Shown: piece by piece, positions 1 through 64,000 of the stretch | Layout of the letters: each line of letters starts with the position of its first letter | Position numbering within the stretch: position 1 is the first letter of the stretch | NCBI GenBank assembly: GCA_026129685.1 | Contig: JAHCHO010000004.1 | Coordinates: 62,001 to 126,000 of the forward strand | Direction: 5' to 3' | Source of the DNA: Fimbriimonadaceae bacterium | Lineage (GTDB): Bacteria > Armatimonadota > Fimbriimonadia > Fimbriimonadales > Fimbriimonadaceae | Length of the DNA: 64,000 nucleotides | Notes under the pieces: generated by a model | What the model was told of the DNA's origin: nothing | The model's database searches: none | What the model saw: the letters and a program-made list of their open reading frames with translations, nothing else | Position numbers and translations under genes: made by a program

Positions 1-358
1 CCTTATCCAGGTCAACCTTGAGCGTCAAGGCTACAAGGTCGTGACGGCGTTCGACGGGAAGGAGGGGCTGGAGAAGATTCAGTCCGAGAAGCCCGATCTG
101 GTTGTTCTGGACGTGATGATGCCGTACATGGACGGCTTCGAGGTGCTGAAGTCGATTCGACGCGACGAGGCGACCGCGGAGTTGCCGGTGATCATGCTGA
201 CGGCCAAGGCGCAGGACAAGGACGTGTTCGAGGGGTACCACTATGGCGCGGACATGTACCTTACGAAGCCGTTCAACCCGATGGAGCTGGTCGCGTTCGT
301 GAAGCGCATCAGCCAGGGTAAGGAAGACACCAGCGGCCCGAAGCGGTACGAACTCTGA
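1..358 (+). CDS. Response regulator receiver protein, 5' end missing
   Basis: This is the C-terminal part of a CheY-like receiver domain. The frame is open from base 2, so the gene starts before the window; the GTG at 41 is internal. The phosphoacceptor aspartate lies in VVLDVMMP (codon at 110), the conserved Thr in VIMLTAK and the conserved Lys in LTKPF, so all signature residues in view are intact. No output domain follows: after the receiver fold only about 15 residues remain. It is therefore a stand-alone receiver or the end of a protein with an upstream domain. Its kinase partner is not in view. A strong intrinsic terminator follows at once. Confidence 0.9.
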   Translation, partial: LIQVNLERQGYKVVTAFDGKEGLEKIQSEKPDLVVLDVMMPYMDGFEVLKSIRRDEATAELPVIMLTAKAQDKDVFEGYHYGADMYLTKPFNPMELVAFVKRISQGKEDTSGPKRYEL

Positions 359-377
359 GCAACGGATTCTCATGGGG

Positions 378-408
378 ACGGGGCGCGCCGGAGGGCGCGC
401 CCCGTTTT
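378..408 (+). terminator. Intrinsic terminator after the response regulator
   Basis: A perfect 12-bp GC-rich stem (378-389 with 394-405) closes a GGAG loop and runs into TTTT. It sits about 20 nt after the response regulator stop codon. Confidence 0.85.
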
Positions 409-437
409 GGCGTAGGGGGCCCGGATGCGGCAGGACG

Positions 438-443
438 TATACT
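438..443 (+). promoter_or_regulatory. -10-like element TATACT upstream of the YjbH-like gene
   Basis: TATACT lies 39 nt before the ATG at 483, just after the terminator, so a new transcription unit starts here. No clear -35 box is visible 17 nt upstream. Confidence 0.45.
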
Positions 444-482
444 GTGGGTTCGCCCGTACCTCGGGCGGCGAGTAACGACCTG

Positions 483-2414
483 ATGATTCGATCACGATCC
501 TTGTCCCTGATCGCGACGACCTTGGTGGCGGCGACGGTGGGCGCGCAACCGGGCGCCGGCCCGCTTCGAGGCGATCGGTTCGCGCAGACCTCGTCGATGG
601 GCCACTACACGGGGTTGCTTCGAATTCCGAGCGCGTACACGGCAGGGGACGGCGAGTTCCGGCTGTCCTATGGGTCTTTCTGGACGAACACGTTCCGAAC
701 GGGGAGTTCGGAGCGCATCTCGATCCTCTCGGCTTCGCTCGGCTTCCTGCCGTACACGGAAGTGGGGATCGGGGCGATCTACCGAGAGAAGCGGACCTTT
801 GGGACCTTCGACGATCGGGCGGTTTCGGGAAAGGCGTCGGTTCCGGTCGGGAAGGGGGCGAGAATCGCGATCGGCAGCACGGACCTGAACGGGACGCGGA
901 AGTTCGCCACCGACTACGTGGTGGGGAGCGCGCCGATCGGGCGGGCGAACGTGACGCTGGGGACGGGCAACGGCGAGTTCGACGGGGTGTTCGGCGGGGT
1001 GGCGTACCCGCTGAGCCCGCGGCTGGCGGCGGTCGCGGAGTACGACGGAAGGGGATCGGCGGCGGGATTGAAGTTCCTGGCGTCGGACCGGGTCTCGCTG
1101 GCGGTCGGCCTGAGCGACAAGGGGGAACTGGGCGCCTCGGCGACGGTCTCGGTGCCGCTGCACGGGCGGGAGCCGGACCCCGATCCCACGCTGCTCTCGC
1201 GCGTTCTCAGCCGCAACCCGATGAGCGTCAAGGACCCGATCGCGTACTCGTTCCTGCAGAAGTCGTTGGTCGAGAAGGGGTTGCAGGACGTTCGGATCGG
1301 GCTCGACGGCACGGAGATGGTGGTGTCGTACGCGAACGGGGTGTTCCGCGACGAGCTGCTGGCGATGCGCTACGTGCTCGAGCAGGCGTGCGAGCTCGCG
1401 CCGGCGGCGGTTCAGCGGGTGAAGATCGTGCCTCATCGCGAGGGGGTCGGGGTGGTTCAGGTGTCGGTGGGGGCGACGGACTACCTGGACTTCGCGAACG
1501 GGGTTTCGGAACCCGCGGATTTCGCCAAACGCCTCGTGGTGCAGAGCTTCGACGGCAGGCGGGGAGCGCCGGTCGAGCTCGCGGAGGACCGCCGGAACCC
1601 TTCGGCCGGCTCGCTCGACGTCGCCGTCAGTCCACGGGTGAACTACCAGCTGGGACGGAGCGAGATTCCGAACAAGGAGTCGGTGGTGGTGGACGGGTAC
1701 GCGCCCCTGGGAGGCGGCTTCGCGGGGTTCGCGCGGGCGCGGACGGTGGTTTCGAACAACCTGGACTCGGAGCGGGGCACGCGGCTGGAGCAGACGACGG
1801 CGGACTATGCATGGACGAGCCGGAGCGGGGCGTTCGGGCGGGTTTCGGCGGGCTGGTTCGGGGACCTCGGGGCGGGGCTGGCGGCCGACTTGACCTATCT
1901 GATCGACGGCGGGGCGTACGAGCTGTTCGCGGCCTACGGCACGTACAAGCGGGAAGGGAAGCCCTCGGAAGACGCGTACCGCGTGGGAGCGGGGGTGCGG
2001 GTGCCGCAGCTCGATCTCCGGGTGCGGGCGTCGGCGAACCGGTACCTGGGCGGGGACACGGGTCCGCTGATCGAGGCGACGCGACGGTTTCGGGACGGGG
2101 ACGTGACGCTTTTCCTGGGCGAGACGAGGGACGACGCGCAAAAGGTGCGGTTCGGGGGGGTCCAGCTCTCGATCCCGATGGGGACGCGGTACCCGAAGCC
2201 GGGGCGGGTTCGGTTGCGTCAAGCGGACGCGTTCGACTTCGGCTACACGGCGGTGGAGGACGGGGTTCCGTTCGGGGGGACGCACCGGACGATGCCGATG
2301 GCGCGGACGGTGAACCGCGACCTGCTTGCGCGGGAGACGCTGGTGCCGGCGTACATCGAGGCGAACGTGGCGTCGCTTCGGAACCCGCGCCGGAATCGTC
2401 GAAACGACGGCTAG
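483..2414 (+). CDS. YjbH-like outer-membrane exopolysaccharide protein
   Basis: A 643-residue secreted protein. The ATG at 483 is chosen because it begins a signal peptide (MIRSRSLSLIATTLVAATVG, cleavage near AQP); the open frame extends further upstream through the terminator. After the signal, the stretch MGHYTGLLRIPSAY then GEFRLSYG matches the N-terminal signature of the YjbH/GfcD family, beta-rich proteins associated with exopolysaccharide export in the outer membrane. The rest alternates short polar and hydrophobic strands and repeated Gly, as in a beta-barrel, with a mixed alpha/beta insert around residues 240-340. The length fits the family. No capsule or polysaccharide genes are adjacent, so the substrate is unknown. 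It converges directly on the next minus-strand gene, whose stop codon begins at the following base. Confidence 0.75.
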   Translation: MIRSRSLSLIATTLVAATVGAQPGAGPLRGDRFAQTSSMGHYTGLLRIPSAYTAGDGEFRLSYGSFWTNTFRTGSSERISILSASLGFLPYTEVGIGAIYREKRTFGTFDDRAVSGKASVPVGKGARIAIGSTDLNGTRKFATDYVVGSAPIGRANVTLGTGNGEFDGVFGGVAYPLSPRLAAVAEYDGRGSAAGLKFLASDRVSLAVGLSDKGELGASATVSVPLHGREPDPDPTLLSRVLSRNPMSVKDPIAYSFLQKSLVEKGLQDVRIGLDGTEMVVSYANGVFRDELLAMRYVLEQACELAPAAVQRVKIVPHREGVGVVQVSVGATDYLDFANGVSEPADFAKRLVVQSFDGRRGAPVELAEDRRNPSAGSLDVAVSPRVNYQLGRSEIPNKESVVVDGYAPLGGGFAGFARARTVVSNNLDSERGTRLEQTTADYAWTSRSGAFGRVSAGWFGDLGAGLAADLTYLIDGGAYELFAAYGTYKREGKPSEDAYRVGAGVRVPQLDLRVRASANRYLGGDTGPLIEATRRFRDGDVTLFLGETRDDAQKVRFGGVQLSIPMGTRYPKPGRVRLRQADAFDFGYTAVEDGVPFGGTHRTMPMARTVNRDLLARETLVPAYIEANVASLRNPRRNRRNDG

Positions 2415-3374
2415 TCAATCGGTCGGCGGGATTCTGCGGTCCATGCCGGCGACCTTCGGGTACGGGCGGAGCCGGGGGATCCAGTTGCGGACGCTTCTCC
2501 GGTAGTCCCGGTAGGACTCGCCGAAGCGGGCCTCCAGGTCGCGCTCTTCCCAGGGTCGGGCGGTTAGGTGCCAGACGACGGCCCCGAGGAGGGAGTAGGC
2601 GATCACGCCGTACGATCCCATTGCGGCGCCCACGATCACGCCCTGCGCGATGCCGAGGGTGGCCATGGGGTTACGAATCCAGCGGTATGGCCCAAGCACG
2701 ATGAAGCGGGTGGCGGCGTCGAGCGGCAACGGCGTTCCCTTACCGTGGATCACAAAGAGGCCGCCACAGTAGAGGCCGATCGCGCCGAAGAGGCCAAACG
2801 GAATCCAGGCGACCGGCGGTGGCAACGGGGTGAACGCGGGGGCGGCGACGCGCCGTTCGGCTTCCAGGATGGCGGCGGGCAGAATGGCGAGAAAGACGGC
2901 CCACATGATCGCCACCTGAAGGAGGGTTTTGAGGAGGTTCGGCATGAGGGCGGGGCTGCGCGACTCGATCACGCCGCGTGGGAGTTCGAAGAGGGACACG
3001 GTCTTGTTGGACCGACGCTCGACTTCTCGGAGTTGCGCGTAGGAGAGGACGGTGGCGACGCACATGAGCGCCGAGCCCAGCCAACCTCCGCCGCAGAAGA
3101 GACTCAGCGAGAGGGTGGTGGCGGTCGCGTAGGACGCGCCCCAGAAGTGGGCAACCCACCAGGAAGGAGACCGTGAGCAGGCGTAGGCCACGGGCATGCC
3201 GACGAGGAACGCCAAGTCGGCGAGCAGAAAGGCCCACAGGACGGACTCGGGTACGGACGACCAAACGAACCAGCGCCGGACCTCCGGGGACAGGGCGATT
3301 GCGGCCCACCAGCCGACGGTGGCGGTCGCCAGGGCCACCGGATAGAGGCGGAGGGGCAACGCTTGGCCAAGCAT
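2415..3374 (-). CDS. Isoprenylcysteine methyltransferase-like membrane protein
   Basis: A 319-residue polytopic membrane protein. The C-terminal third carries the signature of the ICMT/phospholipid methyltransferase family: a G-P-Y-R-W-I-R-N-P motif, two hydrophobic helices and then the acidic EERDLEARFGESYRDY block that binds S-adenosylmethionine in relatives. The N-terminal two thirds add about five membrane spans and make it longer than the usual 180-220 residues of the family. Methylation of a lipid or isoprenoid-linked substrate is likely, but the substrate cannot be read from sequence. The ATG at 3374 leaves 59 bp to the divergent peptidase gene; a GTG at 3416 would add 14 residues and is an alternative start. 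Its stop abuts the stop of the YjbH-like gene. Confidence 0.7.
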   Translation of the reverse strand: MLGQALPLRLYPVALATATVGWWAAIALSPEVRRWFVWSSVPESVLWAFLLADLAFLVGMPVAYACSRSPSWWVAHFWGASYATATTLSLSLFCGGGWLGSALMCVATVLSYAQLREVERRSNKTVSLFELPRGVIESRSPALMPNLLKTLLQVAIMWAVFLAILPAAILEAERRVAAPAFTPLPPPVAWIPFGLFGAIGLYCGGLFVIHGKGTPLPLDAATRFIVLGPYRWIRNPMATLGIAQGVIVGAAMGSYGVIAYSLLGAVVWHLTARPWEERDLEARFGESYRDYRRSVRNWIPRLRPYPKVAGMDRRIPPTD

Positions 3375-3433
3375 CGGATAAGGGTTTGACCCGAGCGGTC
3401 TCCTGTCCTTTGCCACGGGGTAACGTCGGGCTC

Positions 3434-6151
3434 ATGAGGCGCACCCTTACCGGAACATTGGCCCTCGTCCTCGCCGCGGCGCTTTGCGGCCAAGCACCCC
3501 GAAAGCCGCTTACCCCCGAGGAATACGGACGATGGGAGACGCTCGGTCCGGCTCAACTGTCTCCGGACGGCCGCTGGATGACGGCACAAATCGGGGTCGT
3601 GGAGGGCGACGGACGGCTGATCGTGCGGAGTTGCGATGGACCCGAGCGAGTCGAGATACCGGTGGCGGGCGGCGCACGGTTCTCGGACGACTCGAAGTGG
3701 GTGGCCTACACGATCGGGCCGAAGCGGGAGGACGCCAAGCGGCTCCAGCGGGAGAAGAAGGCGGTGCGGCTGAGGCTTGGGCTACGGAACCTGGCGTCGG
3801 GCGCAGAAACGGTGTACGAGGACGTTCAAGGCTGGTCTTTCCTGAAGGACGGCGGCACGCTCATGGTTCATCACTATCCGGTCGAGGGCCAGCCGAAGGG
3901 CGGGTCGGACCTGGAGATCGTGAGCCTCGGCGACATGAACACGCTGTCGGTCGGCAACGTGGCGCGCTTTCTTCCGTACCGGCAGGGGCGCTTCGTGGCG
4001 CTGTTGGTCGAAAGCCCGGCCGGAAGGAACTCCGTGCAGGTGTACGACGCGGCGACCGGTTCGATTCGACAAGTCCACGGCGGCAAGGACACGTACCGGG
4101 CGTTGGCATGGGCGGACAAGGCGCCGGTGTTCGCGTTCATGATCGGCACGAAGGTCGAGAAGATGGCGGGCGACCGGAACGGGGTGGCGGTCGTGCGAGA
4201 CCTCGATGCGGCTAAGCCGACGGTGGTCACGGTGGACCCGGAGACGATCGCGGGTTTTCCGAAGGGGCAGCGCATTCTGGATGCAGCCGGCTTGTTGCTC
4301 AGCGACGGGGGCGACTCGCTGGTCTTCGGGGTGAAGGAGTGGGAGGCGAGTCCGGAGAAGCCCAAGGCTCCCGAGGAGCCGAAGACCAACGTCGAGATCT
4401 GGCACACCCGGGACGTGGTGGTTATGCCTCTGCAGAAGAACCAGGCGTCCGCGGAGCGCAACCGTCACGGGAAGGCGGTTTACCGGTTGCGCGATAATAG
4501 CTTTCGGGTGTTCGCCGAACCGGAGTTGGACGCGGTGCTGGTTTCGAGCGATCACCGGTGGGCGTACGCGCGGGATCCTCGGAAGTACGAGAGTGCGATC
4601 AAGGTCGGGGGACTGGAGTACGCCGACGTCCTGGCGATCAACCTGGCGGACGGGGCGCGGTCCTCGGTACTGGAGAAGACGATCTCGAACGTGGGCGGGC
4701 TCGGGGCCGGCACCCTGTCGCCGAGCGACGACGGGCAGTTCGCGTTGTTTTTCGAGAAGGGCGACTGGTTCGCCTACGACGCCGCGAAGGGGGAACGTCG
4801 GAACCTGACGAGAGGGACGGGCGTGAGCTTTGGGAATCTCGACGACGACCACACGATTCCCGAGAAGCCGGCAGCGAGCGCCCCGCGCTGGATGCAGGAC
4901 AATATTAACGTGTTGCTGCACACGGACTACGACGCCTACCTGGCGAACGCGGCGAGCGGGAGCGTCGCGCGGTTGACGGAAGGGGCGAAGGAGAAGCGGG
5001 CGTACCGGTACGTGGACATCGGGTTCGACGAGGATGGGCCGCGGGCGCAAGACCCCCTCTACTTCCAGGTCCTCGACGAACGGACGAAGGCGGCGGGAAT
5101 CGCCGTCTACGAAAAGGGCGGAACGCGCATGCTCACGTCCGACGACGCGACGCTGCAGCTCGGACAAAAGTCGAAGGGGACGGACCGGGTGCTGTTTCGG
5201 CGGGGCACGTACGGTAGTTCGCCGAACGCGTTCCTGACCAACCTGGCCTTCGACCAGGCAAAGCCCTTGACGAACACCAACCCGTGGCAGAAGGAGTACA
5301 CCTGGGGGAAATCGGAGCTGCTCCAGTACAAAGCCGAGGGCAAGGAACTCCAGGCGACGCTCGTCTATCCGGCGGACTATCAGGAAGGGCGGACGTACCC
5401 GATGATCGTGTCGATCTACGAGCGATTGTCGGACGGCTTGCACGCTTACCAGACGCCAAGCAACACGAACCCGTACAACGTGCAGCACTATTCGCAGGCG
5501 GGGTATTTCGTCCTGATGCCGGATATCGCCTATCGGGACCGGAATCCGGGGTTGTCGGCGGTGGCCTGCTTGGAGACGGCGGTCAAGACGGCCGTGTACC
5601 ACAACCGGTACATCGACGGGAAGAGGGTCGGCCTGACGGGGCATTCGTGGGGCGGTTACCAGACGGTGTTCGTGGCGATGAAGTCGAAGGCGTTCGCTTG
5701 CTTCGTGGCGGGTGCGCCGCTCACCGAACTGCTCACGATGTACAACGGCTACTACTGGAACTGGGGACAATCGAACCAGGTCATCTTCGAAAGCTCGCAG
5801 GGGCGAATGGGGGTTCCGTGGTGGGAAGACTGGAAGTCGTACTACGACAACTCGCCATTGTTCCACGCCAAAGATATGGCGGGACCGATGCTGGTCGAGG
5901 CGGGAACGGCGGACGGGGCGGTGGATTGGCACCAGTCGCAAGTGCTTTACAACACCTTACGGCGGATGGGCAAGGAGATGGTCTTGCTCGTTTACGAGGG
6001 AGAGAACCACGGGCTGGCGCGGGAGGAGAACCAGAAGGACTATGCGGCACGGGCTCGCCACTTCTTCGACGTGCATCTGAAGGGGGCCAAGCCCGAGCCG
6101 TGGGTAACGCAGGGGGTTCCCTTCATCAAGCAACGGGAGGGAGGCTCTTAG
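3434..6151 (+). CDS. S9 family prolyl oligopeptidase-like serine peptidase, secreted
   Basis: A 905-residue protein beginning with a signal peptide (MRRTLTGTLALVLAAALCGQ); the ATG at 3434 is chosen for that reason. The first two thirds form a beta-propeller-like region with WD/PD40-type segments such as LSPDGRWMTAQ. The C-terminal 270 residues are an alpha/beta hydrolase. The nucleophile lies in GHSWGGYQ, the acid in AGTADGAVDW and the histidine in GENHGL, so the catalytic triad appears complete. Enzymes of this family cut peptides after proline or act as acylaminoacyl peptidases. The signal peptide places it outside the cytoplasm, where it could scavenge peptides. It is divergent from the methyltransferase-like gene and probably monocistronic. 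Confidence 0.88.
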   Translation: MRRTLTGTLALVLAAALCGQAPRKPLTPEEYGRWETLGPAQLSPDGRWMTAQIGVVEGDGRLIVRSCDGPERVEIPVAGGARFSDDSKWVAYTIGPKREDAKRLQREKKAVRLRLGLRNLASGAETVYEDVQGWSFLKDGGTLMVHHYPVEGQPKGGSDLEIVSLGDMNTLSVGNVARFLPYRQGRFVALLVESPAGRNSVQVYDAATGSIRQVHGGKDTYRALAWADKAPVFAFMIGTKVEKMAGDRNGVAVVRDLDAAKPTVVTVDPETIAGFPKGQRILDAAGLLLSDGGDSLVFGVKEWEASPEKPKAPEEPKTNVEIWHTRDVVVMPLQKNQASAERNRHGKAVYRLRDNSFRVFAEPELDAVLVSSDHRWAYARDPRKYESAIKVGGLEYADVLAINLADGARSSVLEKTISNVGGLGAGTLSPSDDGQFALFFEKGDWFAYDAAKGERRNLTRGTGVSFGNLDDDHTIPEKPAASAPRWMQDNINVLLHTDYDAYLANAASGSVARLTEGAKEKRAYRYVDIGFDEDGPRAQDPLYFQVLDERTKAAGIAVYEKGGTRMLTSDDATLQLGQKSKGTDRVLFRRGTYGSSPNAFLTNLAFDQAKPLTNTNPWQKEYTWGKSELLQYKAEGKELQATLVYPADYQEGRTYPMIVSIYERLSDGLHAYQTPSNTNPYNVQHYSQAGYFVLMPDIAYRDRNPGLSAVACLETAVKTAVYHNRYIDGKRVGLTGHSWGGYQTVFVAMKSKAFACFVAGAPLTELLTMYNGYYWNWGQSNQVIFESSQGRMGVPWWEDWKSYYDNSPLFHAKDMAGPMLVEAGTADGAVDWHQSQVLYNTLRRMGKEMVLLVYEGENHGLAREENQKDYAARARHFFDVHLKGAKPEPWVTQGVPFIKQREGGS

Positions 6152-6168
6152 GCCGACCGTTCTCGGCC
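6151..6168. terminator. Short hairpin between convergent genes
   Basis: GGCCGA and TCGGCC form a 6-bp stem with a 6-nt loop just after the peptidase stop. No T-run follows, so a terminator role is only possible. Confidence 0.3.
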
Positions 6169-6185
6169 GGCCCGCGAGCAAGTCG

Positions 6186-7220
6186 TTAGTTTGTCGGGAA
6201 GCGGCGGACGCGGTTGTAAGGGGCGCCGGTGCCGTTGTTCCCGTCCGCTACCCAGAGCGTCCGTCCGTTCGGATGGACGGCCAGCCCTTCCATCCCGTAG
6301 AACGACGCCTGGTTGCCGGTTCCGGGCGCGTAGCCTTCCATGCCGTTCCCCGCGAAGGGGTAGGTCGTGCCGCCGACGATCCGTCGGACGCGGTGGTTGT
6401 CGTGGTCGGCGACGTAGATCGTGCCGTTGGCGGCGATCGCGACGGCCTGGGGGCGATTCCAGCGGGCGGCGGCGACGGATCCCTCCACGTAGCCGGAGGC
6501 TCCTCCGGAGAAGGTGGTCACCACGCCGGCAAGAGTCACGCGGCGAAGGCGGTTGTTGTTCTGGTCGGCCACGAGGAGGTCGCCGTTCGACATCTGAGCG
6601 AGGCCGTAGGGCCGGTCAAAGCGAGCGGTCGCGCCGGTTCCGTCGGCGAAGCCGGCCGATCCGGCCATGCCGGCGAGGGGGGTGGTGGCGCCGGTCGTCG
6701 GACTGAGGAGGTAGACGGTGCTGTTCGCGAGGTCGCTGCAGGCGAGGCGTCCGTCGGCGAGGGCGGCGATGCCACGGGGACGGCCCAGGTTGCGGGCGAC
6801 GACGGTGGCGACGCCGGTCATGCGGTCGATCTCCCAGACGGTGCCGGTGGTTGCGTCGCGGGCACCGGCATCGTTGGCGTCGGTCATCGCGAAAAGGCGT
6901 CCGGCGGAACTCACGGTCAGGCCGAAGGGACGCTGGAAGTTCGCCTGCCGGGTGAGGGTCGTGACCATGCCGGCGGGGGAGATGGCGCGGATCGCGTCGT
7001 TGTCGAAGTCGGCGACGTAGACGGTCCCGTCGGCGGCGACGGCGACATTGACGGGGTTGTTGAAGCGGGCGACGGCGACCGCGCCGTCGACGAGGCCGGC
7101 GGCGGCATCGCCGTAGTTCTGGGCGGGGGCAGTTCCCGCTTGGTCGCCGCCGTTGCCTCCGCAACCGGAAAGCACGGCGGACAGAGCCATGAGAGCGAAA
7201 ATGACAAGGCGGGTGCGCAT
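6186..7220 (-). CDS. NHL-repeat beta-propeller lipoprotein
   Basis: A 344-residue protein with a lipoprotein signal: a charged start, a hydrophobic core and the lipobox LSGC with the lipidated Cys at residue 19. The mature part consists of NHL repeats, seen as recurring blocks such as FNNPVNVAVAADGTVYVADF, RPYGLAQMSNGDLLVADQNN and RPQAVAIAANGTIYVADHDN, about six blades, closing a beta-propeller. NHL propellers mediate protein or ligand binding, and no enzyme motif is present. It is likely anchored in a membrane facing the periplasm or surface. The ATG at 7220 begins the signal peptide; open sequence upstream in the same frame is a shadow of the phage remnant and lysS. A TACTAT box lies 6 nt before the start. 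Confidence 0.85.
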   Translation of the reverse strand: MRTRLVIFALMALSAVLSGCGGNGGDQAGTAPAQNYGDAAAGLVDGAVAVARFNNPVNVAVAADGTVYVADFDNDAIRAISPAGMVTTLTRQANFQRPFGLTVSSAGRLFAMTDANDAGARDATTGTVWEIDRMTGVATVVARNLGRPRGIAALADGRLACSDLANSTVYLLSPTTGATTPLAGMAGSAGFADGTGATARFDRPYGLAQMSNGDLLVADQNNNRLRRVTLAGVVTTFSGGASGYVEGSVAAARWNRPQAVAIAANGTIYVADHDNHRVRRIVGGTTYPFAGNGMEGYAPGTGNQASFYGMEGLAVHPNGRTLWVADGNNGTGAPYNRVRRFPTN

Positions 7221-7226
7221 TCCTGC

Positions 7227-7232
7227 ATAGTA
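7227..7232 (-). promoter_or_regulatory. -10-like TACTAT before the NHL lipoprotein
   Basis: TACTAT on the minus strand ends 6 nt before the ATG at 7220. If it is a -10 box, the transcript would begin at or next to the start codon. Confidence 0.4.
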
Positions 7233-7271
7233 CGCCAGATTCGGGGATGCAATGAAGACGAGCGTGCCCGT

Positions 7272-8159
7272 GTGCGGCTGAGCGCGATACCAAAGGAGCA
7301 ATACCGGTACCTGCGGTCGTTCTCGGCGGACGTGGCGCTCGGGATCGTGCCCAGGACGAGCGCGATCCGGGCGCGGGCGCGGTTGTACGCGGAGTCGGCC
7401 AGGCGGACGCACTTCGAGACGGAGCGTCGGCTCATGGCGGGCCGGGGCTACGTCGAAGAGCGCTCGGTGCTGGGGATCGCCGACCACTGCGACGGTTGCC
7501 TCGAGGAGGCGGGCAAGGGTTGGCGACCGATCGGGACGCTTTCGCCGATCGGCGGTCGGGACTGCAAGGCGCGCTGCCGGTGCCACTTCGTCTACCGGAA
7601 GGCGGACGCGCTGGGGCAGACGGAGGCGGACGAGAACCTTGCGGTTCGGGATCGGCCGGACCTGGCGGGTTTGCCGGAGGCGGAGTTCGTCGAGCAGATT
7701 CGCGGCGCGAAGAACGAGGTCGTCGCGGCGTACCGGGACGGCGAGCAGTTGTTCACGCCGCGCGAGGGTTCCCGAAATCGGGTGTCGCTGCCGAGCGGAG
7801 CGGACCTGACGGGGGCGACGGTGGTGCACAACCATCCGGACGACCTGCCGCCGAGTCCAGAGGACCTGGCGAACGGTCGCAAGCGCGGTTTCGCGCGTTT
7901 GGTGATTCCGACGCCCAACAGGACCTTTCGCGTGTCCACCGAGGCCGAGTGGCCGGATCCCGAAAGCGCCGAGAGCGTGTGGCGAGGCGCGTGGGACTTG
8001 GCGAACCAGGACGCCGACGCAGATTTGGCGAGGCACTTGGTCGAGCACGACGGGAACCACCTTGGAGAAGCGTGGATGATCGGCAGGCTCGACGCGCACT
8101 ACGAGGAACACTGGATCAGGCTGACCGGACAACGGGGTGTCACAATAAAGGTCGAGTGA
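7272..8159 (+). CDS. Phage minor head protein fragment with C-terminal JAMM-like domain
   Basis: The frame is intact for 295 codons from a GTG at 7272, but the protein lacks the N-terminal part of a minor head/portal-associated protein. Residues 1-110 match the C-terminus of head morphogenesis proteins: a helical stretch, then C-x2-C (DHCDGC), GWRPIGTLSPIGG, and C-x3-C-x-C followed by HFVYR. Residues 135-225 hold VVHNHP with His186 and His188, followed by Ser195 and Asp198, close to the H-x-H-P-S-x2-D pattern of JAB/JAMM metalloproteases, though the His-Ser spacing is one residue shorter than in RadC-type proteins. A fused peptidase or phage-encoded effector is possible. The gene may be a remnant with no function. 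The start codon is uncertain because homology begins right at it. Confidence 0.6.
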   Translation: MRLSAIPKEQYRYLRSFSADVALGIVPRTSAIRARARLYAESARRTHFETERRLMAGRGYVEERSVLGIADHCDGCLEEAGKGWRPIGTLSPIGGRDCKARCRCHFVYRKADALGQTEADENLAVRDRPDLAGLPEAEFVEQIRGAKNEVVAAYRDGEQLFTPREGSRNRVSLPSGADLTGATVVHNHPDDLPPSPEDLANGRKRGFARLVIPTPNRTFRVSTEAEWPDPESAESVWRGAWDLANQDADADLARHLVEHDGNHLGEAWMIGRLDAHYEEHWIRLTGQRGVTIKVE

Positions 8160-8164
8160 TCGCG

Positions 8165-8368
8165 ATGCCTCAACCAGACGTGTTCGACAGTCGACCCGAC
8201 ATCGTGATGCGCGGCATCGCGTGTCTCGGAGTCGGGGTCCGGAACGTACCCACCACGGTGGTGCGCGAGATCGCGGACGCGCTCGACGATCACCGCGACT
8301 ACACCGAGCAGGTGCGGTGGGCGCTGATCGCGCGCGGCTACCTGCCGAAGCCGGAGAAGAAGACCTAG
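8165..8368 (+). CDS. Small phage-associated hypothetical protein
   Basis: A 67-residue protein starting at ATG 8165, five bases after the minor head protein stop, so the two are probably co-transcribed. It is rich in charged residues, with a predicted helical C-terminal half (VREIADALDDHRDYTEQVRWALIARGYLP written in two segments here: VREIADALDD and QVRWALIARGYLP). No known motif was recognised. An intrinsic terminator follows 30 nt later. Its place in the phage block suggests it belongs to the prophage remnant. Confidence 0.5.
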   Translation: MPQPDVFDSRPDIVMRGIACLGVGVRNVPTTVVREIADALDDHRDYTEQVRWALIARGYLPKPEKKT

Positions 8369-8398
8369 CACCGATTTCAGACCACCGCCGCTTACGAG

Positions 8399-8423
8399 AG
8401 CCGCCCATCGAGGCGGCTTTTTT
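8399..8423 (+). terminator. Intrinsic terminator inside the prophage remnant
   Basis: AGCCGCC (8399-8405) pairs with GGCGGCT (8412-8418) around a CATCGA loop and is followed by a run of six T. It ends the short phage operon. Confidence 0.85.
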
Positions 8424-8441
8424 GTTCGGTGCCCAAACATC

Positions 8442-8813
8442 ATGAAACGACCGATCGAACGAGCGTTCCGAACGCTGGAACTGGCCGCGCGTCTCCCCGG
8501 GGAGGGCGGCAACACGATCGCGGGGGTGGCCTCGGCGATGGGCGCGCCGGACCGGGCGAACAGGGTGATCTTCCCGGGGGCGTTCCGCGATTGCGCGGCG
8601 ACGTTCCTGACGGACGGGTTCGTGCCGATCGGGCACAACCGGTCGGACAATCCGGTGGCGATGCCGACCAAGTGCGAGGACCGGGGGCGGGAGCTGTACG
8701 TCGAGGCGGAGTTCCACACGACGCCGCTGGCGGCGGAGACCAAGACGGACAGGGGCGGTCTGGTGGGCGTGGCCCCAGTCCGAAGTACGGGCTTGAAGCA
8801 GTACAATCGGGTT
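8442..8813 (+). pseudogene. Prohead protease (HK97-type), 3'-truncated
   Basis: From ATG 8442 the frame encodes an N-terminal fragment of a phage prohead maturation protease: GVASAMGAPDRANRVIFPGA followed by a VPIGHNRSDNPVAMP block holding the catalytic histidine, and then ELYVEAEFHTTPLA. In this family a downstream S-I-G-F-type segment supplies the nucleophilic serine; here recognisable similarity stops near base 8760 and no such segment follows. The frame stays open without its own stop into the out-of-frame lysS gene as far as 9521, which is a high-GC artefact. It is therefore read as a decayed fragment cut off at the lysS promoter. Confidence 0.6.
8802..8807 (+). promoter_or_regulatory. 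-10-like TACAAT before lysS
   Basis: TACAAT lies 10 nt before the lysS ATG, predicting a leader of only a few bases. No good -35 match is visible. Confidence 0.5.
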
Positions 8814-8817
8814 CCCC

Positions 8818-10347
8818 ATGAGCGACGAGCGATCCCTTCGAGACATCCGGCTGGCCAAGCTGGCGCGCATGCGCGAACTGGGTCACGACCCGTACGCGGT
8901 CGAGCGGTTCGAACGCAGCGACTCCGCGGAAAACCTCGTGGCCAAGGCAGAGTCGGAATCGACGGAGTCGGTTATGTTCGCCGGTCGGGTCGTGAGCTAC
9001 CGCCTGATGGGGAAAGCGGGATTCGCGCACCTGAGCGACGGCGACGGCAAGATTCAAGGGTACTTCAAGAAGGACGACCTCGGCGAGGTGGGATGGGAGC
9101 TGTACCAGCTACTGGATATCGGCGACCATGTCGGGGTCGAGGGCGAGTTGTTCCGCACGCGGACCGGAGAACCATCGATCCACGTACGGCGGCTTACGCC
9201 CTTAAGCAAGTCGCTGCAGACGCTGCCGCTCGGGAAGGAGAAGGACGGCGAATCCTGGTACGGACTGACGGACACCGAGCAGCGTTACCGGCACCGCCAC
9301 TTGGACCTGCTGAGCAACGCGGAGGCGCGGCGCAAGTTGGTGGCGCGGGCGAAGCTGACGTCGGCGGTACGGCGCTTTTTCGACGGGCGGGGCTACCTCG
9401 AGGTCGAAACGCCGCTGCTCCAACTCGTGGCGGGCGGGGCGGCGGCACGGCCGTTCACGACGCACTACAACGCGTACGATCTGGACGTCAAGCTTCGGAT
9501 CTCGCTGGAGCTGTACCTTAAGCGATTGATCTGCGGGGACTTGCCGAAGGTGTACGAGATCGGGCGGGTGTTTCGGAACGAGGGGGTCAGCAATCGGCAC
9601 AATCCGGAATTCAGCCTGCTCGAATTCTACGAGGCGTACACCGACCTGGAAGGGATGATGGAGACGGTCGAGGACCTGTTCCGCGCGGTCGCGACGGAGG
9701 TTTTCGGGACGACAGTGGTGCGGTTCGACGACGGGACGGAGTTGGAGTTTGGCGGGCGGTGGCGGCGGGTGGTTCTGCTCGACGAAATCGAGCGGCTTTC
9801 GGGCGTGCCGAAGGCGGCGCTGGGATCGCTGGAGGCGGCGAAGGTGGCGCTGGGCGAGCGGGAGGTGGTGAACCCCGCGACGGGGAAACGGATCGTCGCG
9901 GAGGAGGAGCACACCCTCGGCGGGCTCATCGAGAAGCTTCTGGAGGTGTTCGTGGAGCCGACGCTTCAGGAGCCGACTTTTGTGATCGGTTACCCGATCG
10001 AAACGTCGCCCCTCGCGAAGAAGGAGCCGGGCAACCCGAAGATGACGCGCCGCTTCGAGGGGTACATCCGGGGCCGGGAGGTGTGCAACGCCTTCAGCGA
10101 GATCAACGATCCGGTGGACCAGCGCGAGCGGTTCGAGCAGCAACTCGGGCAGCGGGCGAAGGGGGACGAGGAGGCCCACCCGATGGATGAGGAGTTCCTG
10201 TACGCCTTGGAGTGCGGGATGCCGCCGACGGGGGGGTGCGGGATCGGCATCGATCGGCTGGCGATGATCCTGACGGGGGCCGACACCTTGCGCGAGGTGA
10301 TCTTCTTCCCGACGATGAAGCCGGAGAAGGGGGAGGCGGCGGAATGA
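8818..10347 (+). CDS. lysS: Lysyl-tRNA synthetase, class II
   Basis: A 509-residue enzyme that charges tRNA-Lys with lysine in the cytoplasm. Residues 60-160 form the OB-fold anticodon-binding domain (VMFAGRVVSYRLMGKAGF, HLSDGDGKIQGYF). The class II catalytic core follows, with motif 2 (FRNEGVSNRHNPEFSLLEFY) and motif 3 (GCGIGIDRLAMIL). The length fits the bacterial LysRS family, and the ATG at 8818 gives the usual N-terminal helix. The stop overlaps the next start (ATGA), so the dipeptide epimerase is translationally coupled. The phage remnant ends just upstream and a TACAAT element precedes the start. No T-box leader is present. Confidence 0.97.
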   Translation: MSDERSLRDIRLAKLARMRELGHDPYAVERFERSDSAENLVAKAESESTESVMFAGRVVSYRLMGKAGFAHLSDGDGKIQGYFKKDDLGEVGWELYQLLDIGDHVGVEGELFRTRTGEPSIHVRRLTPLSKSLQTLPLGKEKDGESWYGLTDTEQRYRHRHLDLLSNAEARRKLVARAKLTSAVRRFFDGRGYLEVETPLLQLVAGGAAARPFTTHYNAYDLDVKLRISLELYLKRLICGDLPKVYEIGRVFRNEGVSNRHNPEFSLLEFYEAYTDLEGMMETVEDLFRAVATEVFGTTVVRFDDGTELEFGGRWRRVVLLDEIERLSGVPKAALGSLEAAKVALGEREVVNPATGKRIVAEEEHTLGGLIEKLLEVFVEPTLQEPTFVIGYPIETSPLAKKEPGNPKMTRRFEGYIRGREVCNAFSEINDPVDQRERFEQQLGQRAKGDEEAHPMDEEFLYALECGMPPTGGCGIGIDRLAMILTGADTLREVIFFPTMKPEKGEAAE

Positions 10348-11438
10348 GGATCACCGACGTGGCGGTCTACAAGTGGGACATTCCGCTTTCGGAGCCGTTT
10401 CGGATCGCGACGATGGTGACGGACGTCGCGCCGAACATCCTGGTGCGGGTGACGACGGACGAGGGCTTGGTCGGTTGGGGCGAGGGATCCCCGTTGCACT
10501 CGATCGTCGGGGAGACTCAGGGCATCTGCCTCGCGGCGGCCAAGGATTTGAGGGCGTTCGTCCTTGGGCGCGATCCCTTGGAGATCGCGGCGCTCTCGGC
10601 GGAGATGGCGCGGTTCCTTCCCCACAACACGACGACCGCTTGCGCTTTCGACATGGCCTTTCACGACGTGGCCGCGAAGCGGGCGGGGCTACCCCTTTGG
10701 CGTAACCTCGGCGGGACAAGGCGACCGTTGCCCATCGACGTGACGATCTCGATCGTGAGCGCGAAGGAAGCGCGGCGAGCGGCGACGGAGATCTTCGACG
10801 CGGGCTACGACATCATCAAGATGAAACTCGGCGGCGAGCCGGCGGACGACTTGGAGCGGGTCGAGGCGGTGCGCGAGGAAGTGGGTCCGGGGGCGACGAT
10901 CCGGGTGGACGCGAACCAAGGATGGGATCGGATCGCGGCGGTGGAGGCGCTTCAGGCGCTCGAGGAGTTCGACGTGGAGTTTTGCGAGCAGCCACTTCGG
11001 GCGCACGACCTCGCGGGCCTGCAGTGGGTGGCGAAGCAGACGACGATTCCGATCATGGCGGACGAGTCGCTGTTCGGGCCGGAATCGGCGCTGGAACTGG
11101 TCCTTCACGACGTGGTGCCGATGTTCAACATCAAGCTATCGAAGTCGCGGGGGATTCACTACGGGCGTCAGATCGCGGCGATCGCGGAGGCGGGGGGCAT
11201 CCGGTGCATGGTCGGCGCGATGGTGGAGTCGAAACTGGGCCTCACGGCGATCGCCCACTTCGCGACGACGAGTCCCGCGATGCGGTACTTCGACCTCGAC
11301 ACGACGTACGGGCAGAAGGAAGACCCGGTTCTGGGCGGCGTGACGGTGGCGGAGGGTTGCGTCCACCTTCCGGACGGCCTGGGGATCGGGGCGGAGCCGG
11401 ATCCTGGTTGGTTATCGCGCTGCGAGCGGGTGGCGTAA
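10344..11438 (+). CDS. Dipeptide epimerase (enolase superfamily)
   Basis: A 364-residue member of the mandelate racemase/muconate-lactonizing group. The visible active-site residues are the K-x-K pair in IIKMKLGG, the metal ligands in RVDANQGW, FCEQPL and MADES, and the opposite catalytic lysine in NIKLSKSRG. The Y-F-D-L-D-T segment near the C-terminus supplies the D-x-D motif that marks dipeptide epimerases, which binds the substrate's amino group. L-Ala-D/L-Glu epimerases of this type salvage murein peptides; the exact dipeptide here is an inference. The start overlaps the lysS stop. An AmpG-like transporter elsewhere in the window fits a muropeptide-recycling role. Confidence 0.85.
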   Translation: MRITDVAVYKWDIPLSEPFRIATMVTDVAPNILVRVTTDEGLVGWGEGSPLHSIVGETQGICLAAAKDLRAFVLGRDPLEIAALSAEMARFLPHNTTTACAFDMAFHDVAAKRAGLPLWRNLGGTRRPLPIDVTISIVSAKEARRAATEIFDAGYDIIKMKLGGEPADDLERVEAVREEVGPGATIRVDANQGWDRIAAVEALQALEEFDVEFCEQPLRAHDLAGLQWVAKQTTIPIMADESLFGPESALELVLHDVVPMFNIKLSKSRGIHYGRQIAAIAEAGGIRCMVGAMVESKLGLTAIAHFATTSPAMRYFDLDTTYGQKEDPVLGGVTVAEGCVHLPDGLGIGAEPDPGWLSRCERVA

Positions 11439-11522
11439 GCGTCGCGACGCGCGACCCGGGAGGACGCCGAACGGGTATCTTCATAGGCTCGGGCTTCCCG
11501 CGCCCGTGGTCAGGAACCAAGC

Positions 11523-11744
11523 ATGCTGATTCGACAGAAAGAGTTGCGTCAACGCCGGCACCGCAAGGAGCAGCGCATCAAAGAACTCCGCAAGGAAGCG
11601 ATCGAGGCCGCCAAGCTGGTGAAGGCGGACAAGCCGAAGACGACGAGAAAGGTCGCCGCGCCGAAGCCGGCCGCCAAGGCGGCCGCCCCGAAGAAGGCCG
11701 CTCCCAAGAAGAAGGAAGCCGCTCCCGAAGCCCCGGCGGAGTAG
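11523..11744 (+). CDS. Small basic Lys/Ala/Pro-rich protein
   Basis: A 73-residue protein that I do not recognise as a named family. The first 35 residues are an Arg/Lys/Glu-rich, probably helical stretch (QKELRQRRHRKEQRIKELRK). The rest is a low-complexity tail of repeated K/A/P units (KPAAKAAAPKKAAPKKK), like histone H1-type or nucleoid-associated bacterial tails. Nucleic-acid binding is plausible from charge alone. A TATCTT element lies 41 nt before the ATG, and the stop is 7 nt before the next gene, so it probably leads the operon with the biotin-carrier-like protein, pseudopilin, accC, nusB and folD. Confidence 0.65.
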   Translation: MLIRQKELRQRRHRKEQRIKELRKEAIEAAKLVKADKPKTTRKVAAPKPAAKAAAPKKAAPKKKEAAPEAPAE

Positions 11745-11751
11745 GCACCCG

Positions 11752-12162
11752 ATGGCCGAGTTCGATTCGGAGCTGATCCGGCACGCCTTGGAGGTCGCCC
11801 GGGAACACGGGATCACCGAGGTGGTTTTGGACGTGGGCGAGGTCAGCTTCGAGGCGAAGCGGCGTCCTTCGCGGCCGCGGAACCTCGCCGGGACGGCGAC
11901 GGTTGCGGTCGAGGCAGCCGCTGTGCCGACGGCGGTCGTCGTGGAGGCGCCGTGCGTCGGCTATTTTCGACCCATTTCGCCGCCGGTTCAGGTCGGCGAC
12001 CGGGTGAAGGCGGGAGCGACGGTCGGTTCGATCGTGGCGCTCGGCTTGGCGACGGACGCGACGACCGAAGAGGGCGGGACGGTGATCGAGGTCCTCGTGC
12101 AGGCGGACGACGCGGTGCAGTACGGGCAACCCCTGGTTCGGCTCGAGGTGGGCGATGCGTAA
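11752..12162 (+). CDS. Biotin carboxyl carrier-like protein lacking the biotinylation lysine
   Basis: A 136-residue protein with the architecture of the acetyl-CoA carboxylase carrier subunit. It has an N-terminal helix pair (IRHALEVAREHGITEVVLDV), an Ala/Pro/Val linker, and a C-terminal lipoyl/biotinyl fold running from EAPCVGYFRPISPPVQVGD to YGQPLVRLE. At the hairpin where carriers have E-A-M-K-M, this protein reads IVALGLATDATTEEGGTV, with no lysine anywhere in the loop. It therefore cannot be biotinylated there. It sits two genes ahead of accC, from which it is separated only by a pseudopilin gene that overlaps both neighbours. A regulatory or structural role, like the BADC proteins of plant plastids, is an inference. 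A normal accB must exist elsewhere if ACCase works. Confidence 0.75.
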   Translation: MAEFDSELIRHALEVAREHGITEVVLDVGEVSFEAKRRPSRPRNLAGTATVAVEAAAVPTAVVVEAPCVGYFRPISPPVQVGDRVKAGATVGSIVALGLATDATTEEGGTVIEVLVQADDAVQYGQPLVRLEVGDA

Positions 12163-12508
12163 GGGCTTTACGCTGATTTCGACGCTGGCGACGATCGCCA
12201 TCATCCTGATTCTGGTGGCAGCATACTTCACGGGTGGATTCGGCACGATGGGCGCGAAGGCGGGCGCGAAAGGTCCGATCGGTCAGGTCAAGCGGCAGAC
12301 CTCGACGGTCGAGCTTCGCTCGAACCTCCAACAGGTCCGGGCGGCGATCGAGATGCGGGCGCAGTCGGAGGACGGTTTTCCCGCGTCATTGGACGAACTG
12401 GGTCTCCCAGAAGAGGTCCTGAAGTGCCCGGTCGGAAAACAACGATTCCAGTACGATCCGGCGACGGGCCGCGTATGGTCGCCGACTCCCGGTTACGAGA
12501 ACCTGTGA
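12155..12508 (+). CDS. Pseudopilin-like protein with prepilin signal
   Basis: A 117-residue protein with a type III (prepilin) signal: MRKG before the cleavage site, then FTLISTLATIAIILILVAAY as the hydrophobic helix. Glu5 of the mature protein, usual in major pilins, is Ser here, as in some minor pseudopilins. The C-terminal globular part has the short pattern seen in small type II secretion-like proteins (EDGFPASLDELGLP, then a Cys-containing strand and a YDPATGRVW strand). It would be inserted in the inner membrane and processed by a prepilin peptidase not seen here. Its start overlaps the carrier-like gene by 8 bases and its stop overlaps accC by one. That is an odd position between two ACCase-type genes. 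Confidence 0.75.
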   Translation: MRKGFTLISTLATIAIILILVAAYFTGGFGTMGAKAGAKGPIGQVKRQTSTVELRSNLQQVRAAIEMRAQSEDGFPASLDELGLPEEVLKCPVGKQRFQYDPATGRVWSPTPGYENL

Positions 12509-13869
12509 TGCTGAAGAAGGTCCTGATCGCGAATCGCGGCGAGATCGCCTGCCGGGTGATCCGGGGGTGCAAGGAACTGGGAATCCGGTCGGTCGCGATC
12601 TACTCGAAAGCGGACCAAGACAGCCTGCACGTCCAGTTGGCGGACGAGTCGGTTTGCGTGGGCGCCGGGACGAACACGGACAGCTACCTCAACTTGGCGA
12701 ACGTGTTGATGGCGTGCCAGATCTCGGGGGCGGACGCGGTTCATCCAGGGTACGGCTACTTCAGCGAGCGGGCGCGCTTCGTCGAGGCGCTGGACTCGAT
12801 CGGGGTGACTTTCGTCGGGCCGCCGGCGTCGGCGATCCAGGCGATGGGCGACAAGGCGCTGGCGAAACACGCGGCGGTGGTGGCGGGGTGCCCGGTGGTT
12901 CCGGGGTCCGAGGGGGCGGTGCCTTCGGAGGCGGAAGCGATCCAGGTGGCGGAGCAGATCGGCTATCCGGTCCTGCTGAAGGCGGTGGCGGGCGGCGGCG
13001 GGCGGGGCATCCGTCGGGTCGATTCGTCGGCCGAGATCGCGGGCGCGTGGAAGATGGCGAGGGCGGAGGCCCAGGCGAGTTTCGGAAACGGCGAGATGAT
13101 CGTCGAGAAGTTCGTGGTGGAACCGCGCCACGTCGAGATCCAGGTCCTGGCGGACAAGCACGGCAACTGCGTGTTTTTGGGGGAGCGCGAGTGTTCCGTC
13201 CAGAACCCGCGGCATCAGAAGATCGTCGAGGAGGCTCCGTTCGCTCTCTTGCCCGAATACGTCCGTCGGAAGATGGGGGAGGCGGCGGTACGGGTGGCGA
13301 AGCAGGTCGGCTACGTGAACGCGGGGACGGTCGAGTTCTTGTTGGACAAGAACAACGACTTCTACTTCCTGGAGATGAACACGCGGCTGCAGGTCGAGCA
13401 CCCGGTCACCGAAGAGGTCACGGGGTTGGACCTTGTGCACCTGATGTTGCGGATCGCGGCGGGGGACGAACTGCCCTTCGGCCAGGAGGACGTGGTCCTG
13501 CGGGGGCATTCGATCGAGGCGCGGGTGACGGCTCAGGACCCGGATCGCGATTTCGCGCCCTGCACGGGAACGATCACGGAGTGGCACGCGCCGAGCGGAA
13601 AGGGGGTTCGGATGGAGACTTTCTGCTACGCGGGGCTCACGATCTCGCCCTATTACGACCCGTTGCTCGCGAAGCTGATCGTGACGGCGCGGACGCGACC
13701 GGAAGCGGTGCGGAAGCTCCAGGTCGCGTTGGACGAGTTCTACGTCGGGGGGGTCGCGACGAACATCCCGTGGTTGCGCCGGCTGTGCGCGCACCCGCGA
13801 TATCTGAGCGGGGACGTCTCCACTCAATTCGTCAAGGACTTCCTGGAGGAAGCGCCGCTTGAAGGCTAG
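12508..13869 (+). CDS. accC: Biotin carboxylase subunit of acetyl-CoA carboxylase
   Basis: A 453-residue ATP-grasp enzyme that carboxylates biotin on the carrier protein, the first step of fatty acid synthesis. Clear landmarks are the N-terminal KKVLIANRGEIACRVIRGCK, the PGYGYFSERARF segment, the glycine-rich ATP lid AVAGGGGRGIRRV, the H-x-E-x-Q strand HVEIQVLADKHG, RECSVQNPRHQKIVEEAP, and the active-site block FLEMNTRLQVEHPVTE. The length matches AccC. The ATG at 12508 overlaps the pseudopilin stop. The 3' end overlaps nusB by 11 bases. Confidence 0.96.
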   Translation: MLKKVLIANRGEIACRVIRGCKELGIRSVAIYSKADQDSLHVQLADESVCVGAGTNTDSYLNLANVLMACQISGADAVHPGYGYFSERARFVEALDSIGVTFVGPPASAIQAMGDKALAKHAAVVAGCPVVPGSEGAVPSEAEAIQVAEQIGYPVLLKAVAGGGGRGIRRVDSSAEIAGAWKMARAEAQASFGNGEMIVEKFVVEPRHVEIQVLADKHGNCVFLGERECSVQNPRHQKIVEEAPFALLPEYVRRKMGEAAVRVAKQVGYVNAGTVEFLLDKNNDFYFLEMNTRLQVEHPVTEEVTGLDLVHLMLRIAAGDELPFGQEDVVLRGHSIEARVTAQDPDRDFAPCTGTITEWHAPSGKGVRMETFCYAGLTISPYYDPLLAKLIVTARTRPEAVRKLQVALDEFYVGGVATNIPWLRRLCAHPRYLSGDVSTQFVKDFLEEAPLEG

Positions 13870-14434
13870 GTCGCGGCGTCAAGCGCGCGAAGCGGTCCTG
13901 CGGGCTCTCTACGAGATCGATATTGGTGGGGTGGACGCGGAGACGGCCATCGAGCAATCCATCGAACAGGCGGATCTGACGCCGCCGTTGCGGGCCTTCG
14001 CGGGAGACGCGGTTTTGACGGTGTATCACCGGCATGAGGAGATCGACGGCCTCATCAAGTCGGTCCTCGAGAACTACGACTTCGAGCGCATCGCGGCGGT
14101 GGATCGAAACGTTTTGCGGCTGGCGACCTACGAACTGACGATGTGCCCGACGATTCCGCCGGCGGTCACGCTCGACGAGGCGGTGGCGATCGCGAAGAAG
14201 TACAGCACGGCCGAGAGCGGACGGTTCGTCAACGGCGTCCTGTCCCGTGTTCTGCCGCTGACCGAGAAGGCGACCTGGACGCCGGGACCGGAAGCCCACG
14301 AAGAGGAACCGGCGGCGCTCGACGCGGAGACGATCGAGGAAGCGGAGACGGTCGAGATCAGGGAAGACTCGCCGGAAGCCGAGGCGCTGACGAGGGCCGG
14401 TCTGTGGAGAGTCCGAACGGATGGCAAGGCATGA
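13859..14434 (+). CDS. nusB: Transcription antitermination factor NusB
   Basis: A 191-residue protein. The first 140 residues are the all-helical NusB fold: RRQAREAVLRALYEIDIGG at the N-terminus and a C-terminal helix pair including DRNVLRLATYEL, AVTLDEAVAIAKKYSTAES and FVNGVLSRV. NusB with NusE (S10) binds boxA RNA for rRNA antitermination. The remaining 50 residues form an acidic, Glu-rich tail that is not part of the usual 130-150 residue family and looks disordered. The start is a TTG at 13859 inside accC. The stop overlaps folD (ATGA). Confidence 0.93.
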   Translation: MKARSRRQAREAVLRALYEIDIGGVDAETAIEQSIEQADLTPPLRAFAGDAVLTVYHRHEEIDGLIKSVLENYDFERIAAVDRNVLRLATYELTMCPTIPPAVTLDEAVAIAKKYSTAESGRFVNGVLSRVLPLTEKATWTPGPEAHEEEPAALDAETIEEAETVEIREDSPEAEALTRAGLWRVRTDGKA

Positions 14435-15285
14435 ACGCACAGATACTCGACGGAAAAGCACTCTCGAAACTGGTTCGGGCGCAGGTGAAGGAGCGTGTCG
14501 ATCATCTCGTGGCGCGCGGAGTGCGACCGCGGCTCGACGTGCTCGTGGCCGCTCAAGACCCGGCGAGCCTCGCGTATGTGCGGATGAAGCGCAAGTGGTG
14601 CGAGGAAGCGGGGATCGTGAGCGGGGTCTTCGAAGTGAACGAGGCCACGACCCAGGCCGAGTTGCTCGCGCAGATCGCCGGCCTGAACGAGAACCAGGAC
14701 GTTCACGGGATTCTGCTCCAGCATCCTCTGCCGAAGCACTTGGACGAGAACGAGGCGCTGCTGGCGCTCGGTGCGGAGAAGGACGTCGACGGGATTTCCC
14801 CGGCGTCGCTGGGTCGGCTGTTCGCGGACCTGCCCGGGTTCCGGTGCGCGACGCCCTTGGGGATCATGAAGCTGCTCGCGCACCACGGCATTCGGTGCGA
14901 GGGCAAGCGGGCGGTGGTGATCGGGCGGAGCGTCATCCTGGGGAAGCCGGCCGCGCACATGCTGCTGCAGCAGAACGCCACGGTGACGATCGCGCACTCG
15001 CGGACAGTGGACCTTCGGGAGCGGTGCCGGGAGGCGGACATTCTGGTGGCGGCGGTCGGCCGGCCGGAAATGGTGCGGGGAGACTGGATCAAACCGGGCG
15101 CGGTCGTGGTGGACGCGGGCTACAACAAGGTCGAAGGGCGGACGAGCGACGTGGGGGACGTCTGCTTCGAAGAGGCGGCGGAGGTGGCGAGTTGGATCAC
15201 GCCGGTTCCGGGCGGAGTCGGTCCGATGACGGTGGCGAGCCTGTTGAGCAACACGGTGGACGCCGCCGAAGCGCGCTTCGCCTAG
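14431..15285 (+). CDS. folD: Bifunctional methylene-THF dehydrogenase/cyclohydrolase FolD
   Basis: A 284-residue cytoplasmic enzyme interconverting methylene-, methenyl- and formyl-tetrahydrofolate. Visible landmarks are YVRMKRKWCEEAGI with the catalytic Lys, GILLQHPLPKHL, EKDVDGISP, PCATPLG-like CATPLGIMKLL, the nucleotide-binding VVIGRSVILGKPAA, and PVPGGVGPMTVASLL near the end. Its length fits the family. The start overlaps the nusB stop. The TAG stop is the first part of a perfect palindrome. Confidence 0.96.
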   Translation: MNAQILDGKALSKLVRAQVKERVDHLVARGVRPRLDVLVAAQDPASLAYVRMKRKWCEEAGIVSGVFEVNEATTQAELLAQIAGLNENQDVHGILLQHPLPKHLDENEALLALGAEKDVDGISPASLGRLFADLPGFRCATPLGIMKLLAHHGIRCEGKRAVVIGRSVILGKPAAHMLLQQNATVTIAHSRTVDLRERCREADILVAAVGRPEMVRGDWIKPGAVVVDAGYNKVEGRTSDVGDVCFEEAAEVASWITPVPGGVGPMTVASLLSNTVDAAEARFA

Positions 15286-15304
15286 ACGTATACACGTATA
15301 CGTC
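15285..15304. promoter_or_regulatory. Perfect 20-bp palindrome, candidate operator
   Basis: GACGTATAC and GTATACGTC, 9-bp arms around AC, form a perfect inverted repeat that starts at the last base of the folD stop and ends 21 nt before the alkD-like start. It lies just upstream of a TATCTT box. The arms are too AT-rich and the loop too short for a typical terminator, so a dimeric repressor site is more likely. Confidence 0.55.
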
Positions 15305-15325
15305 CGTCGGGGTATCTTGCGCCGC

Positions 15326-16012
15326 ATGACGTTCAGCGAAGCGATGATGCGGCTCGAAGCGGCGGGTTCGGAGCAAACTCGAAAGACCTACCGAAGGCAC
15401 GGGGCGTCCGAACCGCTCTTTGGCGTGAGTTGCGCGGCGCTCAAGGTCCTCAAGAAGGCGATCGGGCGGGATCACGCGTTGGCGCGCTCACTTTGGGCGA
15501 CGAAGAACTACGACGCGCGGATTCTCGCGACGATGGTCGCCGACCCAAGGGCATTGTCGGACGAGGAGCTTCACGATTGGGTCGTCGCGATCGACTGCTA
15601 TGGCGTCGGGGACGCGGTGGCGGCGTTGGCGGCGGAGACGGGACGGATCAGGGAACTGGCGGAACGGTACCGGTCGGACGAGCGGGAGTTCGTGGGTGCG
15701 TTCGGGTGGCAGATGGTGAGCCGGTTGGCCGCCGAAGCCGGAGCAGCCGACGACGGCTACTTCCTGGATCGTCTCGGCGAAGTCGAGAGTCGGATTCACT
15801 CCGCGCCGAACCGTGTACGGTACTCGATGAACTCGGCGATCATCGGCATCGGCATCCGCAACGAACGCCTCCGGAAGGCGGCGCTGGCGACGGCGGGCCG
15901 CGTAGGAATGGTCGAGGTCGACCACGGCGAGACGTCGTGCAAGACGCCGGACGCGGCGGCCTATATCGAGAAGACGGTGGCGTATCGGGAGAGCAGGGTC
16001 AAGAAGTCCTAG
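15326..16012 (+). CDS. DNA alkylation repair protein, AlkD-like HEAT-repeat family
   Basis: A 228-residue all-helical protein resembling the DNA alkylation repair (AlkD/AlkC) HEAT-repeat superfamily. Indicative segments are YGVSCAALKVLKK-like FGVSCAALKVLKKAIGRDHA, LARSLWATKNYDARILATM, and the tandem helical repeats to the C-terminus including NSAIIGIGIRNERLRKAAL. AlkD excises alkylated bases without flipping them. The exact catalytic residues cannot be confirmed by eye, and related proteins without glycosylase activity exist. The ATG at 15326 lies 7 nt after TATCTT and 21 nt after a perfect palindrome, so this gene may be separately controlled. A TTG three codons upstream is an alternative start. 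Confidence 0.75.
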   Translation: MTFSEAMMRLEAAGSEQTRKTYRRHGASEPLFGVSCAALKVLKKAIGRDHALARSLWATKNYDARILATMVADPRALSDEELHDWVVAIDCYGVGDAVAALAAETGRIRELAERYRSDEREFVGAFGWQMVSRLAAEAGAADDGYFLDRLGEVESRIHSAPNRVRYSMNSAIIGIGIRNERLRKAALATAGRVGMVEVDHGETSCKTPDAAAYIEKTVAYRESRVKKS

Positions 16013-16053
16013 GACCGGGTAGGAATCGGCGAGCGGGTCGCCAACCGAACCCT

Positions 16054-16419
16054 ATGGTGCGTTTCGAAGACGTGGCCCCGGTCCTTCCGGTGGCGGACAT
16101 CGATGCCTCGCTCGCGTTCTACCAGGAGACGCTCGGGTTCTCGATCGACTTCGAGCAGGGCAACCCGGTCAACCATGTGGCCTTGCGCCGGGACGCGGCC
16201 TTCATCCATCTGCGCCGAGAGCCGGTCTGCCATGTGGCGGTCACTTTTTACGTGGACGACATCCTGAAGTTGAGCGCCCAACTCGAGGCCCGGCGGGTGC
16301 CGATGGTGGAGCCACCGTCGAAGCAGGATTACGGGATGACGATGTTCTCGATCCAGGACCCGGACGGGCACCTCCTGCGGTTCCGGGAGTATTTGGTCGA
16401 GGACGAACCGCCCTGCTAG
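16054..16419 (+). CDS. VOC (glyoxalase/bleomycin resistance) family protein
   Basis: A 121-residue single vicinal-oxygen-chelate domain. It shows the paired beta-alpha-beta-beta-beta modules: VAPVLPVADIDASLAFYQET then LGFSIDFEQG, and later VTFYVDDILKLSAQLEARRV then MFSIQDPDGHLLRFREY. The pattern resembles bleomycin resistance-type proteins, which bind antibiotics by dimer formation, but many relatives are dioxygenases or unknown enzymes. Metal ligands cannot be assigned with confidence. It stands alone with 41 nt upstream and no clear promoter. Confidence 0.8.
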   Translation: MVRFEDVAPVLPVADIDASLAFYQETLGFSIDFEQGNPVNHVALRRDAAFIHLRREPVCHVAVTFYVDDILKLSAQLEARRVPMVEPPSKQDYGMTMFSIQDPDGHLLRFREYLVEDEPPC

Positions 16420-16437
16420 ACCGGTCTTCACATGGGG

Positions 16438-16443
16438 CACAAT
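16438..16443 (+). promoter_or_regulatory. -10-like CACAAT before the DUF1080 gene
   Basis: CACAAT lies 9 nt before the ATG at 16453, the same layout as before several other genes in the window. Confidence 0.35.
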
Positions 16444-16452
16444 GAGGGCGCC

Positions 16453-17124
16453 ATGCTCACCGCTTTGCACGCCGTTTGCCTCGCCGTCGCCGGGATCGCC
16501 TTGGCCGGACCCCAGCAGACCCGTCCGGAGCGGGGTTTTGTGTCGCTGGTCTCCCTGGACCGCTGGGAATCGATGCGCGGGGACGCTCCCGGGAAGGGCT
16601 GGACGGTCGAGGGGGACGAGATTCGGTATACGCCGGGGGCGGGCGGCGGCGACATCCGCACGAAGGAAGACTATCAGGATTTCGAGTTGCGCTTCGACTG
16701 GAAGATCGAGGCGGGCGGCAACTCGGGCGTGTTCTACCGGGTTTCCGACAAGAATCCGACCACGTGGGCCACGGGGCCGGAGTACCAGGTTCTCGACGAC
16801 GAGCGGCACCCGGACGGCAAGAACCCGAAGACCCGGGCGGGTTCCAACTACGCACTCTGTGCGCCGACTCAGAGCGTCGTCAAGAAGGCGGACGAGTGGA
16901 ACACGGCGCGAATCGTGGTGCGCGGCGACCACGTCGAGCATTGGCTGAACGAGGTCAAGGTGGTCGAGTACACCCTTGGCTCGCCCGAGTGGACGGCGCT
17001 GGTCAAGGAGAGCAAGTTCGCGAACGTGCCGGAGTACGGGAAGATGAAGACGGGGCGCCTCGTGCTTCAAGACCACGGCAACGCGGTGGCGTTTCGGAAC
17101 GTTCGGGTGAAGAGGCTGGGTTGA
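16453..17124 (+). CDS. DUF1080 domain protein (3-keto-disaccharide hydrolase-like), secreted
   Basis: A 223-residue protein with a signal peptide (MLTALHAVCLAVAGIALAG). The mature part is a DUF1080 concanavalin-like beta-sandwich: FVSLVSLDRWE, WTVEGDEIRYTPG, ELRFDWKIEAGGNSGVFYRV, GPEYQVLDDERHPDGK, and RIVVRGDHVEHWLNEVKVVE. Members of this family include 3-keto-glycoside hydrolases and are abundant in planctomycetes, Bacteroidetes and Armatimonadota. The substrate here is unknown. ATG 16453 is chosen over an upstream ATG at 16432 because it begins the signal peptide. The stop overlaps the next TTG start. Confidence 0.82.
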   Translation: MLTALHAVCLAVAGIALAGPQQTRPERGFVSLVSLDRWESMRGDAPGKGWTVEGDEIRYTPGAGGGDIRTKEDYQDFELRFDWKIEAGGNSGVFYRVSDKNPTTWATGPEYQVLDDERHPDGKNPKTRAGSNYALCAPTQSVVKKADEWNTARIVVRGDHVEHWLNEVKVVEYTLGSPEWTALVKESKFANVPEYGKMKTGRLVLQDHGNAVAFRNVRVKRLG

Positions 17125-17450
17125 TCTCGCGGCGGGTCCTGATCGCGGTGGCGATTGGGATGGTGCTCGTGCTGGTCAATCGGGCGGTGACGAACCTCTC
17201 GTTCGTGCCGTTGATCTTCACCGGCGTCTTTCTCTACGCACTCTTTGAACTCGCGCGACCGCTGGTCGCGGAGGCGTTTCGGTCGTGCGACCCCTATGAC
17301 CTCAAGGAGCTTCGTCGGATTCAGGAGCGGAAGGAATACGAGGACCTGGAGTTGGTGTCCCCGGACGACGCGGACACGGTGGTCTGCCCGAACTGCTTCG
17401 AGAGCTACCCGGCGCGACTCAAGGTCTGCCCTCGGTGCGGCGCGGGCTAG
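17121..17450 (+). CDS. Small membrane protein with C-terminal zinc ribbon
   Basis: A 109-residue protein starting at TTG 17121, overlapping the preceding stop (TTGA). Residues 3-40 form two hydrophobic spans (VLIAVAIGMVLVLVNRAV and FVPLIFTGVFLYALFELARP). A charged linker (KELRRIQERKEYEDLEL) leads to a C-terminal zinc-ribbon knuckle pair, C-P-N-C and C-P-R-C. The function is unknown; such ribbons tether membrane proteins to partners or nucleic acid. The end overlaps the convergent lgt stop by 4 bp. Confidence 0.7.
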   Translation: MISRRVLIAVAIGMVLVLVNRAVTNLSFVPLIFTGVFLYALFELARPLVAEAFRSCDPYDLKELRRIQERKEYEDLELVSPDDADTVVCPNCFESYPARLKVCPRCGAG

Positions 17451-18211
17451 GGGGAGGGCGGGGTCTTGTTCGCGGCCCGTCGGTACATGACCACGAGGAC
17501 GACGCCGACCGCACTCAGGGCTAGGGCGGCAACCTGAGCCTCGGTGACCGGGAGGGACCCCCAGTAGGTCGAACTGGCGCCGGCCCGCCAGAACTCGTAG
17601 GCGAATCGGGTGAGGCCATGGAGCACGAGCATGGCGCCAAACACTTGGCCGGGCAGGCGTCCACGCTTCTCCCACGCGAGAAGGATTGCCAGGGCGACGA
17701 CGTTGAGGAGGGAGTCGTAGATTTGGGCGGGATGGTAGGTACCGGGGAGTCCGTGGACGTGGACCGCCCATGGGAGGGTGCACGCCCCGCCGTAGCAGCA
17801 GCCGTTCAGCAAGCAGCCGACGCGGCCGACGATGTGGCCGACCAAGAAGGAAGGGGCGCAGACGTCGAGGAGCCCGGGAACGCTCAGCCTCGCACGTTTT
17901 GCCAGGAACACGAAGGCCAGGGCACCGAAGATCAGCCCGCCGAAGCTCGTGAGGCCCTGGAATTGGAGCGAAAAGAGCTCCTTGGTGTTCGCAAGGTAGT
18001 AGGGGAGGTCCTGGACGATGAAGGTGACGCGCGCGCCGAGGATTCCGGCGATCAGGGTCCAAATCGAGATGTCGAGGATCTTGCCGGGATCGAACCCGCG
18101 TTGGCGCGCGCGCCGTTGGGCCAGCCAGAGGGCGGCGAGGAAGGCGACGAGGATCATCACGCCGTAGCTGTGGACCTTGAACTCGCCGATACGGAACAGT
18201 TCGGGCTTCAT
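17447..18211 (-). CDS. lgt: Prolipoprotein diacylglyceryl transferase
   Basis: A 254-residue polytopic membrane enzyme that adds diacylglycerol to the lipobox cysteine of prolipoproteins. The H-S-Y-G motif near the start (FKVHSYGVMILVAF), several membrane spans, the signature HIVGRVGCLLNGCCYG and HPAQIYDSLLN are visible. The signature is the Cys-rich variant rather than G-R-x-G-N-F-I-N-G-E, a version also found in other bacterial Lgt sequences. It is the last gene of the minus-strand VWA/MoxR run, 47 nt after the double-VWA gene. The NHL lipoprotein in this window would be a substrate. Confidence 0.9.
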   Translation of the reverse strand: MKPELFRIGEFKVHSYGVMILVAFLAALWLAQRRARQRGFDPGKILDISIWTLIAGILGARVTFIVQDLPYYLANTKELFSLQFQGLTSFGGLIFGALAFVFLAKRARLSVPGLLDVCAPSFLVGHIVGRVGCLLNGCCYGGACTLPWAVHVHGLPGTYHPAQIYDSLLNVVALAILLAWEKRGRLPGQVFGAMLVLHGLTRFAYEFWRAGASSTYWGSLPVTEAQVAALALSAVGVVLVVMYRRAANKTPPSP

Positions 18212-18258
18212 TCGGGAGCTGCCCCTCCTGTCCGGGGCGAAGGGGATTGTACCGGTCC

Positions 18259-21075
18259 TTACTCGCGGTCCCGGTTTCGTTTGGCCTCGAGAAGACGGGA
18301 GGCGGCGGATTCGCCGGTCGAGGCGCGTGTCGGGGTTGGGGTGGGCCGCGAGGGTTCGACACGCACGGCGGGTCGTTCCGTCTCCGCCGTTTGGGGTGGC
18401 TTCGCCGCCCGGTCCCTGGCCTTCTGGAGTCGGGCGACGGTGGCCTGTTGCGGGACGTCGGCGGGGACGCGTCCACGGCGGGCACGGAGGAGGGCGACAA
18501 GCTTGGCCAGCAGCTCGCCGAAGGGAAGCGCGACCCGGCGCATCGCGACATCCAAGGGCAGGAGGAGGGCGGCGGCCCAAACGAACCAAGGCCATACGTC
18601 GGTGATCGACGCGCCAGACTTGGACACCGGGCGGAAGGAGTCGCCCGGCTCAGCGAGCGCGCGGCCGCCCGTGATCTGGGCGGCCCTGGCCAGGGGTCGC
18701 TCGTTGGCGCGGTAACTGCGGTATTCGGGCGGGTAAGCGACGGAAAACCCGGCCGAGCGGACAGCGGGCTTGCCGTCGGTCCCGGGTTCGGAGACGGTCA
18801 CGGTGTAAGTTCCGAGACGACTGGCGCGGAAGCGGCCTTGGAAGACGCCGGGCGCCTGCTGGGTCAGGTTGAGGGCGCGCGATTCGCCCTGGGGGGCACC
18901 GAGCCGGACCTCGCCTTCGAGGGCGGGCAAAGGGTTGCCCAGGGAGTCGAACGCCTTGATCTCGACGACGTTGTCGCCCCCTTCCTGACGGACCGCAACG
19001 CGGTAGTCGTTGCGCGTCGTGCGACGACCGATCGCGCGGAGGGCTTGGCTCCAGAACCGGCCAAAGCCGTCCCAACTCACCCACTGGGCCGCCCAGCGTG
19101 CCTGGGCGTCGGAGGTGAAGGCGAGGGACGAGCCGAGGCCATACTGCCACGTCGCCAGGAGAGGGTCGTCCTTGTGGGTTCGCATCCCGGTGCGGGCGAG
19201 GGGTCGGCGGTCGGTGAGGCAGTAGGCGTAAAGGGCGGGGATCGCGTTGGGAGCTATACCCCGCAAGGCGTCCTCTCCGTAGCCGACCTTGGGGAAGAAC
19301 GCGCCTTCCTCGATGGCGGAGCGGCTCATCACGGCGGCGTCCTGGGTGAAGATGGCGGGAAGCTGGCCGGCGCGCTTGGCGAGGTAGAAGCGGCCGCCGC
19401 CCGCGGCCGCCATCTGCTTGAGGAACGGCACGTCCTTGCCGTCGCCGATGGCGACGACGGAGGTGGTGATCTTCTCGCGGCGCATCTGGTCGACGATGTT
19501 GAGCGACGCGCCATAGAGGTCGACGTCCGCGCCGTCGGCTAGGAAGATGAAGTGGCGGACCTTGCTTCCTTCGGCGCGGAGGGACTTCGCGGCAAACTGG
19601 GAACTGGGCTCGGCGTAGACGCCGCCGCCGCCGACGCCGAGCTTGCGAATCTGGGAGATCACGCGCTCCTTGTCGTCGAGTTTCTGCATCGGGGCGACGA
19701 ACTGAATGTTGTCGGTGCTACCGGCGACGCCGACGCGGTCGAGGGGGGACAGAAGGCGAACGGTCTGCTCGGCGGCCATTCCTGCGAGGCGGATTTTCTC
19801 GAACCCGTCTTCGACCATGCTCATGCTGCCGGAGGCGTCCACGACGATCAGGATCGAGGTGCTGGGGAAAGACTTGCGCTGGCGGATGTTGAGGTCCACG
19901 GGGAGGGCGTCGGCGACGGGGGTGCCGTAGTATCCGCCCGGCAGAAAGCTGTTCTCGCCGCCGATCATCGCGAACCCGACGCCGGTGTCTTTCACGGTGG
20001 ACTCCAGGGCCTTCATTTGCCCCGGGGTGAGGGAGGCGGCGTTGAGGTCGTTGAAGACGATGGCGTCGTAGCGCTGGAACTCCTCAGGACGGACGGGAAC
20101 TTGGCCGGGTCCGCCCAGGTCCACGTCCAAGCCCTGTTTGCGGACGGCGTCGACCAGGTGGGTGTGGCGGAGATCGGACTGGAGAACGAGGATACGGGGA
20201 CGGCCGCGCACGGCGACGAAGCCCGCGCCGACGTTGTTTCGGATGTCGGTATCCCTTTCGGCGGTCAGGGTGGCTCGGTAGCGGAAGAACCCGGGACGCG
20301 CCAACTTGTCGCTCAGGACGACGGCGTTCTTGCCCTTGGTGAGGCTGACCGCCACCCGGTGGATCATCTGGCCGTCGCGATCGAGGGTGAGGATCGCACG
20401 CTGATTGGTCGAGGACTCGGCGAGAATCCGGAGGTCGAAGGGCTGATCGGCGCGGACATCGGAGGGGGCTTCGAGATCAAGGACGGTGGCTTCGCCCGTG
20501 CGCTCGGTCTGGCCGAGGAGAACGTAGTCGAGTTCGATGCCGTCGGTGGCGGCGACGTCGGCGGCTTCGACGAGATCGCCATCGGTCTCGTTACCATCGG
20601 ACAGCACGACGACGCGTCGAGAATGGCCCTCGGGGAAGGAGGCGGCGGCGAGGCGAACGGCGGCGGCGAGGTCGCTTGCGGAACCGTCGACCACGGAGGC
20701 GATCTTGCCGAGTTTGCGACGTCCGCCGGGCGCGGCCTCGATGACGGCGTCTTTGCCGAAGGCGATAACGCCACCGACGTCGTTAGGGCCGAGAGCGGAC
20801 AAAGCTCGGTCGGCGAACTCGGCGGCGCGGTTTCGGTCGCGATCGGAGACGCTGTCGGATCGGTCAAGGAGGAAGATCGTCGCGACTCCTTCGTAGGGGC
20901 GGTGGAGTTGCGGCCCGGCAAGGGCCAAGATCAAACACGCGGCGAGGAGGAATCGGAGGGCAAAGGCAAGGCGTTTCCGCGCCTTCGCCATGCCGTGGAC
21001 GTGGCGAAAGGAAATCCAGAGTCCCGCTACGGCGGGGACAAGGAGCAAGAGGTAGAGGGGCGTGACGAAGCGCAC
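18259..21075 (-). CDS. Large membrane protein with two VWA domains and a GATase1-like domain
   Basis: A 938-residue protein. Two membrane spans at the N-terminus (PLYLLLLVPAVAGLWISF and FALRFLLAACLILALAG) precede a first von Willebrand factor A domain (IFLLDRSDSVS). A glutamine-amidotransferase-like segment follows (RPRILVLQSDLRHTHLVDAV to GFAMIGGENSF). A second VWA domain has a complete MIDAS (VVDASGSMS, then later FLADGADVD). Beta-sandwich segments and a C-terminal membrane span (VWPWFVWAAALLLPLDVA) lead to a long basic, Ala-rich cytoplasmic tail. Such proteins occur with MoxR ATPases, DUF58 and BatA-like partners. Metal-dependent protein binding in the periplasm is inferred. Three bases separate it from the upstream BatA-like gene. 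Confidence 0.82.
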   Translation of the reverse strand: MRFVTPLYLLLLVPAVAGLWISFRHVHGMAKARKRLAFALRFLLAACLILALAGPQLHRPYEGVATIFLLDRSDSVSDRDRNRAAEFADRALSALGPNDVGGVIAFGKDAVIEAAPGGRRKLGKIASVVDGSASDLAAAVRLAAASFPEGHSRRVVVLSDGNETDGDLVEAADVAATDGIELDYVLLGQTERTGEATVLDLEAPSDVRADQPFDLRILAESSTNQRAILTLDRDGQMIHRVAVSLTKGKNAVVLSDKLARPGFFRYRATLTAERDTDIRNNVGAGFVAVRGRPRILVLQSDLRHTHLVDAVRKQGLDVDLGGPGQVPVRPEEFQRYDAIVFNDLNAASLTPGQMKALESTVKDTGVGFAMIGGENSFLPGGYYGTPVADALPVDLNIRQRKSFPSTSILIVVDASGSMSMVEDGFEKIRLAGMAAEQTVRLLSPLDRVGVAGSTDNIQFVAPMQKLDDKERVISQIRKLGVGGGGVYAEPSSQFAAKSLRAEGSKVRHFIFLADGADVDLYGASLNIVDQMRREKITTSVVAIGDGKDVPFLKQMAAAGGGRFYLAKRAGQLPAIFTQDAAVMSRSAIEEGAFFPKVGYGEDALRGIAPNAIPALYAYCLTDRRPLARTGMRTHKDDPLLATWQYGLGSSLAFTSDAQARWAAQWVSWDGFGRFWSQALRAIGRRTTRNDYRVAVRQEGGDNVVEIKAFDSLGNPLPALEGEVRLGAPQGESRALNLTQQAPGVFQGRFRASRLGTYTVTVSEPGTDGKPAVRSAGFSVAYPPEYRSYRANERPLARAAQITGGRALAEPGDSFRPVSKSGASITDVWPWFVWAAALLLPLDVAMRRVALPFGELLAKLVALLRARRGRVPADVPQQATVARLQKARDRAAKPPQTAETERPAVRVEPSRPTPTPTRASTGESAASRLLEAKRNRDRE

Positions 21076-21078
21076 GGC

Positions 21079-22905
21079 CTAGGACCTCCTCGCGAAGAGC
21101 CACCATTCTGCGCCGAGCACGAGCAGTCCCAGCAGCAGAAGGGGGCGCCAGAAGTCGGCGTAGCGGACGGGGGTGGCGACCGCCTTGACGGTCCCGCCGC
21201 CCAGGGACAGCGACGGAACCGGGGCGATGTTGGACTCGCGTTCGTTGCGCAGGGAGGCGAAGAGGGTCTTCGTCGTCTTGCCCAACCGCAGTTCGTAGCG
21301 GCCCACCCGGTCCAGGTCGCGAACCCGGGCCTGGCCGTCTTCGACCTTCAGGGCGAGAGACCGTCCGGAAGGGACGACGAGGCTCGGGCGGTCGGCGGCA
21401 TCGGCGGGTAAGTTGAAGGTCGATCCTGCCGGGACGGCGAGCACGTCGGCGGCGGCCTTACCGGCTAGGAAGTCGAGGACGTTGGCGACGAAGATCGGGA
21501 ATCCGACCTGAAGGGGAAAATCGGAGTCAAGGACGCGGAAAGCGAGGTATGCCCGGCGCTGCTTGCCCTCGTCGACCACGAGGAGCGAAGTCTGGCTCGA
21601 CTCGCTCAGGGTCCGCGCGGTGGCTTTGGGCGTTACCTTCTGCGCGGAGTCGATGAAGACGTTGCGGAGGTCCACACCGTCGAGGATGGGGTGGTTCTCG
21701 GCGGAGACGGCGATCGGGTTCTTCACGGTGCCATTCGCGCGAACGGGCGACGGTCCGCCCGCGACGCCGAGGGTCAGGACGCCGCGGGAACGAACGGGCT
21801 CCTCGGCGATCCCGTCAAAGACGACGATGTCATAGGTGGACGCGGGGCCGGTCGCGCCTTGCTCAGAATCCGGCACGGCCTGCGCGCGGTCGAGCGTGAC
21901 GCGCGGATCGAGGGAGAGCGCCCGCTCGAGGAAGGGGTCTCCTTGGGTCACGAGGAGGACGCGAAGGGCGGCGTTCGGGTCGGTGACGGTGACGGCGTAG
22001 TCGTCGGCCACGAGGGCGTCCGGCGGGTTGAGGCGGGCCTCGATGGCCTTGACCCCGGCAGGAACGGGGACGGTGCGGCCCGTCGTTTCGCCCGGCTTGG
22101 CGAGGAGTTTGGCCGAGTCCAGGACGCGGCCGTCGGCGTAGATCGTCAACGTCGTGCCGGCAGGGGCCGCCCCAAAGTTCCGGACGCCGCAGTAGGCGAG
22201 CCTTCCTTCGGTCGTGACGGAACTGCCGAGGGCCACGATGGCGAGGTTTTCGGCGGTCTGGCCGAGGGACCGGTAGACGACGGCGGCCTTTCCGGGGGCG
22301 AAGTTCTGCGGTGGGTCGAACGCGCCGTCGCTGAGGAGGACGATTTGGGCCGATTCCTGGTTCGCGACGACGGCGGCGGCGAGGCGCAGGGCCTCGCCCA
22401 CATCGGCGGCGGCGTCGTAGCGGCGGCAGGACTCCAGGGCCGCGACCTGGCGCGCGGGGTCGGTCGAGAGCGGGAAGACGACGCGGGGAACGGGACCCGC
22501 TTCGATGAGGGCCATTCGATCCCCGGTGGACGCGGCGCGGACGGCGTCGCGGACGAGGCGGAGTCCTTCGTCGAACCGGGTAGGGGCGACATCGGTCGCG
22601 CCCATTCCGGCGGAAGCGTCGAGGACGAAGACGGTGACCCGGCCGCTGAGTCCCGCTTGGCGGGTCAGCGGGCGGGCCAGGGCGAAGGCAAGGGCGATCA
22701 AGGCCACCAACTGAAGGACGAGGAGCCAGCTGAAGCGCAGACGTTGGAAGAGGGTGTTGGCGCGGACCTCGTCGGTTCGGGAGGGCCAGAGAAAGGTGGC
22801 GGGCACGGTGAGGTCTTTGCGCCGGATTTTGAGGAGGTAGAGCAGGACGATGAACCCGGCCAGGGGAAGCAAGGCGAGCAGGACGCCGGGGTTCTGGAGG
22901 TTCAT
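21079..22905 (-). CDS. BatA/aerotolerance-type membrane protein with degenerate VWA domain
   Basis: A 608-residue protein with the N-terminal BatA-type pair of membrane helices and basic loop (NPGVLLALLPLAGFIVLLYL, LKIRRKDLTVPATFLW, then WLLVLQLVALIALAFALAR). The following VWA-like domain reads VFVLDASAGMG where a MIDAS D-x-S-x-S would be expected, so metal binding may be altered. A GATase-like fold and beta-sandwich lead to a last C-terminal span (FWRPLLLLGLLVLGAEWWLF). It resembles the family found beside MoxR and DUF58 in many bacteria. The ATG at 22905 overlaps the DUF58 stop (ATGA); an ATG four codons upstream is less likely. Confidence 0.82.
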   Translation of the reverse strand: MNLQNPGVLLALLPLAGFIVLLYLLKIRRKDLTVPATFLWPSRTDEVRANTLFQRLRFSWLLVLQLVALIALAFALARPLTRQAGLSGRVTVFVLDASAGMGATDVAPTRFDEGLRLVRDAVRAASTGDRMALIEAGPVPRVVFPLSTDPARQVAALESCRRYDAAADVGEALRLAAAVVANQESAQIVLLSDGAFDPPQNFAPGKAAVVYRSLGQTAENLAIVALGSSVTTEGRLAYCGVRNFGAAPAGTTLTIYADGRVLDSAKLLAKPGETTGRTVPVPAGVKAIEARLNPPDALVADDYAVTVTDPNAALRVLLVTQGDPFLERALSLDPRVTLDRAQAVPDSEQGATGPASTYDIVVFDGIAEEPVRSRGVLTLGVAGGPSPVRANGTVKNPIAVSAENHPILDGVDLRNVFIDSAQKVTPKATARTLSESSQTSLLVVDEGKQRRAYLAFRVLDSDFPLQVGFPIFVANVLDFLAGKAAADVLAVPAGSTFNLPADAADRPSLVVPSGRSLALKVEDGQARVRDLDRVGRYELRLGKTTKTLFASLRNERESNIAPVPSLSLGGGTVKAVATPVRYADFWRPLLLLGLLVLGAEWWLFARRS

Positions 22906-23789
22906 CGGACGACCCACGCCTCCCGGCGTCCGGTCGTACGGAGGAAGTCCTCGACGGAGGCTTCGGAGCGGACGGTGGCGATCCGTCCGCCGCAGCGGCG
23001 AACCGCTTCGGCGATGCGGGCCTGGTGCGCGCGCAGGTTCGCTTGATACCCCCGGAGGGCATAGCTGTTGGCGGTGATCTCGACGGTGCCGTCGGTTTCG
23101 GAGTCGAGGAGACGGAGGTCGCCCTCCAGGTCGGGTTCGAGGTCCACGGCGCTCAGGATCTGGAGGAAGAGGACTTCGTGGCCACGGGACGCCAGGGCAC
23201 GGACGCCGGCCTCGATATCGGGGTCGAGGCCGTCGGAGAGCAGGATGGCAAGACCGGGACGGGCGTCCCCGGCGGCGAACGCGCGGAGGGAGCGTGCGAG
23301 TCCCTCGCGGCCCTCGGGGGGGTCCGAGGAGAGTCGTCGGACGAGTTTCGGGTAGGTGGCGCGACCACGGATCGGGGGTGCGGGCGCCTCGCGCGTCCCG
23401 AGGGACACGAGGAAGAGGGCATCGCCGGCCCCGAGCGCGACGTGACCGAAGGCGGCGGCGAATCGGCGGGCGGCTTGAGCTTTGGAGGGATCGCCGAAGG
23501 ACATGGAGGCGGAACGGTCGAGGAGGAGGTGGACGGCGAGGTCCTCTTCGTCCTGGTAGGTGCGGACGACGGCGTTCTCAAGGCGCGCGTAGACGTTCCA
23601 GTCGAAGTGGCGGAGGTCGTCGCCCTCGGCGTACTCGCGGTAGTCGGCGAACTCGATGCTGACGCCCTTCTTGCGGCTTAGGCGCTCGCCGCGCACGCGC
23701 CCGGTCGGGGGCTTGCGCGGATTGAAGCGCAGACCTTCGAGGAGCCGGAACTCCTTTGGGGTGAGGATCAGGTCGGCGGTGGCGGGCAG
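22902..23789 (-). CDS. DUF58 protein, probable CTG start
   Basis: A 295-residue cytoplasmic protein with the DUF58 signature RGERLSRKKGVSIEFADYRE, EGDDLRHFDWNVYARL, and a VWA-like LLLDRSASM. DUF58 proteins work with MoxR ATPases. The only ATG/GTG/TTG in the N-terminal region is a GTG at 23696, which would remove conserved residues LTPKEFRLLEGLRF. An in-frame CTG at 23789 lies six bases after an AAGGTG ribosome-binding site and four after the moxR stop. I therefore place the start there. The 3' end overlaps the BatA-like gene. Confidence 0.85.
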   Translation of the reverse strand: MPATADLILTPKEFRLLEGLRFNPRKPPTGRVRGERLSRKKGVSIEFADYREYAEGDDLRHFDWNVYARLENAVVRTYQDEEDLAVHLLLDRSASMSFGDPSKAQAARRFAAAFGHVALGAGDALFLVSLGTREAPAPPIRGRATYPKLVRRLSSDPPEGREGLARSLRAFAAGDARPGLAILLSDGLDPDIEAGVRALASRGHEVLFLQILSAVDLEPDLEGDLRLLDSETDGTVEITANSYALRGYQANLRAHQARIAEAVRRCGGRIATVRSEASVEDFLRTTGRREAWVVR

Positions 23790-23792
23790 CGG

Positions 23793-24797
23793 TTACACCT
23801 TGATCGGGTCGCGGTCGTGGCCCTCGACGTGGGCGAGGATGCGATCGAGCAACGCGTCCGGATCAAGGCCGTCCGCTTCGGCTTCGAAGTTGGGAAGGAC
23901 GCGGTGCCGAAGGGCCGGCTTCATCGCGCGTTTGAGATCGTCCTTCGACACGTTGTAGCGGCCGGCCAGGAGGGCATAGACCTTTGCCGCACCGACGATG
24001 GCCTGGGCGCCTCGGGGAGAGGAACCGTACCGGACGTAGCGGCGGGTGACCTCGGGCGCGCCTTCGGTCGAAGGATGGGTCGCCACGACGAGCGAGAGGG
24101 CGTAATCGAGGACGTTTTCGGCTACCGGGACCTCCCGAGCGATCTCACGGAGACGGAGAACGTCGGCTCCGGTCGCGACGGGCTCGATGGACTGGGTGCG
24201 CGTTCCGGTCGTGCGCAGGACGACCTCGGCGAGTTCGGACTTGCTGGGGTAGGGCACGAGCAGTTTGAAGAAGAAGCGATCGAGTTGGGCTTCGGGCAGG
24301 GGGTACGTGCCCTCCTGCTCAATCGGGTTCTGGGTTGCCATCACCAGGAAGGGTTCTTGTAGTTCGTGGCGGCTGCCGCCGACGGTGACCGACCGCTCCT
24401 GCATCGCCTCTAGCATCGCGGACTGGGTTTTCGGAGTGGCACGGTTGATCTCGTCGGCGAGGACGAGGTTGGCGAAGATCGGTCCCCGACGGAACTCGAA
24501 GCGACGCGCGCCGCTTTCATCGTGGGCGAGCACGTTCGTGCCGGTAACGTCGGCGGGCATCAGGTCGGGCGTGAACTGGAGCCGACCGAAATCCAGGCTC
24601 AGGGCCTGAGCGAGGGAGCGAACGAGCAGAGTCTTGCCGAGACCGGGCATCCCCTCCAGGAGCACGTGGCCGTTGCAGGCGAGACCGACGAGGACGCCCT
24701 CGACGACCGATGCCTGACCGACGATGACCCGCTCGACCTGGGCTCGGACGGCGGCGAAGGTATCGCGGAACCAGGCGGCGGCGGCTTCGCCACTCAT
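23793..24797 (-). CDS. MoxR family AAA+ ATPase
   Basis: A 334-residue AAA+ ATPase. The Walker A motif GMPGLGKT, Walker B with NLVLADEINRATPKTQSAML, the sensor-1 segment FLVMATQNPIEQEGTYPLPE, and the arginine-finger region AQLDRFFFKLLVPYP are complete. MoxR proteins are chaperone-like ATPases that act with VWA proteins, here supplied by the next three genes. A good AGGAGG ribosome-binding site sits 8 nt before the ATG, overlapping the end of the preceding reading frame. This signals strong translation inside the operon. Confidence 0.95.
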   Translation of the reverse strand: MSGEAAAAWFRDTFAAVRAQVERVIVGQASVVEGVLVGLACNGHVLLEGMPGLGKTLLVRSLAQALSLDFGRLQFTPDLMPADVTGTNVLAHDESGARRFEFRRGPIFANLVLADEINRATPKTQSAMLEAMQERSVTVGGSRHELQEPFLVMATQNPIEQEGTYPLPEAQLDRFFFKLLVPYPSKSELAEVVLRTTGTRTQSIEPVATGADVLRLREIAREVPVAENVLDYALSLVVATHPSTEGAPEVTRRYVRYGSSPRGAQAIVGAAKVYALLAGRYNVSKDDLKRAMKPALRHRVLPNFEAEADGLDPDALLDRILAHVEGHDRDPIKV

Positions 24798-24809
24798 CGT
24801 CCCGTCCTC

Positions 24810-25133
24810 CTAACCTCGGGAGAGGCCTTCGAAATACTCGCGCACGCGTTTTTCATGTTCTTTCGGAATCTCCTTCTTGTCGATCGCGCTTTCCATTCTC
24901 GTGCGGTACTTGGGCAGGACTTTGAGGTACGGGACCGAGGACCGGGTGCCCAGGGCGGTGGGCGCCTTGATCTCGACGAACGTTTCCTCCCCTTCGTTGC
25001 GACGTTGGCCGCGCACCTGGGTGGGCGTGGTTTTGCCGGCCCCGGGCTGCTCTTGGTCTTCCATGGCGTTGTCGCCCGCGCCGGCATAGAACATGTCCTG
25101 GCTTCGCCCGCCCTTGCCACGGCCAAGGCTCAA
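24810..25133 (-). CDS. C-terminal tail segment of the coiled-coil protein, separated by one UGA
   Basis: A 107-codon segment in the same frame as the 411-residue coiled-coil gene just upstream, with only the UGA at 25173-25175 and 13 further codons between. It contains a Gly-rich part (LGRGKGGRSQDMFYAGAGDN), then VEIKAPTALGT, and ends SVPYLKVLPKYRTRMESAID, KKEIPKEHEKRVREYFEGLS. To my knowledge of this family the closing VPY-to-YFEGL helix pair is the C-terminus of the same coiled-coil membrane proteins in related clusters. It is either the end of a selenoprotein read through the UGA, or a separate protein starting at TTG 25133 or ATG 25094. No close ribosome-binding site precedes either. Confidence 0.6.
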   Translation of the reverse strand: MSLGRGKGGRSQDMFYAGAGDNAMEDQEQPGAGKTTPTQVRGQRRNEGEETFVEIKAPTALGTRSSVPYLKVLPKYRTRMESAIDKKEIPKEHEKRVREYFEGLSRG

Positions 25134-25141
25134 ACCCGATG

Positions 25142-25175
25142 CGGAGAGAACCTCTCCGACCCCGAGACCGCTTCA
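25142..25175 (-). promoter_or_regulatory. In-frame UGA followed by SECIS-like hairpin
   Basis: The UGA (25173-25175) is followed after 14 nt by CGGAGAG, loop GTT, CTCTCCG (25158-25142): a perfect 7-bp stem with a 3-nt loop starting with G. The loop begins 21 nt after the UGA. From memory, bacterial SECIS elements have a 3-14 nt loop with a G in its first two positions, 16-37 nt from the UGA. The frame continues for 120 codons past the UGA. A selA gene lies in this window. The GGAGAGG in the stem could instead be a ribosome-binding site, though it lies far from the next start. Confidence 0.4.
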
Positions 25176-26408
25176 CCCACCCTCGCAGTTCTTCATCGCT
25201 TCGAGCATCTCGCGGAGGTACTGCTCAAGAGCCTCGTCCGACTTGAGCTTGTCGGCCAGCTCTTCGAGTTTCTTGCGCATGGCTTCGAACTGCTCGCGGG
25301 TCAGTTCGCCGCGCTGGCCCTGTTGCCCGGCCTGGGCTTCCTTCCGGAGCTTCTCGGCCAACTCCCGCAGCTCTCTGTAAAGGGGATGGTTGCGAACCCG
25401 ATCGAGGAAGTCCTTCGCTTTCTTCGAGAGCTCGAACTGATTCTTGGCGGTCTGCGCCTTTTCGAGTTCCTCCTCGAGCGCCTTGCGCTCGTCCTTACTC
25501 AGGTTCGGGTTCTGGAGCTTTTCTTTCAGCTTGGCGATCTGCGCGTCGAGTTGCTCGATCGCCTGGTTCAGCTCTTGATCGCTGAGCCTCATCTTTTCGG
25601 GATCGGCCCCCTGCAACCCGGCCTCGGCGAGTTTGGACTCCTCCATCTTGCGCCAGGCGGACTCGGCCTTCTCAAAGTACTTATCGGCCTGCTTGAATCG
25701 TTCGCGGGCGAGTTCTTCCGCTCGCTTGGCGAAGTCGTTGGCCTTCTGCATCGCCTCTTCTTTGCCGAGGCGTCGGCGCCTGAGTTCTTCGGCGAACCGG
25801 CGCATCTCGGCGGCGAGGGCCCGTTCGTCGGCGGTCAACGCCTCTTCGGGAATCTTGGCGACGGGCCGGAGGATGCGCTCGACCTTTGCGGCGGCGAGCT
25901 TCAGCTCATCGCGCTCCTGGCGAGCGGCGTCTCCGAGCCACAGGGGGGTCCCGCCGAGCAGAAAGACGGCGGAAGCGACCATTGCGGTGCCCATCGCAGA
26001 CCAATGGAGGCGACCGACGCGCACGGGGAAGAGGCGTCGGGGATGGAGTGCGGCCAGACGGGCCTGGGCGTCCCCGAGGAGGGGTTCGTCGAATTCGGCG
26101 GCGCCGTCCACATGGTGCAACGCGGTTCGGAGTCGATTCTGAAGCCCGGCGCGTCGGTCGATCGAGTCCGCGAGGTCGGTGACGGAAACACGCCGACAAA
26201 AGCCGACTACCGCCCCGAGGACGCTCGCGCCGAAGACGAGAAGCGCCAAGCCGGCCCAGGTCGCGAACCAAACGCCGGTCCAGTCAAGGATGCTCCATGC
26301 GACGGCGAGTCCCGAGCCGACCCAAGCGCCGATCCCGGCGCCCTTCCAGGCACCCATCCAACGCACTCGCCGAACAAAACGGCGCAACCGGCTGCCGAGG
26401 TCATCCAT
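25173..26408 (-). CDS. Coiled-coil membrane protein of the MoxR/VWA cluster
   Basis: A 411-residue protein up to its UGA. After a basic start, residues 20-75 hold two membrane spans (GAGIGAWVGSGLAVAWSIL and WAGLALLVFGASVLGAVVGF). A SVTDLADSIDRRAGLQNRLRT-type segment (positions about 80-100) precedes a third span (GTAMVASAVFLLGGTPLWLG). From about residue 180 a very long Glu/Lys/Ala-rich coiled coil runs to NCEGG at the UGA. This layout is common beside MoxR and VWA genes in planctomycete-like bacteria; the role there is unknown. The ATG at 26408 overlaps the upstream permease stop. The same frame continues past the UGA and would extend the protein to 532 residues if read as selenocysteine. 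Confidence 0.8.
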   Translation of the reverse strand: MDDLGSRLRRFVRRVRWMGAWKGAGIGAWVGSGLAVAWSILDWTGVWFATWAGLALLVFGASVLGAVVGFCRRVSVTDLADSIDRRAGLQNRLRTALHHVDGAAEFDEPLLGDAQARLAALHPRRLFPVRVGRLHWSAMGTAMVASAVFLLGGTPLWLGDAARQERDELKLAAAKVERILRPVAKIPEEALTADERALAAEMRRFAEELRRRRLGKEEAMQKANDFAKRAEELARERFKQADKYFEKAESAWRKMEESKLAEAGLQGADPEKMRLSDQELNQAIEQLDAQIAKLKEKLQNPNLSKDERKALEEELEKAQTAKNQFELSKKAKDFLDRVRNHPLYRELRELAEKLRKEAQAGQQGQRGELTREQFEAMRKKLEELADKLKSDEALEQYLREMLEAMKNCEGG

Positions 26409-27981
26409 GGTTTGCCACTCTTGGAGGTACGCGCGAACCGCGACGAGGGATCCAACACGCCGCCACCGCGAACACGATACCAAAGACGGCGAGTTCGATC
26501 GCGGCGATCCAGGTGTCGGGCTGAGGTCCGGCCAGAAGCGGCCAAAGCGGATAGAGCTTCCACATCGAGTGGCCGACGGCGGACGGCGGATCGTAGGTCA
26601 TCGTGCTGATGACTACGGGTGGCAGGAAGGTCAGCAGGACGACGGCGGCCGACCACATGAGGCGCGCCGACCCGACGGTGACGGCCAGGCGGCTCGCCAG
26701 CCGGGCGAGGCCCCAGTAGGCGAGCAACAGCCCAAGGGACCATGCCGCGTAGGCAGCGAAGCCGGCATCGGGCAACGGCAACGCGAGGACCGCCATCCAC
26801 GCCCAGAAGGCGAGGACGAGGGCGCCCCACAACATGGCGAGATAGGGAAGGGCACCGGACGGAGACCCTCGCCAAACGCCGCGCCACGAAAACCAGCCGT
26901 CGTCTTGGTAGCGGCGACCTTGGTCGGGTCCGTAGCAGGCCAGATGCGCGACGAAGAGCGAGAGGAAGAGGGCGCACCATCCCAACGCCAGTGAAACGGC
27001 GTCCCCCACGCTGGAGGCGGCGGCAGGCGTGGCTCCGATCATCCCTGCGAACCCGGAGAGTCCCTGACCGACCATCGACCCGAACATGGCGAGGATTGCC
27101 ATGTACAGGAGCCCGTGCAGGCGCAGGCTACGGGTCTCACCCGAATCGAGAGGGCTGAGGGTCGCGGCGGCGGAAAGGACGCAGAGCTTGGTGAAGGCCA
27201 GGGCGAGGACCAACACGATGATCCAGTTCGGCACGTTCGTTCCGGCGATTACGGTGTAGGTACCAGGGACGAAGGCGACGGCGGCGGGGTTCAGGCAGAC
27301 GGTGAAAGGCGCTTCTCGACTTCCGCCGCCGGGAACAAAGGCCATGGCCCCGGTGCTCGCGAAAACGGCGGTGCCGATGAAGTAGAGGACGGCGATGGCG
27401 TAGGACTGGATGACCGCCGAAACGACTTTGGCCGCGGTCGCCGAGATCAGGAGAGAGACGGACGTGAGGATCAGGCCGATCAGAGACAAGAGGATGTAGC
27501 CGACGATCACGTCCTGCCAGGTCGCGCCGCCGAGGACGACGCAGGTCGCGGTGATAGGCAGGGAGAGAACGAGAAGCATCCAGGAGTAGCGGTAGCTCGC
27601 GACAATCTTGCCGACCAGGAAGTATTTGGGTTCGACGGGAGACGAGAAGACGAGATCGAGCGATCGGCGGATGCGCTCGGACACGACGGCGGTGGCGGTG
27701 AGACCGGGGGCGACAAGGACGACGGTGGTCCCCAGGAAGCCCATCATGGTGTAGTAGAAGCCCTGGAGCTGCCCTTGGGCGCGGGTGACGCTGATCTCGC
27801 GGCCGGTCTCGATGTTCGTGTAGTTGAGTACGGCCAAGAGGATCATGACGGCGAGGTAAACGCCCCAAAGGATGGGCGCGCGGAACCCACGCAACTGGGC
27901 GCGATAGTCCCGGACGGCGACGGCGTTGCCGACGTAGGTCTCGACGTTGCGGCGAATCCAGCCGGGACGCGGCACGCTCAT
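26401..27981 (-). CDS. ABC transporter permease, ABC-2 type
   Basis: A 526-residue membrane protein with about 12 hydrophobic spans. Its first half has the ABC-2 pattern of a first span (FRAPILWGVYLAVMILLAVL), then a second after a periplasmic segment and the conserved SERIRRSLDLVFSSPVEPKY coupling-helix segment that contacts the ATPase. The second half repeats membrane helices and ends in a basic tail. It forms an exporter with the adjacent ATPase and second permease. The start abuts the ATPase stop directly (TAGATG). Confidence 0.85.
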   Translation of the reverse strand: MSVPRPGWIRRNVETYVGNAVAVRDYRAQLRGFRAPILWGVYLAVMILLAVLNYTNIETGREISVTRAQGQLQGFYYTMMGFLGTTVVLVAPGLTATAVVSERIRRSLDLVFSSPVEPKYFLVGKIVASYRYSWMLLVLSLPITATCVVLGGATWQDVIVGYILLSLIGLILTSVSLLISATAAKVVSAVIQSYAIAVLYFIGTAVFASTGAMAFVPGGGSREAPFTVCLNPAAVAFVPGTYTVIAGTNVPNWIIVLVLALAFTKLCVLSAAATLSPLDSGETRSLRLHGLLYMAILAMFGSMVGQGLSGFAGMIGATPAAASSVGDAVSLALGWCALFLSLFVAHLACYGPDQGRRYQDDGWFSWRGVWRGSPSGALPYLAMLWGALVLAFWAWMAVLALPLPDAGFAAYAAWSLGLLLAYWGLARLASRLAVTVGSARLMWSAAVVLLTFLPPVVISTMTYDPPSAVGHSMWKLYPLWPLLAGPQPDTWIAAIELAVFGIVFAVAACWIPRRGSRVPPRVANHG

Positions 27982-28911
27982 CTAGTTGACCGCCCCGGTG
28001 GTGAGTTTCAAGAAGACGTCCTCAAGGTCGGCGTGTTCTTCGCGGAAGTCCACGATGCGGTGGCCCTCGGCGATCAGGCGGGCGAGGAGATCGGCCTGTT
28101 GCTCGTGGGTGCCGGCGTAGTCGAAGACGACCTCGCCCTCGGGGTTCGCTCGGGGGCTCGCGGCGAGCGGGTCTTTGGCAACCGCGTCGGAGAGGTCGTT
28201 CGCCTCTCCCAGGGTGCGGACGGAGATGGCGCGCGTCGTGCGCAGTCCCTGGACGATCTGCTTGACGGGGCCAAAGCCAACGAGGTCGCCCCGTTCGATG
28301 ATGCCGACCATGTTGCAGAAGTCGGACAGTTCGGGGAGGATGTGGGAGCTGACGACGACGATCTTGCCCATGCGGCCGAGTTCAAGAATCAGTTCTTTGA
28401 GTTCGGCGCGGGCGCGGGGATCGAGTCCGGAGGCCGGCTCGTCGAGCAACAGCAGTTCGGGGTCGTGGACGAGGCACTTCGCGAGGCAGAGGCGTTGCTG
28501 CATTCCGCGGGAGAGGGATTGGACGAAGGCATCGCGTTTGCCGGAGAGGTTGGTGAGTTCGAGCACTTGATCGATCACGCCGCCCCGTTGCTTCGGCGGA
28601 ATGCGGTAGACCGTCGCCCAGAAATCGAGGTATTCCCAGACCTTGACATCGTCGTACAGCCCAAAGAAGTCGGGCATGTAGCCGATCATGCGCCGGATCT
28701 GCATGGGGTCCTTGAGGATGTCCACGCCGTTGAGCCGGGCGGTTCCGCCGGTGGGTTCGAGGAGGGTCGCGAGCATGCGAATGGTGGTGGTCTTACCGGC
28801 GCCGTTCGATCCGATGAAGCCGAAGATGTCTCCCGGGTTCAGTTGGAAGCTGACGCCCCGGACGGCCTCGAGGGTGCCGTAGACCTTGCGGAGTTCGCGG
28901 ACTTCAAGCAT
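27982..28911 (-). CDS. ABC transporter ATP-binding protein
   Basis: A 309-residue ATPase starting MLEVRELRKVYG at ATG 28911. Walker A GSNGAGKTTT, the Q-loop, the signature SLSRGMQQRL (in LSRGMQ form), Walker B LLLLDEPASGLDP and the switch SSHILPEL are present. A C-terminal regulatory region follows. It belongs to the export-type (CcmA/NatA-like) group that pairs with ABC-2 permeases. The start overlaps the upstream permease by 8 bases. An ATG 11 codons upstream is less likely because it adds residues not seen in the family. Confidence 0.92.
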   Translation of the reverse strand: MLEVRELRKVYGTLEAVRGVSFQLNPGDIFGFIGSNGAGKTTTIRMLATLLEPTGGTARLNGVDILKDPMQIRRMIGYMPDFFGLYDDVKVWEYLDFWATVYRIPPKQRGGVIDQVLELTNLSGKRDAFVQSLSRGMQQRLCLAKCLVHDPELLLLDEPASGLDPRARAELKELILELGRMGKIVVVSSHILPELSDFCNMVGIIERGDLVGFGPVKQIVQGLRTTRAISVRTLGEANDLSDAVAKDPLAASPRANPEGEVVFDYAGTHEQQADLLARLIAEGHRIVDFREEHADLEDVFLKLTTGAVN

Positions 28912-29755
28912 GGGGTTTCCTGGGTATGAACTTGACGTCGCCATCGGCGAAGTGCAGGGTCTTTTCGGCCCAGACGACGGCGCCGACGCTCAGGGCGAGG
29001 TTGATGGCGATCTGGGGCAGGCCGATCCACTCGCGGGCGGCAAACTCCAAGCCCGGATCGTGGGGGTCGGCCAGAACGCCGATCGTGACGAAGGGATGGA
29101 AGTAGAGGAGGATCACGCTTTCGGCCCCCACGAAACGGGTGGCGTTCAGGAACAGGGGGTAGAGAACGAGCACCACGAACATGGCGACGAGAGCGATGCC
29201 CAAGGTAACGAACGCGCGCTTGGTCCGGGCGGAGAAGAGCAGGGTCAGGGCGGCCGCGAAGAACCCAAAGGTGATCGAGATGCCGTCCATCATCACGAGG
29301 TCCCAGAAGGTGTAGCGTCGGTATTGGTCGCCCCACATGTACGGGTTAACTTCATAGGAGAAGTAGGTGACGCCGAGCATGGGGAGGAACAAGGCGGCGA
29401 CCAGGAGGATCAGAACGCAGCCACCGAGGTACTTGCCCCAGACGATTTGGCCGGCGGTCACGGGGGCGGCGACGAGCATGTCCCAGGTTCGCTTTTCGCG
29501 TTCGCCGGAAACGGCACCGTGGGAGACGCTGGGGCCGATGAACGCGAAGAGAAACGTCTGGAAGTAGACCAGCCAAACGGCGTCGATGTACTGGGCGTAA
29601 CGGACGACCACCCCGGCCGCGACGACGTAGACCGCGCCGACGAGATAGAGGGCGATCTGGCCGCCGGCCCGGGTCCGACCGAGGAAGCGCTGCTGGGCGC
29701 GTCGAATCTCGACGAGCATCGGGTTCTCGGTAACGAGGTGTCGCCAAGCGGTCAC
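28904..29755 (-). CDS. ABC transporter permease, ABC-2 type (second)
   Basis: A 283-residue protein with six membrane spans and the ABC-2 coupling segment GEREKRTWDMLVAAPVTAG, typical of gliding or multidrug-type exporters. It starts with GTG at 29755, overlapping the upstream stop (GTGA), and is read first of the three exporter genes. With the ATPase and the larger permease it makes a heterodimeric exporter. The substrate is not visible. Confidence 0.87.
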   Translation of the reverse strand: MTAWRHLVTENPMLVEIRRAQQRFLGRTRAGGQIALYLVGAVYVVAAGVVVRYAQYIDAVWLVYFQTFLFAFIGPSVSHGAVSGEREKRTWDMLVAAPVTAGQIVWGKYLGGCVLILLVAALFLPMLGVTYFSYEVNPYMWGDQYRRYTFWDLVMMDGISITFGFFAAALTLLFSARTKRAFVTLGIALVAMFVVLVLYPLFLNATRFVGAESVILLYFHPFVTIGVLADPHDPGLEFAAREWIGLPQIAINLALSVGAVVWAEKTLHFADGDVKFIPRKPHA

Positions 29756-31659
29756 GAGCCGACCTCCGATGCGCGCCCGACGAAAAGCAGGCGGATGCTC
29801 GAGGGGCGGCGGCTGCCGAGTTGGGGTCCGAGGGACTCGGTCTCGATGTCGGCGGTGACGAGGACGACGCGCGGGTCGGCTCCCGTCAGGCGTTCGGGCT
29901 GGGGGAGCTCTTGGACGGTCGTCGGGTCCAAGTCGATCGCGAACTCCTGGCCGGGTTCGAGGCTCGCCCCGAGGGGAATGGAGACCCTGCCTTGGAAGAG
30001 CACGGGGCGCACGAGGGTGTAGGAACTCGTGTTTCGGACGGTGCCGCGATACCGTTCCCGGGCGTTTCGCAAGCGGGCGGGCACGAATCGCAGCTCGAGA
30101 AGCTCGCCGGAGTCCACGGCCTGCCTAAAGTCGAACTGGCGGAAGCTCAGGTTGGGGACGCCGAGGGAGGGGATGCGCATCCCGTCTTGGTCGACGACGG
30201 CGCAGTCGGCGGTCGTAATGCCGTACGAGGCTTCCAGCGAGGGGGCGATCCAGTCGGTGCGCGGAAAGGAGAGGTCGTACGAGCCGCCGGTGGGGAAGAA
30301 GACTTGGGCGGTGCCATAGACGCGCCCGCCGGGGATTCCCTGGGCGGCGACGAGGCTTCCGGTCACCAGGCGCGAGAGCCCGGCTTTGTACAGCTCGCGG
30401 GCCGAGTAGAACAGAACTCCCGCGAAGAGGAGGCTCAGGACCGGGGCGGTGATCCAGGCGAGTTCGCCACGCCCAAGGCGACGAAGCGCCAGGAAACTGA
30501 CGGGCACGACCAGCACAAAGTAGACGGAGAGGATAAGGATGATCTGACCCGCGTCGGGCAGTCGGGTCTGAAACGGATCGGGGTCGGTGAACGTCCTGGC
30601 GGTGACGGAGGACGGGGGGCCGCCGATCACCGGACTCGAGAACGTGGCCGACCGGGTGGGGTCCACCTCGCCAAGCCCGTACACCATGCGGACGGAAGCC
30701 CGCTGGTAGGGGTCGGCGATGTCGAGGAGGGCGTCGCGGCGGCCGTCCCAGCCGGTCAGGGGGGATTCGAAGAGGTTGAAGGCGAGGAAGGTGACCTTGC
30801 CCAGCCCGACGCGCCACTCGACCACGAGCGGGCCGGACGGCGTCGCGAAGCGGACCTTGGTTCCCGGTTTGGGGGCGTTCGCGGTCACGGTGACGGGATC
30901 GTCCGGGGGTCGCGAGGTCGAGAGGGGGGCGACGGCCGTTCCGGGTACGGTGGCGGCGCCACGGGGCTTGACGGGGAGAAGCCGATCCCAGCGCGCGTCG
31001 GCGAGCACGGGCGTCGACGAGCCGCCCATGAAGACGAGGGAGCCTCCGCCCACGACCCAGCCTTCGATGGCGGCGACCTGGGCGTCGGTGAGGCGCTCCG
31101 ATCCTTCGCCGAGAACCAGGGCGGCGAGGGGGTCGAGGCCGATCTCGCGGTCGGGAAGGTCTTCGGCGGGCACGTAGGCGTCCCCGACAAAGGCCCGTTG
31201 CGGACTCCGGTTGTTCGGAGCGTTCTGCGCGGGGCGAGCGTCGCGTAGAAACCCCATGAGCCCGGGAGTATCGGTGACGAGGGCGATCGCGTTCTCCGAG
31301 TCCAGGGAGCCGGCGGGATTTTCGTAGAACTTCTTGAGCCGGCCACGGTTCGAATCGAAGAGGACGGTGGTCTGGCCGAGGGGGAGGCGCGCCACGACGG
31401 TGACGGCCTTGCGGGCGCCTTGAGGCAGTTCCACCGGGACGACCATCTCGCCGGCGTCCCCTTGTACGCGGATCGCACCTTGGGCGGGCGGGCCGAGGTT
31501 CTCGAGGGTCACGCGCAAGGGGAACGGCGAGCGACCCGAGCGCAGACCCTCGTAGAGGGGCCGGACGGACATACGAAGGTCCTGCGAGATCGCGCCGACG
31601 GCCGGCGCGACCAGCGCGAAGATCGCAACGAACCGGCCGATCGTCGTCCTCGTCGTCAT
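29752..31659 (-). CDS. Membrane protein with GATase1-like and beta-sandwich domains
   Basis: A 635-residue protein. A signal or first span (FVAIFALVAPAVGAIS) precedes an Ig-like beta-sandwich (PFPLRVTLENLGPPAQG). A glutamine-amidotransferase-like segment follows (GLDPLAALVLGEGSERLTDA, IEGWVVGGGSLVFMGG). Two membrane spans lie near residues 365-420 (AGQIILILSVYFVLVVPVSF and ITAPVLSLLFAGVLFYSARE) and the rest is a C-terminal beta-rich domain. No enzyme residues are evident. Similar proteins sit with ABC-2 exporters and VWA genes; a structural partner is inferred. The next gene starts inside its stop (GTGA). Confidence 0.78.
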   Translation of the reverse strand: MTTRTTIGRFVAIFALVAPAVGAISQDLRMSVRPLYEGLRSGRSPFPLRVTLENLGPPAQGAIRVQGDAGEMVVPVELPQGARKAVTVVARLPLGQTTVLFDSNRGRLKKFYENPAGSLDSENAIALVTDTPGLMGFLRDARPAQNAPNNRSPQRAFVGDAYVPAEDLPDREIGLDPLAALVLGEGSERLTDAQVAAIEGWVVGGGSLVFMGGSSTPVLADARWDRLLPVKPRGAATVPGTAVAPLSTSRPPDDPVTVTANAPKPGTKVRFATPSGPLVVEWRVGLGKVTFLAFNLFESPLTGWDGRRDALLDIADPYQRASVRMVYGLGEVDPTRSATFSSPVIGGPPSSVTARTFTDPDPFQTRLPDAGQIILILSVYFVLVVPVSFLALRRLGRGELAWITAPVLSLLFAGVLFYSARELYKAGLSRLVTGSLVAAQGIPGGRVYGTAQVFFPTGGSYDLSFPRTDWIAPSLEASYGITTADCAVVDQDGMRIPSLGVPNLSFRQFDFRQAVDSGELLELRFVPARLRNARERYRGTVRNTSSYTLVRPVLFQGRVSIPLGASLEPGQEFAIDLDPTTVQELPQPERLTGADPRVVLVTADIETESLGPQLGSRRPSSIRLLFVGRASEVGS

Positions 31660-31720
31660 CTCGTGTTCCGAAGGAGTTCTTCGGGTGGCTACGGCAGTCC
31701 TGCGTGCCGGGTTGCGGCGG

Positions 31721-33097
31721 TCAGCCTTGCTTCTTCCCCTGGTCCAGGTGGAGCATGGTGCCGATCAGGGTCTTTTCGGCGGAACCCTGGTCGCCCGACT
31801 GGATCGCGCGCAGGGCCTGGGTCACCTCTTGCGCTTCGGCGACGCGGCCCTCTTGAAGCAGAAGCATCTGAGTTTTCTGGAGGTCGGCGACGGCGGCGGC
31901 GCGGGTGAGTTGTTGGGTCTTGAGGCCGAGGATGGTCTTCTCGACGGCGCGGGAGGCGCCGGCGACCTGGGCGGCCTGTCCGACGCGGGGGTCGGCGGGC
32001 TTGGAGTAGCGGGACACCTCGGCGGTGAACTCCATCACGAAGTCCAAGTCGAGGGTTTCGGTACGGCCGGTCAGGAGGTCGTCGTAGACAAGGCGGCCGT
32101 CGGCGACGCGATAGTGACCGAGGGGGTGGTTCGGGAAGTCGAAGTCGAAGACCTGCTCGATGACCGTTCCTCGTTCGAGGTCGGCGAGGGCGATCGCGTG
32201 TTCCCGGTCCGAGGCGCCCTGACGGTCGTGCTGGCTGCGAAGGCTGACCCAGCGAGAGGTTTTCAATTCCAGGCGGAGGTTGCGCGCCACGACGGTCATG
32301 AGCGCCTCGAGTTCGCTGCGGAAGACTTCGGGGATCATCTCGGGTCGGGGGATGTAGTAGTAGTTCCCGCCCGCCCGCTTGGCCATGGCGGCGAGGAGTT
32401 CCTCGTTGTAGTCCGGTCCGAACCCGAGAAAGGTGGCGGTGACGCCCCGGGCTTTGACGTCACCGGCGTGCTGAACGAGGGCGGCAAAGTCCTTGATGCC
32501 GGCGGTCGGCTCACCGTCGCTGAACACCACGAGGCGGGTGGCGCGGCCCGGATCCTCGACCTGCACGACCTGTTGGAGGCCGAGGAGGATGCCGTCGTAG
32601 AGGTTCGTCGTGTTGCCGCAGACGAGCCGCTCGATGCCCTGCTTGATGGGTTCCTTGGCGGTGACCCTTTGGGGCGGCATAAGGACGTCCACGGCTTCCT
32701 CGAAGGTGACGATGCTGAGGACGTCGTTGGGGGTTAGGAGGTCCACCACGTAGGAGCAGGCCTGCTTGACGTATTGGAGGGGCGCGCCCTCCATGGAGCC
32801 GGATCGGTCGATCACCAGGCAGAGGTTGAGGGGGGTTCGGGTGCCGGGGGCGCCCGTTCCCGCCGCGCGGAGTTCGAGGAGGAACTGCTCGCGGGCGGGG
32901 CCGTTCGCCATCGTCGCTTCGCGGCCGGGCACGATGGTCGCCTCGAGGGCCTTGGTCGGCATGGCGGCCATGGCGGTGGCACGCATGGGGTCCAATCCAC
33001 CGGGAGCCGCCGCCATCATCTGGGTGCGCATCGGATCGGCGGAAGGCGGTCCCGCCATCACGGTTTGATTGGGGTCGAAGCGTTGCGTTCGGTCCAT
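31721..33097 (-). CDS. VWA domain protein with Met/Thr-rich N-terminus
   Basis: A 458-residue protein without a signal peptide. The first 60 residues are a low-complexity Met/Thr/Ala/Pro stretch with repeated D-P-M-R units (ADPMRTQMMA, LDPMRATAMA). A von Willebrand factor A domain follows, with a full MIDAS (LVIDRSGSMEG, a threonine segment, and FSDGEPTAG). The C-terminal half carries a beta-rich VIT-like or sandwich part and ends in a helical bundle (LQKTQMLLLQEGRVAEAQEV). A cytoplasmic metal-dependent scaffold is plausible; the Thr-rich tail could be phosphorylated, but that is speculation. It is probably co-transcribed with the downstream membrane genes after a 61-nt gap. Confidence 0.82.
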   Translation of the reverse strand: MDRTQRFDPNQTVMAGPPSADPMRTQMMAAAPGGLDPMRATAMAAMPTKALEATIVPGREATMANGPAREQFLLELRAAGTGAPGTRTPLNLCLVIDRSGSMEGAPLQYVKQACSYVVDLLTPNDVLSIVTFEEAVDVLMPPQRVTAKEPIKQGIERLVCGNTTNLYDGILLGLQQVVQVEDPGRATRLVVFSDGEPTAGIKDFAALVQHAGDVKARGVTATFLGFGPDYNEELLAAMAKRAGGNYYYIPRPEMIPEVFRSELEALMTVVARNLRLELKTSRWVSLRSQHDRQGASDREHAIALADLERGTVIEQVFDFDFPNHPLGHYRVADGRLVYDDLLTGRTETLDLDFVMEFTAEVSRYSKPADPRVGQAAQVAGASRAVEKTILGLKTQQLTRAAAVADLQKTQMLLLQEGRVAEAQEVTQALRAIQSGDQGSAEKTLIGTMLHLDQGKKQG

Positions 33098-33204
33098 GGC
33101 TCGGTCGCTCTCTACTTTACGACGCCCGGTGGCCGGAATGGGTGCCGCCGGTTGGGAAGGAAGTGGTAAACGGGACGGGGCGTTCGGCGGTACCACTCCG
33201 GGCG

Positions 33205-33999
33205 CTAGCCGAACCGGCCGGAGATGTAGTCCTCGGTTTGCTTCTTCTCGGGGAGGAGGAAGATGTTCTGGGTCGTGTTGTACTCGATCAACTCGCCCAT
33301 CATGAAGAAGCCGGTGCGGTCGCTGGCTCGCTGAGCCTGCTGCATGTTGTGGGTGACGATCACGATCGTGAAGTCCTTGCGCAGTTCGAGCATGAGGTCT
33401 TCGATGCGTTGGGTGGCGATCGGATCGAGGGCCGAGCAAGGCTCGTCCATGAGGATGATCTGGGGGTCGACGGCGATCGTGCGAGCGATGCACAGCCGCT
33501 GTTGCTGTCCGCCGGAAAGGCTTATCGCGCTTTGGCGGAGGATGTCCTTGACCTCGTTCCAGAGGTAGGCCTTTTCGAGGCAGGTCTGGACGATGCGATC
33601 GAGGGTCGCCCGGTCGCGGGTGCCGTGGATGCGCGGCCCGTAGGCGATGTTGTCGTAGATGGACATCGGAAACGGGTTGGGCTTCTGGAAGACCATTCCG
33701 ACGTGCTTGCGCAGGTCCACCGGATCGACCTTGGGACCGTAGATGTCGACCCCGTCGATGTGAACCTGTCCCTCGAGGCGCGAGCCGTCGATCAGGTCGT
33801 TCATGCGGTTGAGGCACCGGAGGAAGGTGGACTTACCGCAACCGGAGGGGCCGATGAGGGCGGTGATTTGGTTGGCGGGAACGTCGATGGAGATCTTTTT
33901 GAGGGCTTGGAACTTGCCGTAGTAGAAGTCGAGGTTGCGCGCCGAAATCTTCGGCACGACCTCCTTGGCGACGGGTTCCGGCTCCATCAGCGCGTTCAC
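33205..33999 (-). CDS. pstB: Phosphate ABC transporter ATP-binding protein PstB
   Basis: A 264-residue ATPase. Walker [20 protein letters not shown], the phosphate-transporter segment [19 protein letters not shown], the signature [17 protein letters not shown], Walker [16 protein letters not shown] and the C-terminal [18 protein letters not shown] are diagnostic for PstB. It normally powers phosphate uptake with PstS, PstC and PstA, none of which is beside it. It is coupled instead to aroC by a GTGA overlap at 33996-33999. ATG 33987 is an alternative start. Confidence 0.93.
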
Positions 34000-35111
34000 G
34001 ATTCGGATGCTAACGTACCCGTTTTAACATTCGGTGAACACTGCGCGCGGTGCCGAAGGGCATGGTCCACGAGGGTGAGGGCGACCATGGCTTCGACGAT
34101 GGGGACGGCGCGCGGGAGAACGCAGGGGTCGTGGCGCCCGCGGCCCTTGATGGTGGTGGCTTCGCCACGGGTGGTGACGGTTTCCTGTTCGCGCAGGATG
34201 GTGGCGGTGGGTTTGAAGGCGGCGCGCATCAGGATCGGCTCGCCGTTGCTGATGCCGCCCTGAACGCCGCCGCTGTGGTTCGTGCGGGTTCGGACGCGTC
34301 CCGCCTCGGGATAGAACGGGTCGTTGTGCTCGGATCCCCTGAGGTCGGTGCCCGCGAAACCGCTGCCGATTTCGAAGCCCTTGCAGGCGGGGATCGAGAG
34401 GAGCGCCTTGGCGAGGTCGGCCTCGAGTTTGTCGAACACGGGCTCGCCCCAGCCGGGGGGGCATCCGCGAGCGACGCACGCGACCACGCCGCCGACGGAG
34501 TCGCCGTCCTTGCGGATTTGCTCGATCAAGTCGATCATTCGCTCGGCCGTTTCGGGATCGGGGCAACGGACGATGTTGGCCTCCACGTCTTGGGGCGTGA
34601 CGGTGGCGGAGTCCACCTTAGCCAAAAGGGTATGGACCTTCTCGACCCAGGCGACGATCTCGACACCGTAGCTTTCGCGCAGGATCGTCTTGGCGAGGGC
34701 GCCGGCGGCGACGCGGCCGATGGTCTCACGGGCGGAAGCACGTCCGCCGCCCGCCACCGCCCGGATGCCGTACTTGGCGTCGTAGGTGAAGTCGGCGTGG
34801 CTAGGCCGGTACTTGGACTTCAGTTCGTCGTAATCGCGGGAACGGGGGTCCTCGTTGCGCACCACTATAAGGATCGGGGTGCCGAGGGTGAGGCCGTCCT
34901 CGACGCCGCTCAGGACCTGGACCGTGTCGGACTCCTTGCGCTGGGTGACGATGCGGCTCTGGCCGGGGCGTCGGCGATCCAACTCGGCTTGGACGTTCTG
35001 AAGGTGGAAGGGAACCCGGGGCGGACAGCCGTCCACCACGACGCCGACCGCGCCCCCGTGGGATTCGCCCCAGGTGTGGACGCGGAACAATGTGCCGAAC
35101 GTGCTGGCCAT
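33996..35111 (-). CDS. aroC: Chorismate synthase
   Basis: A 371-residue enzyme of the shikimate pathway, converting EPSP to chorismate with reduced flavin. [20 protein letters not shown], the [18 protein letters not shown] block, [18 protein letters not shown] with [18 protein letters not shown], and [14 protein letters not shown] with a [14 protein letters not shown] segment are all visible. The ATG at 35111 begins [11 protein letters not shown], the conserved N-terminus; longer upstream sequence is non-coding. Its stop overlaps pstB. Upstream is a 200-bp AT-richer stretch shared with a divergent accessory gene. Confidence 0.96.
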
Positions 35112-35300
35112 ACGGTCAGGGATTCTACCGGTCATGACGAGAGCAATCCGAGGATGGGCGAGCCGGTTTGCGTCGCCGTATCCGGGCGCCTCCATCAGGA
35201 GTCTCGTTGCTTCGGCAGGTCCGTCATACCGCTATCCGACCCCACCCCTGATTCCACAATCTCTACTTTTCTTCATTGTATACACCGGACATTCGTGCCG

Positions 35301-35306
35301 TATGAT
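35301..35306 (+). promoter_or_regulatory. -10-like TATGAT before the Cys-rich gene
   Basis: TATGAT ends 7 nt before the ATG at 35314, in an AT-rich divergent intergenic region (35112-35313). TTGTAT stands 19 nt upstream as a weak -35. No other feature is seen in that intergenic region. Confidence 0.4.
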
Positions 35307-35313
35307 TCCTAGC

Positions 35314-35697
35314 ATGTGGAGCCTACGCGTCGCAGTTCTCATCGCAAGCTGCCAGTTCGTTCTTGGGGCCGCCATGGTCGTTGACGATCAGGGCGAGGAG
35401 ATTCGCAAGGGAGGTGCCCGTCGCGTTGTTCTCGGTACCGAGTATCCTCCGTGCGTTTCCTGTGCCCCTCCGTCGGCCACGGAGGAACGGTCGAAAACGC
35501 AATGGGACCAACTCTGCTACTACCAGAATCCCACGGAGCCGAACCGGTTGATGAAAGGCATCTGCCGCAAGGTGGTGTGCGCAAACGGGTACTACTGGAC
35601 GTTCGGAGGTTGGGACGAAACGCAGGACTGCCTGCACAGTACGATCACGCCCCCTAACCCACTGTGCCCCGCCGGAGCGGGCTGTGTCCAGAACTAG
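35314..35697 (+). CDS. Small secreted Cys-rich protein
   Basis: A 127-residue protein with a signal peptide (MWSLRVAVLIASCQFVLGA). The mature part carries eight cysteines in short clusters (PPCVSC, QLCYYQ, GICRKVVC, QDCLHS and LCPAGAGC), enough for four disulfides, in a Trp/Tyr-rich chain. I recognise no family. An extracellular or surface role is likely from the signal and cysteines. An ATG at 35302 in the same frame would add four residues. The gene has less extreme GC use than its neighbours and overlaps the next start by 14 bases, which suggests joint acquisition. Confidence 0.6.
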   Translation: MWSLRVAVLIASCQFVLGAAMVVDDQGEEIRKGGARRVVLGTEYPPCVSCAPPSATEERSKTQWDQLCYYQNPTEPNRLMKGICRKVVCANGYYWTFGGWDETQDCLHSTITPPNPLCPAGAGCVQN

Positions 35698-36349
35698 ACG
35701 CTTTGGGTCGAGTGGAGATCGCGCACCACGGGGCTTCAGCCTCGTCGAAGTGCTCGTCGTGGTCGCGATCATCGCGATCGTTGCAGGCGTACTGGTCGCT
35801 CGTCGGCGAGGCTTTTTGGCCCAAGACGCGAGCAACATGCGCCAGTTCGGGCTAGCCGAAGCGCTGTACGTGGAGAGCCACGACGGTCGGCGTCCTCTCG
35901 ATCTGGGTCCCCTGGTTTCGGAGCGACTCCTGCTTGCAGAGATGTGCGCGTCCGCGATGGATTCCACGGCGATCGGGCTCGGTAACGTTCAGATCGTCGA
36001 GATGGGACGTTTCGTCGGCGGAGCCAGGTGGTCCGATGGACGCGTGACCCCGTTCCGTCAGTCCTACTTCAGCCTTAGGGGAAGCGGACTCGAAAACAAG
36101 CTGCCCCTCGACGATCCGGAGGCGTCGAACGTCGGGTGGATCGTCAGTCTGGTCGAGACGGACGCGGTACAGCTTGATCGTCCCAACATCCTATTCGAGG
36201 TCGGACCCTACTACCGGCTGTGCCTGGACGGTAGCCTGGTAAGACGGCGCATGGAGAACACGGGTTTTGGCGAAGTGGGACAACGAGCATGGTTTTTGGA
36301 ACTCATCTTCTGGGACGGGAGCGAGGAATGGGTAAGGAATCGAAACTGA
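35684..36349 (+). CDS. Type IV pilin/pseudopilin-like protein
   Basis: A 221-residue protein with a prepilin signal: RAPRG before the cleavage site, then FSLVEVLVVVAIIAIVAGVL with the conserved Glu5. The globular part has no clear sub-family mark. It starts at GTG 35684 inside the Cys-rich gene, so the two are coupled. It could form a pilus-like fibre or a secretion pseudopilus with the Cys-rich product as cargo; that is a guess. It overlaps the next gene by 22 bases. Confidence 0.78.
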   Translation: MSRTRRFGSSGDRAPRGFSLVEVLVVVAIIAIVAGVLVARRRGFLAQDASNMRQFGLAEALYVESHDGRRPLDLGPLVSERLLLAEMCASAMDSTAIGLGNVQIVEMGRFVGGARWSDGRVTPFRQSYFSLRGSGLENKLPLDDPEASNVGWIVSLVETDAVQLDRPNILFEVGPYYRLCLDGSLVRRRMENTGFGEVGQRAWFLELIFWDGSEEWVRNRN

Positions 36350-36720
36350 TCTGGTACGGCGTTGTCGCCGCGCTCCTGCGCTCGTTGTTCGCGGTGACGC
36401 CCAATTGGATCGTTCACGGCGGACCGCCGAAGTTCGCCGTCGTGATTCCCCATTCCTTTCTCGTCGCCGTCCCCGCCGTGTTGCTGACCTGGCTATTGGC
36501 CAATAGGCGAAACGATTACGCATGGACGTTCGTTCCGGTCTGCACTATAATGGGTGTGGTGACCGCCCTCACCATGGCCGCGACCTCGCCCGCTTGGCGC
36601 GAAATGCCGGACCCGTTCCCGAAATTGGTGGAGATGGGCGCCGCTTATGTTGTTGTATGGGGGCTGGCGTCCGGGCTATCTGTCGCACTGATCGGGGCGA
36701 TCGCGAAGAGGAGCAGATAG
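36328..36720 (+). CDS. Small polytopic membrane protein
   Basis: A 130-residue protein from ATG 36328, with four probable membrane spans (IWYGVVAALLRSLFAV, VVIPHSFLVAVPAVLLTWLL, WTFVPVCTIMGVVTALTMA and VVVWGLASGLSVALIGAIA). No family was recognised. It ends the + strand accessory block, and its last 45 bases overlap the end of the convergent serine hydrolase gene, which is unusual for unrelated genes. That may mean one of the two 3' ends is a secondary extension. Confidence 0.55.
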   Translation: MGKESKLIWYGVVAALLRSLFAVTPNWIVHGGPPKFAVVIPHSFLVAVPAVLLTWLLANRRNDYAWTFVPVCTIMGVVTALTMAATSPAWREMPDPFPKLVEMGAAYVVVWGLASGLSVALIGAIAKRSR

Positions 36721-37851
36721 GGGGCTGTTCGCAATAGCATCGAACACGGCGTCGTGGAACTTGGGGCGGAAGGCGGTGAGGCGCGGGTTGTCCTCGGTGG
36801 GATAGACGCGGTTGGTCAGGAGCACGGCGAAGATCCCGTTCTCGGGGTCTATCCAGATCGTGGTGCCGGTGAAGCCGGTGTGGCCATAGCTTTTCATCGA
36901 GAACTTGGTTCCCGCCGAGGAGCCTTCGGGCGACTTGGTGTCCCAGCCGATGCCGCGTGACGAGAGGTCGGTCTGCTTCGTCGTCCAGCTTTCGACGGTG
37001 GCGGCGCAGAAGATCTGGCGCGCGCCGCCATCGCCTTTGCGGAGCATGCATTGGGCGAATTTCGCGAGGTCGGTGGCGGTCGAGAACAGGCCGGCATTGC
37101 CGGAAACGCCCCCCATCGCGAAGGCGGCGGGGTCGTGGACCTCTCCCTGGATGAGACCGCGCACTTTGTCCAACTCGGTCGGCACACAGGAGGCGCGGCG
37201 ATCGGGGGGCGGGTTGTACATCGTATCGGACATGCCGAGGGGGTCCCAGACGCGCTCCTTAAGGAAGACGTCGAGCGGTTTGCCGGTCACCTTCTGGAGG
37301 ACCTGTTGGAGGGAGATGAAGCCCATGCAGGAGTAGACCATCTTCGTGCCGGTCGCGTAGGAGAGCTTCAGGCCGAGAACGGCGGCACGGGCCTCCTCAG
37401 GCGTCTTCGTGGTGCGGTGGAAGGTCGAATACGCGGGCAGGCCGGAGCAGTGGAGAAGGAGGTCGCGAACCTTGACCTTGGCCTTGTCCTCCTGATTCGG
37501 TTCTTGGTCGGGCTCGATCGGCTCGGGCGGCCACTCCTCGTCCCAGGTCGGCTCCTTACCGGAGGCGAACTCGGGCAGATAGTCCACGACAGGCTTGTCC
37601 AGGTCGAGGAGGCCGTCGTCGAGGGCGAGCATGGCGGCGCTCGTGGTACCGACGACCTTGGAGACGCTGGCGAGGTCGAAGAGGGAGTCCGGTTGGACGT
37701 TCGGGGCGGTTTCGTCGTAGGTGAACCGGCCGACGCAACCGACGGCTACCTCGTCTTTCGTGCCGACGGAGAAACTCGCGGCGGGGAAAATCTTCTCCGC
37801 GATGCCTTGGCGGCAGAGCTCGTGAAGGGGTTGCGCACTAATCAATGTCAA
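36676..37851 (-). CDS. Serine hydrolase, beta-lactamase/class C family
   Basis: A 391-residue protein of the S12 beta-lactamase-like family, covering DD-peptidases, esterases and class C enzymes. The active site S-x-x-K is SVSK in DLASVSKVVGTTS. The second element reads YSCMGF (the Y-x-N tyrosine with Cys in the Asn position) and the third H-T-G in GHTGFTGTTIW. No signal peptide is visible, so a cytoplasmic or lipid-associated role is possible. It starts at TTG 37851 inside the AmpG-like gene. Together they suggest handling of muropeptide fragments, but antibiotic resistance is not implied. Confidence 0.83.
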   Translation of the reverse strand: MTLISAQPLHELCRQGIAEKIFPAASFSVGTKDEVAVGCVGRFTYDETAPNVQPDSLFDLASVSKVVGTTSAAMLALDDGLLDLDKPVVDYLPEFASGKEPTWDEEWPPEPIEPDQEPNQEDKAKVKVRDLLLHCSGLPAYSTFHRTTKTPEEARAAVLGLKLSYATGTKMVYSCMGFISLQQVLQKVTGKPLDVFLKERVWDPLGMSDTMYNPPPDRRASCVPTELDKVRGLIQGEVHDPAAFAMGGVSGNAGLFSTATDLAKFAQCMLRKGDGGARQIFCAATVESWTTKQTDLSSRGIGWDTKSPEGSSAGTKFSMKSYGHTGFTGTTIWIDPENGIFAVLLTNRVYPTEDNPRLTAFRPKFHDAVFDAIANSPLSAPLRDRPDQCDR

Positions 37852-39625
37852 TCGCCGCCGTCTTGATGTCTCGCTTGTCCATGGGGATGAAGGGGAGGGT
37901 GAGCATACCGGGGATGGTGCAGAGGCAGACCACGACGAAAAACTTGCCGTAGCCGGACGGATCCTCGGCGAAGGGTTTGTAGGCGTACCCGCTGACGATG
38001 CCGGCGACCATCGCGCCGAAGGCCATGAGGCCGGTGGCGATCGCGTAGCGGGAGGTCTCGAGGGCGTCGTCGCCTTGGGCGACGAACATGAGATAGACCA
38101 TGTAGGCGCTGAACCCGAAACCGTAGCCGAACTGGTCGGCGAAGATCAGCCACTGAACCATGCTCGACACGTACGCGGGTTGAGAGCCGGCGAGTTGGGG
38201 CAGGTTGAAGGCGGCCCAAACGTAGAACAGGTTCGGGATGTTGAGGCTGAGGACCATCGGCCAGAGGCAGCGCTTGATGCCCCACTTGGCGATGACGAAA
38301 CCGCCGAGGATGCCGCCCAGGGTGAGGCCGAGGACGCCCCACATTCCGGTGATGGTGCCCACGGTGGAGGTCGGGACGGCGAGACCACCCTTGGCCGCCG
38401 GATCCAGCAGGAAGGGGGCGGACATCTTGCCGATCATGATCTCGCCGAAGCGATAGAACAGCACGAAGCCGAGCACCCACTGGATGCGGGACTGGGAGAA
38501 GAAGGACCGGGCGGCAGGCCCCATGCCGATCGCGCCAAAGAGGCGCCTGGTGGAGAAGACGGCCAGGACGGAGACGAAGAGCGCGACGATCTCCTCGATC
38601 CAGAAGGGCATGTGTCCGACGGGGGAGACGGTGCGAAATCCGTCGGCCGGGCCTTCGACGACGGTGTAGAGGGGGCGAACCTGGGTCCAAAGGAAGTCCC
38701 AGTTGCCGGTGAAGCTCGCGTCCACCAGCATGTAGAGGATGTAGCCTTGGCGGGCGATCGCGAGGATGCCGAAGATCATGACCAGGATCTGCAGCATCTC
38801 GAAGGCGAGGCGACCCGGGTTCATCGCCTGGTGAGGCGCGTCCTTGGCCGGCTTGGGCATCGCGAGGTTGTTGAGGAGATAGGCGACGACGTAGACGACG
38901 ATGCCGACCCAGATGGCGAGGAACCAAGCACGGGGAATGGGATCGGCGAACAGCGGCTCGGCGATGGAGACGAGGCTTCTCAGGACGGTGCCGAAGGCGT
39001 CGCCCAGGGCCGCCCAAGCGCCCGCGACCGCATACCAGAGGGTGAGGAGGACGTTGCCCGCCGGATGGTCGGAGACGAACTTCGCGTGGTTCTCGACGGT
39101 GACGAAGACGGAGCGCGAGGTCATCGTCTCCATCTGGCCGGCGATGTAGACGAGGAAGCCGTTGGCGAAGATCGTGCCGAGGCGATAGAAGGTGCTGCGT
39201 ACGCCGACGAAGAAGGCCTGGTCTTTCTCGCCGAGGGCGAGAAGGTAGAAGCCGTCGGCGGCAATGTCGTGGGTGGCGGAAAGGAGGGCGACGACGAGGA
39301 AGCAGGCCAGGCTGGCGGCGAGGAACGAAGGCAGGCCGAGGGTGAAGGTGGAGGCCGCGAGGGCCAGGATCATGAGGGTTTGGGTGACGACCACCCAACG
39401 GCGCTTGGTGGAGTTCTTGTCCACCATCGGCCCCCAGAGCATTTTGAGGGTCCAGGGCCAGGCGACGAGGCTTGTCCAGAGAGCGATCTGCTCGTTGCTC
39501 ACCCCGAGCTTCTTGTACATCACGATGGACATCGTGGTGACGATCACGTAGGGGATGCTCTCGAGGAAGTACAGAAGCGGAACGAAACCCCAGGGGGTCC
39601 GTCGGGTGGTCGCGTCGTCGGTCAT
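37838..39625 (-). CDS. MFS transporter, AmpG-like
   Basis: A 595-residue major facilitator with about 12-14 spans. Its start (TPWGFVPLLYFLESIPYVIV, GVSNEQIALWTSLVAWPWTL, KMLWGPMVDKNSTKRRWVVV) matches the AmpG-type group, which imports anhydro-muropeptides. It is longer than typical AmpG because of a large central region between the two halves. ATG 39625 is preferred over a GTG 14 codons upstream. The gene is followed by the serine hydrolase (14-base overlap) and preceded by GH38 and mnmE, with a strong hairpin between. The substrate is not proven. Confidence 0.8.
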   Translation of the reverse strand: MTDDATTRRTPWGFVPLLYFLESIPYVIVTTMSIVMYKKLGVSNEQIALWTSLVAWPWTLKMLWGPMVDKNSTKRRWVVVTQTLMILALAASTFTLGLPSFLAASLACFLVVALLSATHDIAADGFYLLALGEKDQAFFVGVRSTFYRLGTIFANGFLVYIAGQMETMTSRSVFVTVENHAKFVSDHPAGNVLLTLWYAVAGAWAALGDAFGTVLRSLVSIAEPLFADPIPRAWFLAIWVGIVVYVVAYLLNNLAMPKPAKDAPHQAMNPGRLAFEMLQILVMIFGILAIARQGYILYMLVDASFTGNWDFLWTQVRPLYTVVEGPADGFRTVSPVGHMPFWIEEIVALFVSVLAVFSTRRLFGAIGMGPAARSFFSQSRIQWVLGFVLFYRFGEIMIGKMSAPFLLDPAAKGGLAVPTSTVGTITGMWGVLGLTLGGILGGFVIAKWGIKRCLWPMVLSLNIPNLFYVWAAFNLPQLAGSQPAYVSSMVQWLIFADQFGYGFGFSAYMVYLMFVAQGDDALETSRYAIATGLMAFGAMVAGIVSGYAYKPFAEDPSGYGKFFVVVCLCTIPGMLTLPFIPMDKRDIKTAAIDID

Positions 39626-39663
39626 GGTCCTCGCGGGCGCGGTGGGCGCCGTCGGTAGGTTCG

Positions 39664-39700
39664 GCACGGCCCCCGGCGGTTCCTTCGCCGGGGGCCGTGC
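39664..39700. terminator. GC-rich hairpin between mannosidase and transporter genes
   Basis: A perfect 15-bp stem (39664-39678 with 39686-39700) and a 7-nt loop lie three nt past the mannosidase stop on the minus strand. There is no T-run on that strand, so it may be an inefficient terminator or transcript-stabilising hairpin. Confidence 0.5.
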
Positions 39701-39703
39701 TCT

Positions 39704-42652
39704 TCAGGGGTCGAGGCGCAGGGTCGCGAAGGAGTTCGCGGCGATCGGGACGTCGACGCGGGTCCCCTCGAGGGTCCACCAGTCGCCGTTGGGACGCTCC
39801 ATCAGGTCGGTGAGGGTGGCGGTCGCAAGGCCGGCGATGAGCGCGGGATCGAAGGACAAGGTCGCGGTGACGGGGGTTTCGGCGTAGTTGACGAGGCGAA
39901 CGATAAGCCCGTCGCCTTCCTCGGGGACCTTCAGGTTCGAGACGACGACGCTGAGAGGTTCGACGGACAGCGTTTGCCGCGTGGTCGACTCGGTTCCGCC
40001 TTGTAGGTTGGCGGGGGTCACGAGGAACGGGTGGTTGAAGGACGCGCCGAGGCGAGCGAGATCGGCGGGGGTCGGCTCGTGGTCGTGGAGCACGACGGCG
40101 AACCGGACCTTCGAGACGCCGACTTCGGGGGCGTGGTCCGGGTCGAACGAGGATCGGATCAGACGGAGGGTGAGTTGGGAGCCGTCGAGGCGGTGGCCGT
40201 ACTTCGAGTCTTGGAGGAGGGTAACAAAGAGGCCGTCTTCGGCTCGGAAGGTGGCGAAACGGAGGCTCGGCACGTCCTGGGGATAGTCCTGATCGTCCTC
40301 GACGACGCGCCTCACGATGCCGTAGGGCGTTTCGAACACCCCCTCCTCGACCGGATCCCACTCCAGGCCGGCAAACACGCTCAGGAGGAGCGAGGGTACG
40401 CCCCGCGATTCGGTGCCGATCTCGCGCCAGTCGATTTCGAGTTCGGCGTCGAGTCGCGCGTCGAGACCGTACAGGAGGTAGCGTGCTTTGACCGTGCTCT
40501 CGGTGCCAGGGACCTTTAGGGAGGCTTCGACGAGGGCGGCCAGACTGCCCGCCCCAACGGACGCGCCCGTGCCTTCGTTGACCGGACCGGCGCGAAGGTG
40601 GAAACGCTCGCTCACAAGTTCCTCGGACGCGCCGTCGGTATCGCCGAGGACCCAGGCGGTCATGCCACGGGGGTGTTCGTTGAGGGTGCCGATGGAGACG
40701 GCGGGGAAGTGGACGCCGTCGCCAATCGCGGGTCCGTCGGGAAGGCCAAGGCGGGTGACCGAACCGGTGCGTCGGTCGAACGTGGCTTCGATGTTGGGGG
40801 ACGTGACGCTGAGTTCGGCCGGTCGGCGGACCGGGTGAGAGGGGGCGACGGGGCTGCCCTCGCAAAGGAGATAGGTTTTGTAGCCGAGGGCGGGGACGTT
40901 TTCGGCCAGGAAGAGCACGGTGATCTTGTCATGGCCCCAGTCGTGCCCCTTGCCGAGGAAGAGGGTTGGGTGCTCGACGCCGTTTTCGTCGCGGGCGACG
41001 ATGCGCGAGGGCTCGAAGTCGGTGTCGTATAGATCGACGGACACGGGTTCGGAGCGCTCCCAGGCGCAAGGGTTCGTGACGACGAAGGGAAGGAACCTTA
41101 GCCCGCCGCCCGAGGCGTTCGACAGGCCGGTCTGTCGCGCGCCCATCCCGGCGCCGGCGACGAACGGGGTGTTCACGCTGCCCTCGGCGAGCAGGGCTCG
41201 CTCGTCATGGCCTTCGGGGGATTCCGGCAGGAGGCGAGCCGTGTCGAGGTTCCTGGCGAGGGCGAGGGTCGCCTCGCGCTTGGCGGCGCCGGCGATCGCC
41301 GCCGTCTCCTGAAAGAGGCCCAAGGCATGCTCGCGGGTCGCGGCGATGCCGGATCCAGGAAGGATGTCGTGAAACTGGTTGAAAAGGACGTTCAGCCAAC
41401 CTTCCCGCAACCGGACGCCGGGGTAGGGCGCGGCGGCGACGCGGTGGGCGAGGGCGGAGAGCGTTTCGGCTTCCGCCATGTAGTTCTCGCCGAAGCGGTT
41501 CGCGCGTTTGATGGCGCTCTGGGCGGTGTAGCAGCCGGTGAACTCGTAGTTGAGTTCGTGGTCCAGGACGGGGACGGTCACCCCGCCCGCAATCTCGGCC
41601 TCAATGGCCTCGAAGTACTCCTTGCACGTGCCGAAGCGGACGACGGGGTAGATCGGCCACTCCCGCATTTCCAGGTAGTAATCGACTTCGTTCCGGGTCG
41701 GCCCCCCGCCGTGGTTGCCGACGCCGTAGACGTTCAGCCAGGTGTGGAATCCGGTTTCCTTTGCGAACGCCAGCATGGGGGCGGCGATGTCGTCGCCGAT
41801 GTTGACGTAGCTGTTGTACCAAGTGGTCTCGCGGTTGACGAGCACACGGGATCCGTCCGGACCCTCCCACCAGAACACGGGGGGACGGGCGTCGCCGATG
41901 CGCGGATGACCGTGGCCGCCGCCCGGACGGCAGCAGTAGTAGTACTTCACGCCGCCCTGCCGGAGGATGTTGGGGAGGGTGTTGGCGTGGCCGAAGGTGT
42001 CGGGTTCCCAGTCTAAGGGAAGGTCTTCCGCGGTCAGGCCGAACTTGTCCTCGAAGTAGCGACGGGTGTAGAGGAGGTGGTGGGCGAGCGCTTCGCCGCT
42101 CGCAAGGTTCTTGTCGCCCTCGACCCAATGGGCGGCGGTGACCTCCCATCGGCCTTCCTTGACCCGCCGGCGGATCTCCTCGAACATGGCGGGGTGGTAC
42201 TTCTCGACAAGGGCGTACACGCTCGCCTGACTTTGGCTGTAGGTGAAGTCCGGGTACTGCCGCATGAAGGAGAGGACGGAGGCAAAGGTGTCGTGAGTGA
42301 CGGAGACCGTCTCCTGCCAGGACCACATCCAGTTCATATCGATGTGTCCGTGGCCGACGCAAAGGATGGCGTAGCGCTTGGCCGCGTGGGCGAGGGGGGC
42401 GAGGCTGGCTTCGGCGTTGCGTACGGTCTGCTCGACGCCCGACACTCCCGCCTCGGGGTCGTAGCCCGCGAGGATCGCCTCGGCGTCCTGGATCGCCGCC
42501 CGGGCGACCGCCCGTTCGGATTCTGGTAGCAGTTCGACCAGGCCGTTCGCGAAAGCGAGCTGGCATTGGGCGCGGCGGAGCCACTTCTTGGCCTCCTGGC
42601 CGGGAACGTCGCGGACTTGGCGAAGAATGCGGGAGACGAGGAGCGAATCCAC
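39704..42652 (-). CDS. Alpha-mannosidase, glycoside hydrolase family 38
   Basis: A 982-residue enzyme. The zinc-binding start of the catalytic domain reads CVGHGHIDMNWMWSWQE, and the nucleophile Asp lies in DWEPDTFGHANTLPNIL. After the catalytic domain and the helical linker comes the C-terminal beta-sandwich pair (VTSPNIEATFDRRTGSVTRL, then the closing VPIAANSFATLRLD). GH38 enzymes trim alpha-mannose residues. There is no signal peptide, so the enzyme is likely cytoplasmic and the mannoside would be taken up first. The GTG at 42652 is the first start in a well-conserved N-terminal helical region. A strong hairpin follows the stop. Confidence 0.9.
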   Translation of the reverse strand: MDSLLVSRILRQVRDVPGQEAKKWLRRAQCQLAFANGLVELLPESERAVARAAIQDAEAILAGYDPEAGVSGVEQTVRNAEASLAPLAHAAKRYAILCVGHGHIDMNWMWSWQETVSVTHDTFASVLSFMRQYPDFTYSQSQASVYALVEKYHPAMFEEIRRRVKEGRWEVTAAHWVEGDKNLASGEALAHHLLYTRRYFEDKFGLTAEDLPLDWEPDTFGHANTLPNILRQGGVKYYYCCRPGGGHGHPRIGDARPPVFWWEGPDGSRVLVNRETTWYNSYVNIGDDIAAPMLAFAKETGFHTWLNVYGVGNHGGGPTRNEVDYYLEMREWPIYPVVRFGTCKEYFEAIEAEIAGGVTVPVLDHELNYEFTGCYTAQSAIKRANRFGENYMAEAETLSALAHRVAAAPYPGVRLREGWLNVLFNQFHDILPGSGIAATREHALGLFQETAAIAGAAKREATLALARNLDTARLLPESPEGHDERALLAEGSVNTPFVAGAGMGARQTGLSNASGGGLRFLPFVVTNPCAWERSEPVSVDLYDTDFEPSRIVARDENGVEHPTLFLGKGHDWGHDKITVLFLAENVPALGYKTYLLCEGSPVAPSHPVRRPAELSVTSPNIEATFDRRTGSVTRLGLPDGPAIGDGVHFPAVSIGTLNEHPRGMTAWVLGDTDGASEELVSERFHLRAGPVNEGTGASVGAGSLAALVEASLKVPGTESTVKARYLLYGLDARLDAELEIDWREIGTESRGVPSLLLSVFAGLEWDPVEEGVFETPYGIVRRVVEDDQDYPQDVPSLRFATFRAEDGLFVTLLQDSKYGHRLDGSQLTLRLIRSSFDPDHAPEVGVSKVRFAVVLHDHEPTPADLARLGASFNHPFLVTPANLQGGTESTTRQTLSVEPLSVVVSNLKVPEEGDGLIVRLVNYAETPVTATLSFDPALIAGLATATLTDLMERPNGDWWTLEGTRVDVPIAANSFATLRLDP

Positions 42653-42712
42653 GTTGCGGCCTTCGCCGGTCGACCCTCGCGTTCCTACCCGATTGGGTCC
42701 GTTGGCCGGTGG

Positions 42713-44026
42713 TTACTTGCCGACGCAGAAGTCGCGGAAGACGCGCTCGATCAGGTCGGGCGAGGCGGTTTCGCCGGTGATCTCGCCGAGCGCGGCGTAA
42801 GCGCGCTGGAGGGAAACGGTCACCATGTCGTCCGGTACGGGTTTGGCGAGGGTGCGGGTCGCCTCGGCAAGGGCGTTCTTGGCCTCGTCGAGACACTTTG
42901 CGTGGCGGGCGTTGACGGCGACCCAGCGCTCGTCGGCGGGGACGGCAACGAACCCGGCAACGGCGGAGACCAGGTCGGCGATCCCGTTGCGGGTCACGGA
43001 GGAAACGGCGTGCGGAGTCTCGGCCGCATCCCGTAGGCCGAGGTCCACCTTGTTCGCGACGAGCCAGACCGGGCGCACGAAGGACTCGGCAAGGGTCCGA
43101 TCCTCGTCGGTCAGGCCGACGGAGGCGTCGTAGAGGTACCAGACGAGATCGGCGTCGTCGGCGATCGCCTTGGCGCGTTCGACGCCTTGGTACTCGATCG
43201 GGTCGTGGGTGGCGCGGAGGCCAGCGGTGTCGACGAGGGTGCACGGGACACCGCCAAGGTCCACCCTTTCCTCGACGTAATCGCGGGTCGTGCCGGGGAT
43301 GTCGGTGACGATGGCGCGGTCGGCATCGAGGAGCGTGTTGAGGAGGGAGCTCTTTCCCGCGTTGGGGCGGCCCACGATGGCGATGCGAAGCCCGGCGCGG
43401 ACAATGCGGCCGACTCCGGCGGTGGCGAGCAGGCGGTCGATTCGCGCCGAGACGTTCCTTAGGTCGACGCCGAGCGTTTCGCGGTCGACCTCGCCCACTT
43501 CCTCCGAGAAGTCGACGCTCGCCTCGACGGTGGCCATGAGATGGGCGACCGACTCCCGTAGGGCGGCGACCTCCTTGCCGAGGACGCCGCTGCGGACGGC
43601 GTTCGCGAGGCGCAGCTGGACGTCGGTTGCCGCGTTGACGGTGTCCTGCACTCCTTCCGCTTGGGTTAGGTCAAGGCGCCCGTTGAGAAACGCCCGCTGG
43701 CTGAACTCGCCGGGTCGGGCGAGGCGGGCGCCGGCCTCGAGGCAGCGGGCAAGAAGGGTGCGGACGCTGGCTCGCGAACCGTGCAGGCAGAACTCAACCG
43801 CCCTTTCGCCCGTGTAGCCGTGCCCGGCGTCGAACGCGAGGACGATGCCGTCGTCGCCGTTGGCGAACGTGCCGTAGTGGAAGCGGTTTGGCTCGGGGTG
43901 CGACGGGAAGGCGGCGAAGGCGCATCTCGCGACCTCGAAAGCGTCGGGACCGGACACGCGGACGATCGCCACGGCGGCGGGTTCGGTTCCGGTGATCGGG
44001 GCGACGATCGTGTCGAAGAACGGCAT
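42713..44026 (-). CDS. mnmE: tRNA modification GTPase MnmE
   Basis: A 437-residue GTPase that, with MnmG, makes the 5-carboxymethylaminomethyl group on wobble uridines. The N-terminal folate-binding domain begins MPFFDTIVAPITGTEPAAVA and includes RPGEFSQRAFLNGRLDLTQA. The central G domain has G1 GRPNAGKSSL, the TDIPGTTRD switch and G3 DTAGLR, with the NKVD specificity motif. The C-terminus ends F-C-V-G-K with the catalytic Cys. ATG 44026 is chosen to match the family start. The gene is read before the mannosidase. Confidence 0.95.
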   Translation of the reverse strand: MPFFDTIVAPITGTEPAAVAIVRVSGPDAFEVARCAFAAFPSHPEPNRFHYGTFANGDDGIVLAFDAGHGYTGERAVEFCLHGSRASVRTLLARCLEAGARLARPGEFSQRAFLNGRLDLTQAEGVQDTVNAATDVQLRLANAVRSGVLGKEVAALRESVAHLMATVEASVDFSEEVGEVDRETLGVDLRNVSARIDRLLATAGVGRIVRAGLRIAIVGRPNAGKSSLLNTLLDADRAIVTDIPGTTRDYVEERVDLGGVPCTLVDTAGLRATHDPIEYQGVERAKAIADDADLVWYLYDASVGLTDEDRTLAESFVRPVWLVANKVDLGLRDAAETPHAVSSVTRNGIADLVSAVAGFVAVPADERWVAVNARHAKCLDEAKNALAEATRTLAKPVPDDMVTVSLQRAYAALGEITGETASPDLIERVFRDFCVGK

Positions 44027-44051
44027 CGTGGGGATCGTACCGCCGGGAGCG

Positions 44052-44576
44052 TTAGGAGCCCTTGGGTTCGAGCATGGCGCTCGCCTCTTCCGGCGAAACC
44101 TCGCCAGAGGCATCGCGGCTTCGGCGCGCCCAGAGGATCTCGCCATCGATTCCGACAAGAAACGCGCCAGACAACTGGAGCGGGTCGGCGCTGGGCCGAG
44201 CTTGGCGATGGCCGGCGGCCATGGCCCTTGCCCCCGCGCCGACCACGCGGGCGTTCACCATCTGAAGGACGCCCCCGCGAGGAAGTCCGAACTCACGGTA
44301 GAGGTGTCGGTCGGGGTCGCAGACGAACCGGTGAGGCGAGAAGAGGCTCGCCTTGAGTTGAGCGGCTTCCGAAGGGGAGCCCATGCCGACGAACACGATA
44401 TTCCGGTCGCGGAGGTCACGGAGCCGGGCGACCTGTTCCCGGCAGAAGAGGCATCCAAAGTGCCGTAAGAAGACGAGGAGCGCCGGGCCCGGCGCGACGA
44501 GTTCCCGAAAGGCGACGCTCGACCCGTCGTCAAGCCAGATGGGAGTGTCCAGGTTCAGACGGTCGCCCGGTTGCAT
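44052..44576 (-). CDS. AhpC/TSA-like thioredoxin-fold protein (PRXL2/SelL-like)
   Basis: A 174-residue protein. LNLDTPIWLDDGSSVAFREL and LLVFLRHFGCLFCREQVARL mark the AhpC/TSA-like redox family, with a C-x-x-C (GCLFC) at the start of the first long helix. Relatives of this group include PRXL2 proteins and SelL, where the pair can be selenocysteines; here both are ordinary Cys codons. The C-terminal half includes FLVGIDGEILWARRSRDAS. It likely acts as a thiol reductase or peroxidase-like protein in the cytoplasm. A TAGAAT element lies 8 nt before the ATG. It is divergent from the YfhO-like gene. Confidence 0.83.
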   Translation of the reverse strand: MQPGDRLNLDTPIWLDDGSSVAFRELVAPGPALLVFLRHFGCLFCREQVARLRDLRDRNIVFVGMGSPSEAAQLKASLFSPHRFVCDPDRHLYREFGLPRGGVLQMVNARVVGAGARAMAAGHRQARPSADPLQLSGAFLVGIDGEILWARRSRDASGEVSPEEASAMLEPKGS

Positions 44577-44584
44577 CGTCGCTC

Positions 44585-44590
44585 ATTCTA
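44585..44590 (-). promoter_or_regulatory. -10-like TAGAAT before the AhpC/TSA-like gene
   Basis: TAGAAT on the minus strand ends 8 nt before the ATG at 44576, again giving almost no leader. It lies in the 42-bp divergent gap. Confidence 0.35.
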
Positions 44591-44618
44591 CGAGGCGGTT
44601 GAGCCAAGATAGGCCGAG

Positions 44619-46889
44619 ATGAGCCGGGCCCGTTCGCTTTGGTGCGTTCTACTGCTCGCCGTGATGGCGGCTTTGCCCCTCGGTGGCGTCTTGTTCTCGG
44701 GCAAGGCGATTGGGCCGTTCGACTGGATCGCCCCGATGACGGGAGCCGTGGACGTGCCGAAGCCGGAGCAAAACTGGGACATCCTCCAGGCGGACGGAGT
44801 GCTCCAGTTCTACAACTGGCGGGACCTGGTGTTCGAGGCGTGGGGACGGGGCGAGTGGCCGTTCTGGAACCCCTACCAATTGGCGGGGACGCCGTTGTTG
44901 GCCAACTCCCAGTCGGCCGCGTTCTACTCGCCGCATATTGCCATGGGGATCCTCCACGTGCCGACGCCGGTGGCGATGAAGTTGCTCGCCTGGTTCCATC
45001 TGTTCTGGGCAGGACTTGGGGCGTTTCTGTTGGCGCGGCGGTTGGGCGCCTCCGAAGCGGGGGGCCTGGTGGCGGGCGGGTTGTTCGGCACGTCGGCGTT
45101 TCTGGTCGCCTGGGTCGCTTTGCCAAGCGTGCCGACGACGTGCGCCTGGATTCCGTGGTGCCTCTGGTCGATCGTTCGGTTGTTCGACGAGGCCGATCGG
45201 GCGCCGCTGCCGCGACGCGCGACTCCCCTGGCACTGTGCGTCGCGATGCTGGTCCTCGGCGGGCACCTGCAGTTCGTGGCATACGGGCTCATGGCGACGG
45301 GTTTCGTCTGGCTGTGGCTCCTCGTTCAGAAGCGGGCTTGGAAGGCCGGCTTGATCGGGCTGGGCGGTTTGCTGGCGGGCGGCATGCTCGCCTCTCCGCA
45401 ACTGCTGCCGGTGCTCGAATACGGCCGGTTCTCGCACCGGGCGAACACGCCAAGCGAGGAGGGGTACGCGGGATACGTCGCTTCGGCGCTTCAGGCGTAC
45501 GAACTGCCCGCGCTCGTTTCGTTGACGCTGCTCGGGCATCCCGGACCCTTGAACGAGGCGGGCGCCCTTCCTAACTACTGGCCGGCGCTCGCCAAGCGAG
45601 GGGCGAACCCGGCGGAATCGGCGGCGACGGTCGGTCCGTTGGCGCTCGCGCTGATCGGATTGGGGTTGGCGACGCGGCGGCTACGCCAAGGCGCCTGGCC
45701 CTTCGCGGTGATGGCGGGGCTTGGCCTGTTGCTCGCGATGGGAACCCCCCTCAACCGGGCGCTGTACTTTGGGCTTCCGGGTTGGTCGTCGAGCGGGTCG
45801 CCGGGACGGATCGTGGTGTTGACCGTCCTCGCGGCGGCGGTGTTGGCGGGGCTCGCCGTTCCCAAGCAGGGCGAGGATGGATTGCCCGAGCGCCGGGTCC
45901 TTGGCGGAGCGACGGTGGGCCTCTTGGCCACGCTGGTGGCGCTCGGCGTGGCGGCGCGCGGCGTCGAGGTCACCTGGATCGAGGGGTTTGGGGCGGGGTC
46001 CATCGCCGCGATGGCCGCCCAGTCCGCCCGCGCGGGAGTGCTGCCCCCCCTGATTCTGGCGGTCCTGGCGGTCGTGGTTCTCGTGGTGGTGGCCCGACGA
46101 GGCTGGAAGGACGGAGAGGTCTTGGTCGGGATGGCGGTTCCGCTGGTCGCGGGGGTGCTCTTCTATGGCGGTTGGGTACCGACGGGAACGCCACCGGTCG
46201 CCGCTTCGGCGAAGGACCCGAGCCGAGTGGCCTTTGTGAACGACCGGTGGGATCTTCTCGTTCCCGCGCCCGCCCTCATGCCGCCGAACACCGCGACGGC
46301 GGGCCGGGTGGTGGACTTGGCGGGCTACGACTCGCTGCTGCATCGAGACACGGTAAAAATGCTGGCCGACATCATGGGCCAAGATCCGGCGCCACCGGCG
46401 AACGGCAACATCATGCTGGTCAAGTCGAGCGCCGACCCGAACAAGCTGCGCGAGGCGGGGGTGACGACGGTCTACGCCCGGAGCGTGGTCGCCGCTCTCG
46501 GGACACCGCGGCAGGCGGCGGACAACCTGTACGCCTATGATCTGGGAGGTCCCGGTCGCGCCTCGACCCCGCACGGAGCCGCGACGTTCGAACAGGACGG
46601 CCTGGACCGGACGGTGGTGCGGGCGACGGGTCCGGGGACGCTCGTCCTGCGCGACCGTAACATGCCCGGATGGTCCGCTTCGGTCGACGGGGAGCCCGCG
46701 GAACTGAGGGGCGACCGATGGCGCGAGGTCGATTTGCCGGAGGGGGAACACCGGGTCGAGTTCCGGTACCGGCCGCCGGGATTGCAGCGGGGGCTGACGC
46801 TCTGCATTGTCGGGGTTGGGGCGCTTGTCCTTGCGGGCGTACTGGGTCGGTCCCGGCGGTCGGTCCCGGCATCGCCGGGGACGGGCTAG
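44619..46889 (+). CDS. YfhO-like multi-spanning membrane protein
   Basis: A 756-residue protein with about 12-13 spans and a C-terminal beta-rich domain, as in the YfhO/GtrB-linked group of membrane glycosyltransferases. FDWIAPMTGAVDVPK and FNWRDLV-like FYNWRDLVFEAWGRGEWPFWNPYQL lie in the first large loop, which typically holds acidic substrate-binding residues. The C-terminal part (DRNMPGWSASVDGEPAELRG) has the sandwich fold usual for these proteins. Transfer of a sugar from a lipid carrier on the outer face is the likely activity; no acceptor is in view. It is separated from the AhpC-like gene by 42 bp. Confidence 0.72.
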   Translation: MSRARSLWCVLLLAVMAALPLGGVLFSGKAIGPFDWIAPMTGAVDVPKPEQNWDILQADGVLQFYNWRDLVFEAWGRGEWPFWNPYQLAGTPLLANSQSAAFYSPHIAMGILHVPTPVAMKLLAWFHLFWAGLGAFLLARRLGASEAGGLVAGGLFGTSAFLVAWVALPSVPTTCAWIPWCLWSIVRLFDEADRAPLPRRATPLALCVAMLVLGGHLQFVAYGLMATGFVWLWLLVQKRAWKAGLIGLGGLLAGGMLASPQLLPVLEYGRFSHRANTPSEEGYAGYVASALQAYELPALVSLTLLGHPGPLNEAGALPNYWPALAKRGANPAESAATVGPLALALIGLGLATRRLRQGAWPFAVMAGLGLLLAMGTPLNRALYFGLPGWSSSGSPGRIVVLTVLAAAVLAGLAVPKQGEDGLPERRVLGGATVGLLATLVALGVAARGVEVTWIEGFGAGSIAAMAAQSARAGVLPPLILAVLAVVVLVVVARRGWKDGEVLVGMAVPLVAGVLFYGGWVPTGTPPVAASAKDPSRVAFVNDRWDLLVPAPALMPPNTATAGRVVDLAGYDSLLHRDTVKMLADIMGQDPAPPANGNIMLVKSSADPNKLREAGVTTVYARSVVAALGTPRQAADNLYAYDLGGPGRASTPHGAATFEQDGLDRTVVRATGPGTLVLRDRNMPGWSASVDGEPAELRGDRWREVDLPEGEHRVEFRYRPPGLQRGLTLCIVGVGALVLAGVLGRSRRSVPASPGTG

Positions 46890-46898
46890 ACTGGTTCG

Positions 46899-47843
46899 AT
46901 GCTCATCGCGCTTGTCGCCCTCGGTCTGTCGGCGCCGGACTACATGGTCCAGCCTTACTATCTGTACCCGTCGGATCAGCCGTACCACGCCGAGTATGCG
47001 GCGACGGCGGAGAAGGTCGCCAAGGACATCCAGGCCTGGTACCTCGAAAAGACGGGGGTCACGTTTCGGCTCAAGCCGTTGCTCGTGAAGCGCTCCCCGA
47101 TGACGTACCTCGAGATGCGGGCGGGCAAGACCCCCTCGGACGAGGCGAGGTCGGACAAGACGAAGATGCCCTTCTGGTGGGAGGGGGTCGAACGCGCGAT
47201 CGGCGTCTGGAAGGCGAAGGAGGTGACCTGGGTGTTCGCTCAGGGGGGAGGTGGATACGCGGCGGCCAACCTGATCGGGGATTACGCGGGGATCGGGATG
47301 TTCGGCGACTGGGTGCTCGAACCGATCTCGGGGGTACGCGAGCCGGCGGCGATCACGGCCGACATGGCGACCTGGCAAGTCAAAGGTGGGGTGCCGATGG
47401 GAACGACGGCGCACGAGTTGGGCCACGCCTTCGGGGTCCATCACCCCGACGAGTACCCGGGGAAGTCCATTATGCGCTGGCACGGCGATTACCCCGACAC
47501 AGGCTTCCTTCCGCACGAGATTCTGATTCTCAAGAACAGCCCGTTCTTCGTCAAGGACGCGTTTGACGCACGAGCGCCTTGGTTGGACTTTGAGAACCAG
47601 GACGCGATGCGGTGGGGAGAGCGGGTCACGTTGCGCGGACGGGGTTTTGCGAAGGGCGACACGATCGAGATCGTGACGGTGGACGGAACCCGGACGCTGG
47701 TACCGAGCGAGGTCTCGGCGGGAGCGGTCGTCGTCACGATACCGGAGGGGGTGGGACCGGGATTCGTGCGGTCGCGGCGCGGCGCCTTGCGCGGGAACGG
47801 GGTTCCGGTGAACTTCTATCCGCCGAAGGCGCCGGGGAAGTAG
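46899..47843 (+). CDS. Secreted metzincin-type metalloprotease with IPT/TIG-like domain
   Basis: A 314-residue protein. A short hydrophobic start (MLIALVALGLSAP) may be a signal peptide. The zinc site TAHELGHAFGVHH matches H-E-x-x-H-x-x-G-x-x-H with a third His, and SIMRWHG downstream fits the Met-turn. The N-terminal 160 residues hold the rest of the catalytic fold and no other known domain. From about residue 230 an IPT/TIG-like beta-sandwich follows (MRWGERVTLRGRGFAKGDT). It probably degrades proteins outside the cell or acts on cell-surface partners. TAGACT lies 6 nt before the ATG and overlaps the stop of the YfhO-like gene. Confidence 0.83.
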   Translation: MLIALVALGLSAPDYMVQPYYLYPSDQPYHAEYAATAEKVAKDIQAWYLEKTGVTFRLKPLLVKRSPMTYLEMRAGKTPSDEARSDKTKMPFWWEGVERAIGVWKAKEVTWVFAQGGGGYAAANLIGDYAGIGMFGDWVLEPISGVREPAAITADMATWQVKGGVPMGTTAHELGHAFGVHHPDEYPGKSIMRWHGDYPDTGFLPHEILILKNSPFFVKDAFDARAPWLDFENQDAMRWGERVTLRGRGFAKGDTIEIVTVDGTRTLVPSEVSAGAVVVTIPEGVGPGFVRSRRGALRGNGVPVNFYPPKAPGK

Positions 47844-47858
47844 CGGTCCACGGAACGT

Positions 47859-47890
47859 CGAAAGGGCGGCCGATCTCGGCCGCCCTTTCG
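47859..47890. terminator. Bidirectional terminator between metalloprotease and greA
   Basis: A perfect 15-bp inverted repeat, CGAAAGGGCGGCCGA with its complement, around TC. On the + strand it is followed by ATTGG, on the minus strand by CGTTCC. It lies between convergent genes. Confidence 0.75.
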
Positions 47891-47907
47891 ATTGGAAGCA
47901 TCGTCAG

Positions 47908-48420
47908 TTAGGCTTCGCGGGCGATGGTGAGGACGGCGTACTTCTGGCGGCCCTGGGGGGCGTCGACGTCCACGACGGCGCCAACGGGATGGCCGATCAG
48001 GGCGGCGCCCATCGGCGATTCGTTGCTGATGTAGTCCTTCTCAGGGTCCGCCTCGACGCTGGTCACGATGCGCACGGTGAACTCGTCCCCGAACTCCTCG
48101 TCGCGCAGGCGGACGAAGGAGCCCAGGCCGGCGCGGTCGGTTGGAATCTGCTTGACGTCGAGCACCCGGGCGGTCGAGAAGATGGCCTTCAGGTCGGCGA
48201 TTCGGTTTTCGACGATCGCCTGCTCAAACTTGACTTCGTCGAGTTCGCTGTTGTCCTCGCTGAACTCGCCGTGGTCCTGGCTGTCCCGAATACGATCGGC
48301 GATTTCGGGCCGCTTCACCATCGTGAGGTGGTGAAGTTCCTGCTTCATGGCCTCGAAGCCCTCCGGGGTCAGGAGGGTCTCGGTCGCTCGGTCTAGAATC
48401 TCGATATCGTGGGCGTTCAT
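47908..48420 (-). CDS. greA: Transcription elongation factor GreA
   Basis: A 170-residue protein that rescues stalled RNA polymerase by stimulating RNA cleavage. The N-terminal coiled coil with the tip (QDHGEFSEDNSELDEVKFEQ) and the C-terminal FKBP-like domain (DYISNESPMGAALIGHPVGA, VDVDAPQGRQKYAVLTI) are clear. The tip has E-F-S-E where most GreA have D-L-S-E, a conservative change at the catalytic acid. The gene starts at ATG 48420 and has its own TATAAT promoter 33 nt upstream, inside a palindrome. Confidence 0.93.
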   Translation of the reverse strand: MNAHDIEILDRATETLLTPEGFEAMKQELHHLTMVKRPEIADRIRDSQDHGEFSEDNSELDEVKFEQAIVENRIADLKAIFSTARVLDVKQIPTDRAGLGSFVRLRDEEFGDEFTVRIVTSVEADPEKDYISNESPMGAALIGHPVGAVVDVDAPQGRQKYAVLTIAREA

Positions 48421-48447
48421 CTCTCTCTAACGGTTACCGCCGGTTCG

Positions 48448-48464
48448 GGCGGGCTATTATAGCC
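48448..48464. promoter_or_regulatory. Palindromic divergent promoter region of greA
   Basis: CGGGCTA and TAGCCCG flank TTA. On the minus strand it reads TATAAT (48459-48454), a consensus -10 box 33 nt before the greA ATG. On the plus strand TATTAT (48453-48458) could serve the next + strand gene. A hairpin over a -10 box could control promoter opening or be a DNA-binding site. Confidence 0.5.
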
Positions 48465-48522
48465 CGAGGCACGCATCACAACGGTGCGATTCCCGTAACG
48501 GTTCCCGCGCCGGAGTTACTGT

Positions 48523-49284
48523 TTGACGACCGCCCCCACCCTAAGTTCTACCGATTCGAATCGCCTTTGGCGAACGGTCGTGTTTTGGGTCTGCTTCATG
48601 TTCGGCGCCCTCGCGGTTTGCCAGGAGGGTCCGGGTCCAAAGACCTCCCTGTTTTCGTCGACGAACGCCGACATCAGCCTGACGGTGCGCCAAACGGATT
48701 CGGCGGCGGCGGATTGCGAGGTCACGGCGATCCGCCGGGACTACGATCCCAAGGTGTTGGTGGCACAGATTCAGCGCCTGGGGCAGGAGCTCGGGTCCGA
48801 AATTCGAGGCTTGCGGGTGGACACGAAGGAAGTCGGGACGGCGAAACCGCAGACGTTCGTGAAGGCGGCCTTCGGCGCTTTCGGGTTGTTCGACCCGGTT
48901 ACGGGGGCGAGCGGGTTGCAGGCGGTCGCACGGGCGTTCTGCGGGGCGGAGGGGTCCAACGCGGTACGAGCGTTGTCGGTCACGTTCCTCGGTTTTGCGC
49001 CCACTTCGAAGACGCTCCGCACTTTCTCGTCCGACAAGGTGTTGGTGGAGGGTCGCTTCAACGAGAATCCGGTCTTCGTCGAGTACGTCGTGGCGTTGCT
49101 GACGCAGAACGCGGAGGAGATCGTGATCCCCAAGGTCTACGAAGCGCCGGCGCCGCCGGAGAAGGTCGCACCGACGTCTGGGGGGCTGCCACCTCTGGTC
49201 TGGGTCTCGCTCGTCGTCGCCGCCGTCGCTCTGGGGGCTTTGGTATACTTCGCGATGCTTGGGTCGGGGTCACGGCGGCGTTGA
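48523..49284 (+). CDS. Membrane-anchored protein of unknown function upstream of pilT
   Basis: A 253-residue protein from TTG 48523. Residues 14-33 form a hydrophobic segment (LWRTVVFWVCFMFGALAVCQ), then comes a soluble region of about 190 residues with an LVRQ-like beta-alpha pattern (DYDPKVLVAQIQRLGQELGS, ALSVTFLGFAPTS). A Pro-rich linker (APAPPEKVAPTSGGLPPLV) leads to a C-terminal span (VWVSLVVAAVALGALVYFAM) and a short basic tail. I recognise no family. The 41-bp gap to the first pilT gene hints at a shared operon. Confidence 0.55.
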   Translation: MTTAPTLSSTDSNRLWRTVVFWVCFMFGALAVCQEGPGPKTSLFSSTNADISLTVRQTDSAAADCEVTAIRRDYDPKVLVAQIQRLGQELGSEIRGLRVDTKEVGTAKPQTFVKAAFGAFGLFDPVTGASGLQAVARAFCGAEGSNAVRALSVTFLGFAPTSKTLRTFSSDKVLVEGRFNENPVFVEYVVALLTQNAEEIVIPKVYEAPAPPEKVAPTSGGLPPLVWVSLVVAAVALGALVYFAMLGSGSRRR

Positions 49285-49325
49285 TCCAGGCTCTCACATT
49301 GGCCTTGCGGGGGGCCAGCTGAACC

Positions 49326-50405
49326 ATGCACGATCCGTCCACTCTTACGATGCGCGACCTGATTCACGTCGGGTACGACCTGAAGGCTTCGGACATCCTG
49401 GTGAAGGGCGGGTCGAAGCCCATGATGCGGAAGGACAGCCACATCGTCCCGGTTCCGGGGGACTGGCCGGTGCTCGAGCAGAAGGACGTGCATCGGATGG
49501 TCTCGGAGCTGATGACGGAGAAGCAGCTCGCTCATTTCGAGACCCACCACGAGATGGACCTTGGTTTCGCGGTCGGGGACTATTGCCGCGTCCGATGCAA
49601 CGTCTACCAACAGCGAGGGGTAACGGCCTCGGTCTGCCGCATCATTCCGCTCACGATTCGCTCCTTGGAAGAACTGGGGTTGCCCGCGTCGCTCGAGGAG
49701 GCGACGAAGCACCGTCAGGGCTTGGTCTTGGTGACGGGGCCGACGGGGTGTGGCAAGACGACCACGCTCGCGGCGCTGATCGACATCATCAACCGGAACC
49801 GGCAGGTTCACATCGTCACCATCGAGGACCCGCTCGAATTCGTTCACAAAGACCAGACGGGGTACGTCAGCCAGCGCGAAGTCGGGATCGACACGGACGA
49901 CTTTGAGCCGGCCCTTCGCTCGGTCGTCCGCGAGGCGCCGGACGTCATCCTGATCGGCGAAATGCGCGACGTGAAGACGCTGAACGTCGCGCTCCAGGCG
50001 GGTGAAACGGGCCACCTGGTGTTCTCGACGGTCCATACGTCGAGCGCGTACGAGACGCTCGACCGCATCGTCAACATGTTTCCGCCGCACGAGAAGAACC
50101 ACCTGTGTCTCCGGTTGGCGAACTCTTTGCGGGCGATCATTGCCCAGAAGTTGGTGCCTCGGGCATCGGGCGAAGGGCGCGTGGTCGCGGCGGAGGTCCT
50201 CATCTGCACGCCGACCGTCAGCAAGAAGATCGAGGACGGACACTTCAACGACCTGTACCAACTGATGAACGAAGGCGAGTTCTGGGGCATGCAGACGATG
50301 AACCAGAGCTTGGTGAAGCACGTGAAAGACGGGATCGTCTCGGCGGAAACCGCGATGGGTTACGCCGGGATTCTCTCCGAGCTGAAGCAGATGCTGCGCC
50401 GATAA
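49326..50405 (+). CDS. Type IV pilus retraction ATPase PilT (first of three)
   Basis: A 359-residue hexameric ATPase that retracts type IV pili. The Walker A site GPTGCGKTTTL, the Asp box VTIEDPLEFVHKDQTG, Walker B DVILIGEMRDVKTLN and the His box HLVFSTVHTSSAYET are intact, as is the N-terminal PAS-like part with a D-I-L-V-K-G strand. It diverges more from the next two than they do from each other, with a distinct C-terminus that ends LSELKQMLRR. It starts at ATG 49326 and is followed 10 nt later by the second copy. Confidence 0.93.
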   Translation: MHDPSTLTMRDLIHVGYDLKASDILVKGGSKPMMRKDSHIVPVPGDWPVLEQKDVHRMVSELMTEKQLAHFETHHEMDLGFAVGDYCRVRCNVYQQRGVTASVCRIIPLTIRSLEELGLPASLEEATKHRQGLVLVTGPTGCGKTTTLAALIDIINRNRQVHIVTIEDPLEFVHKDQTGYVSQREVGIDTDDFEPALRSVVREAPDVILIGEMRDVKTLNVALQAGETGHLVFSTVHTSSAYETLDRIVNMFPPHEKNHLCLRLANSLRAIIAQKLVPRASGEGRVVAAEVLICTPTVSKKIEDGHFNDLYQLMNEGEFWGMQTMNQSLVKHVKDGIVSAETAMGYAGILSELKQMLRR

Positions 50406-50415
50406 CGGGGACAAG

Positions 50416-51513
50416 TTGGCGAACGAAAAGCTGGACAACTTGCTTCGAGACCTGGTCGCTCGCGATGCGAGCGACCTTCACATGAAGGCGGGCAACCCGC
50501 CGATCATGCGAATCCACGGCAAGCTGGTCCGATCGGAATACCCGCCGATGACCTCCGAGGAGAACCGCCAGATCCTCCTGGGCATCCTGAACAAGGAGCG
50601 GCGCAAGCGACTGGAAGAGTTCAAGGAGGTCGATCTCTCGTACATGGTTCCGGGTTGTTCGCGCTTCCGCGTCAACATGTTTTGGCAGCGCGGCAACGTG
50701 GGGGCGGTCTTCCGGGTGATTCCGTTCAAGGTTCGGACGATCGACGACCTCCTGTTGCCGCAGGTCACGAAGCGTCTGTCGCTGTTGCCACGCGGGCTGA
50801 TTCTGGTGACGGGCCCAACGGGCTCGGGCAAGTCCACGTCGCTGGCGGCGATGATCAACCACATCAACGTCAACCGACGGAGCCACATTATCACGATCGA
50901 GGACCCGATCGAGTACGTCCACGGCGACAACGTCAGCATCATCAACCAGCGCGAGCTTGGGACGGACACCCACTCCTTTGCCGAGGCGCTCAAGCACGTC
51001 ATGCGGCAGAATCCGGACGTGATCTTGGTGGGTGAAATGCGGGACCTGGAGACGATCCAGTTGGCGATCACCGCCGCCGAAACGGGTCACTTAGTGTTTT
51101 CGACCCTCCACACGGTGGACGCGGCCCAGACGATCGACCGTATCGTCGACGTGTTCGACCCCGAGCAGCAGGCGCAGATTCGGACGCAGCTGAGCGTCAC
51201 CCTCCAGGCGGTCATCTCGCAGACGCTCTTGCCCACAACCGACGGAATGTCTCGCGTCGCGGCGTTCGAGGTCCTCGTCGTCACCCCGGCGGTCCGTACC
51301 CTCATTCGCGACGGCAAGACGCACCAGATTTACATGGACATCCAAACGGGCGCGCACCTCGGGATGCAGACCCTCGATGGGCACCTGTTGCAGCTGCTCC
51401 GCGACAAGAGGATCGACTTCGAGCACGCACTGGCGAAGAGCTCGAACGCGGTGGACTTCCGGGTTCGCGCCGAGAAGGTGGGTTTGTCGGAGGTCGGCCG
51501 TGCCGAACATTAG
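50416..51513 (+). CDS. PilT family ATPase (second of three)
   Basis: A 365-residue protein starting at TTG 50416, since no ATG lies near the conserved N-terminus ANEKLDNLLRDLVARDASDL. GPTGSGKSTSLAAMI, TIEDPIEYVHGDNVSIINQR, DVILVGEMRDLETI and HLVFSTLHTVDAAQTIDR are all intact. It is most like the pilT/pilU pair type and carries the usual C-terminal QTLDGHLLQL-type ending. The next copy starts inside its 3' end. Confidence 0.92.
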   Translation: MANEKLDNLLRDLVARDASDLHMKAGNPPIMRIHGKLVRSEYPPMTSEENRQILLGILNKERRKRLEEFKEVDLSYMVPGCSRFRVNMFWQRGNVGAVFRVIPFKVRTIDDLLLPQVTKRLSLLPRGLILVTGPTGSGKSTSLAAMINHINVNRRSHIITIEDPIEYVHGDNVSIINQRELGTDTHSFAEALKHVMRQNPDVILVGEMRDLETIQLAITAAETGHLVFSTLHTVDAAQTIDRIVDVFDPEQQAQIRTQLSVTLQAVISQTLLPTTDGMSRVAAFEVLVVTPAVRTLIRDGKTHQIYMDIQTGAHLGMQTLDGHLLQLLRDKRIDFEHALAKSSNAVDFRVRAEKVGLSEVGRAEH

Positions 51514-52696
51514 GGACCTCCTCAAGCGCACCGTCGATCTCCAGGGGAGCGACCTTCACTTCAAGGTGGACACGGGCAAGGCGTACGTCCGGGTGCACGG
51601 CGATCTGATTTGGCTGGAGGACGTGCCCCACTACGAGCCCGATGAGTTCGAGGCCGATCTCTTTCAGTTGCTGAGGCCGGAACAGGTCGAGCGGTTCCGA
51701 CGCGTTCTCGAGCTGGACTTTTCCTTCGAACTGGAAGGGATCGCCCGCTTCCGAGGCAACGCCTACCAACAGCGCGGGGTCGTTCAGGCCGCCTTTCGCG
51801 TGATCCCCTATCAGATCCAGACGATGGAGGAGTTGGACCTCCCGCTCGCATGCTGGGACTTCATCGACCGCCCCCGAGGCCTGGTCCTGGTGACGGGACC
51901 CGCAGGATCGGGCAAGTCCACGACTCAGGCGGCGATGATCGACCGGATCAACCGGACCCATCCCGACCACATCATGACGGTCGAGGACCCGATCGAGTTC
52001 GTACACGACGATCACGTTGCCCTGATCAACCAGCGCGAACTCGAGACGGACACACTCAGCTTTGCCAACGCGCTCAAGTTCGTGTTGCGGCAGGACCCGG
52101 ACGTGATTCTGGTCGGCGAGATGCGCGACCTGGAGACCATTCACCTCGCGATCACCGCCGCCGAAACGGGCCACTTGGTTTTTGGGACGTTGCACACGGT
52201 GGACGCGGTCCAGACGGTGGATCGCATCGTGGACGTGTTCCCGATCCACCAGCAGCAGCAGATTCGGATGCAGCTGTCGGTGAACCTGGTCGGGGTGATC
52301 TCGCAGACGCTGGTGAAGAAGAAGGACGGGAAGGGGCGCTCGGCCGCGTTTGAAGTGCTTGCGGCAACCTCTGCGGTTCGGAACCTGATTCGCGAGAACA
52401 AGACGTATCAGATCGGGTCTCTGATCCAGACGGGGGCTCGGGCAAAAATGCAGACCCTCGATCAGGCCTTGGCCAGGCTTGTGGAGCGCGAAATCGTCAG
52501 CTACGACGAGGCGCGCCACAAGGCGAAGGATCCGGCGGAGTTCGAGCGGCTCGTCGCCTTGGGCAAGAAGGCGGAGGAGCGGACCCGGTCGGAGGACGGC
52601 CGCGGCACCCAAGCGGGCGGCGAGGCCCCGAAGCCTCCGCAGGTGGCCGGCGGCGTGCGCGGGCAACCCAATCGGCCGCCAATCCGCCGAGACTGA
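51500..52696 (+). CDS. PilT family ATPase (third of three) with Pro/Gly-rich tail
   Basis: A 398-residue paralog from GTG 51500, overlapping the second copy by 14 bases. GPAGSGKSTTQAAMIDRINR, MTVEDPIEFVHDDHVALINQ, DVILVGEMRDLETIH and HLVFGTLHTVDAVQTVDR are intact. Its C-terminus is extended by about 40 residues of Arg/Gly/Pro-rich sequence (GGEAPKPPQVAGGVRG), not usual for PilT. Being last of three, it may be a PilU-like helper with a different binding partner. No pilin or PilB gene is near. Confidence 0.92.
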   Translation: MPNIRDLLKRTVDLQGSDLHFKVDTGKAYVRVHGDLIWLEDVPHYEPDEFEADLFQLLRPEQVERFRRVLELDFSFELEGIARFRGNAYQQRGVVQAAFRVIPYQIQTMEELDLPLACWDFIDRPRGLVLVTGPAGSGKSTTQAAMIDRINRTHPDHIMTVEDPIEFVHDDHVALINQRELETDTLSFANALKFVLRQDPDVILVGEMRDLETIHLAITAAETGHLVFGTLHTVDAVQTVDRIVDVFPIHQQQQIRMQLSVNLVGVISQTLVKKKDGKGRSAAFEVLAATSAVRNLIRENKTYQIGSLIQTGARAKMQTLDQALARLVEREIVSYDEARHKAKDPAEFERLVALGKKAEERTRSEDGRGTQAGGEAPKPPQVAGGVRGQPNRPPIRRD

Positions 52697-52766
52697 CGCC
52701 GGGCCCGGTCTGCCTCCGATGAGAGGGAAGCCGTGACCTCGGTCCCGAACGCGACCGGGCCTGTTG

Positions 52767-52772
52767 TACAAT
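52767..52772 (+). promoter_or_regulatory. -10-like TACAAT before thrS
   Basis: TACAAT lies 42 nt before the thrS ATG at 52815. No T-box stem or specifier is evident in the short leader, and no clear -35 is visible. Confidence 0.5.
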
Positions 52773-52814
52773 AGCGGCTCGACAACACGATCCCATTGTC
52801 TGGGACGGTCCACC

Positions 52815-54617
52815 ATGGAACCCATCGCCTACGAACAGTCACACCGCTACCGTCTGCGCCATAGCGCCGCTCACCTGATGGCGCAAGCGTTGACGGAGCT
52901 CTACCCGGGCGTCAAGCTCGCGATCGGTCCGCCGATCGAGAACGGCTTCTACTACGACGTCGATCCTCCCCAGCCGATCAAGGAAGAGGACCTTCCTCGC
53001 ATCGAGAAGCGCATGAAGGAGCTGGCGAAGCTCGACATGCGGATCGAGCGCAAGGTGGCCCGCGACCGCGACGAGGCCCGAAGGATCATCCTGGAAGATT
53101 GCACGCTCGGACAGGGCGAGGAGACGGCGCTCTACAAGCTGCAGTTGCTGGACGCGATTCCCGAGGGAGACGAGGTCAGCTTCTACGATCAGCAGCGGTT
53201 CACGAACGGCAAGCTGCGCCGGTTCATCGACCTGTGTCGTGGGCCGCACATCGAGACGACGAAGGAGATTCAGGCGTTCAAACTGCTATCGATCGCGGGG
53301 GCTTATTGGCGCGGCGACGTGAAGAACAAGCAACTGACGCGCATTTACGGGACGGCGTTCGAGACGCAAGAAGAACTGGACGCCCACCTCCACAACCTCG
53401 AGGAAGCGAAGAAGCGGGACCATCGTCTGCTCGGGCGCGAGCTCGGACTCTTCATGTTCAGCCCGCGCGTCGGACCCGGACTGCCGCTGTGGCTGCCCAA
53501 AGGCGCGGTGTTGCGCGACGTGATGACGGACTACCTCAAGAAGGAGCAGCTGAAGCGCGGCTACGAGCCGGTGATCACGCCCCAGATCGCGAGCATCCGG
53601 CTCTATGAGAAATCCGGGCACATCCTGACGTTCAAGGACAAGCTGTTTCCGTTCATGGAGGACGAGGAGAAGGAGACGTACATTCTCAAGCCCATGAACT
53701 GCCCCTTCCACATCGAGATCTATGCCTCGCACATGCGGAGCTACCGAGATCTGCCGATCCGTTACGCGGAGTTCGGAACGGTCCACCGTTACGAGCAGAG
53801 CGGGGAAGTGACGGGCATCCTTCGCGCGCGCGGCTTCACGCAGGACGACGCGCACCTGTTCGTCACGCCGGATCAACTCGAGGAGGAGTTCATCGGGGTC
53901 GTGGACCTGATGCAAGCCGTGCTCAAGAAACTCGGCTTGACGGACTTCCGCGTGCGCGTCGGTACGAAGGACCCGGCTTCCGACAAGTACGTGGGCCACG
54001 ACGACAACTGGGCGATGGCCACGAGGGCGATCACGGACGCCTGCGACAAGATGGGGCTGGAGTACCACGTCTCGCCGGGAGACGCCGCCTTCTATGGCCC
54101 AAAGCTCGATCTGATCATCAAGGACGCGCTCGGGCGCGAGTGGCAGATGGGCACGGTGCAGGTCGACTACAACCTGCCGGAGCGTTTCGAGATCGAGTAC
54201 ATCGGCGAGGACAGCAAGCCGCACCGGCCGATCATGATTCACCGTGCGCCGTTCGGTTCGATGGAGCGGATGATCGGGTTGCTTACGGAGCAGTACGCGG
54301 GGGCGTTCCCGTTCTGGCTCGCCCCGGTGCAGATCGCGGTGTTGCCGATCGCGGATCGGCACGTGGAGGCGGCGCAAGCCCTGTCCGCGCGGCTGAAAGA
54401 CACGATCTTCGACACGAGGCCGCTGCGGGTGGTCGTGGACGATCGGCGCGAAACGCTCGGGAAGAAGATTCGAGAGAACCAACACCAGAAGATCCCCTAC
54501 ATGCTCATCCTGGGCGACCGGGACCTGGAGGAGGGAACGGTCGGAGTGCGGTCCCGCGAGGGGGGCGACTTGGGCGCAATGTCGATCGAGGGGTTCCTGG
54601 CGTTGGCGATGGGTTAG
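52815..54617 (+). CDS. thrS: Threonyl-tRNA synthetase lacking the N-terminal TGS domain
   Basis: A 600-residue class II enzyme that charges tRNA-Thr. The editing (N2) domain begins almost at the start with the zinc-type H-x-x-x-H (RHSAAHLMAQAL) and later CRGPHI, and the catalytic core has motif 2 FGTVHRYEQSGEVTG with RGFTQDDAHLF, and motif 3 HRAPFGSMERMIGLL. The C-terminal anticodon-binding domain (APVQIAVLPIADRH to YMLILGDRDLEEGTVGVR) is complete. The TGS domain (about 60 residues), present at the N-terminus of most ThrRS, is missing. The ATG at 52815 gives this start, and no extended homologous frame lies upstream. Confidence 0.95.
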   Translation: MEPIAYEQSHRYRLRHSAAHLMAQALTELYPGVKLAIGPPIENGFYYDVDPPQPIKEEDLPRIEKRMKELAKLDMRIERKVARDRDEARRIILEDCTLGQGEETALYKLQLLDAIPEGDEVSFYDQQRFTNGKLRRFIDLCRGPHIETTKEIQAFKLLSIAGAYWRGDVKNKQLTRIYGTAFETQEELDAHLHNLEEAKKRDHRLLGRELGLFMFSPRVGPGLPLWLPKGAVLRDVMTDYLKKEQLKRGYEPVITPQIASIRLYEKSGHILTFKDKLFPFMEDEEKETYILKPMNCPFHIEIYASHMRSYRDLPIRYAEFGTVHRYEQSGEVTGILRARGFTQDDAHLFVTPDQLEEEFIGVVDLMQAVLKKLGLTDFRVRVGTKDPASDKYVGHDDNWAMATRAITDACDKMGLEYHVSPGDAAFYGPKLDLIIKDALGREWQMGTVQVDYNLPERFEIEYIGEDSKPHRPIMIHRAPFGSMERMIGLLTEQYAGAFPFWLAPVQIAVLPIADRHVEAAQALSARLKDTIFDTRPLRVVVDDRRETLGKKIRENQHQKIPYMLILGDRDLEEGTVGVRSREGGDLGAMSIEGFLALAMG

Positions 54618-54718
54618 CCGTCGGATCGAGCCGGCGCTCGCAAAGTTGCGCCGGTGTCGATGGTGAACCGGCAGCGTCTTTCCCTCACATCCCCGGCGCA
54701 ACGAGCTTGCCCCGGTGC

Positions 54719-54724
54719 CACAAT
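54719..54724 (+). promoter_or_regulatory. -10-like CACAAT before the chagasin-like gene
   Basis: CACAAT ends 9 nt before the ATG at 54734, the same short-leader layout as other genes in this window. Confidence 0.35.
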
Positions 54725-54733
54725 ATCCGCGCC

Positions 54734-55204
54734 ATGGTACGTACACGGTTCGTCGCGTTGTTCGTCGTGCTCGCTCTGGGCGGCGCTGCCGGAGCCCAGA
54801 CCCCGGGGAAGAAGGTCGCGCTCGATCGCAAAGAGGGGACTCACGCCGTGGTCGCCCGCGTGGGCGACACGCTGACTTTTGAGACCACTTATCTGCAGAG
54901 CGGCAGCACGGGCTACCAGTGGCACGGCCCGAAGCTGGAAGGGGACAAGGTGTTCGGCAAAGTCGGTACGGTTTTCGTCAAGGCGAAGGACTTCGACAAG
55001 AAGAAGAAGGCCGCCGAGGGACAGCACCTCCCGCCAGGCGCCCCGGCCCCCGACCTGGGCAAGAGCTACGCGACGATTCCCATCGTGAAGACGGGCAAGG
55101 CACGGGCGACCTTCGTGTTCTCGCGCTTCGACGTGGACGGCGCGCGCCAAGAGGGCGACAAGGTCTGCGTGTTCGAGGTGACGGTCCGGGCCCGACGCAA
55201 GTAG
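54734..55204 (+). CDS. Chagasin-like (I42) peptidase inhibitor, secreted
   Basis: A 156-residue protein with a signal peptide (MVRTRFVALFVVLALGGAAG). The mature part has a G-D-T-L-T-F-E segment and S-G-S-T-G-Y-Q-W, close to the N-P-T-T-G-Y/W loop that inserts into cysteine peptidases, and ends in a beta strand VCVFEVTVRAR. Chagasin-type inhibitors block papain-like enzymes. A Lys-rich insertion (FDKKKKAAEGQHLPPGAPAP) sits between the second and third loops. The target here is unknown. The stop precedes a strong bidirectional hairpin. Confidence 0.75.
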   Translation: MVRTRFVALFVVLALGGAAGAQTPGKKVALDRKEGTHAVVARVGDTLTFETTYLQSGSTGYQWHGPKLEGDKVFGKVGTVFVKAKDFDKKKKAAEGQHLPPGAPAPDLGKSYATIPIVKTGKARATFVFSRFDVDGARQEGDKVCVFEVTVRARRK

Positions 55205-55216
55205 CGTCTTGCGCGA

Positions 55217-55248
55217 CTCAACCGCGCCGGTCAGCCGGCGCGGTTGAG
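55217..55248. terminator. Bidirectional terminator hairpin
   Basis: A perfect 14-bp GC-rich stem (55217-55230 with 55235-55248) around TCAG lies between two convergent genes and covers the minus-strand gene's stop codon. No T-run is present on either side. Confidence 0.6.
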
Positions 55249-55677
55249 CTTCGCGATGGCTTTCTCGTACTTGTCGATCAGCTTCTTTTCCGACGCCTTC
55301 TTGCGCTCGGCTTTCCACCATGCGGCGACGCTGAGCTTGCCGTAGCTCGCGCCGTCAATGCGCTCCACTTCCATCCGCTCCCCGGCTTCCTCGAAGAACG
55401 AACTCACCTTGTTCACGGTGAGTTTCAGGGGCTTGTTGACGTGGGCGGCCAGGAAGTAGTGGGTCGGGAACGGGCCCGCGTAGTAGGAGCCTTCCTTGCC
55501 CTTGGCGTCTTTGACGACCACATGCACGTAGTCCCCGACCTCAAACCCGATCACCGTGCCGGTCACCGTTTTGGTCGAGAGGACTTTGTCCTTCTTGTCG
55601 TCCTGAACGGGCGCGGCGAAGGCGTGGGCGGTGGCCACGAGGGCAACCAGGGCGAGGAGGAGGCGGATGGGTCGCAT
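55231..55677 (-). CDS. Secreted hypothetical protein
   Basis: A 148-residue protein with a signal peptide (MRPIRLLLALVALVATAHAF, cleavage near APV). The first half of the mature chain is a short beta-barrel-like region (VTGTVIGFEVGDYVHVVVKD, YYAGPFPTHYFLAAH) and the second a Lys/Ala-rich helix (AERKKASEKKLIDKYEKAIA). I recognise no family. It probably acts in the periplasm. It converges with the inhibitor gene. Confidence 0.65.
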   Translation of the reverse strand: MRPIRLLLALVALVATAHAFAAPVQDDKKDKVLSTKTVTGTVIGFEVGDYVHVVVKDAKGKEGSYYAGPFPTHYFLAAHVNKPLKLTVNKVSSFFEEAGERMEVERIDGASYGKLSVAAWWKAERKKASEKKLIDKYEKAIAKLNRAG

Positions 55678-55727
55678 CGCGCGAACCTTACCGCAATCGC
55701 GGGTCGTCCGGTCAAGGAACTTCTAGC

Positions 55728-55757
55728 CTCGGGGGCGGGCAACCGTCCGCCCCCGAG
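55728..55757. terminator. Hairpin after glnK
   Basis: CTCGGGGGCGG pairs with CCGCCCCCGAG around an 8-nt loop, 12 nt past the glnK stop on the minus strand. It has no clear T-run. Confidence 0.5.
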
Positions 55758-55768
55758 AAGCGTCCGAG

Positions 55769-56110
55769 CTAGGACAGGGCGACGTCGCCGCGCTCGCCGT
55801 TGCGGATGCGGAGGGCGTCCGCTACCGGGATCAAGAAGATCTTGCCGTCGCCGACCTCCCCCGTTCCCGCAGCGTCCTGGATCATCTTGACCACCTCTTC
55901 GACCTGCTCGTCGCGGACGACGAGCTCGATCTTCACCTTGTGGGTGAGGGGGGTCGTGTACTGGGAGCCGCGATACGTGTAGGTCACGCCCCGCTGGCGA
56001 CCCATGCCCTTCACTTCGGTCACCGTCATGCCGGTCAGCGAGTGGTCGTGGACCGCCTCGAGTACCGCGTCCAGCTTCTGGGGCCGGATCATCGCTTCGA
56101 CTTTCACCAT
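55769..56110 (-). CDS. glnK: Nitrogen regulatory protein PII
   Basis: A 113-residue trimeric signal protein that binds ATP/ADP and 2-oxoglutarate and gates the adjacent ammonium channel. Landmarks are the start VKVEAMIRPQKLDAVLEAV, the T-loop GRQRGVTYTYRGSQYTTPL with the uridylylation-type tyrosine after R-G-S-Q, and the C-terminal strand GKIFLIPVADALRIRNGERG. The pairing with amt justifies the GlnK name over GlnB. It is downstream of amt in the same transcript, with its own GAGAGG ribosome-binding site. Confidence 0.94.
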   Translation of the reverse strand: MVKVEAMIRPQKLDAVLEAVHDHSLTGMTVTEVKGMGRQRGVTYTYRGSQYTTPLTHKVKIELVVRDEQVEEVVKMIQDAAGTGEVGDGKIFLIPVADALRIRNGERGDVALS

Positions 56111-56150
56111 TGATAGGTACCTCTCGTCATATAGAAACCAGGCCCGTGCC

Positions 56151-57494
56151 TCACAGGTTGTAGCCCGCCTCGCCGTGGATCGTCTCGTCGAGTCCGGTGA
56201 TCTCGTCGTCCTCGGTCACGCGCAATCCGCCAAGCGCCTTGATGGCGTAGAGGATGGCAAAGGACACGACCAAAGAAAACGCCCCGACCGCGCCGACGGC
56301 GACGACCTGTTTCAGTATGAGCGCCATTCGCCCGTCCGCAAGGGCCGGTTCAACGATCGCCTTGTTCGCCTCGACCGACGCGAACACGCCGGTCAGGATC
56401 GCGCCGACGAAACCGCCCGCGCCGTGAACCCCGACCACGTCGAGCGAATCGTCGTAGCCGAACTTGGATTTGAGGCTGATCGCGAGATAGCAGACCGCGC
56501 CGACGATCAGGCCGACGAGGAGCGCCTCCCGAGGGGCGATGAAGCCCGCGCCGGGGGTGATGCCGACAAGGCCCGCGACGAGACCGGAGGCGGCACCGAG
56601 GGCGGTGGCCTTGCCGGTCTTGAGTCGCTCGACGATCAGCCATCCAAGCATGCCGGTCGCGGCGGCGACGTGGGTCGAGACGAAGGCGTTCATCGCGACG
56701 TCGGACATCCCGAGGGCGGAACCGGCGTTGAAGCCGATCCAGCCGAACCACAGCAGTCCCGACCCGATGAGGGTCATCGTGATGTTGTTGGGGGGAACGG
56801 GCTCGTGTTTGACCAAGGCGCGCCGTTTGCCGACGACGATCGCCGCCGCCAGCGCGGCCACGCCGCTCGCGAGGTGCACAACGGTGCCGCCCGCGAAATC
56901 GAGCGCCCCGTGCTTGAACAGCCAGCCGTCACCGTTCCAGACCCAGCAGGCGACGGGCGAGTAGACCAGGAGGGACCAGATCGCGATGAACGCCACGTAC
57001 GCCCCGAACTTCATCCGTTCGGCGATCGCGCCGGAGATGAGGGCGGGGGTGATGATGGCGAACATCATCTGGAACAGCATGAAGGCGCCGCTCGGCCCCA
57101 TCGAGGCGGCGGGCTCCGCCATCTTGAGGTTGTTGCCAAGGGCGTAGGTCAGGTCCCCGAAGAAGCCGTTGGGAGCGCTTCCGAAGGAGATGGAATAGCC
57201 GACGACCAGCCAGATCACGCTGATCACGCCCATGGCGATGAAGCTGTGCATCATCGTCGAGAGGACGTTCGTGCGGCGCACCATGCCCCCGTAGAACATG
57301 GCCAGAGCCGGGGTCATGAGGAGAACGAGCGCGGCGGCCACCGCGACCCAAATCAGGTCGCCTTTGGCGCTCGCGTCGGAGACTTGTTGGGCCACCCCAT
57401 CCAGGGTCGGCGCAGACGACGATGCGTCCTGAGCGAACGCGGCACTACAAATGCCGAGGCCAAGCGCAAAGAGCGCCCCTCGCAATCGAACCAT
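56151..57494 (-). CDS. amt: Ammonium transporter Amt
   Basis: A 447-residue channel for ammonium, with a signal peptide (MVRLRGALFALGLGICSAAF) and 11 spans. Family marks are AMFYGGMVRRTNVLSTMMHS, GAFMLFQMMFAIITPALISG, GTVVHLASGVAALAAAIVVG, LLWFGWIGFNAGSAL and DVVGVHGAGGFVGAILTGV with the central histidine pair. It is read from a strong TTGACA/TATACT promoter 49 bases upstream. The next gene in the transcript is glnK. Confidence 0.96.
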   Translation of the reverse strand: MVRLRGALFALGLGICSAAFAQDASSSAPTLDGVAQQVSDASAKGDLIWVAVAAALVLLMTPALAMFYGGMVRRTNVLSTMMHSFIAMGVISVIWLVVGYSISFGSAPNGFFGDLTYALGNNLKMAEPAASMGPSGAFMLFQMMFAIITPALISGAIAERMKFGAYVAFIAIWSLLVYSPVACWVWNGDGWLFKHGALDFAGGTVVHLASGVAALAAAIVVGKRRALVKHEPVPPNNITMTLIGSGLLWFGWIGFNAGSALGMSDVAMNAFVSTHVAAATGMLGWLIVERLKTGKATALGAASGLVAGLVGITPGAGFIAPREALLVGLIVGAVCYLAISLKSKFGYDDSLDVVGVHGAGGFVGAILTGVFASVEANKAIVEPALADGRMALILKQVVAVGAVGAFSLVVSFAILYAIKALGGLRVTEDDEITGLDETIHGEAGYNL

Positions 57495-57542
57495 AGGATC
57501 ACCTCGATTCAAGCAATGGGCCGCTTCGTTGCGACTGCGAAC

Positions 57543-57571
57543 AGTATAGGGAAGCCGGTTTGATCTGTCAA
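57543..57571 (-). promoter_or_regulatory. Consensus sigma70-type promoter of amt-glnK
   Basis: TTGACA (57571-57566) and TATACT (57548-57543) are separated by exactly 17 nt on the minus strand. The leader would be about 42 nt, with a GAGGTGAT ribosome-binding site before the amt start. It is the clearest promoter in the window. Confidence 0.85.
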
Positions 57572-57759
57572 CCCCGGTGAGCGGTTTTCTGCGATGCGCC
57601 CAAGTGCCCAGGTTGGAACCGCTTGCCGGGCCGGGCAGTATGAAGCAGACGCGCGAACGTTCGGCGCGCTGAAGCAGAGATGAGAACCGCGCTATCCGAA
57701 TCCGACGGGACGACCGGGGCCGATCCGGTGGCACCGGCCGGGGGGGCGGGCCAAGGGTC

Positions 57760-57765
57760 TACAAT
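57760..57765 (+). promoter_or_regulatory. -10-like TACAAT before the cyclase-like gene
   Basis: TACAAT ends 13 nt before the ATG at 57779. If functional, it rules out the 33-codon longer start at 57680. Confidence 0.45.
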
Positions 57766-57778
57766 ATCGGGGATCGCC

Positions 57779-59599
57779 ATGGATCGCGGGATTGTCACGA
57801 ACGAGGTCTCCGGGACGACCTCCGAGCACCTCGGAGGGGCCCAGGCTTTCGCCCAACACCTTCGTGACAATCCGGAAGCTACCAGCGAGGCGCCGTCGCA
57901 GTTGGCCGGACGGTTCGGGCTTCCGGTGTCGTTCGTCGAGGACGTGCTGGGCCGGGTGTCGCGGAGACGGGCGGTTCCGACGCCGCTGACCCGGTCCATC
58001 GATGTCGACTCGCCGATCCGAAGCGCGTGCGAGGCCGCCTACCAGGCGGCGAAAGAGTTGATCAAACGGCTGACGAACAGCCCAACCCGCTACGTCTGGT
58101 TGACGACGAGCGTCACGCTGGGGCTGATCGTGATTGCGATCGTGACCATGTTGCGCAAGGTGGACACGCTCGAGCCTCGGCACGAACGGGCGATCCTCAT
58201 GATGAACGTGTTCTTCATGGGGGTCTTGTGCACGCACTTCGTGGCCTACTACCGGCACGCTCTCGCGCGAAACGCCATCAAGGGGGCGGGGATCGTGCTG
58301 GCGAACTTCGTCGTGGCGACGACCTTTCTGGTGTTCGTGACGCCGGGCAGCGAGAACATGGCCCTTCCGGCGCGTCTGACGGCGACGGCGGTGGGCGGCG
58401 TGATGCTCACCATGCTGTACTCGGTCGGCGGGATTTTCGCGGCGGTGATCGGGGGCTACGCTCGCATCAAGAAGGAAGACCGCGAGGAGCGGGGCCTCAC
58501 TCGGCAGCAACGCCTTGAGCGGCTCTTCGAAATCCAGGCGAAGCTGGCGGACGGACGGCGGGAAGGGACCCGCTCCGCGTTCTGGGAAGCGCCTTGGATG
58601 GTGGTGCTCCAGCGGTGGCTGTTCGGCCTGGCGGTCGCATCGGGCCTGGTGCTCGGCTCGCTCAGTGTGCTGACCCTAGGGTCCCTGCATCGGGTTCTGG
58701 GGATGTCGGGCACGGAGATCGGGGCGACGAACGCGCCGAGCGGGTATATCGTGGCGCAGGCGGCGCTCGGGTTGATCGAGACCACCCTTCTTGCGGGAAT
58801 CGCGTTTCTGTCGCGACGGCCGTGGCGGGCCCTGTTGGCGGGCGCGACGATGCAGGTCTCCCAGTACCCGCTGTTCTTCGTCGCCGTTCGGTTCCTGGGG
58901 GATCGTCACTTCGACACCTACTTCACGACCGCGTACTACGTTCAAGCGATCGTCTTCACCGTCGTCGTGACTTTGGCGGCCTCGCTCGGCGCGGTGGTCG
59001 AGGAGCGGGCGGACAAGGCGCGCCGCATCCGTGAGAGCGATCCGGCAACCCTGGTGGCGGAGATGATCCGCATCCAGTGGCAACTCGCAGTGAAGCCCTC
59101 GCGGGTCTGCGTGATGGTCGTGGACGCGGTCAAGAGCTCGCGGATGAAGGCCTCCGCCGACCCATTGGTGGTCGAGTGGACGTTCCGCGAGTTCCAGAAG
59201 TGGATCGAGGAGGTCAGCGAGCGCTATGGTGGTTCGATCTTGAACACGATGGGAGATGGGGCGGTCGTGCAGTTCGACAACTGCCTGAGCGCCTACCGGG
59301 CGGCGCAAGCGCTGCAGACGGACGTGGACGAGCTGAATCGGACGCGCAACCGATTGAGTCTGCCGTTTCGGTTGCGGATCGGCCTGCACGTCGGGCACGT
59401 CGAGGGCGACCTCGCGACGGTGCAGTTCAACGAGGTGATCGATATCGCGGCTCACGTCGAGAAGATCGCGCCGAACGGCTCGATCGCGATGACGGAGATG
59501 GTGGCGCAGGATTTGACGGACGAAAAGCTGCTGCCGATCAAGGACCCGGTGGACGGTCACGAGGTCTTTATGGCGATCCAGTCTCGTCTGGACACCTAG
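57779..59599 (+). CDS. Membrane protein with degenerate class III cyclase-like domain
   Basis: A 606-residue protein. Residues 1-95 are a soluble, Thr/Ser-rich start. Six or seven spans occupy about 100-420 (LGLIVIAIVTMLRKV to YVQAIVFTVVVTLAASL). The C-terminal 180 residues form a class III adenylate/guanylate cyclase homology domain: CVMVVDAVKSSRM with the first metal Asp, SILNTMGDGAVVQF with the second, and LRIGLHVGHVEGD. The lysine of K-x-x-G-D is Asn, and the N-x-x-x-R element reads FNEVIDIAAHVEKIA with Asp and His. Activity may be lost or altered. The ATG at 57779 is preferred because TACAAT lies upstream. Confidence 0.82.
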   Translation: MDRGIVTNEVSGTTSEHLGGAQAFAQHLRDNPEATSEAPSQLAGRFGLPVSFVEDVLGRVSRRRAVPTPLTRSIDVDSPIRSACEAAYQAAKELIKRLTNSPTRYVWLTTSVTLGLIVIAIVTMLRKVDTLEPRHERAILMMNVFFMGVLCTHFVAYYRHALARNAIKGAGIVLANFVVATTFLVFVTPGSENMALPARLTATAVGGVMLTMLYSVGGIFAAVIGGYARIKKEDREERGLTRQQRLERLFEIQAKLADGRREGTRSAFWEAPWMVVLQRWLFGLAVASGLVLGSLSVLTLGSLHRVLGMSGTEIGATNAPSGYIVAQAALGLIETTLLAGIAFLSRRPWRALLAGATMQVSQYPLFFVAVRFLGDRHFDTYFTTAYYVQAIVFTVVVTLAASLGAVVEERADKARRIRESDPATLVAEMIRIQWQLAVKPSRVCVMVVDAVKSSRMKASADPLVVEWTFREFQKWIEEVSERYGGSILNTMGDGAVVQFDNCLSAYRAAQALQTDVDELNRTRNRLSLPFRLRIGLHVGHVEGDLATVQFNEVIDIAAHVEKIAPNGSIAMTEMVAQDLTDEKLLPIKDPVDGHEVFMAIQSRLDT

Positions 59600-59601
59600 C
59601 C

Positions 59602-60225
59602 ATGGAGGTCGTGGACTGGGGTCGGGTCTCATTTCGCGAAGCCTACGAGCGACAAGTCGCCTATGTCGAAGAGGTTCAGCGGGGCGTTCGTCCGGACACC
59701 CTCGTTTTCGTCGAGCACGATCCGGTTTTCACCCTGGGCGCCAACTTCCACGAGGAGAACCTGTTGTTGCCCCGCGACGAGTACGCGGCGCGGGGCTTTG
59801 AGGTGGTCGCGACGGACCGGGGTGGGGACGTGACCTACCACGGACCGGGGCAACTCGTGGCGTACCCGATCTTCGACCTGAATCGGCGGGGACGGGACCT
59901 CCATCGTTGGCTACGGGACCTCGAGGAAGTGGTGATTCGGACGCTGGCGGAGTTCGGTATCGAGGGTCGGCGCCTTCCGCCCCACACGGGGGTCTGGGTT
60001 GGGGACCGCAAGATCGCGGCGATCGGGATCAAGGTACGGCGCTGGGTGTCCTTCCACGGCATCGCATTGAACGTGACGAACGACCTTTCGCCGTTCGACC
60101 TGATCGTGCCGTGCGGAATTCGGGGGTTTGGGGTCACGGGGATGGCGGAGCTAATGGGAGTTCGGGTTAACGTCGCGGTTGTCCGGGCGGCGCTGGCCGG
60201 GGCGTTCCGTCGAGGGTTGGGCTAG
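59602..60225 (+). CDS. lipB: Octanoyltransferase LipB
   Basis: A 207-residue enzyme that moves octanoyl groups from acyl carrier protein to lipoyl domains. The start FREAYERQVAYVEEVQRG, the active block DRGGDVTYHGPGQLVAYPIF, the catalytic lysine in RKIAAIGIKVRRWVSFHGIA and the cysteine in IVPCGIRGFG are present. It starts two bases after the previous stop. The 3' end overlaps the convergent recombinase by 4 bp. Confidence 0.95.
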   Translation: MEVVDWGRVSFREAYERQVAYVEEVQRGVRPDTLVFVEHDPVFTLGANFHEENLLLPRDEYAARGFEVVATDRGGDVTYHGPGQLVAYPIFDLNRRGRDLHRWLRDLEEVVIRTLAEFGIEGRRLPPHTGVWVGDRKIAAIGIKVRRWVSFHGIALNVTNDLSPFDLIVPCGIRGFGVTGMAELMGVRVNVAVVRAALAGAFRRGLG

Positions 60226-61121
60226 GCCCGGGGGTGGGCGGCGGCGTACCGGCGGCGGACCTCTTCGAGGTCGAGTTCGGTGTAGACCTGGGTGGTGGCG
60301 ATGCTCTCGTGGCCAAGAAGTTCTTGGACGGCGCGCAGGTCGGCGCCGCCCTTCAGCAGGTGGACGGCGTAGGTGTGGCGGAGGGTGTGGGGGCCGACGC
60401 CGGAAGCGATTCCTGCCTGCCGCGCGTAGGAGGCAAGCTTCTCGAAGGCGACCTGGCGGAGCAGCGGGCGTCCGCGATCGGAGACGATGAGGCAGGGAAG
60501 GGGCGACTTAGCGAGGCGCGGGCGGCCGTGGGCCAGGTAGCGCCGAATCCAGTCAAGGGTTTGGCCGGGGACGGGGATAAGGCGAGTCTTGCCTCGCTTG
60601 CCGGTGACGCGGAGCGTTTCCTCGCTCAGCAAGCACTCGTCCATGCGGAGGCCGACCGCTTCCGAGACGCGCAGGCCGGTCCCGTAGATGAGTTCCATCA
60701 GGACGCGATCTCGGAGACCTTTGGGACTCCCTAAGTCGGGGAGAGCGAGCATCGCTTCCAGGCGTTCGGCGTCCAGGGCCTTCGGCAGGCGCTTGGGTCG
60801 GCGGGCGCCGTCGGTGGACGGAAGGTCGGCGGCGGGACCCTCCTGATTCTTCTTCAGGAACTTGAGGAAGCTCCGCAGGGCGCTCATCCGGCGCTGGGCG
60901 CTCCTGACGGCCATCGGTGGACCGAGCGTGGCCTGGAAACGGGCGAGGCTGGCGGGATCGAGGTCGCGCCAATCGTCGAGTCCGTTCGCGGCGAAGAACG
61001 CGACGGCGACGGCCAGGTCGTTGGCGTAAGCGTCGACGGTGTGCGGGCTCGAGCCGCGATCCACGCGCAAGTGGTCGAGAAACCACTCCGCCGCGTCGGC
61101 TAGCCGCTCTTCCGCTTCCAT
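60222..61121 (-). CDS. Tyrosine recombinase, XerC/XerD type
   Basis: A 299-residue recombinase. The N-terminal SAM-like DNA-binding domain begins DAAEWFLDHLRVDRGSSPHT. The catalytic domain shows the first Arg in YGTGLRVSEAVGLRM, the Lys in VTGKRGKTRLIPV, H-x-x-R in PHTLRHTYAVHLL, and the tyrosine in ATTQVYTELDLEEVRRRY with GHESI. The length fits XerC/XerD, which resolve chromosome dimers at dif. Integrases of mobile elements are related, but the housekeeping context and the lack of flanking attachment sites favour Xer. Its start overlaps the GT39-like gene by 22 bases. Confidence 0.88.
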   Translation of the reverse strand: MEAEERLADAAEWFLDHLRVDRGSSPHTVDAYANDLAVAVAFFAANGLDDWRDLDPASLARFQATLGPPMAVRSAQRRMSALRSFLKFLKKNQEGPAADLPSTDGARRPKRLPKALDAERLEAMLALPDLGSPKGLRDRVLMELIYGTGLRVSEAVGLRMDECLLSEETLRVTGKRGKTRLIPVPGQTLDWIRRYLAHGRPRLAKSPLPCLIVSDRGRPLLRQVAFEKLASYARQAGIASGVGPHTLRHTYAVHLLKGGADLRAVQELLGHESIATTQVYTELDLEEVRRRYAAAHPRA

Positions 61122-62869
61122 ACCCAAACCATCGGACGCACGTACTGCAGATCGTGGACCCAGGTTGCGGGCTCGCCGAACTGCTTCGCCAAGTCGTAGT
61201 CCTTGCGGAGGACGGTCTCGAACTCGCGGCAACGGTCCACCTGAACCTGGATCTCGCCGCTCAGGCCGGTGGCGTTGCGGAGTCGAAGCAGGTCGAGGTA
61301 CTCGAAGCCGGAGAAGGCGACGTACTCGGGCCTCGTCTCCGTTAGGAGGCGCACGTCCCAGTCGAAACGTTCCTCGATGTTCGGAGGAAGGTAGCGGGTC
61401 ACACGGGGGGCGTTGGCGGCGGCCATCGCTTCGAAGAGGTACTCGGCGGGCTTGATCGGTCGGTCCCGGTCTGCGGACGCCATCAGGGCCATCGCACGGC
61501 GAGGAATGGCGGACTCTGGGAAGAGCGTGGGCGAGTAGAACCAGGGGTCCGACACGAGTCCGACGACGATTCCGGGTGTGCGCACCGCCTCCTCTCTCAA
61601 GTAGGTTGCCGCCTGTTCCCGGGGGTCGGGGCGGGACATGGCGTAAGCGGTGGTCAGCGCGTTGCGGAGGCCACCGCCGTCGAGTCCGGCAACGGCGGCG
61701 AGGGCGACGATCACGAGGGCCTTCGTCCAGTTCGTCGCCTCGTGAAGCTTGCCGACCATCCAGCCAAAGGCCACGGTCAGAGCGATGGCAAGGGGGAACG
61801 TGTAGCGGAGGAACTTGACCTCGGCCCGCCCGATGAGCAGGTAGTAGAGCAGGAAGAAGGCGAGGAGCGCAAGAGCCCAGGGCTGCCGCGTCGCCGCCGC
61901 CCAGGCCAAGGCGACGATCGACAAAAGGGCCAGGAGGGGACCCATTCCCTCGACGAGGTTCAGGACGTGGTACACGTACCCGCTCGGCGTTGCGGCGAAC
62001 ACCACACCGTGCCCGGACGACGTGTGGCTCATTTCGTAGGCGAAGTCGCTCCAGAACCGCTCCGCGCTCAGGAACACGCCCGGGGTCGTCAGGAGAAAGG
62101 CCAGGATCGCGGTGCCGACGCCGACGGCGGCCAGGCGGACGCCGGAAGGGCCCTTGCGGAGGTCGGGGACAAGGGCGATCGCGGCGAGAAGCGTCGCAAG
62201 GCCGAGGATGCCCGTGTACTTCGTGCCCGCGCTCAGGCCGGCGAACAGCCCGGCCCAAGCGACGAGTTTCAGCGGGGTGTCGGACCATCGTCCGAATCGC
62301 TCGACGACCCCCGTCTGGGAGGGGAGCAGCCGCAAGGCGAACCAGGCGGAAACGACGAGGAAGAAGGTCGCGGTGACGTCCACCGTTTGGAAGCGCGAGT
62401 GGACGGCGTGGCCGGGAAGAACCGCCATCGCCGCCCCGCCGAAGCAGGCGCCGAAGCGATTGGTCACGCGCCTCAGAATCAGAAAGACGAAGAGGGCGGT
62501 GCCGGCGCCGGCAAGGGCGCTCAGCGATCGGCCGGAAGCGTGGTAGACGCCGAACGTCTGCCAGAGCGCTTCGGCGCCTCTCCCGAAGTAGGCAGACCCC
62601 ACGTCTCCGGCGACCCGAACCATCGTGAGGTACAGGGTTCCGTAGTTGTAGAAGCCGGGGTCGAAGTCGCCATGGCTCGGTTCGATCTGCATCGCGAAGA
62701 ACGCGACGTCCCATTCGTCGGGATGAAGGCTATAGTGCTGAGACGCTTTCGGCAACCCCCAACCGATGCCCAGAAGCCGGATCGCGAGGGCAACGAAGAA
62801 GATCGCCGCCGCGATGAACGCGGGCCGACGAAACCAGGGATCGGGGGCGACGACGGCTTGGTCCGGCAT
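61100..62869 (-). CDS. GT39-like membrane glycosyltransferase
   Basis: A 589-residue membrane protein with about 11 spans. The first periplasmic loop has HYSLHPDEWDVAFFAMQIEP with the acidic pair of the ArnT/PMT-like GT-C fold. Then come repeated long hydrophobic helices and a C-terminal soluble domain (AEYLFEAMAAANAPRVTRYL). Such enzymes take sugar from a polyprenyl phosphate donor and transfer it to a lipid or protein outside the membrane. Acceptor and sugar are unknown. The YfhO-like protein is a second GT-C-like protein in the window. Confidence 0.78.
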   Translation of the reverse strand: MPDQAVVAPDPWFRRPAFIAAAIFFVALAIRLLGIGWGLPKASQHYSLHPDEWDVAFFAMQIEPSHGDFDPGFYNYGTLYLTMVRVAGDVGSAYFGRGAEALWQTFGVYHASGRSLSALAGAGTALFVFLILRRVTNRFGACFGGAAMAVLPGHAVHSRFQTVDVTATFFLVVSAWFALRLLPSQTGVVERFGRWSDTPLKLVAWAGLFAGLSAGTKYTGILGLATLLAAIALVPDLRKGPSGVRLAAVGVGTAILAFLLTTPGVFLSAERFWSDFAYEMSHTSSGHGVVFAATPSGYVYHVLNLVEGMGPLLALLSIVALAWAAATRQPWALALLAFFLLYYLLIGRAEVKFLRYTFPLAIALTVAFGWMVGKLHEATNWTKALVIVALAAVAGLDGGGLRNALTTAYAMSRPDPREQAATYLREEAVRTPGIVVGLVSDPWFYSPTLFPESAIPRRAMALMASADRDRPIKPAEYLFEAMAAANAPRVTRYLPPNIEERFDWDVRLLTETRPEYVAFSGFEYLDLLRLRNATGLSGEIQVQVDRCREFETVLRKDYDLAKQFGEPATWVHDLQYVRPMVWVWKRKSG

Positions 62870-62891
62870 CGCCCGATCTTAGCACCTGGGC

Positions 62892-63572
62892 CTACTTCGG
62901 GGCTTCCTCGGTGGTCGCCGGAGTAGGCGTCTCCTCGGTGCTCTTCTTGGTCCGACGCGTGGCGCCGGTTCCGACCTCGGTCCTGCCCTTCTCGGTGACC
63001 AACTCCACGTTGCCGCTCACGTTGAGGACCAGCCATCCGCGGGGCTGGAAGAACATCTTGGGCGCTTGCGCGGCGTTCTGGTCGGTGTATTCGAGCGCCA
63101 AGTCCATTTTGGCCTCCGGGACCTCGAAGAAGAGCGGGGTCGTGCGCGGGTCCTTGATGTCGGCGATCTTCTTGCCCGCGACCTTGGTGTTGTAGGCCAT
63201 GCCGGAGACGACTCGCCCACTCTCGACGCACCCCATGGGTTTGCCGATGTCCGCGAACTCGATGTTGATGAAGGGATTGCCTTGGGGCACGTTTTCCTGC
63301 GCGCTGACCTTCGAGTAGTAGGGGGCAAGGGCTTCCTGCCACTTATCGGCGGGCGGCAACTTGCCGTCGTGATCCTTCGCGTAGTCGTCGACCGCCGCGC
63401 TGACGAAGCCGTACGTCGCCATGCAACCGGCGATCGGCATCGCGTTGCGGCCGCACCAAAGGGCGCCACCACCGCAACAAAGGCAGAGCAGGGCGAGCGC
63501 GGCAAGGGTGATGACGATCCAGTTCGCGCGGCCGCGCCTTGGTGCGCCTTGGAAGGGAGGGGGCGTGTCCAT
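62892..63572 (-). CDS. Single-span membrane protein with prepilin-related C-terminal domain
   Basis: A 226-residue protein from ATG 63572. A basic start leads to one span rich in Cys and Gly (ANWIVITLAALALLCLCCGG). The outside part has ATYGFVSAAVDDYAKDHDGK, KLPPADKWQEALAPYYSKVS and a GMAYNTKVAGKKIADIKDP stretch, like the small soluble domains of planctomycete-type pilin-like proteins. A Thr/Pro/Lys-rich tail ends it (RRTKKSTEETPTPATTEEAP). The prepilin G-F-T-L-I-E pattern is absent. The function is unknown. TACAAT lies 9 nt before the ATG on the minus strand. Confidence 0.65.
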   Translation of the reverse strand: MDTPPPFQGAPRRGRANWIVITLAALALLCLCCGGGALWCGRNAMPIAGCMATYGFVSAAVDDYAKDHDGKLPPADKWQEALAPYYSKVSAQENVPQGNPFINIEFADIGKPMGCVESGRVVSGMAYNTKVAGKKIADIKDPRTTPLFFEVPEAKMDLALEYTDQNAAQAPKMFFQPRGWLVLNVSGNVELVTEKGRTEVGTGATRRTKKSTEETPTPATTEEAPK

Positions 63573-63581
63573 CTCGGCGCC

Positions 63582-63587
63582 ATTGTA
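63582..63587 (-). promoter_or_regulatory. -10-like TACAAT before the single-span gene
   Basis: TACAAT on the minus strand ends 9 nt before the ATG at 63572, in the divergent gap to selA. Confidence 0.45.
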
Positions 63588-63634
63588 CAACGGGTTTCGC
63601 AAGGGACCGGGCCACCGGACCCGCCGCGCTTCGC

Positions 63635-63640
63635 TAAACT
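63635..63640 (+). promoter_or_regulatory. -10-like TAAACT before selA
   Basis: TAAACT ends 7 nt before the ATG at 63648 and faces the divergent TACAAT 47 nt away. Confidence 0.35.
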
Positions 63641-63647
63641 GCAGTCG

Positions 63648-64000
63648 ATGAGCGGCGAACTGCGACTCTTGCCCAAGGTCGACGCGTTGCGCGCAACGCC
63701 CGAACTCGAACCGTTTGCCGATCGGGTTCGGACGGCGGCGGCGCGGCGGGCGATCGAGCGGGCGCGCGGGGCCCTCGTCGCGGGGGAGCCGTTCGATCTG
63801 GCGTCGTTGCCCGCAATCGCGCTCGAGGAGGCGAGGAGGATGGGGGAGGCGACGCTGCGCCCGGCGATCAACATGAGTGGGGTGGTGCTTCACACGGGCC
63901 TCGGTCGAGCCCGCCTCGCCGAATCGGTCGCCGACCGGGTGTTCGAGGTCGCGCGAAGTCACGCCCTTTTGGAGTTGGACGCCGAGACGGGCAAGCGCGG
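63648..64000 (+). CDS. selA: L-seryl-tRNA(Sec) selenium transferase SelA, 3' end missing
   Basis: The first 117 residues, cut off by the window end. The N-terminal helical part (LRLLPKVDALRATPEL, RRAIERARGALVAGE) is followed by ATLRPAINMSGVVLHTGLGR and ARLAESVADRVFEVARSHAL, then LELDAETGKRG, which follow the SelA pattern of L-R-P-x-I-N-x-T-G-x-V-L-H-T-N-L-G-R-A and L-E-Y-D. SelA turns Ser-tRNA(Sec) into Sec-tRNA(Sec) with selenophosphate, the core step of selenocysteine synthesis. The PLP lysine lies outside the window. Its presence makes the in-frame UGA in the coiled-coil gene worth testing. ATG 63648 is the first start in the frame. Confidence 0.87.
   Translation, partial: MSGELRLLPKVDALRATPELEPFADRVRTAAARRAIERARGALVAGEPFDLASLPAIALEEARRMGEATLRPAINMSGVVLHTGLGRARLAESVADRVFEVARSHALLELDAETGKR

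Follow-up and report, generated by a model that had tools for sequence, protein, structure and literature searches.

An in-frame UGA in a MoxR/VWA operon of Armatimonadota almost certainly encodes selenocysteine in an apparently undescribed family of predicted membrane coiled-coil proteins

Bacterial selenoproteins such as FdhA and SelD are decoded through a bSECIS hairpin located directly downstream of an in-frame UGA codon, and a 2026 review lists 119 prokaryotic selenoprotein families (PMC13188914). Operons in which MoxR, DUF58 and BatA/VWA genes are encoded in a row are of the Bacteroides aerotolerance (Bat) type, which has been studied in Leptospira, and their function is unresolved (PMC3557215). 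DUF4175-type coiled-coil proteins of MoxR clusters have N-terminal membrane helices and a long coiled coil, and are encoded near moxR. The locus described here shares with the described selenoproteins a UGA codon, a hairpin within the published constraints, a complete set of sel genes and Cys-containing homologs, but none of the 119 listed families is a membrane coiled-coil protein of a MoxR/VWA operon, and no thioredoxin-like fold is predicted for its product. With Bat/MoxR-VWA operons it shares the MoxR, DUF58 and BatA/VWA genes in a row, from which it differs by an added selenoprotein and ABC-2 transporter genes; no selenoprotein is reported in such operons in the papers searched. DUF4175 was not among the Pfam or NCBIfam matches of this family.

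We examined a window of 64,000 nucleotides from the genome of a Fimbriimonadaceae bacterium (assembly GCA_026129685.1, contig JAHCHO010000004.1, positions 62,001 to 126,000); coordinates below refer to this window. The features of the locus are as follows.

24810-26408, minus strand: selenoprotein gene, 532 codons with the UGA read as Sec, plus a TAG stop
25176-26408, minus strand: part preceding the UGA, predicted membrane helices and long coiled coil
25173-25175, minus strand: in-frame UGA, codon 412, proposed Sec in NCEGG-U-SGLG
25142-25158, minus strand: SECIS hairpin CGGAGAG-GUU-CUCUCCG (apex GGUUC), loop 21 nt after the UGA
24813-25172, minus strand: coding tail following the UGA, with a predicted disordered Gly-rich linker and the conserved C-terminal helical pair (SSVPY...VLPKY...IPKEHEKRVREYFEGL)
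23793-24797, minus strand: MoxR AAA+ ATPase (Pfam AAA_3 and AAA_lid_2), next gene downstream
22902-23696, minus strand: DUF58 protein of the same operon
21079-22917, minus strand: BatA/VWA protein of the same operon
18259-21075, minus strand: large VWA protein of the same operon
26401-27981, minus strand: upstream operon gene, unknown membrane-type protein
27982-28944, minus strand: upstream operon gene, ABC ATPase
28904-29755, minus strand: upstream operon gene, ABC-2 permease
29752-31659, minus strand: upstream operon gene, unknown protein

A first-pass annotation, made from the sequence alone, had reported that a coiled-coil gene of 411 residues stops at a single UGA followed by an open frame and a hairpin, and had proposed that this UGA may encode selenocysteine in a 532-residue protein. 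The observation is confirmed. An ATG at 26408 opens 411 codons that end at a single TGA (25175-25173), and the same frame runs on for 120 codons to TAG at 24812-24810. Fourteen nt after the TGA comes a perfect 7-bp stem with a 3-nt loop, and the hairpin alone folds at -9.3 kcal/mol. Comparison with the published bSECIS model (3-9 nt loop, 4-16 bp stem, G in the first two loop positions, 16-37 nt from the UGA, MFE at most -7.5 kcal/mol; PMC13188914) shows that the hairpin satisfies each constraint. Taken alone it is only suggestive, since 770 of 20,000 synonymous recodings of the tail (about 4%) reach the same stem score, 430 of them with GGU, and the whole 54-nt stretch is not unusually stable against shuffles (z = -0.5). 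An Rfam scan of the window at gathering thresholds returned no match.

In order to determine whether the two halves belong to one gene, we searched 101 genomes and found full-length homologs, most of them single open frames, up to 47% identical. Homologs that are always two separate proteins would have counted against the selenocysteine reading in the terms of the annotation, and this is not what is observed. In the alignment the UGA lies at Cys in many homologs, for example KNCEGG-U-SGLG against KECEGA-C-EGAG, and relatives often have Cys at or beside the UGA position. The three invariant residues of the full-length alignment lie in the tail, and the tail keeps the coding periodicity of the upstream part (GC by codon position 0.65/0.48/0.76 against 0.72/0.43/0.80). 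The annotation's statement that the closing VPY...YFEGL tail belongs to the same protein in related clusters is right.

We next used a profile search of the phylum, which found matches in 149 of 291 genomes, of which 135 were read in detail. Since a family-wide MAFFT alignment misaligned the Gly-rich motif, UGA contexts were read per sequence. In 41 of the 135 genomes this domain holds in-frame UGA, 45 codons in all; 44 of these have Gly within the three preceding residues, and most read GG[TG]U. Within one subclade there is a direct TGC/TGA pair, as locus L070 has GGC-ACT-TGC where loci L068 and L139 have GGC-ACC-TGA and GGC-ACT-TGA. Some distant homologs (L064, L116, L123, two UGAs 15 codons apart, and L173, GGTUNSPGGTU) carry two in-frame UGAs, most with a hairpin of their own, so double-Sec forms of the family probably exist. 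On a maximum-likelihood tree the UGA state changes at least 18 times, and the window's nearest row is a Cys form. Twenty-seven of 133 homologs have neither Cys nor Sec. Several tRNA-Sec-positive lineages (L027, L029, L030, L033, L047, L051, L053 and others) have neither in this domain, and their motif region is Met/Gln-rich; the group is thus not essential to the family.

The absence of selB, selC and selD had been named beforehand as an observation that would speak against selenocysteine. The window's genome has tRNA-Sec with anticodon TCA, and SelA, SelB and SelD above curated cut-offs. The selD gene (L080, contig 1 of this genome, 144695-145600) itself has an in-frame UGA (CAG-U-AGK) followed by GCGGAGGUUCUCCGC, with a GGUUC-apex hairpin about 32 nt downstream; it shares GAGGUUCUC with the window's hairpin, although that 9-mer is not rare by itself. 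No FdhA above the family cut-off was found in the genome, whose other UGA-containing genes were not surveyed. The annotation's argument from clustering of selA is weak, because selA starts near 63663 and runs off the window end, and is thus about 37 kb away and not clustered with this gene. Among the 135 genomes, 38 of the 41 with UGA have tRNA-Sec, and the three without are incomplete assemblies (61-77% complete); of the 94 without UGA, 44 have tRNA-Sec and 50 do not, and none of these 50 breaks the pattern (Fisher p = 1.3e-7). With phylogeny controlled few pairs are informative (median p 0.06), so this association supports rather than proves the reading. Two genomes of the same genus both have tRNA-Sec but no match to this gene, and their best MoxR is only 44-45% identical, so that the whole operon seems to be missing from them.

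In order to test for a recoding signal across the family, we scored the best hairpin in each sequence, and scored the controls in the same way. For 44 of the 45 UGAs the best hairpin scores at least 12, with its loop 15-26 nt downstream, mostly 19-22 nt; there are 29 different stem ends, and GG is found at the 5' side of the loop in 38. The mean score is 17.2, against 10.4 for synonymous recodings of the same peptides, 7.6 for all other codons of these domains and 8.4 after Cys codons in UGA-less homologs, so that synonymous recoding removes most of the signal. Strong hairpins with GGU at the loop occur at 21 of 45 UGAs and in 1.6% of recodings. Covariation on a codon-aligned subset was weak, because that stem is nearly invariant (26 of 500 shuffles), and synonymous recoding was therefore used as the main control. 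Across the family the hairpin is far beyond chance.

The gene order unknown, ABC permease, ABC ATPase, unknown, this gene, moxR, DUF58, batA/VWA, large VWA is conserved where flanking sequence was examined, with insertions in a few genomes. An AlphaFold2 model (mean pLDDT 81) predicts helices 3-44, 51-71 and 133-153 in the membrane part, long helices to residue 424, a disordered stretch 426-490 and a helical pair 494-530; Sec412 lies near the end of the last long helix, where it runs into the disordered linker. A Foldseek search of the model against PDB returned nothing at E 0.001 or better, and Pfam, NCBIfam and PDB sequence searches returned only coiled-coil noise, the Pfam and NCBIfam matches of the window protein all lying below curated cut-offs. 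The family is absent from the 2026 catalogue (PMC13188914), and the deep-Sep paper does not describe it. Literature searches on selenoproteins together with MoxR or with Armatimonadota found nothing relevant, although they did not extend to most subscription papers or to a groundwater survey cited by the review, so an unseen mention cannot be excluded.

We conclude with very high confidence that the UGA at 25175-25173 is decoded as selenocysteine by the genome's own SelA/SelB/SelC/SelD system, guided by the hairpin just downstream, and the interpretation given in the first-pass annotation, which proposed no function, is supported. Selenium in the expressed protein was not measured, and no expression, labelling or peptide data were available for this direct proof. 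The recoding signal, the exchange between Cys and Sec, and the operon are shown by sequence comparison, whereas what follows on topology and function is inferred. Three membrane segments with a positive N-terminus would put the coiled coil and Sec outside the cytoplasm, which is uncertain because a hydropathy scan flagged only two regions. The protein is accordingly inferred to be an exported coiled-coil partner of a MoxR/BatA-type system, with its C-terminal part outside the cytoplasm. Most UGA-bearing members have a Cys 3-10 residues from the Sec, so that a selenylsulfide pair, here between Sec412 and Cys408, is the simplest reading, and this redox-active joint may modulate or sense the MoxR/VWA complex. 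Since some homologs have neither residue, the group is more likely a modulator or sensor than the core activity. This redox-joint mechanism is tentative and was not tested. Equally tentative is the broader view of a phylum-wide selenoprotein family forming a membrane-anchored coiled-coil component of a MoxR/VWA AAA+ system, in which Sec (two Sec residues in some lineages) forms a redox switch and links selenium to the unexplained function of Bat-type MoxR operons.

Other readings of the UGA appear very unlikely. If it were a true stop, the 411-residue protein would be complete and the tail would be either a second protein with its own start or a decaying remnant of a split gene; a TTG start at 25133 does open a 107-residue ORF, and purine-rich sequence precedes it within the hairpin. 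However, homologs encode both halves in one ORF, the tail holds the invariant residues with normal codon periodicity, and the interruption is UGA, at one motif, in 41 genomes, nearly all with tRNA-Sec and followed by hairpins. A sequencing or assembly error, a condition also named in advance by the annotation, or a recent nonsense mutation is similarly improbable: raw reads over the codon were not inspected and the nearest rows in the tree are Cys or lack both, but a hairpin of the right form and distance follows, sharing its apex with the selD hairpin of the same genome, and an error here would not explain UGA in the same motif in 40 other genomes. The refuting conditions named there were tested and mostly fail; as to the remaining one, homologs without Cys or conservation around the position, the position is Cys or UGA in many homologs. 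Reading of UGA as another amino acid, through a code change or general read-through, is the least likely; the frame does stay open, but other genes of the window end normally at stops, the genome has a complete Sec system, and the recurrent UGA is confined to one motif followed by hairpins.

The main rival concerns function rather than decoding. The Sec/Cys residues may bind a metal ion, for example in metal delivery to VWA MIDAS sites, instead of forming a redox-switching selenylsulfide. Many homologs have two or more Cys in the region, and MoxR has been postulated to load metal into Bat MIDAS domains (PMC3557215). We consider this unlikely, though not negligible, since the spacing and side of the partner Cys vary widely and the site runs into a disordered linker, which suits a flexible pair better than a fixed metal site.

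A reading of UGA as stop cuts these genes in two and loses the most conserved part of the protein in about a third of the homologs examined. The family adds a selenoprotein without a predicted thioredoxin fold, gives many Armatimonadota with tRNA-Sec a clear client besides SelD, and offers a chemical handle, a selenol with a nearby Cys, on MoxR/Bat operons. Named relatives are Armatimonadota (Fimbriimonadaceae, Chthonomonas and other lineages); the contig search reached essentially this phylum, and spread beyond it was not tested. One contig labelled as a Methanoregulaceae archaeon (L195, JADZEW010000022.1) carries the Armatimonadota-type operon, and is probably a mis-binned or mislabelled MAG.
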